Below the pieces are notes generated by a model, which saw nothing but the letters and a program-made list of their open reading frames with translations, searched no databases and was not told where the DNA came from. From Cystobacter fuscus (lineage in GTDB: Bacteria; Myxococcota; Myxococcia; Myxococcales; Myxococcaceae), in assembly GCF_002305875.1 (NCBI RefSeq), contig NZ_CP022098.1:12152001-12216000 (forward strand): 64,000 nt of DNA, in the 5' to 3' direction. The position numbers were made by a program, and so were the translations under genes. Shown here one piece after another: positions 1 to 64,000 of the stretch (positions are counted from its first letter, which is position 1; every line of letters starts with the position of its first letter).

Positions 1-45
1 TGTCGACAACAGGGCCACCGCCAGGGCGGTCAGCATTCGTTTCAA
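1..45 (-). CDS. Partial gene: N-terminal signal peptide of an exported protein
   Basis: Only the first 15 codons lie in the window and the gene continues past the left edge. Read on the minus strand from a TTG at 45 it gives MKRMLTALAVALLST, a positively charged start followed by a hydrophobic stretch, as in a Sec signal peptide. An ATG at 36 is an alternative start but would drop the Lys-Arg pair. It diverges from the two-component operator genes at 151, so it could be their target, but this is inference from position only. Confidence 0.4.
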   Translation of the reverse strand, partial: MKRMLTALAVALLST

Positions 46-150
46 GGAAGACCTCTCGGGTGTCGGGGTTCCCAATTCGGCTTGTCTTGCAACACCGACG
101 ATATGAATCGAAGCTGTCACCGACCTGTCGCGCGCCGGTGAGGAGGTCGC

Positions 151-816
151 TTGCGCATCCTGATTGTCGAAGACAACGCATCCCTGGCGCGTGGACTCAC
201 CGCGTCATTCAGGGCGTCTGGGTTCGCCGTGGACCATGTAACGCATGGCGTCGCGGCCTTGGATGAAGAGCGGCTCGTCCCCTACAACCTGATGATCCTC
301 GACGTGGGCCTGCCGGACCTCAGTGGCTTCGAGGTGCTCAGACAGCTCCGCCAGCGCGGCTCGAAGACGCCGGTGTTGATCCTCACCGCGCGCGCCGCCC
401 TCAACGACAAGGTGAAGGGACTGGACCTGGGAGCGGACGACTACCTGCTCAAGCCTTTCGAGCCCGCCGAGCTGGAGGCCCGCGTGCGCGCGCTGCTGCG
501 ACGCGGCCAGGGACAGCCAGCGCCCGCCCTCACGCTCGGTGGGTTGGTGTTCGATCGCTCCACGGGGACCGCCACGCTGCATGGGCGTCCGCTGGAGCTG
601 CGCCGGCGGGAGTGGGCCGTCCTGGAGAGCCTGATGATGCGGGCGGGAAAGGTCGTCACCAAGGAGCGGCTGAGCACCGAGGTGTTCGGCCATGACGAGC
701 CGGTGGGCCCCAACGCGCTCGAGGTGTACGTGGGGCGGCTGCGCAAGAAGCTCGAGCCCGACGGCCCCACCATCCGCACCATCCGTGGCCTCGGCTACCT
801 GCTCAACGCCTCGTGA
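151..816 (+). CDS. OmpR-family response regulator (TctD/QseB-like)
   Basis: Cytoplasmic two-component response regulator of 221 aa. The receiver domain (about 1-115) shows the acidic pair E7-D8, phospho-acceptor D51 in LDVGLP, T79 and K101 in the LKPF motif. The C-terminal winged-helix domain (about 128-218) has the OmpR pattern ending in TIRGLGYLL. The start is a TTG at 151 with AGGAGG at 141-146, an ideal ribosome binding site; no ATG fits. Its stop overlaps the GTG of the following histidine kinase by four bases, so the two are translationally coupled. The target genes are unknown; the divergent exported-protein gene at the left edge is a candidate. Family assignment is firm, subfamily less so. 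Confidence 0.93.
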   Translation: MRILIVEDNASLARGLTASFRASGFAVDHVTHGVAALDEERLVPYNLMILDVGLPDLSGFEVLRQLRQRGSKTPVLILTARAALNDKVKGLDLGADDYLLKPFEPAELEARVRALLRRGQGQPAPALTLGGLVFDRSTGTATLHGRPLELRRREWAVLESLMMRAGKVVTKERLSTEVFGHDEPVGPNALEVYVGRLRKKLEPDGPTIRTIRGLGYLLNAS

Positions 817-2216
817 AGACACCGGGTGAATCGAGCTCCCTCACCACGCGGCTCGTGGTGGCCATGGCGGGTCCCCTGCTGGCGCTGGCACTGGTGCTGG
901 GATTGGGAGGCGCCTGGCTGATTCACGGCGTGGTGCAGCGCAGTGGGGATCGCATCCTCGCGGGCTCGGTGGGCGCCATCGCGGAGACCGTGGCGCTGGA
1001 AGACGGGGAGCTGACGCTGGACCTTCCGCCCGCGGCCTTCGGCATGCTGGAGAACAGCGAGCGCGACAACGTCTACTACGCCATCCGGCACGAGGGACGG
1101 CTCATCACCGGCTACCCGGAGCTGGCGTTTCCCCCCGAGCCCCCCGAGCGCGACACCGTGGCCTTCCGTGACGAGACGTTCCGAGGCCAGCCGGTGCGCG
1201 TGGCGGCGGTGAGCCGGAGGATTCCGCGGCTCAAGGAGCCGGTGGTGGTGCAGGTCGCGGAGACGCTCGAGGCGCGGCGGGCGCTCCAGGCCCGCATGGT
1301 GTTCGGACTGGCCCTGCTGGAGGCCGCTCTCATCCTCGGCGCCGCGCTGACGGCCCGGCCCGCCCTGCGGTGGGGACTCAAGCCCCTGGCCCGCGCGCGC
1401 GCCAGCGTGGAGGCCAAGGCCCGCGCCGCGCCCGTGGAGCTGTCACCGCTGCCGCTCGCGTCCGTGCCCACCGAGCTGCGCCCCTTCGTCGAGGCCGTCA
1501 ACGCACTGCTGTCCCGGCTGGAGGAGTCCACCGCGCGCATGCGCCGCTTCACCGGCGATGCCTCCCACCAGATGCGCACCCCGCTCGCGGTGCTGCGCAC
1601 GCACCTGGCGCTCGCCCTGCGCGAGGACGCGACAGAGCAGGAGCGGCACACCGCCCTGTCGGAGGTGCGGGACGCGACGCTGTCGCTGGAGCGGCTCCTG
1701 ACGCAATTGCTGACACTGGCGCGAGCGGAGGAGCGCGGCGCCCTGCCCGCGCTGCAACGGGTGGATTTGAATGGCCTCGCGGCCCAGGTGACGGCGGACT
1801 TCGTGCCCCAGGCGTTGCGCGCGGACGTCGAGGTCCAGTTCGAGGGCCATGAGCCGGAGCTGCCCATCCGCGCGGATCCCGTGCTGGTGCGCGAGGTGGC
1901 TGGCAACCTCCTGGACAACGCCATCCGCTACCACCGGCGGGGCGGGCAGGTGACGGTGCGGGTGACGTCCCGCGACGGAGCGCCCTGGCTGGAGATCGAG
2001 GACGACGGCCCCGGGATTCCTCGCGAGCAGCGCGAGAGCGTGTTCCAGCGATTCCACCGACTGCCGCGGGACCAGTCCCAGTCCGGAAGCGGGTTGGGCC
2101 TGCCCATCGTCCGCTCGCTCGCGCAGCACATGGAGGCCGAGGTCGTCCTGCGTGATGGGACGGGCGGTGCCGGACTCACGGCCGCCGTGCGCTTCCAGCC
2201 GTGGAATGAGCGCTAA
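813..2216 (+). CDS. Sensor histidine kinase (TctE-like)
   Basis: Membrane sensor kinase of 467 aa, partner of the response regulator directly upstream (GTG start overlaps its stop). Membrane segments lie at about 18-42 and 162-180, enclosing a periplasmic sensor region of about 120 residues like the 2CSK_N region of TctE/QseC kinases. H252 in FTGDASHQMRTPL is the phosphorylated histidine. The ATPase domain shows the N box (NLLDNAIRYH), G1 box (DDGPGIP) and G2 box (GSGLGLPIV). All catalytic boxes are intact. The ligand cannot be deduced; TctE relatives sense tricarboxylates but the sensor region is too variable to transfer that here. Confidence 0.92.
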   Translation: MKTPGESSSLTTRLVVAMAGPLLALALVLGLGGAWLIHGVVQRSGDRILAGSVGAIAETVALEDGELTLDLPPAAFGMLENSERDNVYYAIRHEGRLITGYPELAFPPEPPERDTVAFRDETFRGQPVRVAAVSRRIPRLKEPVVVQVAETLEARRALQARMVFGLALLEAALILGAALTARPALRWGLKPLARARASVEAKARAAPVELSPLPLASVPTELRPFVEAVNALLSRLEESTARMRRFTGDASHQMRTPLAVLRTHLALALREDATEQERHTALSEVRDATLSLERLLTQLLTLARAEERGALPALQRVDLNGLAAQVTADFVPQALRADVEVQFEGHEPELPIRADPVLVREVAGNLLDNAIRYHRRGGQVTVRVTSRDGAPWLEIEDDGPGIPREQRESVFQRFHRLPRDQSQSGSGLGLPIVRSLAQHMEAEVVLRDGTGGAGLTAAVRFQPWNER

Positions 2217-2301
2217 GGGCGTGGCCCGTTGTTATGCGCCACCTTCAGCGGCGTGGCCTTGCTAGGTTGCGCCGCCAGGAACGGCCGAAGGAACCCCCAG
2301 G

Positions 2302-3405
2302 ATGATCACGTCCATTCAACTCCGGAGCTTCAAGGGCCACCTCGACACCATCGTGCCCCTGGAACGTCTGACCGTGCTCGTGGGTCCGAACGGCACCGGA
2401 AAGACCAGCGTGCTCCAGGCGCTCCGACTGATCTCCGAGCTGGCGCACAATCGGGCTGAGAATGTCCTTCGCGGTGACCTGAGACCTCAGGATCTCTTGA
2501 GCCGCTCACGACAGGGGCCCACCACCCTCGCCGTGCAGGGAAGGGACAACGCGCAGGATTGGAGCCTCGTCCTGCAATTCGCTGAACCGGACCCGCAGGG
2601 CGTCCACAAGGAAATCCTGAGGAGGACGGAATGGTTGTATGGCTCGTACTCCGGTGACCCTCGGACAGAATTGCATGCCCTCCAACACGCAAGATCCGAG
2701 GCGGAGGGCAACAAGATCCCATCGCTCGTCAGCCCGGCGGTGCTCTACCACTTCGACGCCCGCCGGATCGCCGCCGCCGCCTACAGCTCCGAGGAAAACC
2801 CAGCCGTCGACGCGGACGGAGGGAACACCGCGGTCGTTCTCGCGGCATTGAAGCTCGAACGTGAAGAGATCTTCGAGCAGATCGAGTCGGAGCTGCGCAA
2901 GATCGTCCCGAGCGTTCAGCGGATTCGCGTCCGACGGGTCAAGATGCCACCCACCGACAACTCCAATGAGCCCCGGGTCGGCAACAAGATCTTCATCGAT
3001 TTCCAGGGCGCCCCCGACGTCCCGGCCCACGGTGCCAGCGAAGGCACGCTCGTCACCCTCGCGCTGCTGACCGCGCTCTTCAGCCCGAACCGCCCGCGCA
3101 TCCTGCTGCTCGACGACATCGATCAATCCCTCCATCCCCAGGCGCAGATGGAGCTGATGGGCGAGTTGAAACGCCTCCTCGAGAACTTCCCGGAGCTCCA
3201 GCTCGTCGCCACCACGCATTCCCCCTACATCCTCGACGCCATTGAGCCCTCCGATGTCCGGGTGTTCGCTCCGCGTAAGGATGGTTTAATCGCATGCCGG
3301 AGCCTCTCGGATCATCCGCAAGCGGAGAAGATGCGCGGAGTCCTCACCACCGGTCAGCTCTGGAGTCTCGATCCGGAGTGGCGCTGGGTCGCGGGGGAGG
3401 GCTGA
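2302..3405 (+). CDS. AAA family ATPase (OLD/AAA_15/21-like), partner of TOPRIM-like gene
   Basis: Predicted 367-aa cytoplasmic ATPase of the SMC/RecF-like OLD group. It has Walker A GPNGTGKT (28-35), an ABC-like signature region around HGASEGT (243-249), Walker B ILLLDDID (267-274) and the switch histidine in ATTHSP (303-308). Short for a full OLD protein because the nuclease part is encoded separately in the next gene, one base downstream. Such split ATPase/TOPRIM pairs are known in phage defence (for example PARIS AriA/AriB), so a defence role is a reasonable inference, not shown. GC content is moderately high, so no strong transfer signal is visible. The start ATG at 2302 is preceded by a purine-rich AGGAACCCCCAGG. 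Confidence 0.85.
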   Translation: MITSIQLRSFKGHLDTIVPLERLTVLVGPNGTGKTSVLQALRLISELAHNRAENVLRGDLRPQDLLSRSRQGPTTLAVQGRDNAQDWSLVLQFAEPDPQGVHKEILRRTEWLYGSYSGDPRTELHALQHARSEAEGNKIPSLVSPAVLYHFDARRIAAAAYSSEENPAVDADGGNTAVVLAALKLEREEIFEQIESELRKIVPSVQRIRVRRVKMPPTDNSNEPRVGNKIFIDFQGAPDVPAHGASEGTLVTLALLTALFSPNRPRILLLDDIDQSLHPQAQMELMGELKRLLENFPELQLVATTHSPYILDAIEPSDVRVFAPRKDGLIACRSLSDHPQAEKMRGVLTTGQLWSLDPEWRWVAGEG

Positions 3406-3406
3406 G

Positions 3407-4204
3407 ATGGCGAAGCTCCTCGTCTTCTGCGAGTCCCCCGCCGATCTCGAGACCATTCAGGCCCTCGTCGAGCGCGTCCTCCGGGAGCAGGGTCCTGATT
3501 GGGTCCGGGATCTCCTCGATGGTCCCGACGAAGGAGCCCGAGAGTTCCGCGAGTGGATGCCCGATGGTGAGGGCCGGAGCTATTTCGATCTCCACAAGTT
3601 GTCAGCCTATGCGCGCCGCCACAAGCTCCGTGTGCCCCAGGGGCACTTCGCGGGTCGGCCGGGCGAAGCCGGCGCCCTGATGGGACGCACGGCCTTTCTC
3701 GTGGCCCGCGAGCTCGCGCTCCAGGACACGAAGCTCGAAGCGGTCATCCTCGTCTGGGACATGGATGACCAGGGACAGGACAGACGCAAGGGTCTGACTC
3801 AAGCCAGCACCGAGGCGCGTTCCCTCGTCCCCTTCGAGATCGTCCTCGGTTGTCCCGACCCGATGCGCGAGGCCTGGGTGCTCGCCGGATTCGAGCCCGA
3901 AACGGAGGCCGAGCGGGAACGCCTCGCCGCCATGCGCCAGGAACTCGGATTCAACCCCTGTGAAGAGGCGCACCGGCTCGATGCGAAGAAGGAGCAGGCC
4001 AGGCGAAATCCCAAGCGCGTGCTCGAGGAACTCACAGCCGGCGAGCGCGATCGGGCGGTCCGTTGCTGGACCGAAGCGCCCCTCACGCGATTGCGTGCTC
4101 GCGGCGGGCCCAGCGGGCTGAGCGCGTTCCTCGATGAGTCCGCGCGGTCGCTGATTCCGCGCCTCAGTGGAGAGCCCCCCAAGCCGCCCCCCGCCCAGGA
4201 CTGA
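3407..4204 (+). CDS. TOPRIM-like protein (DUF4276-like), partner of the ATPase
   Basis: 265-aa protein whose layout fits a TOPRIM-like nuclease fold: an early acidic residue E9 in LLVFCES after the first strand, then a hydrophobic strand ending in WDMDDQ with D118 and D120, then REAWVLAGF (154-162), close to the EAWLLAD signature of the DUF4276 family. Starts one base after the ATPase stop, so it is co-translated. In OLD-like systems the TOPRIM part cuts DNA or RNA once licensed by the ATPase; here this is inferred from motifs and operon structure. The C-terminal 80 residues are charged and unrecognised. A DUF4435-type TOPRIM (AriB-like) is an alternative label. Confidence 0.72.
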   Translation: MAKLLVFCESPADLETIQALVERVLREQGPDWVRDLLDGPDEGAREFREWMPDGEGRSYFDLHKLSAYARRHKLRVPQGHFAGRPGEAGALMGRTAFLVARELALQDTKLEAVILVWDMDDQGQDRRKGLTQASTEARSLVPFEIVLGCPDPMREAWVLAGFEPETEAERERLAAMRQELGFNPCEEAHRLDAKKEQARRNPKRVLEELTAGERDRAVRCWTEAPLTRLRARGGPSGLSAFLDESARSLIPRLSGEPPKPPPAQD

Positions 4205-4225
4205 CAAAGACCGGAGCCCAAGCCT

Positions 4226-4924
4226 CTAACCCAGCGCGGAAACCCCCGCGGCGCACAGGAGCAGGCCCACTGCCAGCAGCACCCCGCCCAGCACGTCCGA
4301 GCCCTTGAGCGAGGAGAGTTGCTTCTCCGTCTCGCCAAACACTTCCAATTCCGAACCCCCCGTGAGCACCAGCCCTCGTGGCCCCTCCCTCACCCACCCC
4401 AGCGCGACCACCGTCGTCCCCAGCTCGAGCCGCTCCTCTCGCAGCCGCGTGCGCAGGTCCGTCCTGCCCTCGCGAGCGCTGATGTAGCGCGCGAGCAGAT
4501 CCTGCCGGATCTCGGGAACCCAGGCGGCGAGGCCGGGAGCGAACTCGCGCGCGCGGAGGTAATGGAACACCGCCCCCTCGGGCTCGAGCTCGATGCGGCC
4601 GGACTCGTCGTCCAGCCCACAGCCCGTCGCGTATTCCTTCTCGGAGTACACCGTCTCCACGAGCTTCTTCATCTCCTCCTGCACTTCCTGGACGGTCATC
4701 TGGAAGTAGGCGCAGTCCACGTCGGCCAGCGGCGCGTGCACGGGCTCCCGGGCCACCACCTGCCCCACCATCTTCACGAACGCGCCCGCGCGAGCCTCTC
4801 GCACCAGCGTCCTCGGCATGCGCCGCAACCGCGCGCGCAGCGTCCGGCCCACCACCAGGAGCGCGATTCCAGCGAGCGACACCCCCAGCCCCAGGAGGAG
4901 CACCACCGTCATGGCGTCTTGCAT
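4226..4924 (-). CDS. Membrane protein with GIDE-like domain
   Basis: 232-aa protein with a membrane segment at about 5-27 (TVVLLLGLGVSLAGIALLVVG) and a second at the C terminus (about 209-230). The large middle part matches the GIDE pattern found in eukaryotic MUL1/MAPL ubiquitin ligases and in many bacterial membrane proteins: CAYFQMTVQE early, an acidic V-rich core, and a late GWVREGPRG segment. No RING finger is present, so ligase activity is not expected. The start at 4924 (MQDAMTVV) was chosen because longer forms read into the promoter of the divergent nudK-like gene; ATG at 4912 is an alternative. Function in bacteria is unknown. It converges with the TOPRIM-like gene, leaving 21 bases between stops. 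Confidence 0.65.
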   Translation of the reverse strand: MQDAMTVVLLLGLGVSLAGIALLVVGRTLRARLRRMPRTLVREARAGAFVKMVGQVVAREPVHAPLADVDCAYFQMTVQEVQEEMKKLVETVYSEKEYATGCGLDDESGRIELEPEGAVFHYLRAREFAPGLAAWVPEIRQDLLARYISAREGRTDLRTRLREERLELGTTVVALGWVREGPRGLVLTGGSELEVFGETEKQLSSLKGSDVLGGVLLAVGLLLCAAGVSALG

Positions 4925-5054
4925 GCCCCCGGTTGCTACCCCAGCGGGTTGGGAGAGCGACAGGGAGCCCCTTTCGCCCGCTACTCTTGTGCGAATACGC
5001 TCATATCTGCTCTTTTGGTTGCGAATTCCTCTACATTCATGCACTTTTCCGAGC

Positions 5055-6083
5055 ATGAACGCGCATACGCCCCTGATGGTCCTCGTGGCGGGCCCCTACC
5101 GGTCCGGAACGGGGGATGATCCCGCGAAGCTCGCCGCGAACGTGCGGGTGATGAACGAGGCCGCGCTCGCCCTCTACCGGGCGGGACACCTGCCGGTGAC
5201 GGGCGAGGCCCTGGCGCTTCCGTTGATCGAACTGGCCGGCAGCAAGGCCATCGGGGACAGCGTCTTCAACGAGATCTTCCACCCCATCGCCCGCCGGCTC
5301 ATCCCCCACTGTGACGCCGTGCTGCGCGTCGGAGGCCCCTCGGCGGGCGCGGACGAAATGGTCAGCATGGCTCGCGCCCACGGCAAGGCGGTGTACTTCG
5401 GGCTCGACGAGCTGCCCCCGGCCCATGGAGAGATCTCGCCGCCCCCGGCGCCCCGTAACCCGGGCGGCTTCCGAGATCCTCGGACGGAGCCCTCGCGCAA
5501 CGACGCCGTGCGCATCACCGACGTGCGGGTCCTGTCCTCCAACTGGTACGTCCTGCGCAAGGTGACGTTCGACTACCGGCGCTCGGATGGCACCTGGAGC
5601 CGGCAGAACCGCGAGGCCTATGACCGGGGCAATGGGGCCACCGTCCTGCTCCATGACGCCTCGCGGGGCACGGTGCTGCTCATCCGCCAGTTCCGGTTGC
5701 CGGCCTACGTGAACGGCCACCCCGACGGCATGCTCCTCGAGGCCCCCGCGGGCCTGCTCGATGGCGAGCACCCCGACGCGGCGATCCGCCGGGAAGTCGA
5801 GGAGGAGACCGGGGTACGCATCGGCGAGGTGCAACCCGTCTTCGACCTCTTCATGAGCCCGGGCTCGGTCACCGAGCGCCTGCACTTCTTCGCCGCGCCC
5901 TACACCCGGGACACACGGGCTGCGGAGGGCGGGGGGCTCGCCGCCGAGGGCGAGGACATCCAGGTGCTCGAGCTCCCATTCTCCGAGGCCCTGCGGAAGA
6001 TCGACTCCGGGGAGATCATCGACGCGAAGACCATCCTGCTGCTCCAGTGGGCCGAGCGCCACGGCCTCCTCGAGAGGACCTGA
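5055..6083 (+). CDS. nudK: DUF4406/deoxyribosyltransferase-like domain fused to NudK-type Nudix hydrolase
   Basis: 342-aa two-domain protein. Residues about 1-115 start LMVLVAGPYRSG and continue with NVRVMNEAALALYRAGH and GEALALPL, as in nucleoside 2-deoxyribosyltransferase-like DUF4406 proteins. Residues about 150-342 match NudK (GDP-mannose pyrophosphatase) along their length: LSSNWYVLRKVTFDYRR, the Nudix box ending in REVEEETGV, then LFMSPGSVTERLHFF, GEDIQVLELPFSEAL and GEIIDAKTILLL. NudK alone is about 190 aa, so this is a fusion. It probably hydrolyses nucleoside diphosphate sugars; the N-terminal domain may act on a nucleotide product. The start at 5055 follows the family homology; a longer frame upstream lacks family features. 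It diverges from the GIDE gene across 130 bases. Confidence 0.85.
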   Translation: MNAHTPLMVLVAGPYRSGTGDDPAKLAANVRVMNEAALALYRAGHLPVTGEALALPLIELAGSKAIGDSVFNEIFHPIARRLIPHCDAVLRVGGPSAGADEMVSMARAHGKAVYFGLDELPPAHGEISPPPAPRNPGGFRDPRTEPSRNDAVRITDVRVLSSNWYVLRKVTFDYRRSDGTWSRQNREAYDRGNGATVLLHDASRGTVLLIRQFRLPAYVNGHPDGMLLEAPAGLLDGEHPDAAIRREVEEETGVRIGEVQPVFDLFMSPGSVTERLHFFAAPYTRDTRAAEGGGLAAEGEDIQVLELPFSEALRKIDSGEIIDAKTILLLQWAERHGLLERT

Positions 6084-6100
6084 GGAGCACCTGGGACGCC

Positions 6101-7360
6101 TCACTGGCGCATGAGCTGCTTGAGCGGCAACGAGACGAGGAAGGCCGCTCCCTCTCCAGGGGTGCTCCGTGCCCGGATGCTCCCCCCGTGACGCTCGGCG
6201 ATCTTCCGGCAGATGGCGAGACCAATCCCCGTGCCCTCGTACTGGCCACGCCCGTGCAGGCGCTGGAACACGTTGAAGATGCGATCGGCGAACTTCTCCT
6301 CGAAGCCGATGCCGTTGTCCTCCACCACCAGCTCACACCGCTGGGAGCGAGGATCCACCGTGCCGCGCACGGAGATGACCGGAGGCACGCCCTCGCGGCG
6401 GAACTTGAGGGCGTTGCCCACCAGGTTCTGCAGGAGCTGGCGCATCTGCGTGGCATCGGCCTCGAGCACGGGCAGCGCCTCCAGCGTGACGGTCGCTCCC
6501 GCCTGCTCGATCGCCGACTCCAGGTCCGCCAGCACCTCGCGGGCGACCACGGCGAGGTCCACCTGGGAGAAGGGCCGGGTCTTCGACGATACCCGCGAGA
6601 AGGCGAGCAGATCATCGATCAGCCGGCGCATGCGAGTCGCGGCGCCCTGCATGCGATCGACGTAGTCGCGGCCCTCGGGGCTGAGCGTGGTGGCGGACGT
6701 CTTCACCAGGCGCTCGCCGAAGGTCTGGATCTTCCTCAGCGGCTCCTGCAGGTCGTGCGAGGCCACATACGCGAAGCTCTCCAGCTCGCGGTTGGAGCGC
6801 TCCAGACTGAGCTGGGAGTGCTTGAGTTCGGAGATGTCGGTGAGGATCACCGTGAAGCCGACGAGCTGCTGACCCATCCGGATGGGCGCGACCCGGGCCA
6901 TGTACCACTCGGCGCCGGTGTGGAGGGAGGGAGGAATCTCGAAGGCATAGCGCTCGCCGGTCGTGAGCACCTTCTCGATGATGCCGCGGACCCGCTCGAC
7001 CATGTACGGCTCGAACCAGGAATAGAGGAGAGTCCCCATCGCCATCTCGGGGGTGTGCAGGGGCAGGGTGTAATTGAGGAAGCGGATCCTCGCCTCGGCA
7101 TCACAGGCGAACATGATGTTCGGCGACTGTGCGATCAGCGTCTGGATGCCAAACACGTCCTCCGTCTTCTTCGTGCGGCGCGCCTCGAGCCGGGCGGACA
7201 GGTCGTTGAGCGCCACGGCCAGCGGAGCGAGCGGTCCGCTCCCCACGTGCATCGGAGCATGCGGCTGTTGGGCTGCCATCCTCGCGACCAGCGCGAGCAA
7301 CTCCGCGATCGTCGTCTCGGGAGCCGCCGCCTTCTCCGGCGCTTCGTCCTCCGCACTCAT
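6101..7360 (-). CDS. PAS-domain sensor histidine kinase
   Basis: 419-aa soluble histidine kinase. A PAS domain spans about 68-180 (IQTLIAQSPNIMFACDAEAR... VILTDISELK), followed by a linker coiled coil, the HisKA dimerisation domain with H202 in FAYVASHDLQEPL, and a HATPase domain with NLVGNALKFR (N box), DNGIGF (G1) and GTGIGLAIC (G2). This SHDLQEP variety of H box is typical of cyanobacterial phytochrome-like and other PAS kinases that work with stand-alone response regulators. No membrane segment is seen and no response regulator is adjacent, so it is an orphan kinase. The start at 7360 has AAGGGGGG six bases upstream. Confidence 0.9.
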   Translation of the reverse strand: MSAEDEAPEKAAAPETTIAELLALVARMAAQQPHAPMHVGSGPLAPLAVALNDLSARLEARRTKKTEDVFGIQTLIAQSPNIMFACDAEARIRFLNYTLPLHTPEMAMGTLLYSWFEPYMVERVRGIIEKVLTTGERYAFEIPPSLHTGAEWYMARVAPIRMGQQLVGFTVILTDISELKHSQLSLERSNRELESFAYVASHDLQEPLRKIQTFGERLVKTSATTLSPEGRDYVDRMQGAATRMRRLIDDLLAFSRVSSKTRPFSQVDLAVVAREVLADLESAIEQAGATVTLEALPVLEADATQMRQLLQNLVGNALKFRREGVPPVISVRGTVDPRSQRCELVVEDNGIGFEEKFADRIFNVFQRLHGRGQYEGTGIGLAICRKIAERHGGSIRARSTPGEGAAFLVSLPLKQLMRQ

Positions 7361-7683
7361 GTCCCCCCCTTTCGATGGGTGTGTTCCCCAAGGGAGTCTT
7401 CTGCTGTGGGAGAAGGTAGTGGCGCAATCCCGCGTGCGGACAGGGGGAGGCGCCAGGACCCTCCCCAGGCGCGCCTTCAACCAGGCTCGGCTCGCATGAG
7501 CCCTCCGCGTCCGCCTCCGAAGGTCCACACGAGCGGCTCCCCGTCAGGCCCGGAGGAGCCAGGACGTCCCTGGCGCGGCGGACGCTCCGGCGTCCACGAC
7601 CGCGGCTGCTGACCCGAGGTCTCGAATCCATTCGCACACGTCCCCCGTGCCCCTCCGGGCGCGGGCCAGATTCCGAGAAGGTC
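7361..7683. other. Divergent intergenic region
   Basis: 323 bases between the histidine kinase (minus) and rtcB (plus). It must hold both promoters, but no convincing -35/-10 pair is visible. A small hairpin (GGACGC/GCGTCC around 7580-7595) is the only structure seen. No coding potential consistent with neighbours was found on either strand. Confidence 0.4.
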
Positions 7684-9108
7684 ATGCAGCCGAACTTGAA
7701 CCGGCTCCTGCGGGCGCTCGCCCGCGAGGGGCTCGATGTGACGTACGACGGTCGTGTCTACACGGTACGCCTCCAGCGGGACGCGCACGCTCCCCCCGCC
7801 GAGGTGCTTCTTCCGCCCGACCTGCCCGTAGAGGGCAAGGCCTTCCAACAACTCGCCGCGCTCGCGGCGCTGAAGCATCCGGACGGAGGCCGTGTGAAGC
7901 ACGTGCGCGCCACGCCGGACTTCCACCCGGGCGACTCCGGAGTGGCCATCGGCTCGGTGGTGCACACGGAGGGGCTGGTGGTGCCCGGCGCGGTGGGCAC
8001 CGACATCAACTGCGGCATGCGTCTGCACGTCGCGGACATTCCCGTGGAGGCCTTCCTCGCCCGCCGCGACGCCTTCGTCGAACGGATGAAGGGCCACTAC
8101 TTCTTCGGCACCCGGGACGTGGCCCTGGGCTCGCGCGCGGTGGAGGCGCTCCTGCGCGACGGCCTGCCGGGTTGGCTCGTGGAAACGCTGGAGCAGCCAC
8201 TGGGCGCGGTGGCGAGGGCGGACCTGGGACAGCTCGATCGGGAGTCCACGCGGGTGCACCTGGGGGGAGCACTCGAGGGAGATCCAGCGTGGGCGCCCAT
8301 GGGGCTGCGCCGCGAGGGCGTGGTGCGAGACCCGGGGCTGGCGACCATCGGCGGGGGCAACCACTTCGTTGAAGTGCAGCGGGTGGAGGCGGTGGTGGAT
8401 CGCGCGCGGGCTTGGCGGTGGGGCGTGCGCGAGGGGCAGCTCGCGTTCATGGTGCACTCCGGCTCGAGGGACCTGGGCAAGCACGTGGGGCTCACGTGGC
8501 AGGAGCGGGCGAGGGCCACGTGGCCGGTGGGGGCGCCCTTCCCGGAGAGCGGAATCCTGCCATTGGCGGATCCGGCGCTGGTGCGCGAGTACCTCCGGGC
8601 CGAGGCCACGGCGGCCAACTATGCCTTCCTCAACCGGCTGCTGTTGGCGGAGCTGTTGCGGCTCACCCTGCGGGAGCTGTTCGGGGACGTGGAGGCGCCG
8701 CTCGTCTACGACGTGCCGCACAACATCACGCTGCCGTGGGAGGGCGGGTGGCTGGCGCGCAAGGGCGCGTGCCCGGCGGAGGAGGAGCAGCCGGTCATCA
8801 TCCCCGGCTCCATGGGGGCCGAGTCCTATCTGATGGTGGGGCTGGGCAATGCGCGGGCGCTGGCGTCGGCGTCGCACGGAGCGGGACGGGCGCGCTCGCG
8901 CTTCTCCATGGCGCGGGGCGGAGCGGATCAGCGGGAGGAGGCGCTGGGGCTGACGGGAGTGGATTGCATCACCTTGCGAGCCGAGCGCCGCATCGAGGAG
9001 GCGCCCGCGGCCTACAAACCGATTGGCCCGGTGGTGGCCTCGCAGGTGGAGGCGGGCATCGTCCGGGAGGTGGCGCGGATGCGCCCGCTGATGACCTTCA
9101 AGGCGTGA
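7684..9108 (+). CDS. rtcB: RtcB-family RNA ligase (3'-phosphate/5'-OH ligase)
   Basis: 474-aa RtcB. RtcB joins RNA 2',3'-cyclic phosphate or 3'-phosphate ends to 5'-OH ends using GTP and Mn2+. Metal and guanylylation residues are present: D107 and C110 in GTDINCGMR, H227 in GGGNHFVE, H258 in HSGSRDLG, H346 in VYDVPHN and the GMP-accepting H398 in SASHGAGRARSR. Length is within the family range of about 400-480. No rtcA, rtcR or archease gene is beside it, so it is not in the E. coli style rtcBA operon and regulation is unknown. It may repair RNA cut by ribonuclease toxins, but that is inference. It converges with the TOPRIM-like gene at 9112, with three bases between stops. Confidence 0.95.
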   Translation: MQPNLNRLLRALAREGLDVTYDGRVYTVRLQRDAHAPPAEVLLPPDLPVEGKAFQQLAALAALKHPDGGRVKHVRATPDFHPGDSGVAIGSVVHTEGLVVPGAVGTDINCGMRLHVADIPVEAFLARRDAFVERMKGHYFFGTRDVALGSRAVEALLRDGLPGWLVETLEQPLGAVARADLGQLDRESTRVHLGGALEGDPAWAPMGLRREGVVRDPGLATIGGGNHFVEVQRVEAVVDRARAWRWGVREGQLAFMVHSGSRDLGKHVGLTWQERARATWPVGAPFPESGILPLADPALVREYLRAEATAANYAFLNRLLLAELLRLTLRELFGDVEAPLVYDVPHNITLPWEGGWLARKGACPAEEEQPVIIPGSMGAESYLMVGLGNARALASASHGAGRARSRFSMARGGADQREEALGLTGVDCITLRAERRIEEAPAAYKPIGPVVASQVEAGIVREVARMRPLMTFKA

Positions 9109-9111
9109 GGC

Positions 9112-9879
9112 TCAAGGCGACGGGGTAAAGGAGGTGGCGCAGGTCCGCTCCAGCGCCGCCGTCAGCTCGTCACACTCCAGGAGCCCATCAACAGCACCCG
9201 TGAAGGACGCCTCGGCCTCGTAGACTTGCCTCGCGGGAAACCCGGAAGAAGCGAGCCGTGCGTTGTGCTTGTCCTTCAAGCACAGCGTCGTCTCCTTGGG
9301 CTGGGTGACTTCATCGAGGCTCGCGCGGTTCTTCTCCCAATCCCCGAGCTGCGTGTGGCACCGACCACAGCCCTCTTCCGCGCAGAGCTGCCATGCCTCG
9401 CGGGTGTGCTGATAGAGCCAGGCCTCGATGCTGTAGAAGGGCACGAGGAGACGCAGGCGCTTCATCCGCGTCTCCACCTCCGCTGGGAGTTGAGAACGCA
9501 CGCCCGCTTCAATAGGCGAGCGCATGCGCGTGAGAAATTCGCGGACGTTCTCGCTCGATTCATGCCGGGACCAGGGCTTGTCTCCATCGATGTGGTAGAG
9601 GACGAAGCCGTGGGGCTTGAGGAGTTCGGTGATGATGCTGCGGATGAGCAATCTACGATTGCGCTCGTCGAGCGGATTGTTGCTCTTCCAGAGGTTGGCG
9701 TGCATGGCGCGACGCGCGCTCTCGTCCTCCAGGGGCTTGAAGTCGATACGGTGGGTCCACACGGCGGGGACGAGCAATTTGAACATCTCCTTCACGAGTG
9801 CGCGCACGGTGTCGTAGGCGCCCGCTCCGGAGTCCTCGGTCAGCACCATGACCGACAGGGTATTGGTGTAGCCGCTCAC
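9112..9879 (-). CDS. TOPRIM-like protein, partner of the second ATPase
   Basis: 255-aa protein whose motif order parallels the gene at 3407 although the sequences are otherwise unlike: early acidic E15 in MVLTED, an acidic pair D98/D100 in LYHIDGD after a hydrophobic strand, then FYSIEAWLYQ (148-157) recalling the EAW signature of DUF4276-like TOPRIM proteins. A small cysteine group (C166, C171, C174, CAEEGCGRC) follows and could bind metal. Its ATG overlaps the ATPase stop as ATGA, so the two are coupled. I infer the effector of a split OLD-like ATPase/nuclease system. It carries no recognised family name for me; assignment to TOPRIM is by motif pattern only. Confidence 0.6.
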   Translation of the reverse strand: MSGYTNTLSVMVLTEDSGAGAYDTVRALVKEMFKLLVPAVWTHRIDFKPLEDESARRAMHANLWKSNNPLDERNRRLLIRSIITELLKPHGFVLYHIDGDKPWSRHESSENVREFLTRMRSPIEAGVRSQLPAEVETRMKRLRLLVPFYSIEAWLYQHTREAWQLCAEEGCGRCHTQLGDWEKNRASLDEVTQPKETTLCLKDKHNARLASSGFPARQVYEAEASFTGAVDGLLECDELTAALERTCATSFTPSP

Positions 9880-11171
9880 CAGAGTCCCTTCGCCTGGAGC
9901 AACTCGCCCACCTGCTGGAAGCCGACCTTGTAGGAGTCGAAGAAATCCTCCGCGGCCTCCTGGGACATGTTCTCCCAGACCATCTGTTCCGAGTTCCTGT
10001 CCCGACTACAGAGGATAAATGTAGATCGGACATCCACTGGAGACTCGAAGCTCAAGTAGTCGAGCAGGAGTGGATTTTGACTGGTCAGAAAGACCTGCCG
10101 TTCACCCAGCAACTCGAAGCAGGCTCGAATCCATTCATGATGAAGCCCATTGACGAGTTCGTCCGCGATGATGGTCGACTTCGCCGAAGCTACATAATGC
10201 ATAAAGGCCAGCATGCGCTTTTGACCATAGCTGAGCATTTTTTCCGACACCCTCCATCCTCCCCGGTGTTGGAAATAAAATCTCAAACCACCCAGATGCA
10301 TGACACCACCTGTCTCTTTTCTGGTCGAGTCCTGCAACTCGAAGATGGCTTCAGCAGATTCAAAGTCGAGAAGCTGAATTGTACGCCTGAGGAACGGAAG
10401 ATCAGCATCCGTCAGGATGTACCGATCTGCTGCCCACTTTTGCGTGGCCTGAGCGGCGAGCTGCTCTTTGAATATATCACTATTGAGCCCCAGGTCTCCA
10501 GATAAAGAGAGCTGTCCATCATCATCCTGCTTCAGTTGAAGCCGATACTTACCAAGTCTGTCAAAATACTCGAGAGCCTCATCAAAGCGGCGCGTCATAG
10601 CCTCGAGGAACAAGCTCATCAAGTTGGAAACTGTATCTTCCAACCCGGGCGCACCTCGACTTAGCAACCATTCCCCCAACCCCGAAACCATCGTCACCCA
10701 AATCCGTGAATGAAAACTCTCAAGAGATACTTCCGATTCTGGTTCATCTATGCGTCGAACCGATCCACTCTTACCCTTAGCATCGACTTTGATTTGAATT
10801 CCTGTGGACTTCTCAAGGAAGACAGCAGTGAGCGACATCTCTGGAGAGCGCAACTCACCTGCAGAGGCCAAGACGTCCGAATACAGAGGTGAAAGGCTCT
10901 TCAGCTCCGAGGGAATAGCTGACCGACTCTCGTTACGCACCGAGACGGTGGCTGACGCCTTGTCCGAAGCCCATTCGTAGGAAATGTCGAATTCTTCATC
11001 CTTGAAGCCAGTAAAATCTGACCTAACGGACGTCGCGATGAGGTTGAGCAGCGTGGTCTTCCCGGTGCCATTCTGTCCGAGCAGCACATTGTGCCCCGCG
11101 TTGAACGTCAGCCGCGTTCCCGGCTTCACCGAGCGGAACTTGTTCACCTGGAGCCACTGGAGCTTGACCAT
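9876..11171 (-). CDS. AAA family ATPase of low GC, partner of TOPRIM-like gene
   Basis: 431-aa SMC/RecF-like ATPase. Walker A GQNGTGKT at 32-39, signature LSYGQKR at 313-319, Walker B STIIADE at 332-338. The switch position usually reading T-H-S-P is TSQNP (363-367), so glutamine replaces the switch histidine. The Walker B glutamate is present, so hydrolysis is still plausible. The middle of the gene, about 10100-11050, is visibly poorer in G and C and has A/T-rich codons unlike both neighbours, a sign of recent acquisition. It starts the two-gene unit and its stop overlaps the start of the TOPRIM-like gene. A phage-defence or other nucleic-acid surveillance role is inferred from the pair architecture. 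Confidence 0.83.
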   Translation of the reverse strand: MVKLQWLQVNKFRSVKPGTRLTFNAGHNVLLGQNGTGKTTLLNLIATSVRSDFTGFKDEEFDISYEWASDKASATVSVRNESRSAIPSELKSLSPLYSDVLASAGELRSPEMSLTAVFLEKSTGIQIKVDAKGKSGSVRRIDEPESEVSLESFHSRIWVTMVSGLGEWLLSRGAPGLEDTVSNLMSLFLEAMTRRFDEALEYFDRLGKYRLQLKQDDDGQLSLSGDLGLNSDIFKEQLAAQATQKWAADRYILTDADLPFLRRTIQLLDFESAEAIFELQDSTRKETGGVMHLGGLRFYFQHRGGWRVSEKMLSYGQKRMLAFMHYVASAKSTIIADELVNGLHHEWIRACFELLGERQVFLTSQNPLLLDYLSFESPVDVRSTFILCSRDRNSEQMVWENMSQEAAEDFFDSYKVGFQQVGELLQAKGLW

Positions 11172-11374
11172 CGGACACCTGATTGCGGCGCAACGCGCCC
11201 ACGGAGGAGAACGCCGAGAATACGTGCCGGTCCTCAGGTGTCCAGCGGCATGCCTCTGTCGGAGGATTCTCGTGGATGACCGCGAACACGACCATGGAGG
11301 CAGGCGGTCCTGACGAATCGGGTGAGTGGTAGCCTACCCTCCAGGATCTCTTCACCGGGAGAAAGGCCGCTGTC

Positions 11375-13075
11375 ATGTCCAAGGAGCCCATGAGTTCCGA
11401 GGTGGCGGGGAGTGTTGGCGCGCGAGGGCTGGCTGGCATGGCGCTCTGCCTGCTGGCCTTCGTGGTGCAGACCGCGTGTGTCACGAACACTTCCCTCGAT
11501 GCATCCCCGGTGGAGACACGCCGCCACCAGCGCGCGACCCACCCGAACAACCCAGCCACGAAGGAACTAGCAGAGAGCGAAGCCAGGAGCACCCACTCGC
11601 GGCCATGGAGCCAACCCAGCAGCGCGAGGGACGTAGACGAGGCGGAACACCGGGAAGGGAGCGCGATTGGCTGGCCGGATGGCGTGGGGGATGGCCGGCC
11701 CCTCACGGTGCCCATCACCCTGGACTACTTCCAGGGCTTCCTCGTGCAGGCCGGGGTGCCCACCACCGCGGTGCCCACGGACGGGCGCACGCTGTCCCCA
11801 AGGCAAGCGCTGGAGCTGGTGCCGCACCTGCTCTCCACGCCGGTGACATTGGGCAACTTCGGCTCGCGACGCATGGCGGCGCACCTGCTCCTGGAAGTGG
11901 CCACGGGTAGAGCTCCGGTGTCCCGCGACGAGTTGCACGCGCGCATGCGGCGCTTCTCTCGGCTGCTGGTGCTCCGCCCGGATGGCTACCTGGTGAAGGC
12001 CACCTCGGGGGTGGCGGTTCAGAAGGCCGGCCAGGTGGTGCTGGCCAATGACGGGACGCTGCGAGCCGGCCGCTTCGAGGTGGGCCCGTTCTACGCGATC
12101 GACGGCGGGCGACTCTTCCCGGTGGATGTAAAGCTCGAGGTGCCGCACGGGGCTCCACCAGCGGGCAGCTACGAGCCGGACGACAACGCCGGGTTCGCGG
12201 TGGCCGAGGGCGCCGTGCTGGCGGTCGTGGACATGGTCGAGGGTCTCTACCGGCTCGTCTTCCACACGGGCGAGACGCTCGAGGGGCTGTCCCAACTCCC
12301 GAGCGCGGTGCGCCAGCTCTACGAGAACTCGCCGCGGCTCTGGGAGGAGTTCCGCCACAAGCCCTATGCGGAGAGGGTGCGCACCGTGTCCCGGCTCGCG
12401 ACGGGCATCGTCCTGACGGTGGGCACCTCGGGAGCAGGGGCCTCGAAGGCCGCATCGTGGGGCGGGAAGCTCGGCGGCATGAGTGTTCCCCTGCTGTCGA
12501 TGTCGGGGGACGGTCTCCTGGCGGTGCGCCTGGTGGCGGTACCCGCGAGAGGTGCCGTGGCCGTGGCGGGCAACGCACTGAGCGCCACCTACGTGCTTCA
12601 CATGGCCAACACGGGAGCCCGGGGCGCTGGGGCCGGTGGTGGGTGGCCTCCAGTGGGTGGGCCCGGGCAGTGGGTGGAGGACACCTCCAGCATGTCCGAG
12701 CAGGCCCGGGACTACCAGGCCCAGGTGACGGGCGCACCCAAGCGATGGGCCTACAGGGTTTGTCGAGACGGTGAGTGCGTGAATTACGACGGCTACGATC
12801 CGCAGACGGGCACCCTGCTCGAAGCCAAGGCACGCGAGTACGACAAGTGGTTCGACGAGAATCTAGATCCTAGATTTGAATACAGGGGTTTGGACAGTAT
12901 GATTGATCAAGCTCGGCGACAGCTACGGGTAGCGGGTGAGTTCCCGCTTCGCTGGCACGTCGCGGAACCACGGATGGTGGATGTGCTCCGTAAGCATTTT
13001 GCTCCACAGGGTTTTCACCGCATAGAAATTGTTTATACGAAGCCCGGAGCCGTGAGGACCGCCACCCATGAGTGA
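11375..13075 (+). CDS. SitA-like lipoprotein toxin with Tox-REase-5-like C-terminal domain
   Basis: 566-aa lipoprotein. A signal peptide ends in a lipobox LAFVVQTAC with C35 as the lipidated residue. The long middle part (about 100-430) is a delivery or scaffold region of unknown fold. Residues about 450-560 (WAYRVCRDGECVNYDGY, LEAKAREYDKWFD, RWHVAEPRMVDVLRKHF, IEIVYTKPG) look like the Tox-REase-5 restriction-endonuclease-fold toxin. In Myxococcus, SitA lipoproteins of this layout are exchanged between cells through TraA-dependent outer-membrane contact and poison non-immune kin. The next gene overlaps by eight bases and looks like an Imm52 immunity gene. The last 230 bases are markedly lower in GC. 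ATG at 11390, preceded by AAGGAG, is an alternative start. Confidence 0.75.
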   Translation: MSKEPMSSEVAGSVGARGLAGMALCLLAFVVQTACVTNTSLDASPVETRRHQRATHPNNPATKELAESEARSTHSRPWSQPSSARDVDEAEHREGSAIGWPDGVGDGRPLTVPITLDYFQGFLVQAGVPTTAVPTDGRTLSPRQALELVPHLLSTPVTLGNFGSRRMAAHLLLEVATGRAPVSRDELHARMRRFSRLLVLRPDGYLVKATSGVAVQKAGQVVLANDGTLRAGRFEVGPFYAIDGGRLFPVDVKLEVPHGAPPAGSYEPDDNAGFAVAEGAVLAVVDMVEGLYRLVFHTGETLEGLSQLPSAVRQLYENSPRLWEEFRHKPYAERVRTVSRLATGIVLTVGTSGAGASKAASWGGKLGGMSVPLLSMSGDGLLAVRLVAVPARGAVAVAGNALSATYVLHMANTGARGAGAGGGWPPVGGPGQWVEDTSSMSEQARDYQAQVTGAPKRWAYRVCRDGECVNYDGYDPQTGTLLEAKAREYDKWFDENLDPRFEYRGLDSMIDQARRQLRVAGEFPLRWHVAEPRMVDVLRKHFAPQGFHRIEIVYTKPGAVRTATHE

Positions 13076-13799
13076 ATCCTACGGAGCTGGAGCCTATTGG
13101 GGGCGTCGCCCTGAGTCGGTCGAAGAGTGCGCTCGACGTGCGGAAACATTCTTCCGGCTCATGGCGGAGTGCCACCCGAACTATGCCCGCTGGTACGAGC
13201 AGAGCAACTCCATCCGGAAAGCGCTGCAGCTCGGCTTCGAGCCTACCCGCGAGACCTTCGTGAGGTTCTTCGGGCGGAAGAAGTACCAGAGCGGGAATGA
13301 CGGGTTTCACTTCAGCGCCTGGACGGGGCGCGAGAAACAAGACCAGGGCGGCATGGTCATGTTCAACTGCGGGTCGAAAGCCGAATTTTCGCCCAACGTG
13401 CTGCGCCTCTTCTTTCCGACTGAACCCCTGGGCCACGAGCGCATGCTCAGCTCGCCAGTTGTCTCCGGCATCATGCGGGCCATGGCCGTGGCCTGGGAGC
13501 CAGAATGGGCCCTCGCGACGGCGGACGGACTGTGGGACCAGCTCTCCAATGGCAGTCGGCTCGGCTGCTTCATCGGCTGGATGACATACTTCTCGCGCGA
13601 ACGTGGGGAAGTTGCACCTCTGCCCGCCCCCGTACGGGTGGAGCCGGTAGGAGACAAGGGCACGCTCGTCATCCTCACCCCGGAACGACTCACCCCGAGC
13701 AATCCCGAACATGTGGCCCTGGCACGGCGCGTCCAGACTCTGCTGGAGGAACAGGGTCTGCTCCGTCTGGTGATTCAACCACGGCCCGCACCCACCTGA
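13068..13799 (+). CDS. Immunity protein, Imm52-like (SitI role)
   Basis: 243-aa soluble protein without signal peptide, starting inside the last codons of the toxin gene. Features fit the Imm52 family, which is known to pair with Tox-REase-5 toxins: an ARRAETFFRLMAECHPNYARWYEQ segment near the N terminus, a FHFSAWTGR strand, and VTILTPERLTPSNPEH-like (LVILTPERLTPSN) toward the C terminus. It should bind and neutralise the upstream nuclease toxin in the cytoplasm. Identification leans on both the pairing and recognised segments. It converges with the kinase gene at 13801 with almost no spacer. Confidence 0.72.
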   Translation: MSESYGAGAYWGRRPESVEECARRAETFFRLMAECHPNYARWYEQSNSIRKALQLGFEPTRETFVRFFGRKKYQSGNDGFHFSAWTGREKQDQGGMVMFNCGSKAEFSPNVLRLFFPTEPLGHERMLSSPVVSGIMRAMAVAWEPEWALATADGLWDQLSNGSRLGCFIGWMTYFSRERGEVAPLPAPVRVEPVGDKGTLVILTPERLTPSNPEHVALARRVQTLLEEQGLLRLVIQPRPAPT

Positions 13800-13800
13800 C

Positions 13801-15222
13801 TCACCGCTCCTCGGGCACTCCAGCATCCACGCTGGTGGGAGCACGCTGCTCCTTCAACACGGGCAGGAAACATCTGCCTTTGTACGCGAACGTCAGGCGT
13901 GGGCAGGTTGGAGATCTCTGCTCGAGCGTACGCCAGCAGGTGCCGGACAGTTCCACCTCGATCCCTTCCGTACAGGGGGCCTGCTTCTGATTCCTCACCG
14001 GGAGCGGTGCCTGCTCGTACCGGGCGGAGCCCGGCGGGTCGACCCGCACATCCGTGGCCCACTTCTCGTCTGGAGCCTGAACACTCGGCGCCTCGGGTGA
14101 AACGCGTACCATGGACACCAGCGCCAACAGCACCACCGCGGCGAGCACGAGCCCCCTGGGCCAGTGGCTCCGCCGCTCCACTCGCGCGGGAACGGGGGGC
14201 GGCGGCGGAGCGATCCAGGAGGGCTTTGGCCTCGGGGGCCGGACGAGGCGCCGCTCGGGACTGCCCCCCTCCTGAGCCGGCGGCACCTCTTCCCACTCGA
14301 AGATGCTCGCGTCCCACGCGGGCGCCCCATCGCTGGCCGCCGCCACCAGCGCCTCGTGCAGCGCCGCGCCACTCGGGTAGCGCTCCGAGGGGTCCTTCGA
14401 CAACAGCCGCACAATCACATCACTCAACGCCCGGGGCACCCGGGGATTGACGAGCACGGGCGCCATCGGCCGCGCCTCGAGGATCGCCATCTGCAACAAG
14501 TCCGCCGGTAGCCCCTCGGGGAAGGGTTGATGCCCGGTGGCCGCTCGGTAAAGACAGACGCCCAGCGCATACAGGTCATCGCCCGGTTGAAAGGCATAAC
14601 GCGCGCCGGGGTGCTCGCGGCTCTTCCACAAAAAGCGCACCGCCTCGGGGGTGAGCAGGTACAGGGTGGCCGGAGGGAGCGGACCCGTGGTGAGCGGTGC
14701 CGCTCCCTCGTACCAGCCCACGCCGAAGTCGAGCAGCACCGGTTGTCCATCCGACTCACGCACCAGGATGTGCTCTGGCTTCAGGTCGCGGTGCAGCACG
14801 CCTCGCGCATGCAGCTCGCCCAGGGTGTTCGCCACCGTCGCCCCCACCTCTGCGAGCCGCCGGAAGGTGGTACCTTCCTTCTCGGCCCACACGTCCAGCG
14901 CCAGACCGGGCACCCAATCCATGACGAAACCCAGACACCCCTCGCGAGGGTGCGGCCAGCGCGTCCAGCCGTGGAACCCCACCACGTGGGGATGCGCCGC
15001 CCGGGTCATCATCAGCTCCACCTCGCGCTCGACCCGTCCGTCGCTCGCGTACCACGCGAACTTGAGCGCGTAGAAGTCCCCCGGGTGCTCCAGGTCCTCC
15101 ACGCGGTAGACGGCGCCCTGGCCTCCCACGCCCAACGGCTCCACCACGCGCCAGCGGCCCACCCGCGTCCCCGGGGCCAGGGCCTCCGGGTACAGCCGCA
15201 CCGTTCCAGGACTCGTGGCCAC
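13801..15222 (-). CDS. Membrane Ser/Thr protein kinase (PknB-like)
   Basis: 473-aa receptor-like kinase. The kinase domain (about 20-290) has the glycine loop GVGGQG (31-36), catalytic lysine K54, HRDLKPEH with D146, and DFG at 165-167, so it should be active. A proline-rich linker (RPPRPKPSW, APPPPPVPARV) leads to a single membrane segment at about 355-375 (GLVLAAVVLLALVSMV). The outer C-terminal part is about 95 residues with four cysteines (C at PCTEG, TCWR, TCPR, RCFLP), a short domain seen at the end of many myxobacterial kinases. Start is GTG at 15222 with GGAGGT seven bases upstream. Substrate unknown. Confidence 0.9.
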   Translation of the reverse strand: MATSPGTVRLYPEALAPGTRVGRWRVVEPLGVGGQGAVYRVEDLEHPGDFYALKFAWYASDGRVEREVELMMTRAAHPHVVGFHGWTRWPHPREGCLGFVMDWVPGLALDVWAEKEGTTFRRLAEVGATVANTLGELHARGVLHRDLKPEHILVRESDGQPVLLDFGVGWYEGAAPLTTGPLPPATLYLLTPEAVRFLWKSREHPGARYAFQPGDDLYALGVCLYRAATGHQPFPEGLPADLLQMAILEARPMAPVLVNPRVPRALSDVIVRLLSKDPSERYPSGAALHEALVAAASDGAPAWDASIFEWEEVPPAQEGGSPERRLVRPPRPKPSWIAPPPPPVPARVERRSHWPRGLVLAAVVLLALVSMVRVSPEAPSVQAPDEKWATDVRVDPPGSARYEQAPLPVRNQKQAPCTEGIEVELSGTCWRTLEQRSPTCPRLTFAYKGRCFLPVLKEQRAPTSVDAGVPEER

Positions 15223-15320
15223 CCGTGCACCTCCGCGCTCGTCCCACCGCCGGGACGAGCGCTCAATACCACGACCTGACGCCGGAGGTCACCTCGTCCG
15301 GCCCACCTCCGGCGGCCGGC

Positions 15321-15740
15321 TCACGGGCACGCGCCCGAGGGAGCGGGCGTGCGGGTGAGCGTGCCGGTCTCGTCGATCCGCGGCGTCAGGCCCGAGATGA
15401 CCCCGGACACGGCGCGCGCCGTGGCGATGAAGGAGCGCGGGCCCGTCACCCCGACCTGGTAGATGAAGCGGCATCCGCCCACCCACGAGCTGTCCGGACC
15501 CGAGGGGCGCGTGCCATCCGTGCAGCCCAGGGGCGCGAAGCCCACCTGCGCCAGGTCCTGTGAATACTTGTCCTTCTCATAGAGCCAGGAGCGCTCCGCC
15601 TCGTACAGCGCCCTCATCTCGCGGATGGCCTCGCCGTCAATGCCTCCACAATCGACGGGCGGGCCCTCCGCCATCGCCACCGCGCTCCACGACCCGCACA
15701 GCGCGCCCACCACGGACAGCCACCGCATCGAATGACGCAT
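15321..15740 (-). CDS. Secreted PilA-C-terminus-like protein without prepilin leader
   Basis: 139-aa exported protein. Signal peptide MRHSMRWLSVVGALCGSW with probable cleavage after SAVAMA. The mature part resembles the globular C-terminal region of myxobacterial PilA: AIREMRALYEAERSWLYEKDKYS, then QVGFAPLGC, matching the pilin pattern of an ALYTAEKS-like helix, EKDRYS and GFAP. It lacks the FTLIE leader and N-terminal assembly helix, so it cannot be a pilus subunit of the usual type and is probably a free periplasmic or secreted protein. Start at 15740 follows GAGGGGG in the mRNA; upstream in-frame starts have no such site. Confidence 0.65.
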   Translation of the reverse strand: MRHSMRWLSVVGALCGSWSAVAMAEGPPVDCGGIDGEAIREMRALYEAERSWLYEKDKYSQDLAQVGFAPLGCTDGTRPSGPDSSWVGGCRFIYQVGVTGPRSFIATARAVSGVISGLTPRIDETGTLTRTPAPSGACP

Positions 15741-15852
15741 CAGGTGCACCCCCTCTTGTTTCATCGCGAGCGCAGTAGACAGCCGCACTCGCCAGGGGTT
15801 CCAAGCAAAAGCGCCGCGCGGGGAGCGACTTCCGTGTGACGGCGGCGAGGAC

Positions 15853-17139
15853 TCAAGCCGCCGTGGGCTGGGGTTTGCGGCGCAGGAAGAACAGGAAGAG
15901 CAGCCCCACGCCCAGGATGCCCGCGAAGGTGATGAGGCCGTCGAACGCCACGCTCGCGCGAGCGCCCAGGCCGCGAAAGCCCGACGCGTGCCCGTCCAGG
16001 GCGGTGACGTAGCTGATGGCGAAGTTGGAGGTCGCGACGAAGAGCGTGTACTTCGTGGTGACGGCGGCCCCCTCGCTGACCATGTCGAGCACCATGCCGG
16101 CGAAGGCCGCGTAGCCCGCGCCGTTGGCGAAGCTGTAGGCCAGCGTGCCCCAGATATAGGTGGTGGGCGTCATGGGCGCGGCCGCCATGGCGAGGGCGCA
16201 CAGCCCCGTGAGCCCGCCCATGAGCGCGTAGTTGAGCTTGCGATTCACCCGGTCCGACAGCCACCCGCCCAGCAGCGAGCCGAGCGCCCCGGTGACGCCC
16301 ATGCCCAGGCCGTTGACGAGCTCCACCACGTGCTCGGGCACCTGGTAGTCGCCCGCCATGGCGCTGAAGAGGTTGGTGAGCGCGCCGCAGCTCACCGGCA
16401 GGAGGCACAACACCAGCATGACGAGCCCCTCCCGGCTGAAGGCCGTGCGCACCAGGTCCATCACGATTCCCTTCACGCGCTCCCAGGCCGCGCGCAGCAG
16501 GGGCCCCGGCTCGGCCCGGGCACCCGCGCGCTCGACGATGAAGAAGATGCCCACCCCGCTGCCCAGCACCAGCACGGCCATCACCACGCCCACCACCTGC
16601 CGGGAGAAGGAGCTGGCGAGCCAGATGCAGAGCGCACCGAGGATGCTCGTGGCCCCCACGTTCCCCGCCATCTGCCAGCCGCCCGTGCGCCCCTTGTCCT
16701 CGAGCCGCGTGGTGGTGGCCATGAGCCCGTTGAGCGCCGCGTGCGCCGTGGACGCCGTGGCCTGCATGCCCGTGAGCAGCAGCGTGTAGAGCCCGAGGTG
16801 CTTGGAGGGCTCGTCCAGGAAGGCACACGCCAGGAGGAACAGCGCCGTGAGCAGCGTGCAGACGCCGTACCAGATGCGCCGCCAGGGCCCGAGGTCGATG
16901 AGCGGCACCCACAAGAGCTTCCAGGCGTGAGGAGAAAAGGCGGTGCCGGACAGCAGGCCGATCTCCGCGAGCGGCATGCCCTCGCGGGCCAGCCAGTAGG
17001 GCACCGCCGTCTGCAGGAAGCCCACGGCGGCGCCGAACTGGATCTCCAGCAGACCGAACAGGGGGGGCCAGGACCAACGCTCTTCGGAGGTGGCGGGTGC
17101 CACCACTTCGGACTCGATCACGGATGACTCGGGAGGCAA
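15853..17139 (-). CDS. MFS transporter, AmpG/PAT-like
   Basis: 428-aa inner-membrane permease with about 12 hydrophobic segments in two six-helix halves separated by a cytoplasmic loop near 210-235. Features recalling AmpG/acetyl-CoA transporter relatives: VGFLQTAVPYWL near helix 1, GTAFSPHAWKLLWVPLID after helix 2, and MQATASTAHAALNGLMATT in helix 4-5. LGGWLSDRVNRK is the MFS A-like motif in the second half. Substrate unknown; AmpG takes up muropeptides but the match is too general to claim that. Start is a TTG at 17139 because no ATG precedes the first helix; an internal GTG nearby is possible. Confidence 0.82.
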   Translation of the reverse strand: MPPESSVIESEVVAPATSEERWSWPPLFGLLEIQFGAAVGFLQTAVPYWLAREGMPLAEIGLLSGTAFSPHAWKLLWVPLIDLGPWRRIWYGVCTLLTALFLLACAFLDEPSKHLGLYTLLLTGMQATASTAHAALNGLMATTTRLEDKGRTGGWQMAGNVGATSILGALCIWLASSFSRQVVGVVMAVLVLGSGVGIFFIVERAGARAEPGPLLRAAWERVKGIVMDLVRTAFSREGLVMLVLCLLPVSCGALTNLFSAMAGDYQVPEHVVELVNGLGMGVTGALGSLLGGWLSDRVNRKLNYALMGGLTGLCALAMAAAPMTPTTYIWGTLAYSFANGAGYAAFAGMVLDMVSEGAAVTTKYTLFVATSNFAISYVTALDGHASGFRGLGARASVAFDGLITFAGILGVGLLFLFFLRRKPQPTAA

Positions 17140-17181
17140 GGGGTCGACAGGGTCCGCAGTGTACCCCTCCCGCCAGGCTCT

Positions 17182-18615
17182 CTACAGATGCTGGCCCTCG
17201 CGCAGGGGGGCCAGGATGGCACGGCCCACGGCGGCGTAGTCACCGCTGAAGTGGTGCCCCCCCTCGAGCTCCAACACCCGCGCGCCCGGCACGTCCGAGA
17301 GCAGAGGACAAAGACTCTCGCTGGCCTCGTCGCTCCCATACAGGCACACCACGGGCAGGCCTCCGAGCGACTTCACCGCGGGAAGGATGGGCTCTCCCCC
17401 GCCCCCGCCCAGCAGATCCACCACGTGCACCTCCAGCTCCGCTTCCTGGCCCGGCGCGATGAGCGCGAGCGCCTGGACGTTCTTCCGGGCCTCGGCGGAC
17501 AGCTTCGCCACCACCGACGGGAGCACGTCCGCCCCGCGTGAGTAGCCCACCAGCACCACGCGCGCCTTCTTCCAGTCCCGCAGGTAGTGCGCCAGCACGC
17601 GCTCCAGGTCCTTCGCGGTGGCTTCGGGCGTGCGCCGCTTCCAGAAGTAGCGCAGCGAGTCCCAGCCCACCACCGGCACGCCCTGGGCCGCCAGCACCGA
17701 GGCCACGTCGCGATCGATGCCCGCCCAGCCCCCATCGCCCGACAGCAGCACCACCAGCGAATCCCCTCCCTCCTTGCCCGCGGGCACCTGGATGAGGGGC
17801 AGGTCCGACACGTCCTCCAGCGGCGCGCCGCTCTCCTCCTCCCGGGTGGCCGTCACCGGAGGCGGGGGCGCCGCGTGACGCGCGAGTTCCGCCTCGGCCG
17901 CGAGCACCGCGTCCGTCCACCCCCCCAGCGGCACGAGGCCCCGTCCCACCCCGGGCACCCGCGTCACCTCCGCCCGCCGCACGCCCTCCGCGAAGGCCCG
18001 CGCCCGCTCCACCGGGAACACCGTGTCCTTCTCGCCCACGAGCACCCGCCAGGGCTCGGAGAGCGGCTTGAAGGGCCCGAGCCGCTCACCCTCACGCGTG
18101 CGCTGGCGCACGAGCCCGCTGCCCCTGCACAGGGTCCCGTCCATGCGCAGCACGGGGTTGAACCCCAGGCTCACCCCGCCCGCGAAGGTGTTCACCGGCG
18201 CCTGCACGAGGCTCGCGTACACCAGGCCCGCCCCCGCCCCCGTGCCCAGCAGCACCGGATGCAGGTACTCGGGCAGGCCCAGCTTCTTCTGCGTGGACTG
18301 GCTGAGCGCCTCCAGGTCCCCCGCCGGGTAGGCACACTTCTTCCCCGCCCCCACCGCCGCGAGGTACGCGGGCGTGCGCACGCCCAGCACCAGCGCGCCC
18401 TGGCCCGCCAGCTCCTTCGCCAGCGCCCGCTCCCCCGCTCCCCACCCCGCGTCTCCCGACAGGAAGAGCACCACCGCGCTCGGCGCCCCCGTGGGACGCA
18501 CCAGCGCCACCTCGCCGAAGCGGCCGAAGGACACCGTGCTCCCCACGTCCGCCGCCCCTCCCACCGACGCGGCGAGCAGCGCGCCCATCACGACCCAGCC
18601 CTTCAGGTGATTCAT
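17182..18615 (-). CDS. acvB: AcvB/VirJ-family lysyl-phosphatidylglycerol hydrolase-like protein
   Basis: 477-aa exported protein with two related alpha/beta-hydrolase-like halves. Signal peptide at 1-22 (VVMGALLAASVGGAAD). First half: LFLSGDAGWGAGERALA and a GTGAGAG turn where a nucleophile would normally sit, so this half is probably inactive. Second half: VVLLSGDGGWAGIDRDVA, WDSLRYFWKRRTPE and the nucleophile elbow VGYSRGAD, with GGHHFSGDY near the end. AcvB of Agrobacterium hydrolyses lysyl-phosphatidylglycerol made by LpiA/MprF in the same operon. Here the ATG overlaps the mprF stop as ATGA, the same arrangement, which supports that role in the periplasm. Confidence 0.82.
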   Translation of the reverse strand: MNHLKGWVVMGALLAASVGGAADVGSTVSFGRFGEVALVRPTGAPSAVVLFLSGDAGWGAGERALAKELAGQGALVLGVRTPAYLAAVGAGKKCAYPAGDLEALSQSTQKKLGLPEYLHPVLLGTGAGAGLVYASLVQAPVNTFAGGVSLGFNPVLRMDGTLCRGSGLVRQRTREGERLGPFKPLSEPWRVLVGEKDTVFPVERARAFAEGVRRAEVTRVPGVGRGLVPLGGWTDAVLAAEAELARHAAPPPPVTATREEESGAPLEDVSDLPLIQVPAGKEGGDSLVVLLSGDGGWAGIDRDVASVLAAQGVPVVGWDSLRYFWKRRTPEATAKDLERVLAHYLRDWKKARVVLVGYSRGADVLPSVVAKLSAEARKNVQALALIAPGQEAELEVHVVDLLGGGGGEPILPAVKSLGGLPVVCLYGSDEASESLCPLLSDVPGARVLELEGGHHFSGDYAAVGRAILAPLREGQHL

Positions 18616-21161
18616 CGTGCCACCAATCCGGCAATGCCCCGCGAGACGAGTGAACCCACGCCCGCGAGCACCCGCGGAAACGCGAGCCCTCCAGGAGAAG
18701 CCAGGTAGCGCGGCGTCCACACCGGCTTGAACTTCTCCTTGAACCGACGCAATCCCTGGAAGTTGTAGAAGTGCTCGCCGTGGGTGAAGAGGAACGCGCC
18801 CGCGCGCTGCCACAGTGGCGCGAGCGCATGCGACTCGAAGCCGGAGAAGGGCGCCATGCCCAGGTTGAAGCGCTCGTAACCCTGCTCGCGTCCCCACAGC
18901 ATGAGCGACACGAAGAGGTGATCCATCACCCCCCGGGGCGCGCCCGGCCGGTAGCGCATCAGATCTATCGACAGCTCCACCTTCAACTCGGGCGCCCAGA
19001 GGTTGGCGAACCCGAGCAGTTCCCCGCCCTGGCGCACCACCGCCACCGGGCCCTCGCGCAGGTAGCGCTCGGAGAAGTAGCCGAGCGAGAAGCCCTTCTC
19101 GCGCGTGTTCTTCTCCTCCAACCACGCATCCGACACGGCCTCGAGCTGGGGCAACAGCGGCTCCACGCTCCCGCGCGGCACCACCTCGAAGATGACGCCC
19201 TCCTTCTCCAGCTTGCGGTGCGCGTGGCGCAGCGAGCGGCGCTCGGGCGAGTCCAACTGGAAGTCCGCGAGCGGCACCGTGGCCTCCTCGCCCAGCTTGA
19301 GCAGCGACAGCCCCAGGTCCAGGTAGCGCGGCAGCGAGCCAGGACCCACCTGGTAGAAGCACGTCCAGCCGTGGTGCACGTCCACCAGCTCCCGGAAGCG
19401 CCACGCCAGCTCCGTGGCTTCCTCGGGCGTGCCCCCCACCGGCTCCCCCATGGACACCCATGCGCGCCCCGCCACGCCGTACATGATGAAGGCCGTGCCC
19501 GCCTCGTTGAAGAGCAGCGACTTGTCCCCCACGAGCGCCAGGTGGCTCATGGACTCGGGGGAGCGCGCCACGAGGGGACGGGCCCGGGCCAGGGCCTCCT
19601 CCGAGGGAAGCTCGCTCCGGGGCGAGGAGGGCGCGAGCAGCCGCGCGACGCCGAACAACAGCACCACCCCGCACACGCCCACCGAGGCGCGCAGGAAGCG
19701 CGGCGCGTCGCCCTCGAAGGTGAACCGCCACCACAGCTCCCCGCCGTAGTCCACGTGCCGGTAGGAGAAGAAGCCGAGCCACACCGACGCGCCCACCACC
19801 GCGGCGAGCGCCAGGAGCCACGGCGCGCTGAATCGCTCGGCGAAGAGCGAGGTGTGCCGGTAGAACTGGGCGCGGAAGGGCGCCAGCACCAGCGCCAGCG
19901 CGAAGAGCAGACCCGCCTCCTCGAAGTCGAGGCCCTTCACCAGCGACACCACGCCACCCACCCCGAGCAGCCCGAGCGTCAGCACGTACGCCGCGTCCAG
20001 GCGCCGCTGAAGGCCCCGGCCGAGCAGCACGAGCGACACGCCCGCGAGGCTGCCGAGCAGGTGGGACAGCTCCAGCAGGGGCAGGGGCAGCCAGCGGCGC
20101 AGCACGAGCAGCCGCTCCGCCACGGTGGGCGTCGCGCCGGAGAAGAGCAGCACGGCGCCCGCGAGCACCGCCCCCGCCGCGGCCACCAACGGCACCACCG
20201 GAGCGAACGAGGCATGCACGCCCCTGACGATCCGCGACACCCGCTCGCGCCGGCGCATGAGCTCGCTCGCCGCCATCACCCCCGCCGCGAGGACGAAGGG
20301 CCCGACGTAGTAGATGGCGCGCCATGCCATGAGCGAGCCCAGCACCGCCGGGGCGGGCACGCGCGGGGTGAGGACGGCGACGAGGATGGACTCGAAGACG
20401 CCCAGGCCCCCGGGCACCTGGCTGAGCAGCCCCGCCACCTGCCCGAGCATGTACAGGCCGATGAAGGCCGGCGGGGACAGGTCCGCGCCCTCGGGCAGGA
20501 GCAGGAAGAGCACCATCGCGGCGAGCAGCCAGTCCGCGCCCGACACGAGCACCTGTCCCAACGCCAACCGGAGCGAGGGCAACGCCACGGCATGCCCGCG
20601 CACGGAGAGCGGCTCGCGCCACACGGCGCACAGGACGACGTAGCCCAGGGTGGCCGCGAGCAGGACGGCGCCCAGCAGCCGCGAGCCGAGGGGCAGCGCC
20701 ACGATGCCCGGCACCTGGACGGGCTCGGCCACGAGGGCGAGGCCCCCGACGAATCCCAGGCCCAGCCACAGGGTGAGGCCACAGAAGACGGCCACGCGGG
20801 ACACGTCCACCACGCTCAGGCCCCAGGCGGAGTAGAGGCGGTAGCGCACGGAAGCACTGCTGAGCATGGCCATGCCCAGGTTGTTGCCGAAGGCGTAGGC
20901 GATGAAGGACGTCATCGCCACCCGGGGATAGGGCAGTGCCTTGCCCGCGTACGCGAGCGCCAGGACGTCATAGAGCGACAGCAGGAGGTAGTTGGCCGCC
21001 GTGACGAACACCGCCAGGCCGACGCGGCCGAGGGGCAGGGCGTCGAGCGCCGCGGACACGTCGCGCCAGTGGAAGTCGCGCAGCTCGCGGTGGAGGACCC
21101 AGGCCGACAGGGCCAGCAGCACCACGGGCAGGAGCGCGGTGAGTGCGCGGGAGGGCTTCAT
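18612..21161 (-). CDS. mprF: Phosphatidylglycerol lysyltransferase/flippase MprF
   Basis: About 849-aa membrane protein. The N-terminal half (about 1-500) has many hydrophobic helices and the flippase signature region (SFIAYAFGNNLGMAMLSSASVRYRLYSAWGLS). The C-terminal cytoplasmic DUF2156 domain (about 530-840) has SPESMSHLALVGDKSLLFNEAG, FIMYGVAGRAWVSMGEPVG, KLEKEGVIFEVVPRGSV and MAPFSGFESH, the aminoacyl-tRNA-dependent transferase part. It moves lysine (or another amino acid) from tRNA to phosphatidylglycerol and flips the product, reducing surface negative charge and sensitivity to cationic peptides. Forms an operon with acvB downstream. The ATG at 21161 was chosen; a TTG at 21179 would add six residues. 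Confidence 0.93.
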   Translation of the reverse strand: MKPSRALTALLPVVLLALSAWVLHRELRDFHWRDVSAALDALPLGRVGLAVFVTAANYLLLSLYDVLALAYAGKALPYPRVAMTSFIAYAFGNNLGMAMLSSASVRYRLYSAWGLSVVDVSRVAVFCGLTLWLGLGFVGGLALVAEPVQVPGIVALPLGSRLLGAVLLAATLGYVVLCAVWREPLSVRGHAVALPSLRLALGQVLVSGADWLLAAMVLFLLLPEGADLSPPAFIGLYMLGQVAGLLSQVPGGLGVFESILVAVLTPRVPAPAVLGSLMAWRAIYYVGPFVLAAGVMAASELMRRRERVSRIVRGVHASFAPVVPLVAAAGAVLAGAVLLFSGATPTVAERLLVLRRWLPLPLLELSHLLGSLAGVSLVLLGRGLQRRLDAAYVLTLGLLGVGGVVSLVKGLDFEEAGLLFALALVLAPFRAQFYRHTSLFAERFSAPWLLALAAVVGASVWLGFFSYRHVDYGGELWWRFTFEGDAPRFLRASVGVCGVVLLFGVARLLAPSSPRSELPSEEALARARPLVARSPESMSHLALVGDKSLLFNEAGTAFIMYGVAGRAWVSMGEPVGGTPEEATELAWRFRELVDVHHGWTCFYQVGPGSLPRYLDLGLSLLKLGEEATVPLADFQLDSPERRSLRHAHRKLEKEGVIFEVVPRGSVEPLLPQLEAVSDAWLEEKNTREKGFSLGYFSERYLREGPVAVVRQGGELLGFANLWAPELKVELSIDLMRYRPGAPRGVMDHLFVSLMLWGREQGYERFNLGMAPFSGFESHALAPLWQRAGAFLFTHGEHFYNFQGLRRFKEKFKPVWTPRYLASPGGLAFPRVLAGVGSLVSRGIAGLVAR

Positions 21162-21218
21162 GCTCCTCGCGCATAGCAAGGCGCCAGTGCGTGGGCATGA
21201 ACGGCCCGGCCCATGTGC

Positions 21219-21854
21219 TCACCGCTGGAAGCTTCGGACGAAATCCATCCCGGAGACGACAGAGCCCCCGAGCAGCAGGACACCCATGCCCCGCACCACC
21301 CAGGTCATCGCGCGGAGGGAGAAGCGCCGGCCGTGGCGCCACAGCAGGCCCACGAGCGCGGCCTCCCAGCACGCCACGCCCGCGCCCGCGCCGAATCCGA
21401 AGGGCAGCACGCCCAGGTGCGTGAAGTGGACGAGCTGCCGCGCGTAGAGGAAGGCAACGACGCCGCTCCAGGTGGCCAGGAGCGTGGGGTTGAGCGCGGA
21501 CACGGAGAAGCCCACCAGGAACCCCGTCACGTGCCGCTCCGGCTCGAGCGCCGAGTCCCCTCGTGGGGACCACCGGGCGAAGTACACCCCGAGCGCCACG
21601 AGCAGCAGCGCGCTCAGGCCCTTGGACACGGGGAGCACGGCGGGGTGCGCGGAGAAGAAGTGGGTGAAGCCCCAGAAGGCCACGGCGGCATAGCAGGCCT
21701 CCGCCAGCGCGGCGCCCAGGCCCACGCGCAGGGCCACGCCATGATGCCCTCGCAAGCACTCGGAGAACACCATCACCGCCACGGGCCCCGTCAGCGGCAT
21801 GGAGCCGATGAAGCCGAACGCGAAGGCGACGAGCACGGTGAGGAGCAACTCCAT
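21219..21854 (-). CDS. LysE/RhtB-family exporter
   Basis: 211-aa membrane protein with about six hydrophobic helices. The start MELLLTVLVAFAFGFIGSMPLTGPVAVMV shows the LysE-family GPV turn after the first helix, and GFSVSALNPTLLATW is the conserved NP motif in the second half. Members export amino acids or small metabolites. It sits upstream of mprF on the same strand with about 57 bases between, so it could be in the same transcript; whether it exports lysine, the substrate of MprF chemistry, is an open guess. Longer in-frame starts reach into the divergent promoter and lack similarity. Confidence 0.82.
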   Translation of the reverse strand: MELLLTVLVAFAFGFIGSMPLTGPVAVMVFSECLRGHHGVALRVGLGAALAEACYAAVAFWGFTHFFSAHPAVLPVSKGLSALLLVALGVYFARWSPRGDSALEPERHVTGFLVGFSVSALNPTLLATWSGVVAFLYARQLVHFTHLGVLPFGFGAGAGVACWEAALVGLLWRHGRRFSLRAMTWVVRGMGVLLLGGSVVSGMDFVRSFQR

Positions 21855-21988
21855 GTCTGGATTGGAGCACCGAACCGGGCGGACCGGGCGGCCCCGAGCA
21901 CGCCGCCGCTCTGCATTCAACGCTGCCGCACACGGGGCCCTTGTCCCGGCGCGCCGGGCCGGTACATACGCCCCCAGGAGGATTCCCC

Positions 21989-22981
21989 ATGCGCGACAGC
22001 TCGAAGCGTTTCTCACCCCCCGGCCCGCTCGGCTTCGGGGGCGCCCCCCTGGGCAACATGTTCAACCGCGTGAACGAGGAGACGGCCGAGGGCGCCCTGC
22101 TGGCGGCCTGGGACAGCGGCATCCGCTACTTCGATACCGCGCCCATGTACGGGTGTGGCCTGTCCGAGCACCGCTTCGGCCGCGTGCTGCGCCGCTTCGA
22201 GCGCGACGCCTACGTGCTGTCCACCAAGGTGGGCCGGCTGCTCCTCCCCGACCCGAGAGCGCCCGAGAACCTGGGGCCCTTCCTCGGGGTGCTGCCCTTC
22301 CGGGTGCAGTACGACTACTCGGCCGAGGGCGCGCGCCGGTCCATCGAGGACAGCCTGCAGCGGCTCGGCGTGGGGCGCATCGACGTGGCCTACATCCACG
22401 ACGTGGCCGAGGACCATCACGGCCCGGGGTGGAAGGAGGTGTTCGCCACGGCGATGAAGGGAGCGGCGCGGGAGCTGACGCGGATGCGCGAGGAGGGCCT
22501 CATCCGCGCCTGGGGGCTGGGGGTGAACCGGGTGGAGGCCTGCCAGAAGGCGCTGGAGGAGTCGGATCCAGACGTGTTCCTGCTCGCGGGGCGCTACAGC
22601 CTGTTGGATCTCACGGCGCTGGACACGCTGTTTCCCGCCTGCGCCGCGCGCGGCGTGAAGGTGGTGGTGGGCGGCCCCTACAACTCGGGGCTGCTCGCGG
22701 GCGGCAGCACGTTCGAGTACGCGGAAGCACCCCCCGAGCAGGTGGCCGCGCGCGACCGGGTGGCGGCGGTGTGCCAGCGGCATGGCGTGGACATCAAGGC
22801 GGCGGCGCTCCAGTTCTGCGCCGCGCATCCGGTGGTGGCCTCGGTGATTCCCGGCGCCAAGAGCGGCGAGCGGGTGCGCCAGAACGTGGAGCTGATGCGC
22901 CAGTCCATCCCCGGCGCGTTCTGGCGGGAGCTGAAGCAGGAGGGCCTTTTGCCCGCGCACGCGCCGACGCCGGGGAACTGA
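21989..22981 (+). CDS. Aldo/keto reductase (aldose dehydrogenase-like)
   Basis: 330-aa cytosolic NAD(P)-dependent oxidoreductase. Family marks: GFGGAPLGNMFNRV at the N terminus, the catalytic aspartate and tyrosine in YFDTAPMYGCGLSEHRFG, K in VLSTKVGRLL, the catalytic histidine in VAYIHDVAEDHH, and PGAKSGERVRQN in the cofactor site. The long insertion after STKVGRLL and the YDYSAEGARRSIEDSLQRLG segment fit D-threo-aldose 1-dehydrogenase/L-fucose dehydrogenase relatives. Start chosen at 21989, with AGGAGG nine bases before it. Diverges from the LysE exporter. Confidence 0.88.
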   Translation: MRDSSKRFSPPGPLGFGGAPLGNMFNRVNEETAEGALLAAWDSGIRYFDTAPMYGCGLSEHRFGRVLRRFERDAYVLSTKVGRLLLPDPRAPENLGPFLGVLPFRVQYDYSAEGARRSIEDSLQRLGVGRIDVAYIHDVAEDHHGPGWKEVFATAMKGAARELTRMREEGLIRAWGLGVNRVEACQKALEESDPDVFLLAGRYSLLDLTALDTLFPACAARGVKVVVGGPYNSGLLAGGSTFEYAEAPPEQVAARDRVAAVCQRHGVDIKAAALQFCAAHPVVASVIPGAKSGERVRQNVELMRQSIPGAFWRELKQEGLLPAHAPTPGN

Positions 22982-23080
22982 GCCATGCACGACGACTCCC
23001 TGCCCACGCCGCCCTCCCTTCGGAGGCGCGGAGGAAGTCCTGGAATTCCGCGTTATATGTTGCTTAACCTGCGCCTCCTC

Positions 23081-23386
23081 ATGAACGCCCGCCTCGCTCC
23101 GTCCCCCCGAAGCTCCGCGCCGTGGCGCCGGAGGGGTCAGAACCTCACCGAGTTCGCCCTCATCACGTTCCTCGTGGCCGTGGGGACGATCGGGGTGGTG
23201 GGGCTGTTCGGCGACAACCTGCGCCAGCTCTTCGGGACGAGCTCGGAATCCATCGCGGGTGCATCGACCGCGCAGAACGGGGGGACCGCGCCCTCCTCGG
23301 ACCTGAGCAAGTGGAGCATCAAGGGCGCGAGTGGCGACACGGGCAACCCGGGCGGGAGCTCGAACTCCGGGAGCGCGGAAAGATAG
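23081..23386 (+). CDS. Small Flp-pilin-like membrane peptide
   Basis: About 101 aa. The core GQNLTEFALITFLVAVGTIG is typical of Flp/Fap pilins and TadE-like leaders: a glycine before a short polar stretch, a glutamate five to six residues later, then a hydrophobic helix of about 20 residues ending in VVGLFGDNLRQLFG. A Ser/Gly-rich tail follows (SGDTGNPGGSSNSG). No tad genes lie nearby, so it is either an orphan substrate of a distant Tad machine or a single-pass peptide of other use. The start is uncertain; ATG at 23057 and 22985 are in frame. Confidence 0.6.
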   Translation: MNARLAPSPRSSAPWRRRGQNLTEFALITFLVAVGTIGVVGLFGDNLRQLFGTSSESIAGASTAQNGGTAPSSDLSKWSIKGASGDTGNPGGSSNSGSAER

Positions 23387-23419
23387 GTCCGTGGGGGTCG
23401 AGTCCCGCGAGATGGCCTG

Positions 23420-26500
<3,081 letters not shown>

Positions 26501-26920
26501 GGAGGGGTGGTTCGAAGCATAGCCGTCCCCGACTGGACCCGGACGAGCCCGGTGCTCCCCAGGCATGCATGACGGAGACTCCAGGAGGCTACCCCTCCAA
26601 TCATCGACTGCGAATCGCACGTGCTTCTTCTCGTACACGCACGGCGCCGACACTGGGCAACCAGGGAGAAGGGCGTTTCCACGAGGGGATGGAGGGCCAT
26701 TGGTTGCACTTACAGCAACCAGGCGTCTCAGCCGCCAAGGGAGCAGAACGGAGGACGGTCCAAAACCCACCTGATTTCAATGGGTTGGATCCATATCTCG
26801 ATTCTACACACGTACATGTCGAAATCGGCTTGCGGTTACGTCGAATGTACGCATTGTTACGTCAACACAGTTGTGTGCAACCGACGATTCCACTGCGTCT
26901 GTCCGCCCATGGAGGGGCAT
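26501..26920. promoter_or_regulatory. Divergent regulatory region upstream of HTH-PIN pair
   Basis: 420 bases with GC lower than the flanks. GTTACGTC occurs twice (26835-26842 and 26856-26863), spaced exactly 21 bases, two helical turns. A palindrome ACACAGTTGTGT lies at 26865-26876. Both sit 45-85 bases before the antitoxin start and look like operator half-sites for the HTH antitoxin. Two hairpins (GGTTGC/GCAACC near 26700 and AACCCA/TGGGTT near 26769) may stop transcription. No further gene is seen. Confidence 0.5.
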
Positions 26921-27418
26921 ATGACCGCACAACATTCTTCTCCTGATGTCCTCGATGCTCCGCGGGCCCTAGAGCCTATTGCCGCGACCGAGGCCACCCT
27001 GCATCAAGTTCAGCGGCTCATGCAGCTCGTCAACCGAGACCTCCGCGACGAAGAAGGTCAGCCTCGATTCGGCCTGATCGGACCCGACTACACGTCCGAG
27101 CGACTTCCCGCGGACGTCCTCACCCTCCTGAAGCAACTCCTGGCCATCCTGGCATCGGGAGATGCCGTCACGGTCGTACCCGTGCACCAGGAACTCACGA
27201 CCCAAGAAGCGGCGAACCTGCTCAACGTGTCACGACAATACCTCGTGCAACTCCTCGATGAGGGGAAGATCCCCTTCCACCGCACGGGTACACACCGGCG
27301 GCTCTACAGCAAGGACGTCCTGGAGTACCGCGCACAGAGGAAGCGTGAACGTCGCGCACAGCTCGATGCGATGAGCCAGGAGACACAAGACGCGGGCGGC
27401 TATCCCGAGTTGGAATGA
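26921..27418 (+). CDS. Antitoxin with excisionase-like helix-turn-helix
   Basis: 165-aa protein. The C-terminal half carries an excisionase/MerR-like DNA-binding motif (LTTQEAANLLNVSRQYLVQLLDEGKIPFHRTGTHRRLY, about 97-135), as in antitoxins that precede PIN-domain toxins. The N-terminal 90 residues are an acidic, leucine-rich region likely to wrap the toxin. The start at 26921 has GGAGGGG four bases before it; ATG at 26909 is also possible. The toxin gene begins 18 bases after the stop. As usual for type II pairs, it probably represses its own promoter, where repeats are visible. Confidence 0.82.
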   Translation: MTAQHSSPDVLDAPRALEPIAATEATLHQVQRLMQLVNRDLRDEEGQPRFGLIGPDYTSERLPADVLTLLKQLLAILASGDAVTVVPVHQELTTQEAANLLNVSRQYLVQLLDEGKIPFHRTGTHRRLYSKDVLEYRAQRKRERRAQLDAMSQETQDAGGYPELE

Positions 27419-27436
27419 GTCCCAGGCTCGTACACT

Positions 27437-28000
27437 GTGTTTCCCGCCTCATTCCCGGTTGTTCTCGATGCGAACGTGCTCATTCCGCTCAGCATCCGGG
27501 ACACTCTGCTCCGCGCCGCCAATGAAGGGCTCATCCAGCCCTACTGGTCAGAGGAGATCCTGGACGAGGTACGACGCAACCTCATCCGGGCCCTCCAGCT
27601 TCCAGAAGAGAAGGCCACCAAGCTCATCCGCGCGATGAAGGAGGCATTTCCCGAAGCCATGGTCTCGGGACATGACTGGCTCATTCCGGCGATGCGCAAT
27701 GACGTCAATGATCGGCACGTCCTCGCCGTGGCGGTGCATGTTGGCGCCCAGACCATCGTGACGAGCAACCTGCGTGACTTCCGAAAAGAGCACCTGCCCC
27801 CCAGAATCCAGGCCCAGGATCCGGACACGTTCCTCCAGCACCTCTTCGATCAAAACCGGCTCATCATGATGGAAGTGCTGTGTGCTCAAGCCGAGGCTCT
27901 CAGAAAGCCTCCCATGACGCTCGCTCAGCTTCTGGATGGATTGGCGAAGTCCGTCCCCGGGTTCGTCGAGGAGGTCCGCCGCCATCGCCCCCTGATTTGA
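27437..28000 (+). CDS. PIN-domain toxin (VapC-like ribonuclease)
   Basis: 187-aa PIN-domain protein. Acidic residues in the PIN order are visible: D in VVLDANVLIP at the start, E in SEEILDEVRRNL, D in NDVNDRHVLAVAV and D in VTSNLRDF. These four carboxylates bind Mg2+/Mn2+ in VapC-type RNases. Length is above the usual 130-140 for VapC because of a C-terminal extension of about 50 residues (PMTLAQLLDGLAKSVPGF). Pairs with the HTH antitoxin 18 bases upstream; start codon is GTG or TTG-like at 27437. Target RNA unknown. Confidence 0.85.
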   Translation: MFPASFPVVLDANVLIPLSIRDTLLRAANEGLIQPYWSEEILDEVRRNLIRALQLPEEKATKLIRAMKEAFPEAMVSGHDWLIPAMRNDVNDRHVLAVAVHVGAQTIVTSNLRDFRKEHLPPRIQAQDPDTFLQHLFDQNRLIMMEVLCAQAEALRKPPMTLAQLLDGLAKSVPGFVEEVRRHRPLI

Positions 28001-28018
28001 CCCCGCTCAACTGCGTTC

Positions 28019-28042
28019 GGACGGCATTGGCCTCTGCCGTCC
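28019..28042. terminator. Bidirectional hairpin between PIN toxin and pgm
   Basis: Perfect 8-bp stem GGACGGCA/TGCCGTCC with an 8-base loop, midway between the convergent PIN toxin and pgm genes. There is no T-run, so strength as an intrinsic terminator is uncertain. Confidence 0.55.
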
Positions 28043-28069
28043 TGCAGCATTTCCACCTCGCTCCCGGCT

Positions 28070-29707
28070 TCAGCCGCGCGAGAACGCGTCGCCGACGATC
28101 TGCCGCGCCTCGTTCACCAGCGCGTCCAGGTGCGCCTGGTCCCGGAAGCTCTCCGCGTAGATCTTGTACACGTCCTCCGTACCCGAGGGCCGCGCCGCGA
28201 ACCACCCGTTGTCCGCCACCACCTTCAGCCCGCCCAGCTCCGCGTTGTTCCCCGGCGCGCGCGTGAGCCGCTGGGTGATGGGCTCGCCCGCCAGCGTCGT
28301 GGCCCGCACCGCCTCCGGCGACAGCTTCTTGAGCACCGCCTTCTGCGCGGACGTGGCCGGCTGATCAATCCGCGTGTACAGCGGCGCGCCGAACTTCTTC
28401 GTCAGCTCCTGGTAGTGCACGCCCGGGTCCTTGCCCGTGCGCGCCAATATCTCCACCGCCAGCAGGTCCAGGATGATGCCATCCTTGTCCGTGGACCACA
28501 CGGTGCCGTCGTGGCGCAGGAAGGACGCACCCGCGCTCTCCTCGCCGCCAAAGCCCAGCGAGCCATCCAAGAGCCCGTCCACGAACCACTTGAAGCCCAC
28601 CGGCACTTCCACCACGCGCCTGCCCAGGTCCCCCGCCACGCGGTCGATCATGCTGCTGCTCACCAGCGTCTTGCCCACTCCCACGTCCTGCTTCCACTGG
28701 GGCCGGTTGCGGTAGAGATAGCTGATGGCCACGGACAGGTAGTGGTTGGGGTTCATCAACCCCACGCTCCTCGTCACGATGCCATGCCGGTCCGAGTCCG
28801 TGTCGTTGCCGAACGCGATGTCGTAGCGGTCCTTGAGCTCCACCAGCCCCGCCATGGCGTAGGGCGACGAGCAGTCCATGCGGATCTTCCCGTCATGGTC
28901 CACGCGCATGAAGCGGAAGGTGGGGTCCACCGTCTTGTTCACCACCTGGAGGTTGAGCCCGTAGCGCGCGGCGATGGGCTCCCAGTAGTCCAGGTTCGAG
29001 CCCCCCAGCGGATCCGCGCCAATCGACAGCTTCGCCCCGCGCACCACGTCCAGGTCCACCACGTTGCGCAAGTCTTCCACGTACGGGGTGATGAAGTCGT
29101 AGCGCTCCAGATGGGCCACGTTCTGCGCGCGCTCGATGGGCATGCGCCGCACCGCCGCGTTGCCCGAGCCGAGCAGCTCGTTGGCGCGCTTCTCCATCCA
29201 GCTCGTGATGTTGGTGTCCGCCGGGCCGCCGTTGGGCGGGTTGTACTTGATGCCGCCGTCCTCGGGCGGGTTGTGCGAGGGAGTGATGACGATGCCGTCG
29301 GCCAGGCCCGTCTGCCGCCCCCGGTTGTAGGTGAGGATGGCGTGGGAGATGACGGGCGTGGGCGTCGCGCCGGGCGTGTAGCGCACGCGCACCTCGTTGG
29401 CCGCGAGCACCTCGAGCGCCGTGCGCTGCGCGGGCTCGCTCAGCGCGTGCGTGTCCATGCCCAGGAACAGCGGGCCGTTGATGCCCTGCTTCTCCCGGTA
29501 CTCGCAGATGGCCTGAACGACAGCCAGGATGTGCGCCTCGTTGAAGCTGCGGCGCGCGGCCGAGCCACGATGACCCGAGGTGCCAAACGCCACGCGTTGC
29601 TCGGGCTCGCGCACGTCCGGCAGCTCCGAGTAGTACTGCGAGCGCAGGGTGTCGGGGTTGATGAGGATGGAATCGGGAGGGGGCTTGCCAGCGTATTGAT
29701 GGGCCAC
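28070..29707 (-). CDS. pgm: Phosphoglucomutase, alpha-D-glucose specific
   Basis: 545-aa cytosolic enzyme interconverting glucose 6-phosphate and glucose 1-phosphate. The sequence has [19 protein letters not shown] near the N terminus, the active phosphoserine loop [11 protein letters not shown], the metal-binding [10 protein letters not shown], the sugar-binding [12 protein letters not shown], and the phosphate-binding [15 protein letters not shown] near the C terminus. Length agrees with bacterial Pgm (about 545). Start is GTG at 29707. It lies just beyond glgC, so glucose 1-phosphate made here would feed ADP-glucose synthesis. Confidence 0.96.
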
Positions 29708-29786
29708 GCGGCCACTCTAGCGCCGCGCGCCCCTCCGGCACGTCCCGTTTTCCGCGATGTTGTCCCGTTCACGCCCGCATCAGGGG

Positions 29787-30218
29787 CTACAGGTGCTGGG
29801 GAACGGCCTTGTCTCCAGGGAAGCGGCTGCCGCCCAGTTCCTGGCTCTCCTCGAACATCTGGCTGTCCTCCTCGTAGCCAGAGCCGCCCGTGCCTGGATC
29901 CTGCGAGGGATCCTGGTCGCGCACGTCCTCCTTGGAGTTGCTCGTGCCACTCGCGTCCGGGTTCGTCACCGAATCCTCGTAGCCCGAGCCCCCGGTGCTC
30001 CCGCGGTCCTCTTGCGGCACCGAGTAGTCGTCATACACGCCCGTGTTGCCCTTCCCGGATTCATCCCCCGCGCCGCCCGTGCCCACCTCGGAGGGCTGCC
30101 CCACCTGGGGAACGGGTGCCGGCTCCGAGCGCCGGGCGGACATGTCCGACGAGCACGCCGTCCCCAACGCCATCGCTCCCGCGAAAAGTCCGGTCCACAA
30201 CAGCCTGGTCCTCGTCAT
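29787..30218 (-). CDS. Small acidic Gly/Ser-rich lipoprotein
   Basis: 143-aa lipoprotein with signal peptide MTRTRLLWTGLFAGAMALG and lipobox LGTAC (C22). The mature chain is low-complexity, with GGSGYED/GGSGYEED repeated and many Asp, Glu, Ser and Gly residues. Excellent ribosome binding site AAGGAGGGG before ATG at 30218. No family recognised. It lies between pgm and glgC but has no visible link to glycogen metabolism. Confidence 0.75.
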   Translation of the reverse strand: MTRTRLLWTGLFAGAMALGTACSSDMSARRSEPAPVPQVGQPSEVGTGGAGDESGKGNTGVYDDYSVPQEDRGSTGGSGYEDSVTNPDASGTSNSKEDVRDQDPSQDPGTGGSGYEEDSQMFEESQELGGSRFPGDKAVPQHL

Positions 30219-30458
30219 ACGCCCCTCCTTCGAAAATTCCGTGGTGTGTGCGCCGAGGCGAATATGAGCAGCGCGCTCGCGAGTGACAGGCGGCCCTCGC
30301 GTGGCCGGCCGCTCCCCCGGGAACGGAGCGGCCGCGCACCCGTGGCGTTGGGTCCCCAATCATGCCGCCGTGCGGCATGAATCGAGGAAGTAGAAGAGAA
30401 CCGCGCCTTCCGTGAACAGCCTCCTATACTGCCGCGCCCAGAGGGGGTTCACCCACGA

Positions 30459-31709
30459 ATGAGCAGCAAGCGCATCCTCGGAATGATTCTCGCGGGAGGC
30501 CAGGGCACACGCCTGGCGCCCTTGACGGCCAAACGCTCCAAGCCCGCCGTGCCGTTCGGCTCGAAGTTCCGCATCATCGACTTCGCGTTGAGCAACTTCC
30601 TCAACTCGGGCGTCTACTCCATCTACGTGCTCACGCAGTTCAAGGCGCAGTCGCTCACCGAGCACATCCAGCGTGGCTGGCGCTTCGGCTCGGGGCTGCT
30701 CGCCGACTACTTCATCACCCTGGTGCCCGCGCAGATGTACCTCTACGAGGAGCTGGGCCCGGTGTGGTACCGCGGCACGGCGGACGCCATCTACCAGAAC
30801 CTCCACCTGGTGGAGAACTACCGCGCCGACAACGTGGCCATCTTCTCCGGTGATCACATCTACAAGATGAACGTGGCGCACATGCTCGAGCAGCACGAGG
30901 CCGCGCGCGCCGACATCACCATCGCCGCCTACCCCACGCCGCTCGCCGAGGCGCACCGCTTCGGCGTCATGCAGATCGACGAGCGCGGCCGCATCACCGA
31001 CTTCCAGGAGAAGGTGAAGAACCCCCCGGCCATGCCGCACAAGCCCACGCACGCGCTGGCCAGCATGGGCAACTACATCTTCAAGAGGAAGGTGCTCGAG
31101 GAGCTGCTGGAGATCGACGCGAAGACCGAGGGCAGCCAGCACGACTTCGGCAAGGACGTGCTGCCGCGCGCGCTGCGCGACGGCTACCACATCCAGTCGT
31201 ATGACTTTCACTCCAACCCCATCCCCGGCCAGGACCGCGCCAACACGTACTGGCGCGACGTGGGCACGCTCGAGGCCTACCACGAGGCCAGCATGGATCT
31301 GGTGTCGGCCAACCCCGAGTTCGACGTCTTCAACCCGGAGTGGCCGCTGCGCACCGCGGTGGAGTTCAGCCCTCCGGCCAAGTTCGTCCACGAGGCGGGC
31401 GAGCGCATGGGACGGGCGCTGGACTCCATGGTGGCCGGCGGCAGCATCATCTCCGGCGGCACCGTGCGCCAGAGCATCCTGTCGCGCCGCGTCCGGGTGA
31501 ACTCCTACTCGCTCGTGGAGCGCTCGGTGCTCTTCGACGAGGTGGACATCGGCCGGCACGCCCACGTGAAGAACGCCATCATCGACAAGGGCGTGCGCGT
31601 GCCACCCCACACGAAGATTGGCTACGACCGGGAGCAGGACAAGGCGCGCGGCTTCACCGTGACGGACAGCGGCATCGTCGTGGTGCCCAAGAACTACAAG
31701 TTCGACTGA
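30459..31709 (+). CDS. glgC: Glucose-1-phosphate adenylyltransferase (ADP-glucose pyrophosphorylase)
   Basis: 416-aa enzyme making ADP-glucose from ATP and glucose 1-phosphate for glycogen synthesis. The N-terminal nucleotidyltransferase loop [15 protein letters not shown], the [19 protein letters not shown] segment, SGDHIYKM, and GTADAIYQN are all characteristic. The C-terminal left-handed beta-helix begins near 285 ([19 protein letters not shown]). Length is standard. It runs opposite to pgm with the lipoprotein gene between them. Confidence 0.96.
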
Positions 31710-31719
31710 GGCCGCGCGC

Positions 31720-32856
31720 TCACGCGAACGTGTCCAGTTCCTCGAGGAGGCGGTCCACGTCCGCCTCCGTGTTGTACAGGTGGGGCGAGACGCGCAGGCT
31801 GTCACCGCGCACGCTCACGAACACCCGGCGCGCCGCGAGCTTCGCCGTCACGTCCGGGGGATAGCCCCCCGGGTTGCGCAGGCCCATGAGGTGACCGGCG
31901 CGCAGGCCCTCGGGCGCCACCTCCAGCCCCATCGAGCGCGCCCCGGACGCCAGCCGCGCCGTCAGCGCGCCCACCGTCTCCTGGATGTCCGCCACGCCCC
32001 AGGAGGACAGCTGGCGCAGGGCCGCGAGCGCCATGGGCACGAGCGCGAAGTTGCTGCGCTCGCCCACGTCGAAGCGGCGCGCCCCCGGCTGGAAGTCGTC
32101 CCGGTAGTCCACCAGGCGCGCGAAGTCCTCGCTGCCCGCGCGCGTGAGCCAGTTGTGCTCCAGCGGGCGGCCCTCGCGCCAGCGCGGCGCCACGTAGAGG
32201 TAGCCCAGGCTGTAGGGCCCCATCATCCACTTGTAGCCCGCCGTCACGAGGAAGTCCGGCCGCACCCGCTCCACGCTCAGGGGCAGCGCGCCCAGCGACT
32301 GCGTCGCGTCCACCGCCAGCACCGCGCCCACCTCGCGCGCCCGGGCGCCCACGCGCTCCAGGTCCACCAGGCTCCCATCCGTCCAGTGACAGTGCGGCAG
32401 CGCCACCAGCGCCGCGCGCTCGTCCAGCTCGGCGAGCACCGCGCGCGTCCAGTCCCCGTCCGGAGGCCGGCGCACGGTGACCATCTGCCCGCCCGAGCGC
32501 CCGGCCAGCTCCCGCCAGGGGTACACGTTGGAGGGGAACTCCTCGGCGAGCACCAGCAGGCGCTGGCCCACGCGCACCGGCACGTTGGACGCCGCCACCG
32601 CCATGCCGTAGCTCACCGAGGGCACCAGCGCCACGCCCTCCGCGTCCGCCTCCACCAGGCTCGCGAAGAGCCGGCGCAGCGCCTCCGACTCGGAGAAGAA
32701 GTCCTCGGGCCGCAACAGCCAGGGCCGCGCCTTGCGCACCACCGCCTCGCGCCCCGCCTCCGTCACGGCGTGGGACTGGGGCGACATGTACGCGCAGTTG
32801 AGCCAGGTGAGGCCCTCGGGCAGGTCGAACAGGTGGCGTTGGCAGGGCAGGCGCAT
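31720..32856 (-). CDS. Class V aminotransferase (PLP-dependent, cysteine desulfurase-like fold)
   Basis: 378-aa PLP enzyme. The lysine binding PLP is in TAGYKWMMGPYSLGYLY, the aspartate contacting the pyridine nitrogen in VLAVDATQSLGALPL, and the substrate arginine near LRVSPHLYNTEADVD. The N terminus LTWLNCAYMSPQSHAVTEAG is typical of isopenicillin-N-epimerase/kynureninase-like class V members. Reaction unknown. Start at 32856. It ends ten bases from glgC on the other strand (convergent). Confidence 0.85.
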   Translation of the reverse strand: MRLPCQRHLFDLPEGLTWLNCAYMSPQSHAVTEAGREAVVRKARPWLLRPEDFFSESEALRRLFASLVEADAEGVALVPSVSYGMAVAASNVPVRVGQRLLVLAEEFPSNVYPWRELAGRSGGQMVTVRRPPDGDWTRAVLAELDERAALVALPHCHWTDGSLVDLERVGARAREVGAVLAVDATQSLGALPLSVERVRPDFLVTAGYKWMMGPYSLGYLYVAPRWREGRPLEHNWLTRAGSEDFARLVDYRDDFQPGARRFDVGERSNFALVPMALAALRQLSSWGVADIQETVGALTARLASGARSMGLEVAPEGLRAGHLMGLRNPGGYPPDVTAKLAARRVFVSVRGDSLRVSPHLYNTEADVDRLLEELDTFA

Positions 32857-32911
32857 GGGCCCGGAGCATAGCGCCCCAGGGACCCCGCGCCCGCCTTCTG
32901 TCTGCGCGTGT

Positions 32912-33316
32912 CTACTTGCGCAGGCGGCTGAGCAGCCAGCTCCCGCCCGCCAGGCCCAGCACGGTGCCCAGGGTGCGCACGGGCTGGGTGCGCACGCGCG
33001 ACTCCAGCACGTCCACCCGGTCCGCCAGCAGCAGCAGGGCCACGTGCCGGAAGTAGTGCTCGGGGATGTCATACGCCACGCTCCGCAGAAGACCGCTCAG
33101 CCCCCTGGGCGGAATGGCGGTGCTGAAGACGGGCGTCAGCTCCTCGAGCGACGTGCGCTTGAACACGGGCACCTCGGGAGGTGGCTGGCGCTCGGGCTTC
33201 TCCCAGTGCGCGCCACCGCGCACCCGGGGCTCGAGCAGCATGGGGACTCCGGGCCGGTTCCTCGGATCCTCGTCCGCGCCCCAGCCATTGATTTCCGTGT
33301 GTTCTCGCCGTGCCAT
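32912..33316 (-). CDS. Hypothetical protein with C-terminal membrane helix
   Basis: 134-aa protein of unknown function. Residues 1-65 are polar and proline-rich; a segment VAYDIPEHYFRHVALLLLADRVDVLESRV (about 80-108) precedes a possible C-terminal membrane anchor TLGTVLGLAGGSWLLSRLRK. Starts 11 bases after the stop of the zinc dehydrogenase gene, so probably part of the same transcript with the TPP enzyme upstream. No recognised domain. Confidence 0.7.
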   Translation of the reverse strand: MARREHTEINGWGADEDPRNRPGVPMLLEPRVRGGAHWEKPERQPPPEVPVFKRTSLEELTPVFSTAIPPRGLSGLLRSVAYDIPEHYFRHVALLLLADRVDVLESRVRTQPVRTLGTVLGLAGGSWLLSRLRK

Positions 33317-33327
33317 GTCCGGTCTCC

Positions 33328-34479
33328 TCACGCGTGTCCGTGCGGCAACAGCACGCACTTGATGCACCCGTCCTTCTTGCCCGAGAAGAGGTCGTACGCC
33401 TTGGACACCTCGGCCAGCGGGAAGCGGTGGGTGATGATGCCCTTGGCGTCGATGCGCCCCGCGCGGATGTGCTCCAGCAGGTGGGCCATGTAGCGTTTGG
33501 TGTTGCACTGGTTCATGCGCATCGTCAGGCCCTTGTTCATCGCCGTGCCGATGGAGATGAAGTTGAAGGGGGGCCCGTACACGCCGATGATGGAGATGGT
33601 CCCCCCCTTGCGCACGGCGTTGATGGACCAGTTGATGGCCGTGGGCGAGCCCGCCTGGAGCTTGAGCTTCACGCCGAGGATGTTGTTGAGCGTCTCGCCC
33701 TCGGCCTCCATGCCCACCGCGTCGATGCACACGTCCGGCCCGCGCCCGTCCGTCATCTCCTTCAAGGTGGAGATGATGTCCTCCTCCTGCTTGAAGTTGA
33801 GCGTCTCCACCTGGCTGTACTTCCTGGCGAACTCCAGGCGGTAGGGGATGTGGTCCACGGCGATGACGCGCCCGGCGCCCATGAGCCACGCGGACTTCTG
33901 GGCGAAGATGCCCACCGGGCCGCAGCCGAACACCGCCACCGTGTCCCCCGGCTGGATGTTGCCCATCTCCGCCCCCTGGTAGCCCGTGGGCAGGATGTCG
34001 CTCAGGAAGAGCACCTCCTCCTCTTCCATGTCGTCCGGAATCTTCATCGGCCCCACGTCCGCGAAGGGCACGCGCACGTACTGTGCCTGGCCGCCCTCGA
34101 AGCCGCCCGTGGTGTGCGAATAACCATACACCCCCGAGGCCAGGTCGCTGTTGGGGTTGCTGCTCTCGCAGTTGGCGAACAGGCCGCGCTTGCAATAGAA
34201 GCAACTGCCGCACGAGATGTTGAAGGGCACCACCACCCGATCCCCGGGCTTGAGGTTGCGCACCGAGCGGCCCACCTCCTCCACCACGCCGGCGAACTCG
34301 TGGCCGAACGTACACCCCACGCGCGTGTCCGTGACGAGCCCGTGCAACAGGTGCAGGTCCGAGCCACAGATGGCCGTGTGCGTCACCCGGACGATGGCGT
34401 CATTGGTGTGGAGGATGACCGGATCCGGCTTCTTGCCCACCGACACGCGGTAGGGCCCTTCGTAGACCATCGCTTGCAT
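33328..34479 (-). CDS. Zinc-dependent alcohol/formaldehyde dehydrogenase-like (MDR family)
   Basis: 383-aa medium-chain dehydrogenase. Catalytic zinc ligands: C in AICGSDLH, H and E in FGHEFAGVVEEVG. Structural zinc cysteines lie in CGSCFYCKRGLFANC. Rossmann fold VAVFGCGPVGIFAQ. The insertion YGYSHTTGGFEGGQAQYVRVPFAD is typical of glutathione-independent formaldehyde dehydrogenase and S-(hydroxymethyl) relatives. Start at 34479 has AGGAG seven bases upstream. Probably co-transcribed with the TPP-dependent enzyme upstream, 62 bases away, suggesting shared aldehyde or pyruvate metabolism, which is inference. Confidence 0.9.
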   Translation of the reverse strand: MQAMVYEGPYRVSVGKKPDPVILHTNDAIVRVTHTAICGSDLHLLHGLVTDTRVGCTFGHEFAGVVEEVGRSVRNLKPGDRVVVPFNISCGSCFYCKRGLFANCESSNPNSDLASGVYGYSHTTGGFEGGQAQYVRVPFADVGPMKIPDDMEEEEVLFLSDILPTGYQGAEMGNIQPGDTVAVFGCGPVGIFAQKSAWLMGAGRVIAVDHIPYRLEFARKYSQVETLNFKQEEDIISTLKEMTDGRGPDVCIDAVGMEAEGETLNNILGVKLKLQAGSPTAINWSINAVRKGGTISIIGVYGPPFNFISIGTAMNKGLTMRMNQCNTKRYMAHLLEHIRAGRIDAKGIITHRFPLAEVSKAYDLFSGKKDGCIKCVLLPHGHA

Positions 34480-34541
34480 GCACCACTCCTGCTGCCGCGG
34501 CTTGCCCGCCGCGGGTGATGGGTGTTGAGGTGAAACGCGGG

Positions 34542-36326
34542 TCAGCTCTTGTGCGGCTTGAGCTTCTCCACCATGGCCTTGATGGACTGGTTGAGGATGC
34601 CCGCCGACCTGGGGTCCCCCTTGAGGAGGGCCTCGGAGAAGTGTCTGGCCTGCTCCAGGGAGATGTGCGGCGGCAGCGGCGGCACGTCGGGGTCCACGTA
34701 CGCCTCCAGCACCACCGGCCGGTCCGACTCCAGCGCCCGCTCCCACGCCCCGGCGATCTGCTCCGGCTTGTCCACCCGGATGCCGCGCAGGCCAATCGAG
34801 TCCGCGTAGCGCGCGTAGGGGAAGTCCGGCAGCTCCTGCGAGGCCTTGAACTCGGGGTCGCCGTTGAGCACCCGCTGCTCCCACGTCACCATGTTCAGGT
34901 CGCGGTTGTTGAGCACCAGGACGATGAAGCGCGGATCCTTCCACTCGCGCCAGTACTTCGCCACGGTGATGAGCTCGCTGTTGCCATTCATCTGCATGGC
35001 CCCGTCACCCACCAGCGCGATGACGGGCCGCTCGGGGTAGGCGAACTTGGCCCCAATCGCATACGGCACCCCGCAGCCCATGGTGGCCAGGTTGCCCGAC
35101 AGCGACGCCATCATCCCCCCGCGGATCTTCAAGTCCCGCGCGAACCAGTTCGCCGTCGAGCCCGAGTCCGCCGCGAGAATCACCCGGTCCGGCAGCTTCG
35201 GCGACAGCTCGGAGAACACGCGCTGCGGGTTGATGGGGTTGGCGTCCACCATCGCCTGGGCCTCTACCACCTTCCACCACTTGCGCACGCCCTTCTCCAC
35301 CCCCTCGCGCCAGCTCCGATCCGCCTTGCACTTGAGCAGCGGAATGAGCGCGCGCAGCGTCTCCTTCGAGTCGCCCGTGAGCGGCACCTCCACCGGGTAG
35401 CGGATGGCCAGCATGCGCCCGTCCAGGTCGATCTGCACGGCCCGCGCCTGGCCCTCGGGCGGCAGGAACTCCGAGTACGGGAAGCTCGTGCCCACCATGA
35501 GCAACGTGTCGCAGCCCATCATCAGGTCCCAGCTCGGCCGGGTACCGAGCAGACCGATGGCGCCCGTGACGAAGGGCAGATCATCCGGCAGCACCGCCTT
35601 GCCCAGCAGCGCCTTGGCCACGCCCGCGCCCAGCAGGTCCGCCACCTCGAGCACCTCGGGCACCGCGCGCATCGCGCCCGCGCCCACCAGCATCGCCACC
35701 TTGCCGCCCGCGTTGAGCACGTCCGCCGCGCGCCTCAAGTCCCGCTCCTGGGGCACCACGCGCGGCGCGCTGTAGCCCACGCTCGAGTGCACCGTGCCGT
35801 GCTTCATCGGCGGCGACTCGTAGGGCTGCTCCTGGATGTCGTTGGGCAGGATGATGCACGTCACCGTGCGCTCGGCCTGGGCGATCCGCATCGCCCGATC
35901 CACCGCGTGGCGGATGGCCGAGGGGTGCGTCACCAGGGTGATGTACTCGGCCGCCACGTCCTTGAAGAGCGTCGACAGGTCCACCTCCTGCTGGTAGTGG
36001 CCCCCGAGCGCCATGCTCGCCTGCTGCCCCACGATGGCCACCACCGGCTGATGGTCGAGCTTCGCGTCGTACAGGCCATTGAGCAGGTGGATGGCCCCCG
36101 GCCCCGACGTCGCCATGCACACGCCCACCTCGCCGGTGAACTTCGCGTGCGCGCACGCCATGAAGGCCGACATCTCCTCGTGGCGCGATTGGATGAACTG
36201 GAACTCGGAGTTGCGCCGCAGCGCGCCCATCACGCCGTTGATGCCGTCACCCGGATAGCCGTAGATGCGGCGTACGCCCCACTGGCTCAACCGGTAGAGC
36301 AGGTAGTCGCTGACGGTGCCACTCAT
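34542..36326 (-). CDS. Thiamine-pyrophosphate enzyme, pyruvate oxidase/dehydrogenase (PoxB)-like
   Basis: 594-aa TPP-dependent enzyme. The catalytic glutamate is in QSRHEEMSAFMACAHAK; TPP/Mg2+ binding is LVGDGAMQMNGNSELITV ... LNNRDLNMVTWEQ. The middle domain (about 190-330) has GAGAMRAVPEVLEVADLLG as in FAD/ADP-binding members. The 594-aa length fits PoxB and related pyruvate oxidases. Likely decarboxylates pyruvate; a membrane-binding PoxB C-terminal peptide is not evident. Start at 36326 has GGGGAG nine bases upstream. First gene of a likely operon with the zinc dehydrogenase. Confidence 0.88.
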   Translation of the reverse strand: MSGTVSDYLLYRLSQWGVRRIYGYPGDGINGVMGALRRNSEFQFIQSRHEEMSAFMACAHAKFTGEVGVCMATSGPGAIHLLNGLYDAKLDHQPVVAIVGQQASMALGGHYQQEVDLSTLFKDVAAEYITLVTHPSAIRHAVDRAMRIAQAERTVTCIILPNDIQEQPYESPPMKHGTVHSSVGYSAPRVVPQERDLRRAADVLNAGGKVAMLVGAGAMRAVPEVLEVADLLGAGVAKALLGKAVLPDDLPFVTGAIGLLGTRPSWDLMMGCDTLLMVGTSFPYSEFLPPEGQARAVQIDLDGRMLAIRYPVEVPLTGDSKETLRALIPLLKCKADRSWREGVEKGVRKWWKVVEAQAMVDANPINPQRVFSELSPKLPDRVILAADSGSTANWFARDLKIRGGMMASLSGNLATMGCGVPYAIGAKFAYPERPVIALVGDGAMQMNGNSELITVAKYWREWKDPRFIVLVLNNRDLNMVTWEQRVLNGDPEFKASQELPDFPYARYADSIGLRGIRVDKPEQIAGAWERALESDRPVVLEAYVDPDVPPLPPHISLEQARHFSEALLKGDPRSAGILNQSIKAMVEKLKPHKS

Positions 36327-36588
36327 GGCGTGTCTCCCCTGGGCTGACCGCGTGGAGGGACACCTCCCCCCGCCTCGGCCCCCGCCGTGGCGCAAACCTA
36401 CGCACGCCCCCACGAGCGGGAGCAGGCCGCTCTCCCTGCCTCGCAGCCCGTCTCGCCCTAGCCCTGGGCACCCGGGGGCCCGCTCGTCCGTCTGCTCCTT
36501 CCGTCGCCCCGTCGATGCCGGAAACGAACGGAAACACCCACCGCGGTCCCAATCCTTTACACTTCTCCAGGAGAGAGGAGCCGACACC

Positions 36589-37515
36589 GTGTTGCCCTAT
36601 TTCCCTTTCGAGCAGGAGCTGTTCGCGATGCGGCTCGGCGTGCGCGCGCTCCGCCCGGGCGAGCCGCTCATCGAGGTGGAGGAGCCGCATTACGCCGAGG
36701 AGCTGGCGCTCAAGCAGTCCCTGCTCGCCGATGCCCAGCGCGTGCGCTTCGCCGCCCTCCCCCGCACCCTCGCGGCGCAGTGGGAGGCCGTCACCGAGCT
36801 GCTCCCGCTCATGGCCCACCAGCACCCCCAGCACTTCACCCTGGAGCGCACGGCGGACGCCTGGCACTGGCACAACCACCTGCTCGACACCCGGACGCAC
36901 TTCATCCCCGGCGAAGCGGACAGCCTCCCCCTCGCCCCGCTCGACTGGCTCGGCCGCCAGGTGCAGGAGGATCTGCTCCTCATGGACGGCACGCACGAGG
37001 GTCTGCCCCTCATCGCCGGTCAGCTCTGCTTCCCCGCGGGCTGGTGCCTCGCCGACAAGCTGGGCCACCCGGTGCTCGACATCCACGCGACCGTGCCCGG
37101 CTTCGGCGAGCAGCTCGGCGGCGCCACCGTGCGCCTCATGCGCGGACTCAAGTCCGGCCGCCCCGTCACCCGCGTCAACTGGGGCATCAGCGTCACCCCC
37201 CAGCTCGACCTCGCCCCCTGGACCCAGCCCGAGTGGCGCCACCTGCGCCAGGAAGTCACCGCGCGCAACGCCGGAGAGAAGTGCTACCTGCGGCTGGAGC
37301 GGCAGACGCTCTCGATGCTGCCCACCTCGGGCGCCATCCTCTTCACCATCCACACCTACCGCGCCCCGGTGGCCACCGAGGTGGAGGATCCCGAGCGGCG
37401 CCGGCTGCTCGCGGGCGTGCTGCGCACCCTCCCCCCCGAGACGCGCGACTACAAGGGCCTCACCGCCTTCCTCCCCCAGCTCCTCGCCTGGCTCGAGCCG
37501 GGTACCCGCTCCTGA
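36589..37515 (+). CDS. DUF3445 heme-dependent oxidative N-demethylase-like protein
   Basis: 308-aa protein starting with GTG at 36589, preceded by AGGAG. Conserved features recalling DUF3445/HdmA-like proteins are PYFPFEQELFAMRLGVRAL, DLLLMDGTHEGLPLIAGQLCFPAGW, LGHPVLDIHATVPGF, GKCYLRLERQTLSMLP (as GEKCYLRLERQTL) and ILFTIHTYRAPV. Family members are described as heme proteins that oxidatively remove N-methyl groups. The substrate here is unknown. A clear terminator hairpin follows the gene at 37529. Confidence 0.75.
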   Translation: MLPYFPFEQELFAMRLGVRALRPGEPLIEVEEPHYAEELALKQSLLADAQRVRFAALPRTLAAQWEAVTELLPLMAHQHPQHFTLERTADAWHWHNHLLDTRTHFIPGEADSLPLAPLDWLGRQVQEDLLLMDGTHEGLPLIAGQLCFPAGWCLADKLGHPVLDIHATVPGFGEQLGGATVRLMRGLKSGRPVTRVNWGISVTPQLDLAPWTQPEWRHLRQEVTARNAGEKCYLRLERQTLSMLPTSGAILFTIHTYRAPVATEVEDPERRRLLAGVLRTLPPETRDYKGLTAFLPQLLAWLEPGTRS

Positions 37516-37528
37516 GCGGCGCGCCGCT

Positions 37529-37561
37529 CTCCGCCGCCATGGGGGTTGCACGGCGGCGGAG
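37529..37561 (+). terminator. Hairpin after DUF3445 gene
   Basis: Perfect 10-bp stem CTCCGCCGCC/GGCGGCGGAG with a 13-base loop, 14 bases after the stop codon. No T-tract follows, common in high-GC genomes. Confidence 0.65.
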
Positions 37562-37628
37562 GAGGGCGGTGGCTACCTCAGTGCTAACGCTTCGTGGCCT
37601 GGGTTAGCATGGCCATCAAGGACGCGTC

Positions 37629-37976
37629 ATGACCTGGACACACACGCTCGTGCTTATTACGGCCTGTACTCTGCCAGGATTCGAGCTTCTGGCAGAGCCC
37701 CCATGGCATCAGCTACCCCTCCTCTCATCTGGTCCTGAAAGAGGGGGAGCGCGTAAACCTCCAAGGAAACCCAAGTCCCCAGGAAAGGAAGAGGAGCCGC
37801 GGAAGCGCCCGGTCAATCTGAGTCGTTGCCTCGATTCGTGTGCCGCTGGTGGCGCGGTCTTCATCAACTTCTGCAACGACATCGAAAAACCCGCGACACG
37901 TGCCGTTTGCTTCTCCAAAGCCAATGAGAGCGAGCAGCAGTGTCGGGGATTTTGTTCCAACTACTTCGGAAGCTGA
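37629..37976 (+). CDS. Small cysteine-rich lipoprotein
   Basis: 115-aa exported protein. Short signal with a lipobox VLITAC (C13). Then a basic Pro/Lys linker (KPPRKPKSPGKEEEPRKRP) and a compact domain with six cysteines: RCLDSCAAGG, FINFCND, RAVCFSK and QQCRGFCSNYFGS. This C-x3-C ... C ... C ... C-x3-C pattern recurs in myxobacterial short secreted proteins I have seen but has no function I can name. The next gene starts 12 bases later, so the two form a unit, resembling toxin-like/immunity-like pairs. Confidence 0.65.
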   Translation: MTWTHTLVLITACTLPGFELLAEPPWHQLPLLSSGPERGGARKPPRKPKSPGKEEEPRKRPVNLSRCLDSCAAGGAVFINFCNDIEKPATRAVCFSKANESEQQCRGFCSNYFGS

Positions 37977-37988
37977 GAGGTCTCTGCC

Positions 37989-38450
37989 ATGACCACGGTG
38001 ACTCGACTGATGCGCGGCCGCAAACCCACTGGGCCCATCTTGGCGGAGCGCAAGTTCAAGAGTTCTGGTGGCGCTCGTGCCTCCATCCGTGTCCGTGCAC
38101 CGGCCAGGGATTCGCGGACAGGCAACTACAGGTGCTGCGTGGAGTGGGTGCACTCGGGGAAGAGGGAGCTGTTCGAACTCTGGGGAATCGACTCCATGCA
38201 GGCGCTGCAACTCGCTCTCCGAGCCGCCGGGGACCTGGTGAACGGGGACGAAGAGGACCTGCGGTGGGTGGGGAGCGATGACGGCTACCTGGGATTTCCC
38301 AGGACGTACCCGGAGTTTCTTCCCAAGGCGCTCCTACGTAAGCTGGAACGCATGATCGACCGGGAGATCGCCGCCCACGCGCGCAAGAGCGCAGCAGAGC
38401 GCAAGCAGTCGCGGGCTCGAGCGGGACGGAGCAAGCCCATCTCCGGCTGA
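37989..38450 (+). CDS. Small cytoplasmic protein (DUF6968-like), partner of the Cys-rich lipoprotein
   Basis: 153-aa protein without signal peptide, beginning 12 bases after the lipoprotein. It has ILAERKFKSS near the start, a YRCCVEWVHSGKRELFELWGIDSMQALQLALRA block, then an acidic stretch DEEDLRWVGSDDG and a very basic C terminus. The IDSMQALQLAL motif occurs in small DUF6968-type proteins. Role unknown; immunity to the adjacent secreted protein is a possibility by position only. Confidence 0.6.
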   Translation: MTTVTRLMRGRKPTGPILAERKFKSSGGARASIRVRAPARDSRTGNYRCCVEWVHSGKRELFELWGIDSMQALQLALRAAGDLVNGDEEDLRWVGSDDGYLGFPRTYPEFLPKALLRKLERMIDREIAAHARKSAAERKQSRARAGRSKPISG

Positions 38451-38484
38451 GGACATGGGTTTGAGACTGCTGAGCTTCTGAATG

Positions 38485-38508
38485 TGGAGGCGGCGGGATC
38501 GAAGCCGC
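38485..38508 (-). other. Possible att-site remnant: tRNA/tmRNA 3'-end-like sequence, left copy
   Basis: On the minus strand this 24-base stretch reads as a T-arm core (GCGGCTTCGATCCCGC) followed by CGCCTCCA, as in the 3' end of a tmRNA or tRNA acceptor stem. It is imperfect (the T-stem lacks full pairing) and no rest of the RNA gene follows. A similar sequence in the same orientation sits at 51408-51432. Confidence 0.4.
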
Positions 38509-38563
38509 TACGGGTGGATCCGCCCCCACTCGGGACCAGGGCACGCCACCCGTTTTCCCCGAC

Positions 38564-38581
38564 TACAAATCGTCTGACACC
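38564..38581 (-). repeat. GGTGTCA-type dispersed repeat (copy a)
   Basis: Minus-strand GGTGTCAGACGATTTGTA; 17 of 18 bases match the copy at 46463-46480. It marks the point where the ADH remnant at 38592 loses its reading frame. Confidence 0.6.
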
Positions 38582-38591
38582 TTTCCCGGAA

Positions 38592-38699
38592 CACCCGCCC
38601 AGGCTCGATCGTTCCCTCGAGAACCTCCGGCAGGAGCTCGCGGATGTAAGCGCGCACTGGAGCTGGGCCACCACCGACGATCACGTTCTTGAAGAACAT
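38592..38699 (-). pseudogene. C-terminal fragment of a zinc alcohol dehydrogenase
   Basis: Minus-strand reading gives MFFKNVIVGGGPAPVRAY followed by IRELLPEVLEGTIEPGRVF, the characteristic tail of MDR-family zinc dehydrogenases, where one expects GRVFDRT and about 25 more residues. Instead it runs into the GGTGTCA repeat at 38581. The N-terminal 300 residues are missing. It starts directly after the DHFR-like gene stop, so a rearrangement joined the two. Confidence 0.65.
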
Positions 38700-38703
38700 C
38701 TGC

Positions 38704-39261
38704 TCAGCGCGCGCGCCGGTAGTGCATGGCGACCGCGCCGCCGCGGAGCGGCTTCGCCGAGACCAGCTCGAGCCGTCGCGTGCTGGGCAGCCCGCTCTGG
38801 TACAGGGTCGGGCCGTGGCCGACGATCCTGGGGTGGATGAGGAACTTGTACTCGTCGATCAGATCCAGCCGGTCCAGCTCGGTCGCGAGCTTGCCGCTAC
38901 CGAGGAGCACGCCGGCCGGGGTCGCGTCCTTGAGCTTCTGCACGCCCGTGCGCAGGTCGCCGACGATGTGGTGGCTGTTGGTCCACGGGAAGTCCTTTCG
39001 CGTCGACGACACCACGTACTTCGGCTTGGCATCCAGCTTGACCGCCCACTCGCGCATCGCCGGCGGCGCCTCCTCATCGCCGCGGGCGACCGCCGGCCAG
39101 TAGCTCTCCATCATCTCGTAGGTGACGCGGCCCCACAGCATCGCCCCGCCCTCGTCCATGAGGCGGGTGAAGAAGGCGTGTGTCTCGTCGTCGGCGATTC
39201 CCTCCTGGTGGTCGACACAGCCGTCCAGGGTGACGTTGATGCTGAAGGTCAAGAGTCCCAT
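38704..39261 (-). CDS. Dihydrofolate-reductase/RibD C-terminal-like protein
   Basis: 185-aa protein of the bacterial DHFR-like (RibD_C) family: LTFSINVTLDGCVDH at the start, MLWGRVTYEMMESYWP in the cofactor-side helix, KYVVSSTRKDF, VLLGSGKLATELDRLDLIDEYKFLIHPRIVG with the GSG cofactor loop, and RLELVSAKPLRGGAVAMHYR at the end. These enzymes reduce pterin- or pyrimidine-like substrates with NADPH; the true substrate is unknown. It appears complete. Both sides are broken genes: an ADH tail downstream and an IS66 remnant upstream. Confidence 0.85.
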   Translation of the reverse strand: MGLLTFSINVTLDGCVDHQEGIADDETHAFFTRLMDEGGAMLWGRVTYEMMESYWPAVARGDEEAPPAMREWAVKLDAKPKYVVSSTRKDFPWTNSHHIVGDLRTGVQKLKDATPAGVLLGSGKLATELDRLDLIDEYKFLIHPRIVGHGPTLYQSGLPSTRRLELVSAKPLRGGAVAMHYRRAR

Positions 39262-39270
39262 GCGGCGAGT

Positions 39271-39495
39271 CTAAGCCATACACTCCTGGCGATGGAACGG
39301 CAGGCCGTCGCAGAACTTGTCGCTGAGGATGTGCGCCAGGAGCGAAGGTGTCGCGAGCGCGCGCGGCAGGATCTGCGGCGGCAGCGGTGCGGTCACGATC
39401 GTCGGCTCGGCAGTGTCCGCCGCGCCGGCGTCGCGTCGGCGGGACCGCGACGGAGCCTCGAGATCGATGCCATCGAGCAGGTCGTCGAGCGCTCG
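39271..39495 (-). pseudogene. IS66-family transposase fragment
   Basis: Minus-strand translation includes ALDDLLDGIDLEAPSRSRR and TAPLPPQILPRALATPSLL followed by AHILSDKFCDGLPFHRQE, matching the region before the catalytic core of IS66 TnpC (where IPKSIATPSLLAH and ALPLYRQE are typical). Both ends of the gene are missing. The upstream edge coincides with the tandem GGTGTCA repeats at 39496. Confidence 0.7.
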
Positions 39496-39565
39496 CCCGA
39501 GAGGGTGTCAAAAAACTTGAGCAGCACGAGCCCGAGAGGGTGTCAAAGAACTTGAGCAGCACGAG
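39496..39565 (+). repeat. Two tandem 35-bp GGTGTCA-type repeats (copies b and c)
   Basis: Two adjacent 35-base units (39496-39530 and 39531-39565) beginning CCCGAGAGGGTGTCAAA and ending ACTTGAGCAGCACGAG, differing at one position. A third nearly identical unit is at 48633-48666, beside the RAYT transposase. Confidence 0.85.
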
Positions 39566-39732
39566 CTACGGAAGCTACCAACCGGGCCGCCCCCCGGGGG
39601 TGTTCCCGAGGAAGAGGGGAGGGTGGCCTCCCTGGGCGTCAGGAAAGCCCTCACCGCGAGGACCATCCTCCGCCACCCGGCCCCGCGCCGGGGGACTCAA
39701 CCTGGGGGACACTCCCCAGAGGAGCCAACGTG

Positions 39733-40896
39733 ATGACCGAAGAAGAGATGGAGAACCACTTCAAGCACCGCTTCGCGGGTACGGAACTCTTCCTGGAAAA
39801 GCAGGTGGAGGAGGGTGGGGTTCGGGGCTGGGCCATCCGATCCAAGGACGATGAGACCTGGATCCACTTCCAACTCCGCTTCGAATGGGAGTTCGTCGTC
39901 GCGACGGACTTTGACAAGTACCGACCTATCTCCGGGTACGTGGCCATGTGGTCGCGCGAGCTGGGCGTCATCGAGGCGGAAATCGCCCTTCCCACGCAGT
40001 TGCCCGGTGACCACCCCTTTACCCACGTGCTCCATCGGTTGGGCCGTCCCCCTCTGGGTGAGGACATCCAATCCCTGGAGATAACCTTTCCCTCGGAGTC
40101 GAACGCGCCACGAGTGTCCCTGCGTTTCGCATCAGATGCACTGCGCGTGTGGCGCAAGACGGGCGTCAACGTCATGGATACAGAGACAACAAGCCTCTTC
40201 GGAAGAGCGCTCATCCCGTGCCTGCGGATCGAGGGGTTGTCCTTGGCTTCGGAAGGCGAGGCCAATGCGCAGTTAGAGGCGTTCGGCAACGGAGCCTTGT
40301 TGGAACTTGAGCGGCAAACGGACAGCGCTGCCCGACTCCAGGCCTACCGGCCCTTCAGGTTTCGACTTGACTTTGGTCTACCGTCGACGGCGTTGGGGCC
40401 CGTCACCTTGACTCCGGACGCGGCGCCCCTGAATCTGTACATGCACGCGCGACTGGAGACAAACAACCTCGCCGCTCGGTTTCTCGGGTTCTACCAGACG
40501 CTGGAGTACTTCTTTACCAGGTATGGGAAGGGAAACGAGAAGGTCCTGTTCAAAAAGACCCTCGAGGACTTGGTGACGGCTGAGGAACTCCGGGCATTCA
40601 TTGGGCAGAACAAAGAACTGCGTGCGTTCTACGCCAAGCCGGAAATGCCCATCGTTGGCGAGCACATTCACATCACGCACACCGAGCGAGACCTCCTGCA
40701 GGACACCATGGATCGCCTCTACCAGCTCAGGTGCCGCATCGTTCACACGAAGGAGAGGGCTGAAAGCGAGGTCTTCGTCCCGTTCGCCGCGGAGGTCTTT
40801 GAACTGGGACCAGACGTTGAACTCATCCAGTTCCTCGCGCGGCGCGCACTCGTGGAGCACCAGCGCCCTGTAGGCGCCGGCGGAAAGAACAGGTAG
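39733..40896 (+). CDS. HEPN-like (ApeA-type) protein
   Basis: 387-aa cytosolic protein. The N-terminal 250 residues are beta-rich and unrecognised (WIHFQLRFEWEFVV, PLGEDIQSLEITFPS). The C-terminal third is helical with FLGFYQTLEYFF, FKKTLEDLVTAEELRAFIGQN and then LYQLRCRIVHTKER. R-C-R-I-V-H fits the R-x4-H catalytic motif of HEPN ribonucleases, preceded by the usual helix pair. ApeA and related stand-alone HEPN proteins give phage resistance by cutting RNA; whether this one does is inference. The ATG at 39733 follows a good AGAGGAG. Confidence 0.7.
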   Translation: MTEEEMENHFKHRFAGTELFLEKQVEEGGVRGWAIRSKDDETWIHFQLRFEWEFVVATDFDKYRPISGYVAMWSRELGVIEAEIALPTQLPGDHPFTHVLHRLGRPPLGEDIQSLEITFPSESNAPRVSLRFASDALRVWRKTGVNVMDTETTSLFGRALIPCLRIEGLSLASEGEANAQLEAFGNGALLELERQTDSAARLQAYRPFRFRLDFGLPSTALGPVTLTPDAAPLNLYMHARLETNNLAARFLGFYQTLEYFFTRYGKGNEKVLFKKTLEDLVTAEELRAFIGQNKELRAFYAKPEMPIVGEHIHITHTERDLLQDTMDRLYQLRCRIVHTKERAESEVFVPFAAEVFELGPDVELIQFLARRALVEHQRPVGAGGKNR

Positions 40897-40906
40897 GCTC
40901 GAACAT

Positions 40907-41140
40907 ATGACGCGTTCAGTGTCGGCCCTGGTTCTCGTCGTTCTCTGCACGGCATGCCCCGAGACGTGGCGCAAGGGTGGCCGCATCGACCGGGCCCTGG
41001 CGAAGGACGTGAAGGCCGAATGGCGGGATCGGCAACTTCCTTCCCACTGCGCCCTTTCCGAGGAGGAGTGGGAGGAGCAGTGTGCTGGCAGTGAGGACTG
41101 GGAGGAATCAAACCCCTGCCATCGTGCGTGTGAGCCCTAG
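40907..41140 (+). CDS. Small lipoprotein
   Basis: 77-aa lipoprotein with lipobox VVLCTAC and a mature start CPETWRKGG RIDRALAKDVKAEW. Three cysteines later in the chain. No function known. A near copy with a frameshift is at 42117, so this family was duplicated locally. Begins ten bases after the HEPN-like gene and may be in the same transcript. Confidence 0.7.
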   Translation: MTRSVSALVLVVLCTACPETWRKGGRIDRALAKDVKAEWRDRQLPSHCALSEEEWEEQCAGSEDWEESNPCHRACEP

Positions 41141-41141
41141 C

Positions 41142-42038
41142 ATGCGAGGGGACGGACGGATCCGGACATGGCTCGCGGTCCTCGGGAGCCTCCTCTTGCC
41201 CGTGCCGCTGGTCTGGCTCTTCGTCTCCCTGCCTGGGGGATATTCCATGCGCACGGCACAGACACCGGCACTCACTCTCGTTCCCATGCTCCCGCCCGCG
41301 GAGCGGGAAGGCACGCTCACCTACGGCCGGGAATGCCGTACCCATGACGATTGTGATTCCCAACTGCGCTGCTTTTCGAGTCTGACGCTGGAATCCCGCT
41401 ACTGCATGGACAGCGACTGCGTGGTCGACAAACACTGTCCGGAAGGCTTCTCCTGTCAGACCTATCCCGTGCGCCAACGGCCGGAGTTGATCCGGATCTG
41501 CTCGGTGGTGGGCCGCAGGCAGGAGGGAGAGCTGTGCTCGGAGTGGACTCGAGATCCGGAGCGTGGCTGTGAGCGGGGGCTGCTCTGCCATACGCGCTGT
41601 GGCCGTCCTTGCGATCCGGACGATCCCTCCACCTGCCCAGAAGGATTCTTCTGTGAAAAGGCCCGTGCGGGCGCGGCCTGCCAGCCCACCTGCGAGGGAC
41701 GCGCCTGCCCCGAGGGAGAGCGATGTATCGGCGTGGGAGGAAAACGTTCCATCTGCGCGCGCGTTCATGGAAAGGACTGTCAATCCGAGCCCTGTGCTCC
41801 CGGCCAGTACTGCTCGGTGAGCACCTATCCTCAACCCGCGAGGGAGGTCTGGATGCAGTGCACCCAGGGCTGTGGCCGCAAGGGAGCGCCTGCGTGCCCC
41901 GAGGGGACTATCTGTGAAGATAACCAGTGCCTCGCGCGGTGTTCACCCGATGGCCGCTGTGACGAGGGCTTCAAGTGCACGGACCTCCCAGAAGGCCCCG
42001 CCGTCTGCACACTCGACATTCCCAGGTCTTCGCCGTAG
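41142..42038 (+). CDS. Cysteine-rich membrane-anchored protein
   Basis: 298-aa protein with an N-terminal hydrophobic segment (WLAVLGSLLLPVPLVWLFVSL) and an extracytoplasmic part with about 30 cysteines in repeated blocks such as CRTHDDCDSQLRCFS, CVVDKHCPEGFSC, CPEGTICEDNQC and CSPDGRCDEGFKC. This spacing resembles the Dickkopf-like or DUF7107-type repeats of myxobacterial surface proteins. Disulfide-bonded secreted scaffold is the likely structure; function unknown. Starts one base after the small lipoprotein stop, so the two are linked. Confidence 0.7.
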   Translation: MRGDGRIRTWLAVLGSLLLPVPLVWLFVSLPGGYSMRTAQTPALTLVPMLPPAEREGTLTYGRECRTHDDCDSQLRCFSSLTLESRYCMDSDCVVDKHCPEGFSCQTYPVRQRPELIRICSVVGRRQEGELCSEWTRDPERGCERGLLCHTRCGRPCDPDDPSTCPEGFFCEKARAGAACQPTCEGRACPEGERCIGVGGKRSICARVHGKDCQSEPCAPGQYCSVSTYPQPAREVWMQCTQGCGRKGAPACPEGTICEDNQCLARCSPDGRCDEGFKCTDLPEGPAVCTLDIPRSSP

Positions 42039-42116
42039 AGCAGAAGGGCCTGGGCTCCCCGATATCGGCCGTGAGAAGCTGAGTCGATGGGGGTTCTCTT
42101 GATGCGCTGATCATGG

Positions 42117-42367
42117 ATGTCACTCGTGCTCGCCCTGTGCACGGCCTGCCCGGAGACGTGGCGCGAAGGTGGACCATCGACCGGGCGATGGCGAAGGACA
42201 TTCAGGAGGAGTTGCGCTCACTTGAAGCCGACGTGCGGCGCTGCCCATGCGGAGGTGTGCGGCGAGTGCTGACGTGCGTGACGTCCCGGGCGTCCGCCCA
42301 GGAGTGGCTGGCGCGGCTGGAGTCGCGCGGGCGGGCGGGCGCGGGCGCCCTCGCCAGGGGCGCCTGA
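42117..42367 (+). pseudogene. Frameshifted copy of the small lipoprotein at 40907
   Basis: Reading from ATG 42117 gives MSLVLALCTACPETWREGG, nearly identical to the start of the lipoprotein at 40907. At about 42172 the frame breaks; in the next frame the protein continues TIDRAMAKDIQEELRSL, again matching RIDRALAKDVKAEW. Comparing the two copies, one base has been lost after GGTGG. So this is a decayed duplicate. Confidence 0.7.
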
Positions 42368-42837
42368 AGCCGACTCTCCCGGCAGCCCTTCCCGGAGACG
42401 TGTCTGCAGGGGGCGCCTCTCGCCGGCGCATGCCCCCGCACGCCCGCACGCCCGGACGGCCGCGGAAGCGGCGCGGACGGTGCACTCCCGGCGTCCTGCC
42501 GGCGACTCGCGCGCCTCCCGGCGACTCACCCCTCGCCTGCGTTTCGTGGTTTGTTCTTCCTCACCGCTCACCGCTGACGTTCGCGCTGAACCACCTCGCT
42601 TGTTTCCAACTCACGACGTCGCTGCTCGACCTGCGGCGAAGGACGCCCGGCGCGCCCGCGACCGGGTCGAGCAGGCGCGCGAGGGCATCATCGACCGCCT
42701 CGCCGCCGTCCTCGACGACCGCGACCTCGAGGACTTCGAGCGCATCTCCGCCAAGATCCTGGCCGCCTTCGACGAGCCGTGCGACGAGGAGCCCTGATTC
42801 ACGGGGTCACCGGCGGAGGTGAGGCGCGCGGCGCGCG
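42368..42837. other. Mostly non-coding accessory DNA with a possible MarR-like tail
   Basis: About 470 bases. A plus-strand open frame ending at 42797 contains KDARRARDRVEQAREGIIDR and DLEDFERISAKILAAFDEP (about 42640-42797), similar in pattern to the last two helices of MarR-type regulators, with no HTH domain before it. It may be a gene remnant. The rest shows no gene or strong structure. Confidence 0.3.
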
Positions 42838-42954
42838 AGTGGAGTGTCCGCGAAGTTCTTGGACATAGTCGTCCAAGGCCCAGCGCCCGGACTCCTGCGC
42901 CGGGAACAGTACGGGCTCCGCGACTATGTCCAACTATTTGCCGGACACTCCACT
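42838..42954. promoter_or_regulatory. Paired inverted operators TGTCC-N11-GGACA
   Basis: Two 34-base arms (42838-42871 and 42921-42954) form an inverted repeat, each sharing AGTGGAGTGTCCG at the outside and GGACATAGTCG at the inside. Within each arm is a palindrome TGTCC-N11-GGACA (centres about 42855 and 42937, 82 bases apart). The right arm ends 13 bases before the GTG of the MmyB-type regulator at 42967, so autoregulation by that protein is the likely meaning. Confidence 0.65.
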
Positions 42955-42966
42955 AGACTGCGGCCC

Positions 42967-43815
42967 GTGACCGCCGCGTCCCTGTCGTCTCCGCACTCCG
43001 AGCTGGGGCACTTTCTCCGGACCCGCCGGGCGCGGCTGCGGCCGTCCGATGTGGGGCTGACCGAGGGCGCGCGGCGGCGCACGCCGGGGCTGCGGCGCGA
43101 GGAGGTCGCGCAGCTCGCCGACGTGGGGGTGAGCTGGTACACGTGGCTCGAGCAGGGGCGCGACATCCATGTGTCCGAGCCGCTCCTCGAGCGGCTGGCG
43201 CAGGCGCTGCGGCTGACTCCGAGCGAGCGAGCGCACCTGTTTGCGCTCGCCCAGGGGCGGCCGGCGGCGAGCCCGCTGATCGCCCCGGCCGGCGTGAGCG
43301 AGGCGCTGCAGCGGGTGCTCGACGTGCACCCGTTCCCGGCGCTCGTGGCCACGATGCGCTGGGATTACCTCGCCTGGAACACGGCCGCGGTGAGGCTCTA
43401 CGGAGATTTCTCAAAGCTCACGCCCGCGCTCCGCAACGGGCTCTGGAGACTGTTCACCGACCCGAACAGGCGCCGCATGATACCCGCCTGGGAGCAGATC
43501 GCGCGAGCCAGCGTGCAGCGCTTTCGCCTCGACGCGGCGCGCTCGGCCGACCGCTCGGCCTTCGACGAGCTGGCGGCCGCGCTGTCGCGGGTGAGCCCCG
43601 AGTTCACCCGCTGGTGGGGCGACCATGACGTGGTCGAGGTGGGCGAGGGCTCGAAGGAGCTGATCCATTCGGACGTGGGGCTCGTGCGCTTCGAGTACGT
43701 GACGCTCACGCAGGCGGAGCCCGACGGGCGCGTGCTTCGTGTCACGTTCTACTCACCGCAGGCTGGCGAGAGCGAGGAGCGCACGAGGCGACTCTTCGGG
43801 CCGATCACAAGGTGA
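42967..43815 (+). CDS. XRE-family regulator with MmyB-like ligand-binding domain
   Basis: 282-aa transcriptional regulator. The N-terminal HTH contains LGHFLRTRRARLRPSDVGL, RRTPGLRREEVAQLADVGVSWYTWLEQGRDIH, typical of MmyB-type XRE proteins. The C-terminal domain (about 105-275) has ALVATMRWDYLAWN and FEYVTLTQAEPDGRVLRVTFYSP, the PAS-like MmyB ligand domain that binds fatty-acid-like molecules in relatives. GTG start at 42967, directly after an operator pair. The usual neighbour of such regulators is an SDR or reductase; here an SDR tail remains downstream on the opposite strand. Confidence 0.88.
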   Translation: MTAASLSSPHSELGHFLRTRRARLRPSDVGLTEGARRRTPGLRREEVAQLADVGVSWYTWLEQGRDIHVSEPLLERLAQALRLTPSERAHLFALAQGRPAASPLIAPAGVSEALQRVLDVHPFPALVATMRWDYLAWNTAAVRLYGDFSKLTPALRNGLWRLFTDPNRRRMIPAWEQIARASVQRFRLDAARSADRSAFDELAAALSRVSPEFTRWWGDHDVVEVGEGSKELIHSDVGLVRFEYVTLTQAEPDGRVLRVTFYSPQAGESEERTRRLFGPITR

Positions 43816-43895
43816 ACGGCGCGCCGGTCCAGTGCTCGCTCACCGCCCAGAGCCGATCGGGATAGATTTCGGGGTCCACCCTACCGAGGTCTCGG
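43812..43895 (-). pseudogene. C-terminal remnant of an SDR oxidoreductase
   Basis: On the minus strand, VDPEIYPDRLWAVSEHWTG followed by APFTL and a stop, resembling the end of short-chain dehydrogenases that accompany MmyB-type regulators (RLWALSEELTG pattern). Upstream of this the frame is lost in sequence with no homology. Only about 25 residues remain. Confidence 0.45.
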
Positions 43896-44099
43896 TCGCG
43901 AACGCGTCAACGTCGTCGAAGCCCACGAGGTCCGCGAGTACCGCGGGCTAAAGAAGCCCCAAGCAGCTACGCCTTCAGTCTGGTGGTGGCAGTCCCAGGA
44001 TAAAACCTCCCTCTGGCAACCTTTCACGCCGGTCGTATCGTGAGCGCCGTGAGCAGGCCGACCGGGGCGTCCGGTGGCCTGCGTTGAGGAGAATTTCGC

Positions 44100-45125
44100 A
44101 TGCGTTATAGACTGTTCGGCCGCACTGGCCTTTACGTCTCGGAACTCTGTTTCGGAGCGATGACATTCGGCGGGAAGGGCTTCTACGAGCCCATTGGTAA
44201 GACGGCCCAGGCCGAGGCCGACGAGCTCGTGTCAATCTCGCTCGAGAGCGGCATCAATTTCTTCGACACCGCTGACGTCTACTCCGAGGGCGAGTCCGAG
44301 AAGATCCTCGGCAAGGCCCTCGGCGCGCGCCGCAAAGACGTCGTGCTCGCCACGAAGGTGCGCGGCAAGGTCGGCACGGGTCCGAACCAGCAGGGCCTCT
44401 CCCGCGCTCACATCATGAGCGCCATCGAGGGCAGCCTGAAGCGCCTCGGGACCGACTGGGTCGATCTCTACCAGATTCACGGCTTCGACCCGGTGACCCC
44501 CTTCGACGAGACGCTGCGCGCCCTCGACGACGTTGTCCGTTCTGGCAAGGTGCGTTACGTCGGCTGCTCGAATCTCGCAGCATGGCAGCTCGCCAAGGCC
44601 AACGGCATCGCGGCGCGCCATGGTTGGGCTCGCTTCGAGTCATTGCAAGCCCACTACACGATCGCCACCCGCGATCTCGAACGCGAACTCGTGCCTCTAC
44701 TGAACGACGCGCAGATGGGGCTCATGGTATGGAGCCCGCTCTCCGGGGGCCTGCTGTCCGGAAAGCATGGTCGTGACGGCAAAAGCCCTGACGGCTCGCG
44801 CCGAGCCAGCTTCGACTTCCCGCCCGTCAACAAGGAGCGCGCCTTCGACTGCATCGACGCGATGCGGAAGATTGGCGACGCCAAGGGCGCGAGCGTCGCA
44901 TGCGTCGCGCTTGCGTGGCTGCTCGCAAAGCCCCACGTCTCCGCGATCATTGTCGGCGCGAAGAACGAGGAGCAGCTCAGGGACAACCTGAAGGCGAGCG
45001 ACTTCGTGCTCGACCCCGCCGAGCTCGCCGAGCTCGACAAGGTGAGCGCACTGCCCGCCGAATACCCGGGCTGGATGATCGAGTTCCTACGCAACCAAGG
45101 CAGAGCGCCGAAGAACGCTCGCTAA
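44100..45125 (+). CDS. Aldo/keto reductase
   Basis: 341-aa NADPH-dependent reductase. MRYRLFGRTGLYVSELCFGAMTFG start, catalytic D and Y in FFDTADVYSEGESEKILG, K in VVLATKVRGK, H in VDLYQIHGFDP, and the cofactor-binding IIVGAKNEEQLRDNL. Close in layout to YajO/Tas-type enzymes. GAGGAG lies nine bases before ATG. Codon use is ordinary for the genome. A hairpin at 45144 separates it from the next reductase. Physiological substrate unknown. Confidence 0.9.
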   Translation: MRYRLFGRTGLYVSELCFGAMTFGGKGFYEPIGKTAQAEADELVSISLESGINFFDTADVYSEGESEKILGKALGARRKDVVLATKVRGKVGTGPNQQGLSRAHIMSAIEGSLKRLGTDWVDLYQIHGFDPVTPFDETLRALDDVVRSGKVRYVGCSNLAAWQLAKANGIAARHGWARFESLQAHYTIATRDLERELVPLLNDAQMGLMVWSPLSGGLLSGKHGRDGKSPDGSRRASFDFPPVNKERAFDCIDAMRKIGDAKGASVACVALAWLLAKPHVSAIIVGAKNEEQLRDNLKASDFVLDPAELAELDKVSALPAEYPGWMIEFLRNQGRAPKNAR

Positions 45126-45143
45126 CGTCAACTGTTGCCGTCT

Positions 45144-45199
45144 GGCGAGCCCGCATGCCCGCATGTCGTTCACGCCGTGGGCGACCATGCGGGCTCGTC
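45144..45199 (+). terminator. Long hairpin between the two reductase genes
   Basis: Arms GGCGAGCCCGCATG (45144-45157) and CATGCGGGCTCGTC (45186-45199) pair at 13 of 14 positions with a 28-base loop. It lies 19 bases after the first reductase stop; terminator or regulatory stem-loop. Confidence 0.5.
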
Positions 45200-45227
45200 G
45201 GAGGCATTCAAGCGGTCAATGAGATAA

Positions 45228-46261
<1,034 letters not shown>

Positions 46262-46367
46262 CTACAGAGCTATCTGCCAGTCCATACCCTGCGATTGCCC
46301 ACGTCGGAACCCCTCCGTTTGGTCCTTCTTTGGTCCCGAGGAGCCCGATTTGGTCCCCAAAAGCAAA

Positions 46368-46396
46368 CCGCGCCCCCCTGCCAGCAGAGGGCGCGG
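46368..46396 (+). terminator. Hairpin after second aldo/keto reductase
   Basis: Perfect stem CCGCGCCC/GGGCGCGG with a further partial pairing in the 13-base loop (CCCTG/CAGAG). Confidence 0.55.
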
Positions 46397-46428
46397 CTCA
46401 CAGCGGCCCGTCGATGGTGTCCGTCGAT

Positions 46429-46480
46429 GGTGTCAAAGGACTCGTTCCGACATTTCGCCTCCTACGAATCGTCTGACACC
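46429..46480. repeat. Inverted pair of GGTGTCA-type repeats (copy d)
   Basis: GGTGTCAAAGGACTCGT (46429-46445) faces ACGAATCGTCTGACACC (46464-46480). The two can fold into a hairpin of about 12 pairs with an 18-base loop, like REP-type elements. It lies between convergent genes. The motif CGTCGATGGTGTC is also duplicated just before it. Confidence 0.65.
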
Positions 46481-46490
46481 TTCTTCGGGC

Positions 46491-47411
46491 TCAGGCGGGA
46501 CCGGCGAAGTCCTCGCGGTAGCTGCCCTGCTCGATCTCCCTCAGCAGGGAGGTGTGCTTCGGGGTCCATCCGAGACCTCGCGCCCGCGTGGCGCGCACCC
46601 GGCTGTTGGACGCGCCGCTGTAGCGAGCCTCGGTCTCGCCGACGAGGGCGACCGCCTGGGCGATGGGAAACGAGACGGTGCGCCCTCCATACCCGAGCAT
46701 GCGGCTGATGGCGGCGGCGATGTCCAGGAATCGCTCCTCGCCCGCTTCCGCGAAGAGGAAGTCTCCAGGCTTCGCCCGCTCGATGGCGAGCGCGTAGAGG
46801 TCCACCAGGTCGTCGATGTGGACGTTGGACCAGACGTTGAGTCCCCGGGCCAGATGCACGCCCGCGCTCTGGGTCCGCGCCATCTGGATCAGCGCGGGCA
46901 CCTGGATGGAGTCGCGCTTCAAGCCCGTTCCCCGCCCGTAGATCATCGGTGGGCAGATGACGATGCCGCGCACCCCCCGCGCGGCCGAGTCCAGGACGAG
47001 CCGGTTGATGGCGACGCTCTCGGCCTTGACGGGCTCGGGGGTGAAGGGGGTGTCGTCCTCGAAGATGCGCTCGGAGACCTCCCCCTCACCGAACTCCGAC
47101 ACGATGGAGGAGCCACTCGTGTGCACGAGCGTCTTGTTCGTGCCGCTCAGACCCTCGAGGAGCGCCTCGACGGAGCCCCGGTGGTGCATGTTGGCCGCGT
47201 TGATGACGACGTCGGCCTGCCGGGCGCAGCGGCTCAGCAGGGCCCCGTTCTCGATGTCTCCCAGGATGGGTTGGATGCCCAGGGCGGCGACGCGCTCGCT
47301 GGCCGCCTGGGTGCGCACCAGTCCCGTGACCTGGTAGCCGTCGCGCAGCAGCCGCCGCGCCACCGAGCCACCGATGTAACCCGTCACTCCCATCACGAAT
47401 GCACGCTTCAT
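46491..47411 (-). CDS. NAD(P)-dependent epimerase/SDR-like oxidoreductase
   Basis: 306-aa atypical SDR. MKRAFVMGVTGYIGGSVARRL gives the GxxGxxG NAD(P) site; VINAANMHHRGSVEALLEG and the catalytic-site region LVHTSGSSIVSE, then ICPPMIYGRGTG with the active tyrosine YGRG context. Typical of NAD-dependent epimerase/dehydratase relatives that act on small carbonyl or nucleotide-sugar substrates. It diverges from a LysR gene, 102 bases apart, the standard arrangement for a LysR-controlled target. Confidence 0.86.
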   Translation of the reverse strand: MKRAFVMGVTGYIGGSVARRLLRDGYQVTGLVRTQAASERVAALGIQPILGDIENGALLSRCARQADVVINAANMHHRGSVEALLEGLSGTNKTLVHTSGSSIVSEFGEGEVSERIFEDDTPFTPEPVKAESVAINRLVLDSAARGVRGIVICPPMIYGRGTGLKRDSIQVPALIQMARTQSAGVHLARGLNVWSNVHIDDLVDLYALAIERAKPGDFLFAEAGEERFLDIAAAISRMLGYGGRTVSFPIAQAVALVGETEARYSGASNSRVRATRARGLGWTPKHTSLLREIEQGSYREDFAGPA

Positions 47412-47513
47412 GTCTGAGTCCTCCGCGAGGTGATGGGAGGGGAATAGACTCCGGCGCTCGAACGCGGCAGGGGCGCTGGACACACAGGGCCTGTGCCTGG
47501 GAGGAAAAGCATC

Positions 47514-48419
47514 ATGGACTCGTGGCCCGACCTTCTCGCCTTCGTCCACAGCGTGCGCGCGGGGAGTTTCAGCGCGGCGGCCCGGGACGCGGGAAAGACC
47601 CCCTCGGCGTTCAGCAAGCGCGTGGCCCGGTTGGAGGAGCAGTTGAAGTTGCGCCTCGTGGTCCGGGGCGCGGACGGCCTGCGCACGACACCCGAGGGCC
47701 AGGAGTTCTACCTGCGGCTCGAACGGGCGCTGGAGGATGTCCAGGAGGCCTGCACCCAGGTCACCCGCGCCCGCGCGCCTCGCGGACTGCTCCGGGTGAG
47801 CGCGCAGCCCGACGTGGGGCGGGACTGGCTCGCGCCCCGGTTGACGGGATTCGCGCGGCTCCATCCCCAGATAGAGCTGGAGCTGAGCCTGAGTGACAAG
47901 GTCGTGGACCTGCTGTCCGAGCATTTCGACGTGGCCCTCCGGGTGGGTCCCGTCGAGGACGGGCGGCTCACGCTCCGGCCGATCGGCCGCTTCCGCAACT
48001 GCCTGTGCGCCGCTCCCGCCTATCTCCGGGAGCGGGGCACGCCGCGCGACATGGGGGAGATGACCCGGCATGTCTGGCTGGGCTACCTGCGCGGCAACCG
48101 GCAGGAGGGCTGGAATCCCGTGACGAAGCAACGGCTCTCGATCCGGGCGCCCTACGCGGCCGACAGCAACGCGGTGCTGCGCCAGCTCGCGCTCGACGGC
48201 CTGGGCATCGCGAGGCTGCCGGAGTTCACCGTGCTCGAGGACTTGCGGCGGGGCGCCCTGGTGCGCCTGCCCGGGGATGCGCCCGATGACGAGGGTCTTC
48301 CCATCTCCTTCGTGTTCCCCCAGGGACGGCAGCTCGCCTCGCGGGTGAGGGTCTTCATGGACCACTTCGCCGAGGAGGCCCGCCGCTCCCTTCCCCAGTC
48401 GCGAGCGTCCGGCCGGTGA
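47514..48419 (+). CDS. LysR-family transcriptional regulator
   Basis: 301-aa regulator. The N-terminal HTH is LLAFVHSVRAGSFSAAARDAG KTPSAFSKRVARLEEQL; the substrate-binding domain follows (about 90-295) with LLRVSAQPDVGRDWLAPRL and HFDVALRVGPVEDGRLTLRPIG. Start at 47514 has GGGAGG nine bases upstream. Likely represses or activates the divergent SDR gene at 46491. Confidence 0.92.
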   Translation: MDSWPDLLAFVHSVRAGSFSAAARDAGKTPSAFSKRVARLEEQLKLRLVVRGADGLRTTPEGQEFYLRLERALEDVQEACTQVTRARAPRGLLRVSAQPDVGRDWLAPRLTGFARLHPQIELELSLSDKVVDLLSEHFDVALRVGPVEDGRLTLRPIGRFRNCLCAAPAYLRERGTPRDMGEMTRHVWLGYLRGNRQEGWNPVTKQRLSIRAPYAADSNAVLRQLALDGLGIARLPEFTVLEDLRRGALVRLPGDAPDDEGLPISFVFPQGRQLASRVRVFMDHFAEEARRSLPQSRASGR

Positions 48420-48524
48420 GGGGGGCGGACTCTTTTCTCGAGGGGCATGTCACACGCGGCCCGGCCTGCGTCGTCCTGGGGTTGTGCAGGCGATATCCCC
48501 TGCCGATGACCCAGGAGTCGCACC

Positions 48525-48656
48525 ATGAAGGCCAGGATGAATCCGTACACGGTCTCGCCCGAGGCCCTGAAGCTGACGATCGACTACAACCAGAAGCTCG
48601 CGGAGCTCGGCTTGGAGCCGTCGCTCCAGGAGCCGAGAGGGTGTCAAAGAACTTGA
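48525..48656 (+). pseudogene. Truncated carboxymuconolactone-decarboxylase (AhpD-like) gene
   Basis: A well-formed gene start (AGGAGT then ATG at 48525) encodes MKARMNPYTVSPEALKLTI followed by DYNQKLAELGLEPSLQE, the N terminus of AhpD/CMD-family proteins, which should continue to a CxxC centre. Instead the frame enters the GGTGTCA repeat at 48633 and stops after GCQRT. About 70% of the gene is missing. Confidence 0.7.
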
Positions 48657-48666
48657 GCAGCACGAG
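48633..48666 (+). repeat. GGTGTCA-type repeat (copy e)
   Basis: 34 bases from CCGAGAGGGTGTCAAAG to GAGCAGCACGAG, identical to copy c at 39532-39565. It forms the end of the RAYT gene (whose stop lies within it) and the truncation point of the AhpD-like gene. Confidence 0.8.
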
Positions 48667-49560
48667 CTGGAGCGACACGCGGCGGGAAGGAGAAGGGCGG
48701 GAAGAGCGCCGAGAAGTCTCCTCGACTCCACCGGGCCGCCGCCTCTCGAAATGCCGCGACGAAGGCCCGGTACTGCTCGCGCAGCTCCTTCAACGCCTGC
48801 CGCGTGGAGGCATGCCACAACGGCCTCGGGCTCCTCTTGAGGTGCTCGGGCCGGGTATGCGGGTGTTGCGCCCTCACGGCACTTGCTCCCAACACGGGCG
48901 TGCCCCGGGATTGAGCCTCGGCTTCCACTTGCTCCACGAGCCCCCGCACCGCTCGCTGCCTCTCGTCCTCCTTCAGTCCTTGCCAGCACGGCAGGGGCGC
49001 TATTTCCAACTCCACCGGCTCGGCCCATGCCTGAGCGAAGCGTCCCTCTTCTGCCATGTCCTCGCTTCCGCGCTTGCTCCAGCGCCTGGTCCAGTTGAAC
49101 CACCGGAACAGCCGCCGTGCGGGCCCCAACAGTTGCGGCAAGCACGTGAGACCCGGCCACTCGGCGCTCCTGTCCACCAGGCCCTCCTTCACCCCATGGG
49201 CCAGCACGTAGCGCAGCCGGCCCACCAGCGCGGTGTCGTCCAGCACCGGCTCCACGGAGTAGCGCCGCTCCCAGAAACCTCCACTCCAATCCACCAACTT
49301 CCCCACCTTCTTGGAGAGGTTGGCTCTCAGGTACTGCATGAAGCCGGCGAGCGCGGCCCCTCGTGCCCACACCAACAAGTGGAAGTGATTGGAGGCGAAG
49401 GTGAAGGCGTACAGCCGGATGGTGCCGGCACTCTGCTGGACGGCGCGGGCCAGCACGCCTCCCACTCCGCGCTGGGGCGCAGCAACAGCCGTCCCTGGAA
49501 GCACCTGGAGGTGACGAAGTAGTAGCCCTCCTCTTGGAACATCCTCAGCGGCCAGCCCAT
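48644..49560 (-). pseudogene. REP-associated tyrosine transposase (RAYT, Y1_Tnp), frameshifted
   Basis: The N-terminal part in one frame reads MGWPLRMFQEEGYYFVTSRC, FQGRLLLRPSAE; after a break at about 49466 the next frame continues GVLARAVQQSAGTIRLYAF, TFASNHFHLLVWARG (the HUH motif, H-F-H), MQYLRANLSKKVGKLVDWSG, FWERRYSVEPVLDD, RLRYVLAHGVKEGLV. These are the marks of RAYT/TnpA-REP single-strand transposases with a long myxobacterial C-terminal extension. One G appears lost in GAGTGGG. It could have been active recently. GGTGTCA repeats lie at its 3' end and, inverted, about 140 bases upstream at 49699-49708. Confidence 0.75.
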
Positions 49561-49690
49561 CCCCCTCCCCCTGCTTGCGTTCCGCCAGGCCGCATGCATC
49601 GTGCGCGCCAACTCGCAAGTCCGCGGAAGCATTTGAAGGGGGTGGGTTCAACCGTCCACGCCGAGTCTCGTTCTGGTTCGGGTCTCTCGT

Positions 49691-49708
49691 TTCAAATCCT
49701 TTGACACC
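49691..49708 (-). repeat. GGTGTCA-type repeat upstream of RAYT (copy f)
   Basis: Minus-strand GGTGTCAAAGGATTTGAA, in inverted orientation to copy e at the other side of the RAYT gene. Confidence 0.6.
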
Positions 49709-49872
49709 TCCGGCGGCGGGCACCCGCGCAAGGCAGTTGCCCACGTCGCCAGCGTCGTGGCCGGCTACGCCCCGCCCGCCGTTCCCTCCGCTGGCCGCCC
49801 TATGCGCCACTCATAGGATTCCGTAGATTCGAACGCTTCAAGGCAGGAGCCCACACCCTGAGGTGCTACGTG

Positions 49873-50901
49873 ATGCGTTGTTCACTGGTGCTGCTCTGCG
49901 TGGCCCTGATGGGGTGTGGCGGCGCTGCTCCAAGCGTCCGTCATACGCCGGATGAGCAGAGGCGCTGTGTCTATGTCCCGTCCCGTGACGAGGCGGCCGG
50001 AGCCTGGAAGAAGAAGGTGCCCTCCGCTCGCGCGGGTGTGCACGTGGTGCTTGGCTCGGCGACGGCGGGGGCTTCGCCCGTGGCTCCCCCTGCCCCAAGT
50101 CCGGCCCCTGCCCTGGAAGGGCTGTCGGGTGAGGGGTTGGGGAACGGCATTCCCCGGGGAGTGCTCCGTTTGGTGCCTGAAGCAGGCGCGGGCGCGGAGG
50201 TAGGGGCTGGCGGTGCCGCAGGGGAGACGGTGGTGGTGGGGGGAGCGTTCGTCGCAGCCGTGGGCAGTGGGTTGCTGGTCTGCTTGACGGCCCGTGCGGC
50301 CCTGGATGGGGAGAAGACCCCCATCGAGATTGCGGACGAGTATTACGGCACACACTTCGGAGACGTGAAGGGGTGGGTTCAAGGTCAATACCCGGCCCAG
50401 GTTCCTCCTCCTGGCGCAGCGCCCAGGTCGAAACCCGACGAGAGCACCGACAAGAGGCTGGGGCGCATCTATGTCACCTACACGAAACTCAATCAGATGA
50501 CCCACCGCTACTACGCCGGGCGGACCAGCATGGTCGTCGATCTTGCTGAGCCTCTGCGAGTTCAGGCTGCACTGGCAGTTCTCCTTCGAGATCGGAATCA
50601 CCACCTGGACGAGAATGCTGAACCGGCGGGCGCCATGTTCGACCTGGCGCGGACTGATCGATTCGATGTCGGCACCGCAGTTGACTATAGCCGGAGATAT
50701 GACGACGTCGCTTATTGGCGGATTCGCGGGAGGGAGCAGCAGTTGATTGATTCCCTTGGAGGAGCCCGCTCTGACACCGGAGAGCCTTATCGCACCGAGA
50801 ATGCCGTACGCGGAGTGGCGAAAGAAAATCCACAAGGCAGAAGGCTCCACGCCGCCGCGACGGAGTCGTGGGGCCAACTTCACCCTTACACGGGATACTA
50901 G
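49873..50901 (+). CDS. SitA-like lipoprotein toxin with GIY-YIG-like C-terminal domain
   Basis: 342-aa lipoprotein. Signal peptide with lipobox VALMGC (C15) and a Gly/Ala/Pro-rich middle part with hydrophobic stretch VVVGGAFVAAVGSGLLV. The last 145 residues look like a GIY-YIG nuclease: GRIYVTYTK followed after a short loop by RYYAGRTSMV, an RDRNHH segment on the following helix, the acidic helix REQQLIDSLGG and a late NAVRGVAKENP. Ends LHPYTGY. The next gene starts two bases later and resembles an Imm26 immunity protein. Likely a contact-dependent toxin as in SitA systems. Start at 49873 (a GTG is just before). Confidence 0.65.
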   Translation: MRCSLVLLCVALMGCGGAAPSVRHTPDEQRRCVYVPSRDEAAGAWKKKVPSARAGVHVVLGSATAGASPVAPPAPSPAPALEGLSGEGLGNGIPRGVLRLVPEAGAGAEVGAGGAAGETVVVGGAFVAAVGSGLLVCLTARAALDGEKTPIEIADEYYGTHFGDVKGWVQGQYPAQVPPPGAAPRSKPDESTDKRLGRIYVTYTKLNQMTHRYYAGRTSMVVDLAEPLRVQAALAVLLRDRNHHLDENAEPAGAMFDLARTDRFDVGTAVDYSRRYDDVAYWRIRGREQQLIDSLGGARSDTGEPYRTENAVRGVAKENPQGRRLHAAATESWGQLHPYTGY

Positions 50902-50903
50902 GG

Positions 50904-51359
50904 ATGCCGCGAATCTACAAACCGGGCTCGTTCTTGAGAATCCCCCTTGCCGACGGCTCTTTCGGTTACGGCAGGGTGCTCAAACTGCCGCATGATGCCT
51001 ATTACGACTACAGGACCGACACTCCAGATCCAGATCTGGATCGGATTGCCTCCAAGCCTATCCTTTTCAAGATCATGGTTCGCCATATGGAGGAGCGGGC
51101 ATGGGAGCTCATTGGGTGGAGAAAGCTGGAGGAGCAGTTTTCTCAACCGATCGTCCAGTTCATGCAGGACATTGGGAACTTCCGCGACTGCACGATCTTC
51201 GACACCGTTGGCAATGAGAGAAGCGCGGAGCCCCAGGAGTGTGTCGGGCTTGAGTGCTCGGCTGTCTGGGAAGAGGTGGGGGTTGAGGAACGCCTGCTCG
51301 ATGCCTTCATGGGGCGGCCCAACGCCTCGGTGGAGCGCTTGAAGGTGCGCCTGAAATAG
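50904..51359 (+). CDS. Immunity protein, Imm26-like
   Basis: 151-aa soluble protein directly after the toxin gene. The start PRIYKPGSFLRIPLADGSFGYGRVLKLP is the signature of Imm26-type immunity proteins (a beta hairpin IPLxDGxxGxGRV). The C-terminal half is acidic and helical (VGLECSAVWEEVGVEERLLDAFMG). It should neutralise the adjacent GIY-YIG-like toxin. Codons are less GC-rich than in housekeeping genes nearby. Confidence 0.7.
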   Translation: MPRIYKPGSFLRIPLADGSFGYGRVLKLPHDAYYDYRTDTPDPDLDRIASKPILFKIMVRHMEERAWELIGWRKLEEQFSQPIVQFMQDIGNFRDCTIFDTVGNERSAEPQECVGLECSAVWEEVGVEERLLDAFMGRPNASVERLKVRLK

Positions 51360-51407
51360 GCACGCTCATCGGAGCGGACGCGGCTCAAAGCGGCGGATTG
51401 TTCTGCA

Positions 51408-51432
51408 TGGAGGCAGCGGGAATCGAACCCGC
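51408..51432 (-). other. Possible att-site remnant: tRNA/tmRNA 3'-end-like sequence, right copy
   Basis: On the minus strand it reads a perfect T-arm (GCGGGTTCGATTCCCGC) followed by TGCCTCCA, the 3' end of a tRNA or tmRNA acceptor. Following the sequence on for a full tRNA failed: an anticodon stem cannot be formed. It is a remnant in the same orientation as 38485-38508, about 12.9 kb away. Confidence 0.5.
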
Positions 51433-51501
51433 CGCAAGGCGGAAGCAAAACCCCAAGCAGGTCGCGCCGTTACCGACGAATGCCTTCAGCTCCCGTTCTG
51501 A

Positions 51502-52581
51502 TCACGGCCGCAGCACCGTCAGCTTGAAGGGGCCGCCGTGGGCGGCCGCGTGCGTGACGGCCTCGTTCGCGTCGTCCAGGGCGAAGGCCGTGACGTCGAA
51601 CTCCTCCAGCCGCAGGAGCCCGGAGCGGACGAGGCTGGCCATGCGGAGGACGGCCTCGGGTGGGCACATCCACTGCCCGTGGAGGGTGATGCAGTTGCGC
51701 ATGATCCACGGGTAAGGCAGGTCCAGGCCCGCCCCCCCCAGCATCCCCACGCCCCCCATGAGCACCACCCGTCCGGAGGGCCGCACCGTCATGAGGGCGG
51801 CGCGCACCGGGAGGGTGCTGGCCGAGGGGGGCAGCAGATCCATCACGCAGTCGATCGGGCCGGGCGCCGCCCGCCGCATCCGCTCCCGGTCCTCCTCCTC
51901 CTGGCCCCCGAGCTTCACGGTTCGGACGCGGGGCCCGAAACGGCGCTTCAAGTCCTCGAGCACCGTCTCCTTGCGGCCCGGCGCGATGACGCAGCCCGCG
52001 CCCATCGCCAGGGCGACCGCGACGGCCGCGCTGCCGAAGTTCCCCGTGGCGCCACTGATGAGGACCGTCTCCCCCGCCCGGAGCTCCGCCTTGAGCAAAC
52101 CGCCATACGGCACGAGCAGCGTGACCAGGGCGCACCACCGCGCCGCCTCCGCGTCGTCCAGCGGGCCCAAGGGATGGGCGTTCTCCGTCGGGACCCGGAT
52201 GCGCTCGGCGAAGGAGCCATGGTGGAAATGCTTCTGCAGGCGCTGGCCCCCCTCACCCCGGGCGCTCCAGCCCTGGAGCGTGATGTCGGGAGACAGCCCC
52301 CCGTCACGCGACCGCACGGTGGGATCGCAGAAGACCCAGTCCCCGGGGGCGAGCCGGGTCGCGTCCGGTCCGACGGCGCGCACGCGGCCCACCGCCCCGC
52401 ACCCCGGCGCCACCGGCGGCGTCAGCAGATACCGCCGCTCGCCACTGAAGACCTCGTTCGCGTAGGGCAGCACCGGCGCCGCCACGACATCCACGATCAC
52501 CTCTCCGGTCCCCAAGAGGGGCTCGGGAAGTGTCTCGATGGCGAGAGGGGCTCCAAAGGACTTCAGGATCGCGGCTTTCAT
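51502..52581 (-). CDS. Zinc-type alcohol dehydrogenase-like oxidoreductase (MDR family)
   Basis: 359-aa MDR protein. Rossmann motif TVLISGATGNFGSAAVAVALAMGAG, with GETVLISGATG typical of quinone-oxidoreductase-like members; GRVVLMGGVGMLGG near the end. Classic zinc ligands (GHE) are absent: the region reads APGCGAVGRV, so it is probably zinc-independent. Divergent from the MmyB-type regulator at 52695 across 113 bases that hold a palindrome, so it is likely regulated by it. Confidence 0.82.
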   Translation of the reverse strand: MKAAILKSFGAPLAIETLPEPLLGTGEVIVDVVAAPVLPYANEVFSGERRYLLTPPVAPGCGAVGRVRAVGPDATRLAPGDWVFCDPTVRSRDGGLSPDITLQGWSARGEGGQRLQKHFHHGSFAERIRVPTENAHPLGPLDDAEAARWCALVTLLVPYGGLLKAELRAGETVLISGATGNFGSAAVAVALAMGAGCVIAPGRKETVLEDLKRRFGPRVRTVKLGGQEEEDRERMRRAAPGPIDCVMDLLPPSASTLPVRAALMTVRPSGRVVLMGGVGMLGGAGLDLPYPWIMRNCITLHGQWMCPPEAVLRMASLVRSGLLRLEEFDVTAFALDDANEAVTHAAAHGGPFKLTVLRP

Positions 52582-52647
52582 GGTGGGTCCTTCCTCGGGG
52601 AATGGACCTCTATTCTTCGAGGGCCTCGCGCTCGCGGGAAGGCCTGG

Positions 52648-52666
52648 CGCCATCCTAGGATTGGCG
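52648..52666. promoter_or_regulatory. Palindromic operator candidate between dehydrogenase and regulator
   Basis: CGCCA-N9-TGGCG centred at 52657 with an inner TCCTAGGA palindrome. It lies 29 bases before the regulator ATG in the shared divergent promoter. A good candidate site for the MmyB-type regulator. Confidence 0.5.
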
Positions 52667-52694
52667 AGTACCTCCCTCACGGAAAGCGAAGGCC

Positions 52695-53471
52695 ATGGCG
52701 GGCTCGAGCCGAAGCGAACTCGGCGACTTCCTCCGATCGCGACGAGAACGATTGCACCCCGAGACCGTGGGTCTGCCCGGGGGGCGCAAGCGCCGCACGC
52801 CGGGCTTGAAACGGGAGGAGGTCGCCCAGCTCGCGGGCATCGGCATCGACTGGTACGTCCGGCTGGAACAGGGCCGGACCGTCAGTCCCTCTGTCGCGAC
52901 GATCGATGCGCTGGCCCGCGCATTGCGCCTCGACAAGGCCGAGCACGCCCACTTGAGGGAGCTGGCGCGCAACGCCGACCACCGCGCGTTCTGCCGAGAG
53001 ACCGTCCCCGACGTCATCCACCGCATGCTCCAGGGACTCGAGCATCCCGCCTACGTCACCGGCCGCCGGTGGGACGTCCTGGCGTGGAATGCCGCCGCGG
53101 CCGACCTCTTCATGGACTTCGGCCGGCTGGCCGAGGCGGATCGCAACGTCCTCGTCTACGTGCTGAGCGATCCGGGCGCCCGGCGCATCTTCGGCGCGTC
53201 CTGGGCCGACGAGGCCAGGCGCATGGTGGCCCAATTCCGGGCGACGCATGACCTCTGGGCCGACGATCCCGCGTTCCTCGAGCTGCTGGAGCGTCTGCGG
53301 AGCAAGAGCCCCGAGTTCGCGCTCTGGTGGGAGGCACACGACATCCGCCAGGTCGCGGCCGGCCAGAAGCTGCTGAACCATCCCCAGAAGGGCGCGCTGC
53401 GCTTCGAGTACGCGAGCTTTCAATCCAATGACAATCCCGCGCTGAAGCTGGTCATCTACACGCCGGGGTGA
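52695..53471 (+). CDS. XRE-family regulator with MmyB-like domain (second copy)
   Basis: 258-aa regulator of the same type as the gene at 42967: HTH with LGDFLRSRRERLHPETVGL, RRTPGLKREEVAQLAGIGIDWYVRLEQGRTV and a C-terminal MmyB-like domain (PAYVTGRRWDVLAWNAAAADLF, FEYASFQSNDNPALKLVIYTPG). It lies divergent to a dehydrogenase, a common arrangement. The two MmyB regulators share the family pattern but are not recent duplicates. Confidence 0.9.
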   Translation: MAGSSRSELGDFLRSRRERLHPETVGLPGGRKRRTPGLKREEVAQLAGIGIDWYVRLEQGRTVSPSVATIDALARALRLDKAEHAHLRELARNADHRAFCRETVPDVIHRMLQGLEHPAYVTGRRWDVLAWNAAAADLFMDFGRLAEADRNVLVYVLSDPGARRIFGASWADEARRMVAQFRATHDLWADDPAFLELLERLRSKSPEFALWWEAHDIRQVAAGQKLLNHPQKGALRFEYASFQSNDNPALKLVIYTPG

Positions 53472-53756
53472 GGCGGCTGTGCGCCGCCTCGGCTCTGGAG
53501 TACCCCCTGTGGGGGCCCCAACGTCAACTCCCGGGCAACCCGCACACGCGAGGCTCGTGGAAGACACTGGGTCTCGTGCCTCCCCGTGGATGCGCGCTTC
53601 CTGGACGAACAGGGGAACGGATTTGACCCTACGAGTCAAGACGACTGACAAGTCCTGTAGGGTTCTCCGGTTTTGACGTGCCGCAGCATGGGTCCCGCTG
53701 AGCGAATCCTCACACGGAGCGTGATCCATTTTCACGGTCATCTTACAATTATGGTT
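53472..53756. other. Intergenic region with hairpin and -10-like box
   Basis: 285 bases. ACCCTAC/GTAGGGT (53626-53632 and 53657-53663) can form a 7-bp stem followed by a T-rich stretch, a possible terminator for the regulator. TACAAT at 53744-53749 resembles a -10 box but lies only a few bases before the protease start, so a leaderless transcript is possible. No gene seen. Confidence 0.35.
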
Positions 53757-56700
53757 ATGCGCATTTTTCCATTTCTGCTGGCTGCGAGCCTCACGTTCCT
53801 GGCTTGTGATCCACAGACCTCTCCCAGCGCGGTGGATGCCGAGTCCCCGCGGCTCTCACTTCCGGGCGGCAAGGCGTTCGTCGCCGGCACCCGGTTGTTG
53901 AAGACCGAGAAGGCCTTCCCCGGGCGGTACATCGTCGTCCTCGATGACAACGCCGCGCGTCAGGCGCCGATGCAGCGCATGGCCACCGAGCTGGCCGCGC
54001 TCCACGGGGCGAAGGTCGGGCATGTGTACTCGCACACCCTCTCGGGGTTCGTCGCGACGATGTCCGAGGCCGACGCACGGAAGCTGAGCCTGGACCCGCG
54101 CGTGCGCTACGTCGAGGAGGACGGCATGCTCAAGGCCGCCAGCAGCACGCAGACGGCGCCCCCGTGGAACCTGGATCGAATCGATCAGCGGGCTCTGCCG
54201 GTGGACCAGAGCTATTCCTACAGCCGGACGGGCAGTGGGGTTCATGTCTACGTGCTCGACACGGGTATCTGGACGCCCCACAACGAGTTCGAGGGGCGCG
54301 CCCGCTTCGAGTACGACGTGGCCAGCTACAGCTGGAACCAGGGCAACCCGGACTGCAATGGCCACGGCACGCACGTGGCGGGAATCATCGGGGGCAAGAC
54401 CCATGGCGTCGCCAAGGGGGTGACGCTCCACGCGGTGCGCGTGCTCGGCTGCGACGGCGCGGGGTACGTCTCCGACGCCATCCTGGGCATCGAGTGGGTG
54501 ACGGCCAACCACGTGAAGCCGGCGGTGGCCAACATGAGCCTGACGGCCTGGGCCGATACGCAAGCCCTGGAGGACGCGATCACCCGCTCCATCAACGCGG
54601 GCATCACCTACGTCGTGGCCGCGGGTGACGACGACGGCGGCCCCTTCAACTTCGGCGCGGATGCGTGCGGCCGCTCTCCCGGGCGGCTTCCGGCGGCGAT
54701 CACGGTCAGCGCCACGGACTCCACGGACAAGCGGTGGTCGACCGCCAATTATGGCAGCTGCGTGGATCTCTTCGCGCCGGGCGCGCAGATCGTCTCGGCC
54801 TGGCCGGGTGGCCCCTATTCCTCCACGCTCACGGCCAGTGGCAGCTCCATGGCCGCCGCCCATGTGACGGGCGCGGTCGCGCTCTACCTGGAAGGCGATC
54901 CCACCGCCACGCCCGAGCAGGTCGCGAACAGGCTCATCAGCCGCGCGACGCCGGACAAGGTCTCCTATCCCGAGGGCGCGCCGAACCGGATGTTGTTCAC
55001 CCCCTGCTCGGTGCTGGAGATGACCCAGCCACCGCAGGTCTCCCTCACCGCACCGGCGGCCGGAGCGGCGCTGAGCGGCACGGTGACCCTCTCCGCCACC
55101 GCCACGGATGACATGGGCGTCACGAAGGTCGAGTTCTACGCGGGCACGCACCTGCTCGGCACGGACACGTCGCCGCCCTACGAGATGACGTGGGACACCA
55201 CCGCCGCCAGCAATGGCTCTCATACCCTCACCGTCCGGGCGTACGACGACAGCTGCGGCTGGACGCAGAGCACTCCCGTGGACGTGTCCGTCCTGAACAC
55301 GGGCAACGCGATCTTCGACACGCAGTGGCAGGTGCCCGCCTGCGCGACCGTGGGCAGCCGGTGCGACTCGGTGTGGCTGCTCGAGGGGCGGGGACCGCTC
55401 GGTCCCGAGCTCCATGCCCCGAACACCCTGGGAGGCGGCTGCGCGGATGGAACGGACCGGCCGGCTCTCCCCGCTCCCGCGCTGCAGCGGCTGGCCATCT
55501 TCCGGTCCGATGGCACCGCGTTCGCCGCGGGCAAGCAGGTGACGATCCAGGCGACGGTCCGGGCCAGCCACCAGTACGGGGTGGAATACCTGGACCTCTA
55601 CTCCGCGGCCGACGCGAGCAATCCGGTCTGGACGTTCCTCACGACCCTCCATCCTGGCGGCTCTCGCGACCGGGTCGTCTCGACCACCTTCCTCCTGCCC
55701 CAGGGAGGCGTGCAGGCCATCCGCGGTGTGTACCGCACCCAGGGAAGCGCCCAGGCGTGCAACACGGGGGTTCGCAACGACCAGGATGATCTGGTCTTCG
55801 CGGTGGGCCAGGAGACGGACAACGTTCCGCCCACGGTGGCGATCAACTCTCCCGTCGCGGGCGCCACGGTGGAAGGCACCCTCTTCCTCGGGGTGGCGGC
55901 GGACGACAACTTCGGAGTGGCGAGCGTCGAGTATCATGACGGCACGACCTTCATCGGCCGCGCCACCCGGCCTCCCTTCACCGTGCAGTGGACCACGAAG
56001 GGCTCGCCCAATGGCACGCACCGTATCACGGCGCGGGCCTACGACGCCGTGGGCCTCAACACCACGTCGGACCCCATCGACCTCATCTTCAACAACGATA
56101 TCGTCCCGCCGCAGGTGACCCTCCTCACGCCCGCGCAGGGAGAGGCGGTGAACGGGTCCGTGCACATGAGCGCCAGCGCCAGTGATGACCGGGGCGGGAG
56201 CGTGCGTGTCGAGTACTTCTATACGAACCCTCCCTCGCCCTACAGCTCCATGGGCAGCAGCTCGACGCCGCCCTACGACGTGTACTGGAGCACCCGCGGC
56301 AATTACGCCAACGGCACCATGGCGATCTACGTGAAGGCCACTGACGGGGCGGGCAACTCCACCCTCGCGGGGCCGGTGAACGTGGTGGTGGACAACGATT
56401 ACACGCTTCCGACGGTGGCCGTTTCCTCGCCGGCCGCTGGAGCGACCGTGAGCGGCCAGGTCTCCGTCGAGGCCACCGCGAGTGATGATCGGCAGGTCGC
56501 CTGGGTGGACTTCCATGTCGATGGAAACTGGATCGGCCGAAGCCTGTCGCCTCCCTACACGGCGACGTGGGACTCGACGATCGAGACCAATGGCAGCCAC
56601 ACGCTGACGGCGCAGGCCGTCGATGGTCAATACAACTCGAAGACGAGCACCGCCGTCACTGTCAACCTGAGCAACCCGGGCGGTGCGGCCTACGATGCGA

Positions 56701-59111
56701 CCCTGAAGGCCCCGACCTGCACCCTGGCCTCCAACTACTGCGACTCGGGCAAGCTGCTGAGTGGAATGGGCTCCTACGAGACCAACAGGCCCAACACCCT
56801 GGATGGCTGTGCCGACGGCACCGCGTATAACCATCACTCCTCCACGGTGTCCATCGATCGGATCCGCGTGTCGCGGCCGGATGGGACGAACCTGGCCGCC
56901 GGAAAGCGGGTCCGCATCGACGTCGACGTCTGGTCTTACAGCCAGACCCAGGAGTCCCTGGACCTGTACTACACGAGTGACGCGGCCCACCCGTCGTGGA
57001 CGTTCCTGACCACGCTCAAGCCGAGCGTGTATGGCTCGCAGACGCTCTCCGCGGAGTACCGGTTGCCCTCCGGAAGCGTGCAGGCCGTGCGCGCGAACTA
57101 TCGCACGACCACGAATGTCTCCTCGTGCAGCTCCGGCAGCGGGAATGACCACGACGACCTGGTCTTCACGCTCGCCGACGCGCCGGACACCACGCCGCCG
57201 TTCGCGCAGCTCACCTCTCCGGCCGCGGGTGCGGTGCTGACGGGGATGGCCACGGCGACCGCCATCGCGAGCGATGACTACGACGTGGCGCGCGTGGACT
57301 TCTACGCGGGGACGACCCTGCTCGGGACGGATGACACGCCGCCGTACAGCGTGAGCTTCAACAGCTGGAACGTCCCCAACGGCAGCCAGTCGCTGACCGC
57401 CGTGGCCCGGGATGCCGCCGGGAACCCGGGCACCTCGAGCCCCGTGGTGGTGACGGTGACCAACGATCACGCGTCGCTGCTCGCCACCCTCACGAGCCCC
57501 ACGAATGGGGCGAGCGTGGCGGGAACGGTGACGCTCTCCGCCACGGCCGGCAACCCGAGCAAGGTGTGGCGGGTCGAGTTCTACGCGGGCACCCGCCTGC
57601 TCGGCACCGACTACTCGTCTCCCTACAGCGCGAGCTGGAACACCATCGCCGATCCGACCGGTCCGTATGTCCTGACCACCCGTGCCTACGACTCCTCGGG
57701 CAACGTGGAGGTCTCGCCGCCGGTGAACGTGACGGTCGTGCGCGATACCACCGCGCCCACGGTGTCGATCACCTCTCCCTCGGCGGGCACCACGGTGCGT
57801 GGGAACGTGACGGTCCAGGCCAGCGCCACCGACGACTCACAGGTCTCCCGTGTCGAGCTCTACGTGGACGGCTCCTTGATCGGCTCCAGCTCCTCCTCGC
57901 CCTACGCGATCTCGTGGAACCCGAGCGCGGTGGCGGATGGAGACCACACGCTCACGGCGAAGGCCTACGATGCGGTTGGCCTCACGGGGACCTCCGTTGG
58001 GGTCACGGTGAGCGTCGACAACACGGCTCCGACCGCGTCGATCACCTCTCCCACGGCCACCTACGTGCAGGGGACCGTCCAGGTGACGGCCACCGCCAGC
58101 GACAACCAGGCCATCGCGAAGGTCGAGTTCTATGACGGCGCGACGCTGTTGGGGACAGACACGACCGCGCCCTACAGCGTGAGCTGGAATACCCTGGGCG
58201 CGGTTGGGAGCACTCACACGCTCACGGCGAAGGCCTACGATGGCGTTGGCCTCACGGGGACCTCCGCTGGGGTCACGGTGATCGTCGACAACACCGCTCC
58301 GCAGGTGTCGCTCACCTCTCTGGGCGCCTTCTATGTCCACGGGACCATCCAGCTGTCGGCCACCGCCAGCGACAACCAGACCCTCGCGAAGGTCGAGTTC
58401 TATGACGGCGCGACGCTGATCGGCACCGCGACCAGCGCGCCGTACTCCGTGAGCTGGAATACCGTGGGCGCGGCGGAGGAGACCCACACGCTCACGGCGA
58501 AGGCCTACGATGGTGTTGGCCTCACGGCGACCTCCTCGGGGCTCTCGGTGCTCGTCGACAACGTCGCTCCGCAAGTGTCGGTCAGCGCGCCCACGGCCAC
58601 GAACATCCAGGGAACCGTCACGGTGATGGCCAACGCCACCGACAACCAGTACGTCGCGAAGGTCGAGTTCTACGACGGGCAGACGCTGCTCGGGACGGAT
58701 ACCTCGACCTCTCACGACCTGAGCTGGGACACCACGGGGGTGCCCGATGGCAGCCACACGATCACCGTCAAGGCCTATGACGCCGCAGGGAATGTCCAGA
58801 GTGCCTCGCGCACCTTCACCGTGGACAACACTGGCCCGGCCGTGGCCATCACCTCTCCGGCGAATGGGGCGTCGCTGTCGGCACTGTCCGTGAACGCCAC
58901 CCTTCAGGCCAGTGCGAGCGACCCCAGCGGCGTGACGAAGGTGGTGTTCTACGATGGGAGCACCGTCATCGGTACGGACACCACGGCGCCCTACAGCGTG
59001 AGCTGGAGCATCCTGTTCGCGGCCAAGGGCCAGCACACGCTGACGGCCCGGGCCACCGATGCGGCCGGCAATGTCACCACGTCCGCGGCGGTCACCGTGA
59101 CGATCAAATAG
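53757..59111 (+). CDS. Subtilisin-like (S8) lipoprotein protease with eleven Ig-like repeats
   Basis: About 1784-aa secreted lipoprotein (lipobox LTFLAC, C16). An I9-like propeptide (GRYIVVLDDNAARQAP ... DPRVRYVEEDGMLKA) precedes the S8 catalytic domain: D in VYVLDTGI, H in GHGTHVAGII, S in SGSSMAAAHVTG. The oxyanion position usually AAGN reads VVAAGDDDGG, so Asp replaces Asn. After about residue 420 come eleven Ig-like (Big_9-type) repeats, each with a P-x-V-x-x-x-x-P-x-x-G start and a KVEFYxG-like strand, interrupted twice by a domain containing DLYSAADASNPVWTFLTTL and DQDDLVF. Predicted to be an outer-surface protease or adhesin. ATG at 53751 is also possible. Confidence 0.9.
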   Translation: MRIFPFLLAASLTFLACDPQTSPSAVDAESPRLSLPGGKAFVAGTRLLKTEKAFPGRYIVVLDDNAARQAPMQRMATELAALHGAKVGHVYSHTLSGFVATMSEADARKLSLDPRVRYVEEDGMLKAASSTQTAPPWNLDRIDQRALPVDQSYSYSRTGSGVHVYVLDTGIWTPHNEFEGRARFEYDVASYSWNQGNPDCNGHGTHVAGIIGGKTHGVAKGVTLHAVRVLGCDGAGYVSDAILGIEWVTANHVKPAVANMSLTAWADTQALEDAITRSINAGITYVVAAGDDDGGPFNFGADACGRSPGRLPAAITVSATDSTDKRWSTANYGSCVDLFAPGAQIVSAWPGGPYSSTLTASGSSMAAAHVTGAVALYLEGDPTATPEQVANRLISRATPDKVSYPEGAPNRMLFTPCSVLEMTQPPQVSLTAPAAGAALSGTVTLSATATDDMGVTKVEFYAGTHLLGTDTSPPYEMTWDTTAASNGSHTLTVRAYDDSCGWTQSTPVDVSVLNTGNAIFDTQWQVPACATVGSRCDSVWLLEGRGPLGPELHAPNTLGGGCADGTDRPALPAPALQRLAIFRSDGTAFAAGKQVTIQATVRASHQYGVEYLDLYSAADASNPVWTFLTTLHPGGSRDRVVSTTFLLPQGGVQAIRGVYRTQGSAQACNTGVRNDQDDLVFAVGQETDNVPPTVAINSPVAGATVEGTLFLGVAADDNFGVASVEYHDGTTFIGRATRPPFTVQWTTKGSPNGTHRITARAYDAVGLNTTSDPIDLIFNNDIVPPQVTLLTPAQGEAVNGSVHMSASASDDRGGSVRVEYFYTNPPSPYSSMGSSSTPPYDVYWSTRGNYANGTMAIYVKATDGAGNSTLAGPVNVVVDNDYTLPTVAVSSPAAGATVSGQVSVEATASDDRQVAWVDFHVDGNWIGRSLSPPYTATWDSTIETNGSHTLTAQAVDGQYNSKTSTAVTVNLSNPGGAAYDATLKAPTCTLASNYCDSGKLLSGMGSYETNRPNTLDGCADGTAYNHHSSTVSIDRIRVSRPDGTNLAAGKRVRIDVDVWSYSQTQESLDLYYTSDAAHPSWTFLTTLKPSVYGSQTLSAEYRLPSGSVQAVRANYRTTTNVSSCSSGSGNDHDDLVFTLADAPDTTPPFAQLTSPAAGAVLTGMATATAIASDDYDVARVDFYAGTTLLGTDDTPPYSVSFNSWNVPNGSQSLTAVARDAAGNPGTSSPVVVTVTNDHASLLATLTSPTNGASVAGTVTLSATAGNPSKVWRVEFYAGTRLLGTDYSSPYSASWNTIADPTGPYVLTTRAYDSSGNVEVSPPVNVTVVRDTTAPTVSITSPSAGTTVRGNVTVQASATDDSQVSRVELYVDGSLIGSSSSSPYAISWNPSAVADGDHTLTAKAYDAVGLTGTSVGVTVSVDNTAPTASITSPTATYVQGTVQVTATASDNQAIAKVEFYDGATLLGTDTTAPYSVSWNTLGAVGSTHTLTAKAYDGVGLTGTSAGVTVIVDNTAPQVSLTSLGAFYVHGTIQLSATASDNQTLAKVEFYDGATLIGTATSAPYSVSWNTVGAAEETHTLTAKAYDGVGLTATSSGLSVLVDNVAPQVSVSAPTATNIQGTVTVMANATDNQYVAKVEFYDGQTLLGTDTSTSHDLSWDTTGVPDGSHTITVKAYDAAGNVQSASRTFTVDNTGPAVAITSPANGASLSALSVNATLQASASDPSGVTKVVFYDGSTVIGTDTTAPYSVSWSILFAAKGQHTLTARATDAAGNVTTSAAVTVTIK
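57951..58572 (+). repeat. Near-identical tandem DNA repeats within the Ig-like array
   Basis: Blocks starting at about 57951, 58215 and 58488 share the run ACGCTCACGGCGAAGGCCTA followed by conserved bases through the next 60 positions. They encode successive Ig-like units 7-9 of the protease. Such similarity at the DNA level points to recent unit duplication. Confidence 0.7.
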
Positions 59112-59123
59112 CCGCCATACGGG

Positions 59124-59161
59124 TACTGGCGCCCTCGGTGCATGGAAGGAGGGTGCCAGTA
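59124..59161 (+). terminator. Strong hairpin after the protease gene
   Basis: 13-bp stem TACTGGCGCCCTC/GAGGGTGCCAGTA (one G-T wobble) with a 12-base loop, 12 bases after the stop. Confidence 0.7.
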
Positions 59162-59235
59162 TCCCAGGGTAGGAGGTGCTCCATGCCAGAACGATGGGCC
59201 TCGTCGGGTGACGTCCAACTGTGGAGTTAGCCAGG

Positions 59236-59490
59236 CTAAAGCTCTTCGCGGAACGGCTCCGGAAAAATGCCGTGACGGGCTAGCGAGCAGAAGTCCGCTA
59301 GGATTGTCTTGGCATAATAGGCGATGAGCGGCTCGCCCGGGAATTCCTCGCGTAGCTCGCGCTCGAGCTCGGCGGAGAGTGCCGCGAGCTTTTCGACGTC
59401 CCGGCCCGCGTTCTCGCGGACTTTCTCAATCCTGCCCGTGACCCCAGAAAGGCGGAAGGCCGCCTCTGTCTTTCCTGATGTGGCCGTCAT
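59236..59490 (-). CDS. Small helical protein coupled to the exported protein upstream
   Basis: 84-aa charged, helical protein (IEKVRENAGRDVEKLAALSA, ELEREL), no signal peptide. ATG overlaps the stop of the 221-aa gene as ATGA, so the two form a translationally coupled unit. No family recognised. Confidence 0.55.
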   Translation of the reverse strand: MTATSGKTEAAFRLSGVTGRIEKVRENAGRDVEKLAALSAELERELREEFPGEPLIAYYAKTILADFCSLARHGIFPEPFREEL

Positions 59491-60152
59491 CGCGACACCG
59501 GACGGGGAAACTGCCGCTCAAGCCAGGCGACGATAACCGCGTGGAGACCCTCGATTGACGGCAGGCTTTGGAACGCCTCACACAGTCTCGCCTGCCAGAG
59601 GGCCGTCGTGATTGCCTCCTTCTCGCGCCGCTCGATGGCGCGCATGACCTCCTCCGTCCGGGGCGTCTGACGCAGGCTCGCCTCAAACTCGTACTGCTCC
59701 CGGTGGAAGCAGTGGAGCAGGAGGCGCGCCGTCAGGCACTCCCGGGAGGTGCGAGGGAGATTGTGGCGGGTCTCCTCGCTGCCAGACGCCTTGGAGGCGC
59801 GCAAGACTCGCTGACGGCAGATCGGCAGCGCGGGAGCGCCCGGACTCGGTCGGGCAAGGAGCAATTCGTCGACGTCCGGCTGGGGGGCGGTGGGCCTCTT
59901 GACGGCGCCCAACTCATCCGCAGCCCAAAGCCCAGGCTCGGGTGTTGGTGGAAGCACGCGAGTGTTGGGCGAGCGTGCGACCGGCGCGGCTTGATCGCCT
60001 GGCTGTCCCACCACGGGTGCCCCCGCTCCCGCGGGCACGTACCGGGGAACAGGCACTGGGATGGACGGAGCTGGAGGTGGAGCTGGAGCCACTGCCTGGG
60101 CATGAACCGCCGTGGCGACCAGCACGCCGAGCCCCATCACGCGGGAGGTCAT
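59487..60152 (-). CDS. Exported proline-rich protein of unknown function
   Basis: 221-aa protein with Sec signal MTSRVMGLGVLVATAVHAQA then a proline-rich linker (PAPPPAPSIPVPVPRYVPAG) and a helical C-terminal half with a few cysteines (LPICRQRV, SRECLTARLLLHCFHREQY, EAITTALWQARLCEAF). AGGAG eight bases before ATG. Coupled to the 84-aa gene downstream. No known domain. Confidence 0.6.
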   Translation of the reverse strand: MTSRVMGLGVLVATAVHAQAVAPAPPPAPSIPVPVPRYVPAGAGAPVVGQPGDQAAPVARSPNTRVLPPTPEPGLWAADELGAVKRPTAPQPDVDELLLARPSPGAPALPICRQRVLRASKASGSEETRHNLPRTSRECLTARLLLHCFHREQYEFEASLRQTPRTEEVMRAIERREKEAITTALWQARLCEAFQSLPSIEGLHAVIVAWLERQFPRPVSR

Positions 60153-61056
60153 TCCGAAGACTCCTACTCAAAACGTCATGCTCCGTGCTTCTACCCCCGT
60201 TTCCATCGCCCAGGCAAGGCCCCCTCCGGGCGCCTATAGTGCGTTCCCGCCGCCTGCGGCGATGCCCATCCCCCCTCCTCTATCCGGGGGTGGAAGTGAC
60301 CCTCGGCGTGACCAATGTGCAGGTCTCGCTCCTTCGCCGCGAGGCCGATGTGGCGCTGCGTCTGGACAACAATCCGGCGGAGGGATTGGTGGGCCGCCGC
60401 GTCGGTCGATTGCAGTTCGAAGCCTACGCCGCGCGTTCACTCGTCGAGCGGGTGGGCCACAGCTCAGGGGAGTCGGAAGATGCGCACGTTCTCTTCTCCC
60501 TTGCGCACCTAGACGAGGGCGTCGTGCGTCGGCAGGTAGAAGAAGCGGTTCTTGACGAGCTCGTGCCATCCGCCGAAGGCGCCGGCCTCCCACGGTGGCG
60601 CCTCGCTGAGCTTGAGGGTCGTCGGATCAACCTCGAAGGTCCGCTTGCGATTGACAAGGAAGGGGGCGGGGTGGGAGCGATCTTGGAGCACCTGGGATTG
60701 CCCATGGCAGGTGCGCGCCTGGCCCCAGCGCGAGGGCCACCCCAGGCCGCGTGGTGTTGAGGCTCGAGCAGCCACAGCCCTCAGGCCCCCCCCTGTCGCC
60801 CCTCCAAGGAGGGCGGACCCGGCAGGCGTGTACCCCAAGGGGTCTCCACTTAGAGTGCACCGCCATGGCTCACAGCTCGTGGGCTCCCCTCCGCGGCCTT
60901 CCTCTGCCCCTCTGCTCCCCCCGCTGCCCTCGACCTTGCCCCCATTCCTCTTATGCGCCAGCAAGGTGGTCGTGAGGAAGACGAGTCGATGGAGGGAAAC
61001 CAAGGTCCGAGAACATTAATCGGGATGGCGGGAAAACGGTGAATGGGCTGCTCGCC
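60153..61056. other. Remnant DNA with a LysR fragment
   Basis: About 900 bases with no intact gene. A plus-strand stretch at about 60281-60480 reads YPGVEVTLGVTNVQVSLLRR followed by EADVALRLDNNPAEGLVGRR, the first part of a LysR substrate-binding domain, without HTH or C terminus. On the minus strand near 60510-60680 a frame reads TFEVDPTTLKLSEAPPWEAG then AFGGWHELVKNRFFYLPTHD, which I do not recognise. Probably decaying DNA. Confidence 0.45.
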
Positions 61057-62556
61057 TCAAGGGGAGAGGCCCTGGATCTCGAAGGTCTGGACGGTGTTGG
61101 CGGGGAACCACGACCAGAAGCGCTTCCCGCTCAAGCTCGTGTCACGGTATTGCGCGTACCGCTCTCCCCCGCTGGCGGTCACCGTGGTCCAACGGGTGAT
61201 GGGGCCGCTGACCGTGCCGAATCGGGACAAATCATAGTCAATCCACTGAGCCGTCGCGAAGTTCACCGTCACCACGACCAGCTTGCGGGCCACGGCGTCA
61301 TAGGCGAACACGGTGTTCCGGTCATCTCCACTCAGCAGGGTCATGCCCGGCCGGATGTGTCGGCTGAACTGAGCCATGACATACCATTTGGCATTGGCCG
61401 TTCCGATCCAGTTGTCACCGGGGTTGGACTGGACGAGGCCCCACCCCCCACTGTCGAACGGCTGCCAGTAGACCCAGGCGGTCGGGTGGTACTCCCGCAG
61501 ATCGCGCATGATGGAGTCGGCCATCGGCATGCCGCTGCCGTCTCCATCCCCATACTCGGAGACCCAGCGCCGCTTGCCGCTCGTGGCCGAGTAGAGGGGA
61601 CCCCGGTTCGGCCCCCGGTAGGGCTCGAGGCCACTGTAGCCGTGCACGTTGATCTGGTTGACCAGCGCCTTCGTGGTCGCATCGAAGGCGTTCCAGGTGC
61701 TGAGCGCCCGGTCCGGAGAGTTCTCGTCCGAGGCGGCGATACCCACGCCCTGGAGCCCCCGGTTGTTCAGCTCGGTGCGGAGGTAGCCGAGGACCTGGCG
61801 TTGCGTGGCGTTGTCGAAGTGACAGCCTTCCTGGTTCTTGGGGTACGTCCACCAGGTTTCCGCCGGCTCGTTGAACGGCTCGACCGTGGTGAAGTTCACC
61901 CCCCAGTGGTCCTTGGCGTACTTGACGACGGTGGCCAGATAGCGAGCGAAGTCGCCATGGTTCCAGGACTGGAGGTTGTCACCGCCACCATTGCTGCCCG
62001 CGGAACTCTTGTTGTAGTCCATCCACCACATGGGTGAGTTGGAGAACGCCTCGAAGACGTTCGCACCGCGATCCCGTGCCTTCCACATCATGTTGCGCTG
62101 CCGGGAGTCCATGTTCCAGTCGAAGCTGGAAGAGGAGGGATCCGTGCTGGACCAGTCGAGCCAATAGCCAGGGATACGCTTGAAGTCCGGGAGCGTGCTC
62201 GTGGGGGGATAGAGGGGAACGGTTGTCCCGACGGCCCGGGTGCCATAACCGCCGATGTTGTAACGGACCACGTTCATGCCGAGACCCGGCACGGAGTAGG
62301 TGCCCGCGTTGGTGGACAGGCTCACGGAGGCGTTCTGGGTGAAGACGGCATCCGCCAGGTCCTCGCGGTCACCGAAGGCATGGGCCCACCATGCCAGCGA
62401 ACAGCCCCACCCCTGCCACGTGCCGAAGGTGCTGGAGGGGTTGGGCGTGACGACATAGTCGGCCCGCGCCTGGGTTCCACCGAGCGTCAGTGCGGCGACG
62501 AGCGAGGTCGCGGCACCGACCGCCCATGAGAAGGATTTCCTTGTTTGAATCGACAT
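61057..62556 (-). CDS. GH30-family endo-beta-1,6-galactanase-like secreted glycosidase
   Basis: 499-aa secreted enzyme. Signal peptide at 1-32 (SFSWAVGAATSLVAALTLGG, cleavage after ARA). The mature start DYVVTPNPSSTFGTWQGWGCSLAWWAHAFG matches GH30 subfamily 5 endo-beta-1,6-galactanases. The acid/base glutamate is in TVEPFNEPAETWW and the likely nucleophile in RRWVSEYGDGDG. A C-terminal beta-sandwich (VVTVNFATAQWIDYDLSRFG) follows the barrel. Likely degrades the beta-1,6-galactan of arabinogalactan. GGGAG precedes the ATG. In tandem with the BNR-like gene upstream, 40 bases apart. Confidence 0.82.
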   Translation of the reverse strand: MSIQTRKSFSWAVGAATSLVAALTLGGTQARADYVVTPNPSSTFGTWQGWGCSLAWWAHAFGDREDLADAVFTQNASVSLSTNAGTYSVPGLGMNVVRYNIGGYGTRAVGTTVPLYPPTSTLPDFKRIPGYWLDWSSTDPSSSSFDWNMDSRQRNMMWKARDRGANVFEAFSNSPMWWMDYNKSSAGSNGGGDNLQSWNHGDFARYLATVVKYAKDHWGVNFTTVEPFNEPAETWWTYPKNQEGCHFDNATQRQVLGYLRTELNNRGLQGVGIAASDENSPDRALSTWNAFDATTKALVNQINVHGYSGLEPYRGPNRGPLYSATSGKRRWVSEYGDGDGSGMPMADSIMRDLREYHPTAWVYWQPFDSGGWGLVQSNPGDNWIGTANAKWYVMAQFSRHIRPGMTLLSGDDRNTVFAYDAVARKLVVVTVNFATAQWIDYDLSRFGTVSGPITRWTTVTASGGERYAQYRDTSLSGKRFWSWFPANTVQTFEIQGLSP

Positions 62557-62596
62557 GTCATCTCCCTGGCGCGAGTGCTGTCCTTCGTGTCGGTCG

Positions 62597-64000
62597 TTAC
62601 CTTCCGAAAAGCGGCTGGGCGAGGAGCCGCGACCAGCGGTACGTCCTGACATCGTAACGGTTGATGATCCACTCCCCGTCTCCGCTGCCCCCCTGCCGGT
62701 ACTTGAAGAGGAAATCGCCCTGTGGGCCCCGGTAGAAGCGGGGATAGGTGGCCTGCGTCTCCAGTGTTCCCACCATGGGCTGACGGGCGAACGACGAGGC
62801 GACGAGCCCGCGCGACCGCCAGTAGGTGAGCGCATGGCCGTGCAGGTCGCCCGACAGGTGGATGTCGTGGTTGTCGTCGACCTCCAGCGTGAGATAGTTG
62901 TGGCTGTCCCAGCCCTTGAATTGATCATCGAGGACCTTGTAGGTCCATGCCCCGTCGCCATTGCGGATGGCGACCTTCACGCGCCGGTTGGCGTCGTAGT
63001 AGGCGACGAGCTGGTGCCGCTTGAAGACCACGAAGTCGAACGTGGCGGAGCTCCCGCCCCAGGCCCGGTCGACGCGGCTGGCGCGCCAGAGTTTCGCCGT
63101 CGCGTCGTAGCTCCAGACGACGAGATCCGTCAGGAACTTGTCCGGGCAGGTCGTCTCCGTGGGCTGCGACACGGAGAGCGCGCGTCCCGAGCAATCATAG
63201 GGCAGGTCCCGATTCGTGGGCATCGACTCCCAGCGCAGGTAATAGGTCAGCGCCGGATCCTGAGCGTCCCAGTGCAGCGGTCCATCCGTGGCGCCGAGTG
63301 AGGCGATCTCTCCCGTCCCGGAGATATCCGCGCTCCCCCCCTCCAGGCGGTTCTGATGGATCTTCCACTGACCGCCCTCGAGCCGGGCGTTGTAGACCTG
63401 GGTGGTCCAGACGGGCGGCACGTCCGCGGAATAGACAACCTTGTACGTCTGATAGGTCACGACGGGGCGGCCCTCGCCATCGAAGCCGACATTCAGGTTG
63501 TTGAGCACGCCCTGGTGGGTTTGGATCGGATCGACGACGGCGTGGGACGCGGTCGTGAGGGGAAGCGTGAGCTTCTCCCCGCAGGTGTTGTACCAGTTCA
63601 CCAGATCCTGGCTCCGGGCCACCGAGACGCTGTGATTGGTCTCCACCGCGGGCGTCTCCCGCCACACCCAGGCCATGTAGACCCAGGGCTGGCCCTGGCC
63701 CTGGGCGTTGCCCGAGGGATACGCATTTCGCTCCACGTTGTCGTTCCAGAGCGACGGCATGCACCCACGGGGTGCGCTCCCGAGCGGATGGGGGAAGCGA
63801 ATCTTCCCCGAGTTCACGAGGGCCGAGTTCCGCACGGTGCCGAGCACGCGCAGCCCATGGACGTAGAGTGGCTGCCCGCCGACCGCCGCGAGGACGCTCT
63901 CCGGAATGGCCACGTGGAAGCGATAGCGTCCGTTGCCCGCTCCGCACCGCTCTCCGACCGCCGACTCGGCCATGAATTGCGAGGCCCCTTCGAGGACCAG
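62597..64000 (-). CDS. Secreted BNR_4-like beta-propeller protein (partial)
   Basis: At least 468 residues; the gene runs off the right edge, since the frame stays open through LVLEGASQFMAES. Contains HVAIPESVLAAVGGQPLYVHGLRV with ALVNSG, then a long propeller-like region with repeated motifs (WVYMAWVWRETPAVETNHSV, VTYQTYKVVYSAD, LTYYLRWESMPTNRDLPYDC, FKGWDSHNYLTLEVDDNHDIHLSGDLHGHALTYW split in the middle). The HSGDLHG-like segment fits BNR_4 proteins, often found with polysaccharide lyases and glycosidases. Probably works with the galactanase downstream in breaking down plant or algal polysaccharide. Confidence 0.72.
   Translation of the reverse strand: MVLEGASQFMAESAVGERCGAGNGRYRFHVAIPESVLAAVGGQPLYVHGLRVLGTVRNSALVNSGKIRFPHPLGSAPRGCMPSLWNDNVERNAYPSGNAQGQGQPWVYMAWVWRETPAVETNHSVSVARSQDLVNWYNTCGEKLTLPLTTASHAVVDPIQTHQGVLNNLNVGFDGEGRPVVTYQTYKVVYSADVPPVWTTQVYNARLEGGQWKIHQNRLEGGSADISGTGEIASLGATDGPLHWDAQDPALTYYLRWESMPTNRDLPYDCSGRALSVSQPTETTCPDKFLTDLVVWSYDATAKLWRASRVDRAWGGSSATFDFVVFKRHQLVAYYDANRRVKVAIRNGDGAWTYKVLDDQFKGWDSHNYLTLEVDDNHDIHLSGDLHGHALTYWRSRGLVASSFARQPMVGTLETQATYPRFYRGPQGDFLFKYRQGGSGDGEWIINRYDVRTYRWSRLLAQPLFGR

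Follow-up and report, generated by a model that had tools for sequence, protein, structure and literature searches.

The window (the whole 64,000-nucleotide stretch of Cystobacter fuscus DNA analysed here) contains a regulator gene with HTH_31 and MLTR_LBD (PF17765) domains, which bears out the MmyB-type assignment made in a preliminary description of this DNA. Two genes for aldo/keto reductases follow farther downstream. Across about the first 300 bases (window 42953–43259), the regulator gene is 90–91% identical to homologues in G003 (L036) and G007 (L097), yet over their full length those two proteins share just 57% and 56% identity with the window regulator; judged from sequence, the ligand domain looks as if it had been swapped by recombination. 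A second MmyB-type regulator is present at 52695–53474 of the window (G000:C1:12204695-12205474), and its match to the first has one in-frame TGA.

Immediately before the regulator lies a large inverted repeat, each arm of which contains a palindrome. Dyad 1 (42845–42865, TGTCC-GCGAAGTTCTT-GGACA) and dyad 2 (42927–42947, TGTCC-AACTATTTGCC-GGACA) are both exact, and their centres, at 42855 and 42937, are 82 bases apart. The arms are complementary at 29 of 34 positions, whereas the best of 60 base-composition shuffles reached 21 (best 34-base arm, 42801–43000); a repeat search gave extended arms at 42825–42871 and 42921–42967 with 77% complementarity. The arrangement described beforehand, two palindromes within a larger inverted repeat at 82-base spacing, is thus real, exceeding all 60 shuffles with both dyads exact. 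The distance of 13 bases given for the nearer palindrome from the start codon applies to the end of the right arm but not to the dyad itself, which ends 19 bases before the GTG at 42967. As single-stranded DNA, 42837–42955 folds with −35.5 kcal/mol (z −6.55). Further upstream, the open frame at 42480–42797 has no Pfam match at E 0.001, and it may be a gene remnant since the stretch before the element aligns with G007 only over 42574–42839.

Table 1. Features of the regulator upstream region (window coordinates)
Feature	Position	Strand	Description
Left target copy	42836..42839		CGAG in the window, CTAG in G002
Left terminal inverted repeat with flank	42836..42871	+	CGAG TGGAGTGTCC...GGACATAGTCG; matches IS ends in L033 and L046
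Element assigned to IS630-type MITEs	42839..42953		115 bp between TA dinucleotides; site empty in G007 (L097), filled in the window and G002
Element interior	42872..42920		Too short for a transposase; searched with blastn-short
Right terminal inverted repeat with flank	42921..42956	-	Minus-strand reading CTAGTGGAGTGTCCGG...GGACATAGTCG; matches IS ends
Right target copy	42953..42956		CTAG, the TA of which opens the -10-like box
-10-like box TAGACT	42954..42959	+	TANNNT pattern in homologues; putative promoter
Regulator gene	42967..43815	+	HTH_31 + MLTR_LBD (PF17765), MmyB-like, GTG start

The regulator was followed in 96 genomes, and 24 of them had matches with E of 1e-60 or below (26 rows). 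The set of homologous loci comprises 24 of these 26 rows from 23 genomes; it includes the window and the paralogue L038 and omits L102 and L103, which are partial protein matches. At 22 of the 24 loci, with L038 and L094 as the exceptions, TANNNT is followed by 7–8 bases and then GTGAC (ATGAC once), counts that are not independent since the loci are related; random 80-base stretches of these loci show the pattern in 39 of 4800 cases. The TANNNT box is probably the -10 box of a leaderless promoter. A scan of window 42700–43100 did not find a full sigma-70 consensus, and a sigma-70 promoter in this stretch was dropped as a candidate.

Empty and filled sites in related genomes

The origin of the inverted repeat is revealed by G007 (L097), in which the corresponding site is empty. 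It reads GGCGCG-CTAG-ACTGCGGCCCGTG, and both of its flanks are homologous to the window: the left is 97.7% identical to window 42574–42839 (266 bases) and the right 89.9% identical to 42953–43259 (307 bases). In G007 the two flank matches share four bases, CTAG, and no other sequence separates them; the net insertion is 117 bases (115 plus TA). G002 (L035), of the same genus as the window genome, carries the same insertion with an intact CTAG on each side, and the element is 97.4% identical between the two. The double CTAG in G002 and the single one in G007 are those of a TA insertion with target duplication, although TA and CTAG duplication are indistinguishable at this site, and duplication of all 4 bp of CTAG would make the element 113 bp long. 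The preliminary description had also considered a small inverted-repeat element recruited as a promoter, and as to origin the empty site shows that it was right.

Among the other homologous loci, an uninterrupted GCTAGACTGCGGCCCGTG is found in G003, G036, and G032 too, but with other sequence upstream. G041 (L082, L122) retains the right end, with three mismatches, before its homologue; the left end was not found within 1.16 kb upstream. The insertion or its right half is therefore present at three of the 24 loci (window, G002, and G041) and absent at the other 21. The insertion is not fresh: G002 has it too, the left target copy in the window is altered, and the right half is found in G041.

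The element entered the TA inside CTAG and that TA was duplicated; presumably an IS630 transposase moved it in trans. The target TA was the first two bases of the TAGACT box just upstream of the GTG; its duplication rebuilt TAGACT, and the element took the place of all sequence upstream of this putative promoter box. An effect of the insertion on expression of the regulator is plausible though unproven.

Ends shared with IS630-family elements

The 115-bp element is short and without a transposase gene, and its interior matched solely its own place and the same insertion in G002 (blastn-short, among the loci examined). With a 151-base stretch as query, a second full copy was not found in this genome, and no common interior marking a multi-copy family was seen among the loci examined. 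As far as seen, then, this exact element exists in one copy, and that it is mobile is deduced from its ends. These recur: at least eight matches to the end model, including the two in the window, occur in the window genome, against one occurrence of the interior. The 151-base search placed the arm also at G000:C1:2954100 and G000:C1:7285779, and at G000:C1:2954101-2954274 two arms form an inverted pair with CTAG on both sides.

The same ends bound much longer elements. At G000:C1:1914437-1915648 (L033) they lie 1.2 kb apart (45 bases, 87% complementary) and enclose HTH_29 and DDE_3 pieces whose NF033545 scores, 35.3 and 77 bits, are both under the cut-off of 100; the transposase frames there are broken into three pieces. 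A search of 84,980 species genomes with the 34-base end pattern returned six stretches, from Archangium violaceum, Archangium lansinium, Hyalangium versicolor (three), and Corallococcus sicarius. The element delimited by such ends in Archangium violaceum Cb vi76 (L046) is 1207 bp long and has overlapping frames of 104 and 275 codons; the second scores 122.7 bits, above the 100 required for NF033545. Apart from the changed target base, the two L046 ends differ from the left arm of the window at one and two positions, so that the window element shares its terminal inverted repeats with an IS630-family element. A model of 16 ends, run with stricter filters, has matches in at least 30 of the 96 family genomes (E 0.01 per genome), which are presumably myxobacterial, judging from the species named above. 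Among the papers listed for MITEs, IS630, and insertion sequences in myxobacteria, titles and the openings of abstracts contained no description of these elements.

Single short matches are to be read with caution. The 18-base end pattern with two mismatches gave 13 matches in this genome and 12 in a reversed control, so lone weak matches mean little, and the case rests on the long paired ends and the empty site. Within the window, the end pattern with up to three mismatches gave three matches against a shuffle mean of 0.5, and the third, at 38111, is probably due to chance. This genome has other IS630 matches, two of them above the cut-off, with no end-model match at those places among the matches listed. 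An intact source is accordingly not shown in this genome, because the IS with matching ends is broken and the end model is without a match at the other IS630 places.

Complete elements were measured among the loci examined, which include 18 places chosen from the best end-model matches and two other stretches. They number 29 distinct elements (32 rows minus three repeats): a single 92-bp element; seven of 113–117 bp, two of these being the same insertion in the window and in G002; individual elements of 141, 168, 178, 186, and 247 bp; nine of 264–268 bp; and seven of 1203–1207 bp, two of which (L033 and L046) were checked for transposase content. TA is found on both sides in 23 of the 29 and on at least one side in all 29. 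The exact dyad is present in 45 of 74 distinct ends, TGTCC in 61, and GGACA in 53; both these ends and the measured elements were selected for resemblance to a consensus containing CTAG, which makes their conservation partly a product of that selection. Both ends of this genome's IS have TGTAA where TGTCC is expected. Together with the 45 of 74, this makes the dyad a common but not a fixed part of the ends.

Two further observations concern individual relatives. At L067 (G064:C59), inverted 92-bp copies at 1148–1245 and 2294–2391, each bounded by CTAG, flank ~1.05 kb that holds a single open frame of 284 codons; the pair may form a composite transposon out of two MITEs. The IS630 transposase of A. 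violaceum (L046:530-1649) lies in two overlapping frames, and in L033:1497-2182 the first frame change is near a run of C, a frame arrangement that may reflect programmed frameshifting.

On the strength of the empty site and the shared ends, the paired arms are almost certainly the terminal inverted repeats of a 115-bp IS630-family (Tc1/mariner-like) MITE inserted at a TA in the putative promoter region of the regulator.

Regulatory readings and comparison with known systems

The preliminary description had taken the two dyads for operator sites at which the MmyB-like regulator encoded next to them would bind cooperatively and loop the DNA; such an arrangement would serve autoregulation. Their symmetry, their twin arrangement, and their position just upstream of the start codon are what such operators would show. 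The comparison across loci leaves this reading extremely improbable. An exact dyad occurs within 500 bases upstream of three of the 24 homologues, each of which has the insertion or the right half of it; none was found in nine further loci around other PF17765 matches of this genome or in the 3.8-kb locus around the second MmyB-type regulator of the window. The dyad is also carried by transposon ends at unrelated places, and the spacing follows element size, with values of 59–235 bases for the short elements that were measured, so the dyads are not phased. Cooperative looping is left unsupported, since the dyad is part of a transposon end and its spacing varies. A search for the motif upstream of regulator homologues had been proposed beforehand as the sequence half of a test that could refute the operators, and here the reading fails: the dyad is absent at 21 of the 24 loci. 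Paired operators were rejected on this ground.

In the genome as a whole, TGTCC-N11-GGACA has 63 sites, compared with six for a reversed control. Among the sites listed, three resemble the window arms, two of these fit the end model well, and most are unlike transposon ends. A regulon marked by this motif was also rejected; the excess of 63 over six is perhaps a codon-phase effect, the 21 bases of the motif corresponding to seven codons.

A reading that keeps the transposon origin has the MITE co-opted later, its ends binding a cellular protein or a transposase and thereby controlling the regulator. This is compatible with the MITE assignment, and we regard it as unlikely. The whole element has been kept in two genomes and its right half in a third, and it has displaced everything that stood before the -10-like box; Correia elements, moreover, reportedly provide promoters as well as an IHF site (PMC10969869). 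Against these points, no sigma-70 promoter is recognisable around the element (42700–43100), and in G041 the gene persists although the left half was not found. Retention may reflect shared descent only, because both whole-element genomes belong to one genus. A narrower proposal is that IS630 insertion at the TA of the -10 box, by exchanging the upstream control region for two transposon-end dyads that a transposase or a host protein could bind, put the regulator of this lineage under transposon-linked control; we regard it as very unlikely.

With the MITE assignment, a transposon history takes the place of a tempting regulatory story. The insertion is an ordinary kind of event, unusually clean since a relative keeps the untouched site. 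Because the element is of a well-known kind, there is little surprise in it beyond its neat placement at the -10-like box and the clean pair of empty and filled sites. The promoters of this pair, empty in G007 and filled in the window and G002, are matched, the main difference between them being a single insertion at the -10-like box, and would allow direct measurement of how a MITE affects a native promoter. The result also brings into view a group of IS630-type elements, with ends that occur in at least 30 of 96 genomes of one family.

Among known systems, the Correia elements of Neisseria are similar in being short, without a transposase, bounded by inverted repeats, and located directly upstream of a gene, as reported in PMC10969869. 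The window element differs in that no promoter was recognised inside it and in that it is single-copy as far as seen. Another likeness is to ISY100 of the IS630 family, which is reported to insert at TA with duplication of the TA and whose transposase, reported as the only protein needed for transposition, binds and protects the terminal repeats (PMC2170065). By analogy, a transposase would be expected to bind the ends of the window element, each with its dyad. The ISY100 repeats are reported as 24 bases (PMC2170065), whereas ~33–36 bases match here, and the ends of the window element each contain an internal dyad. Unlike an IS630-family insertion sequence, the window element is 115 bp long and without a transposase; it shares with that family, and with ISY100, the insertion at TA with TA duplication and the terminal inverted repeats, and its two checked 1.2-kb relatives carry a transposase of the NF033545/DDE_3 type.
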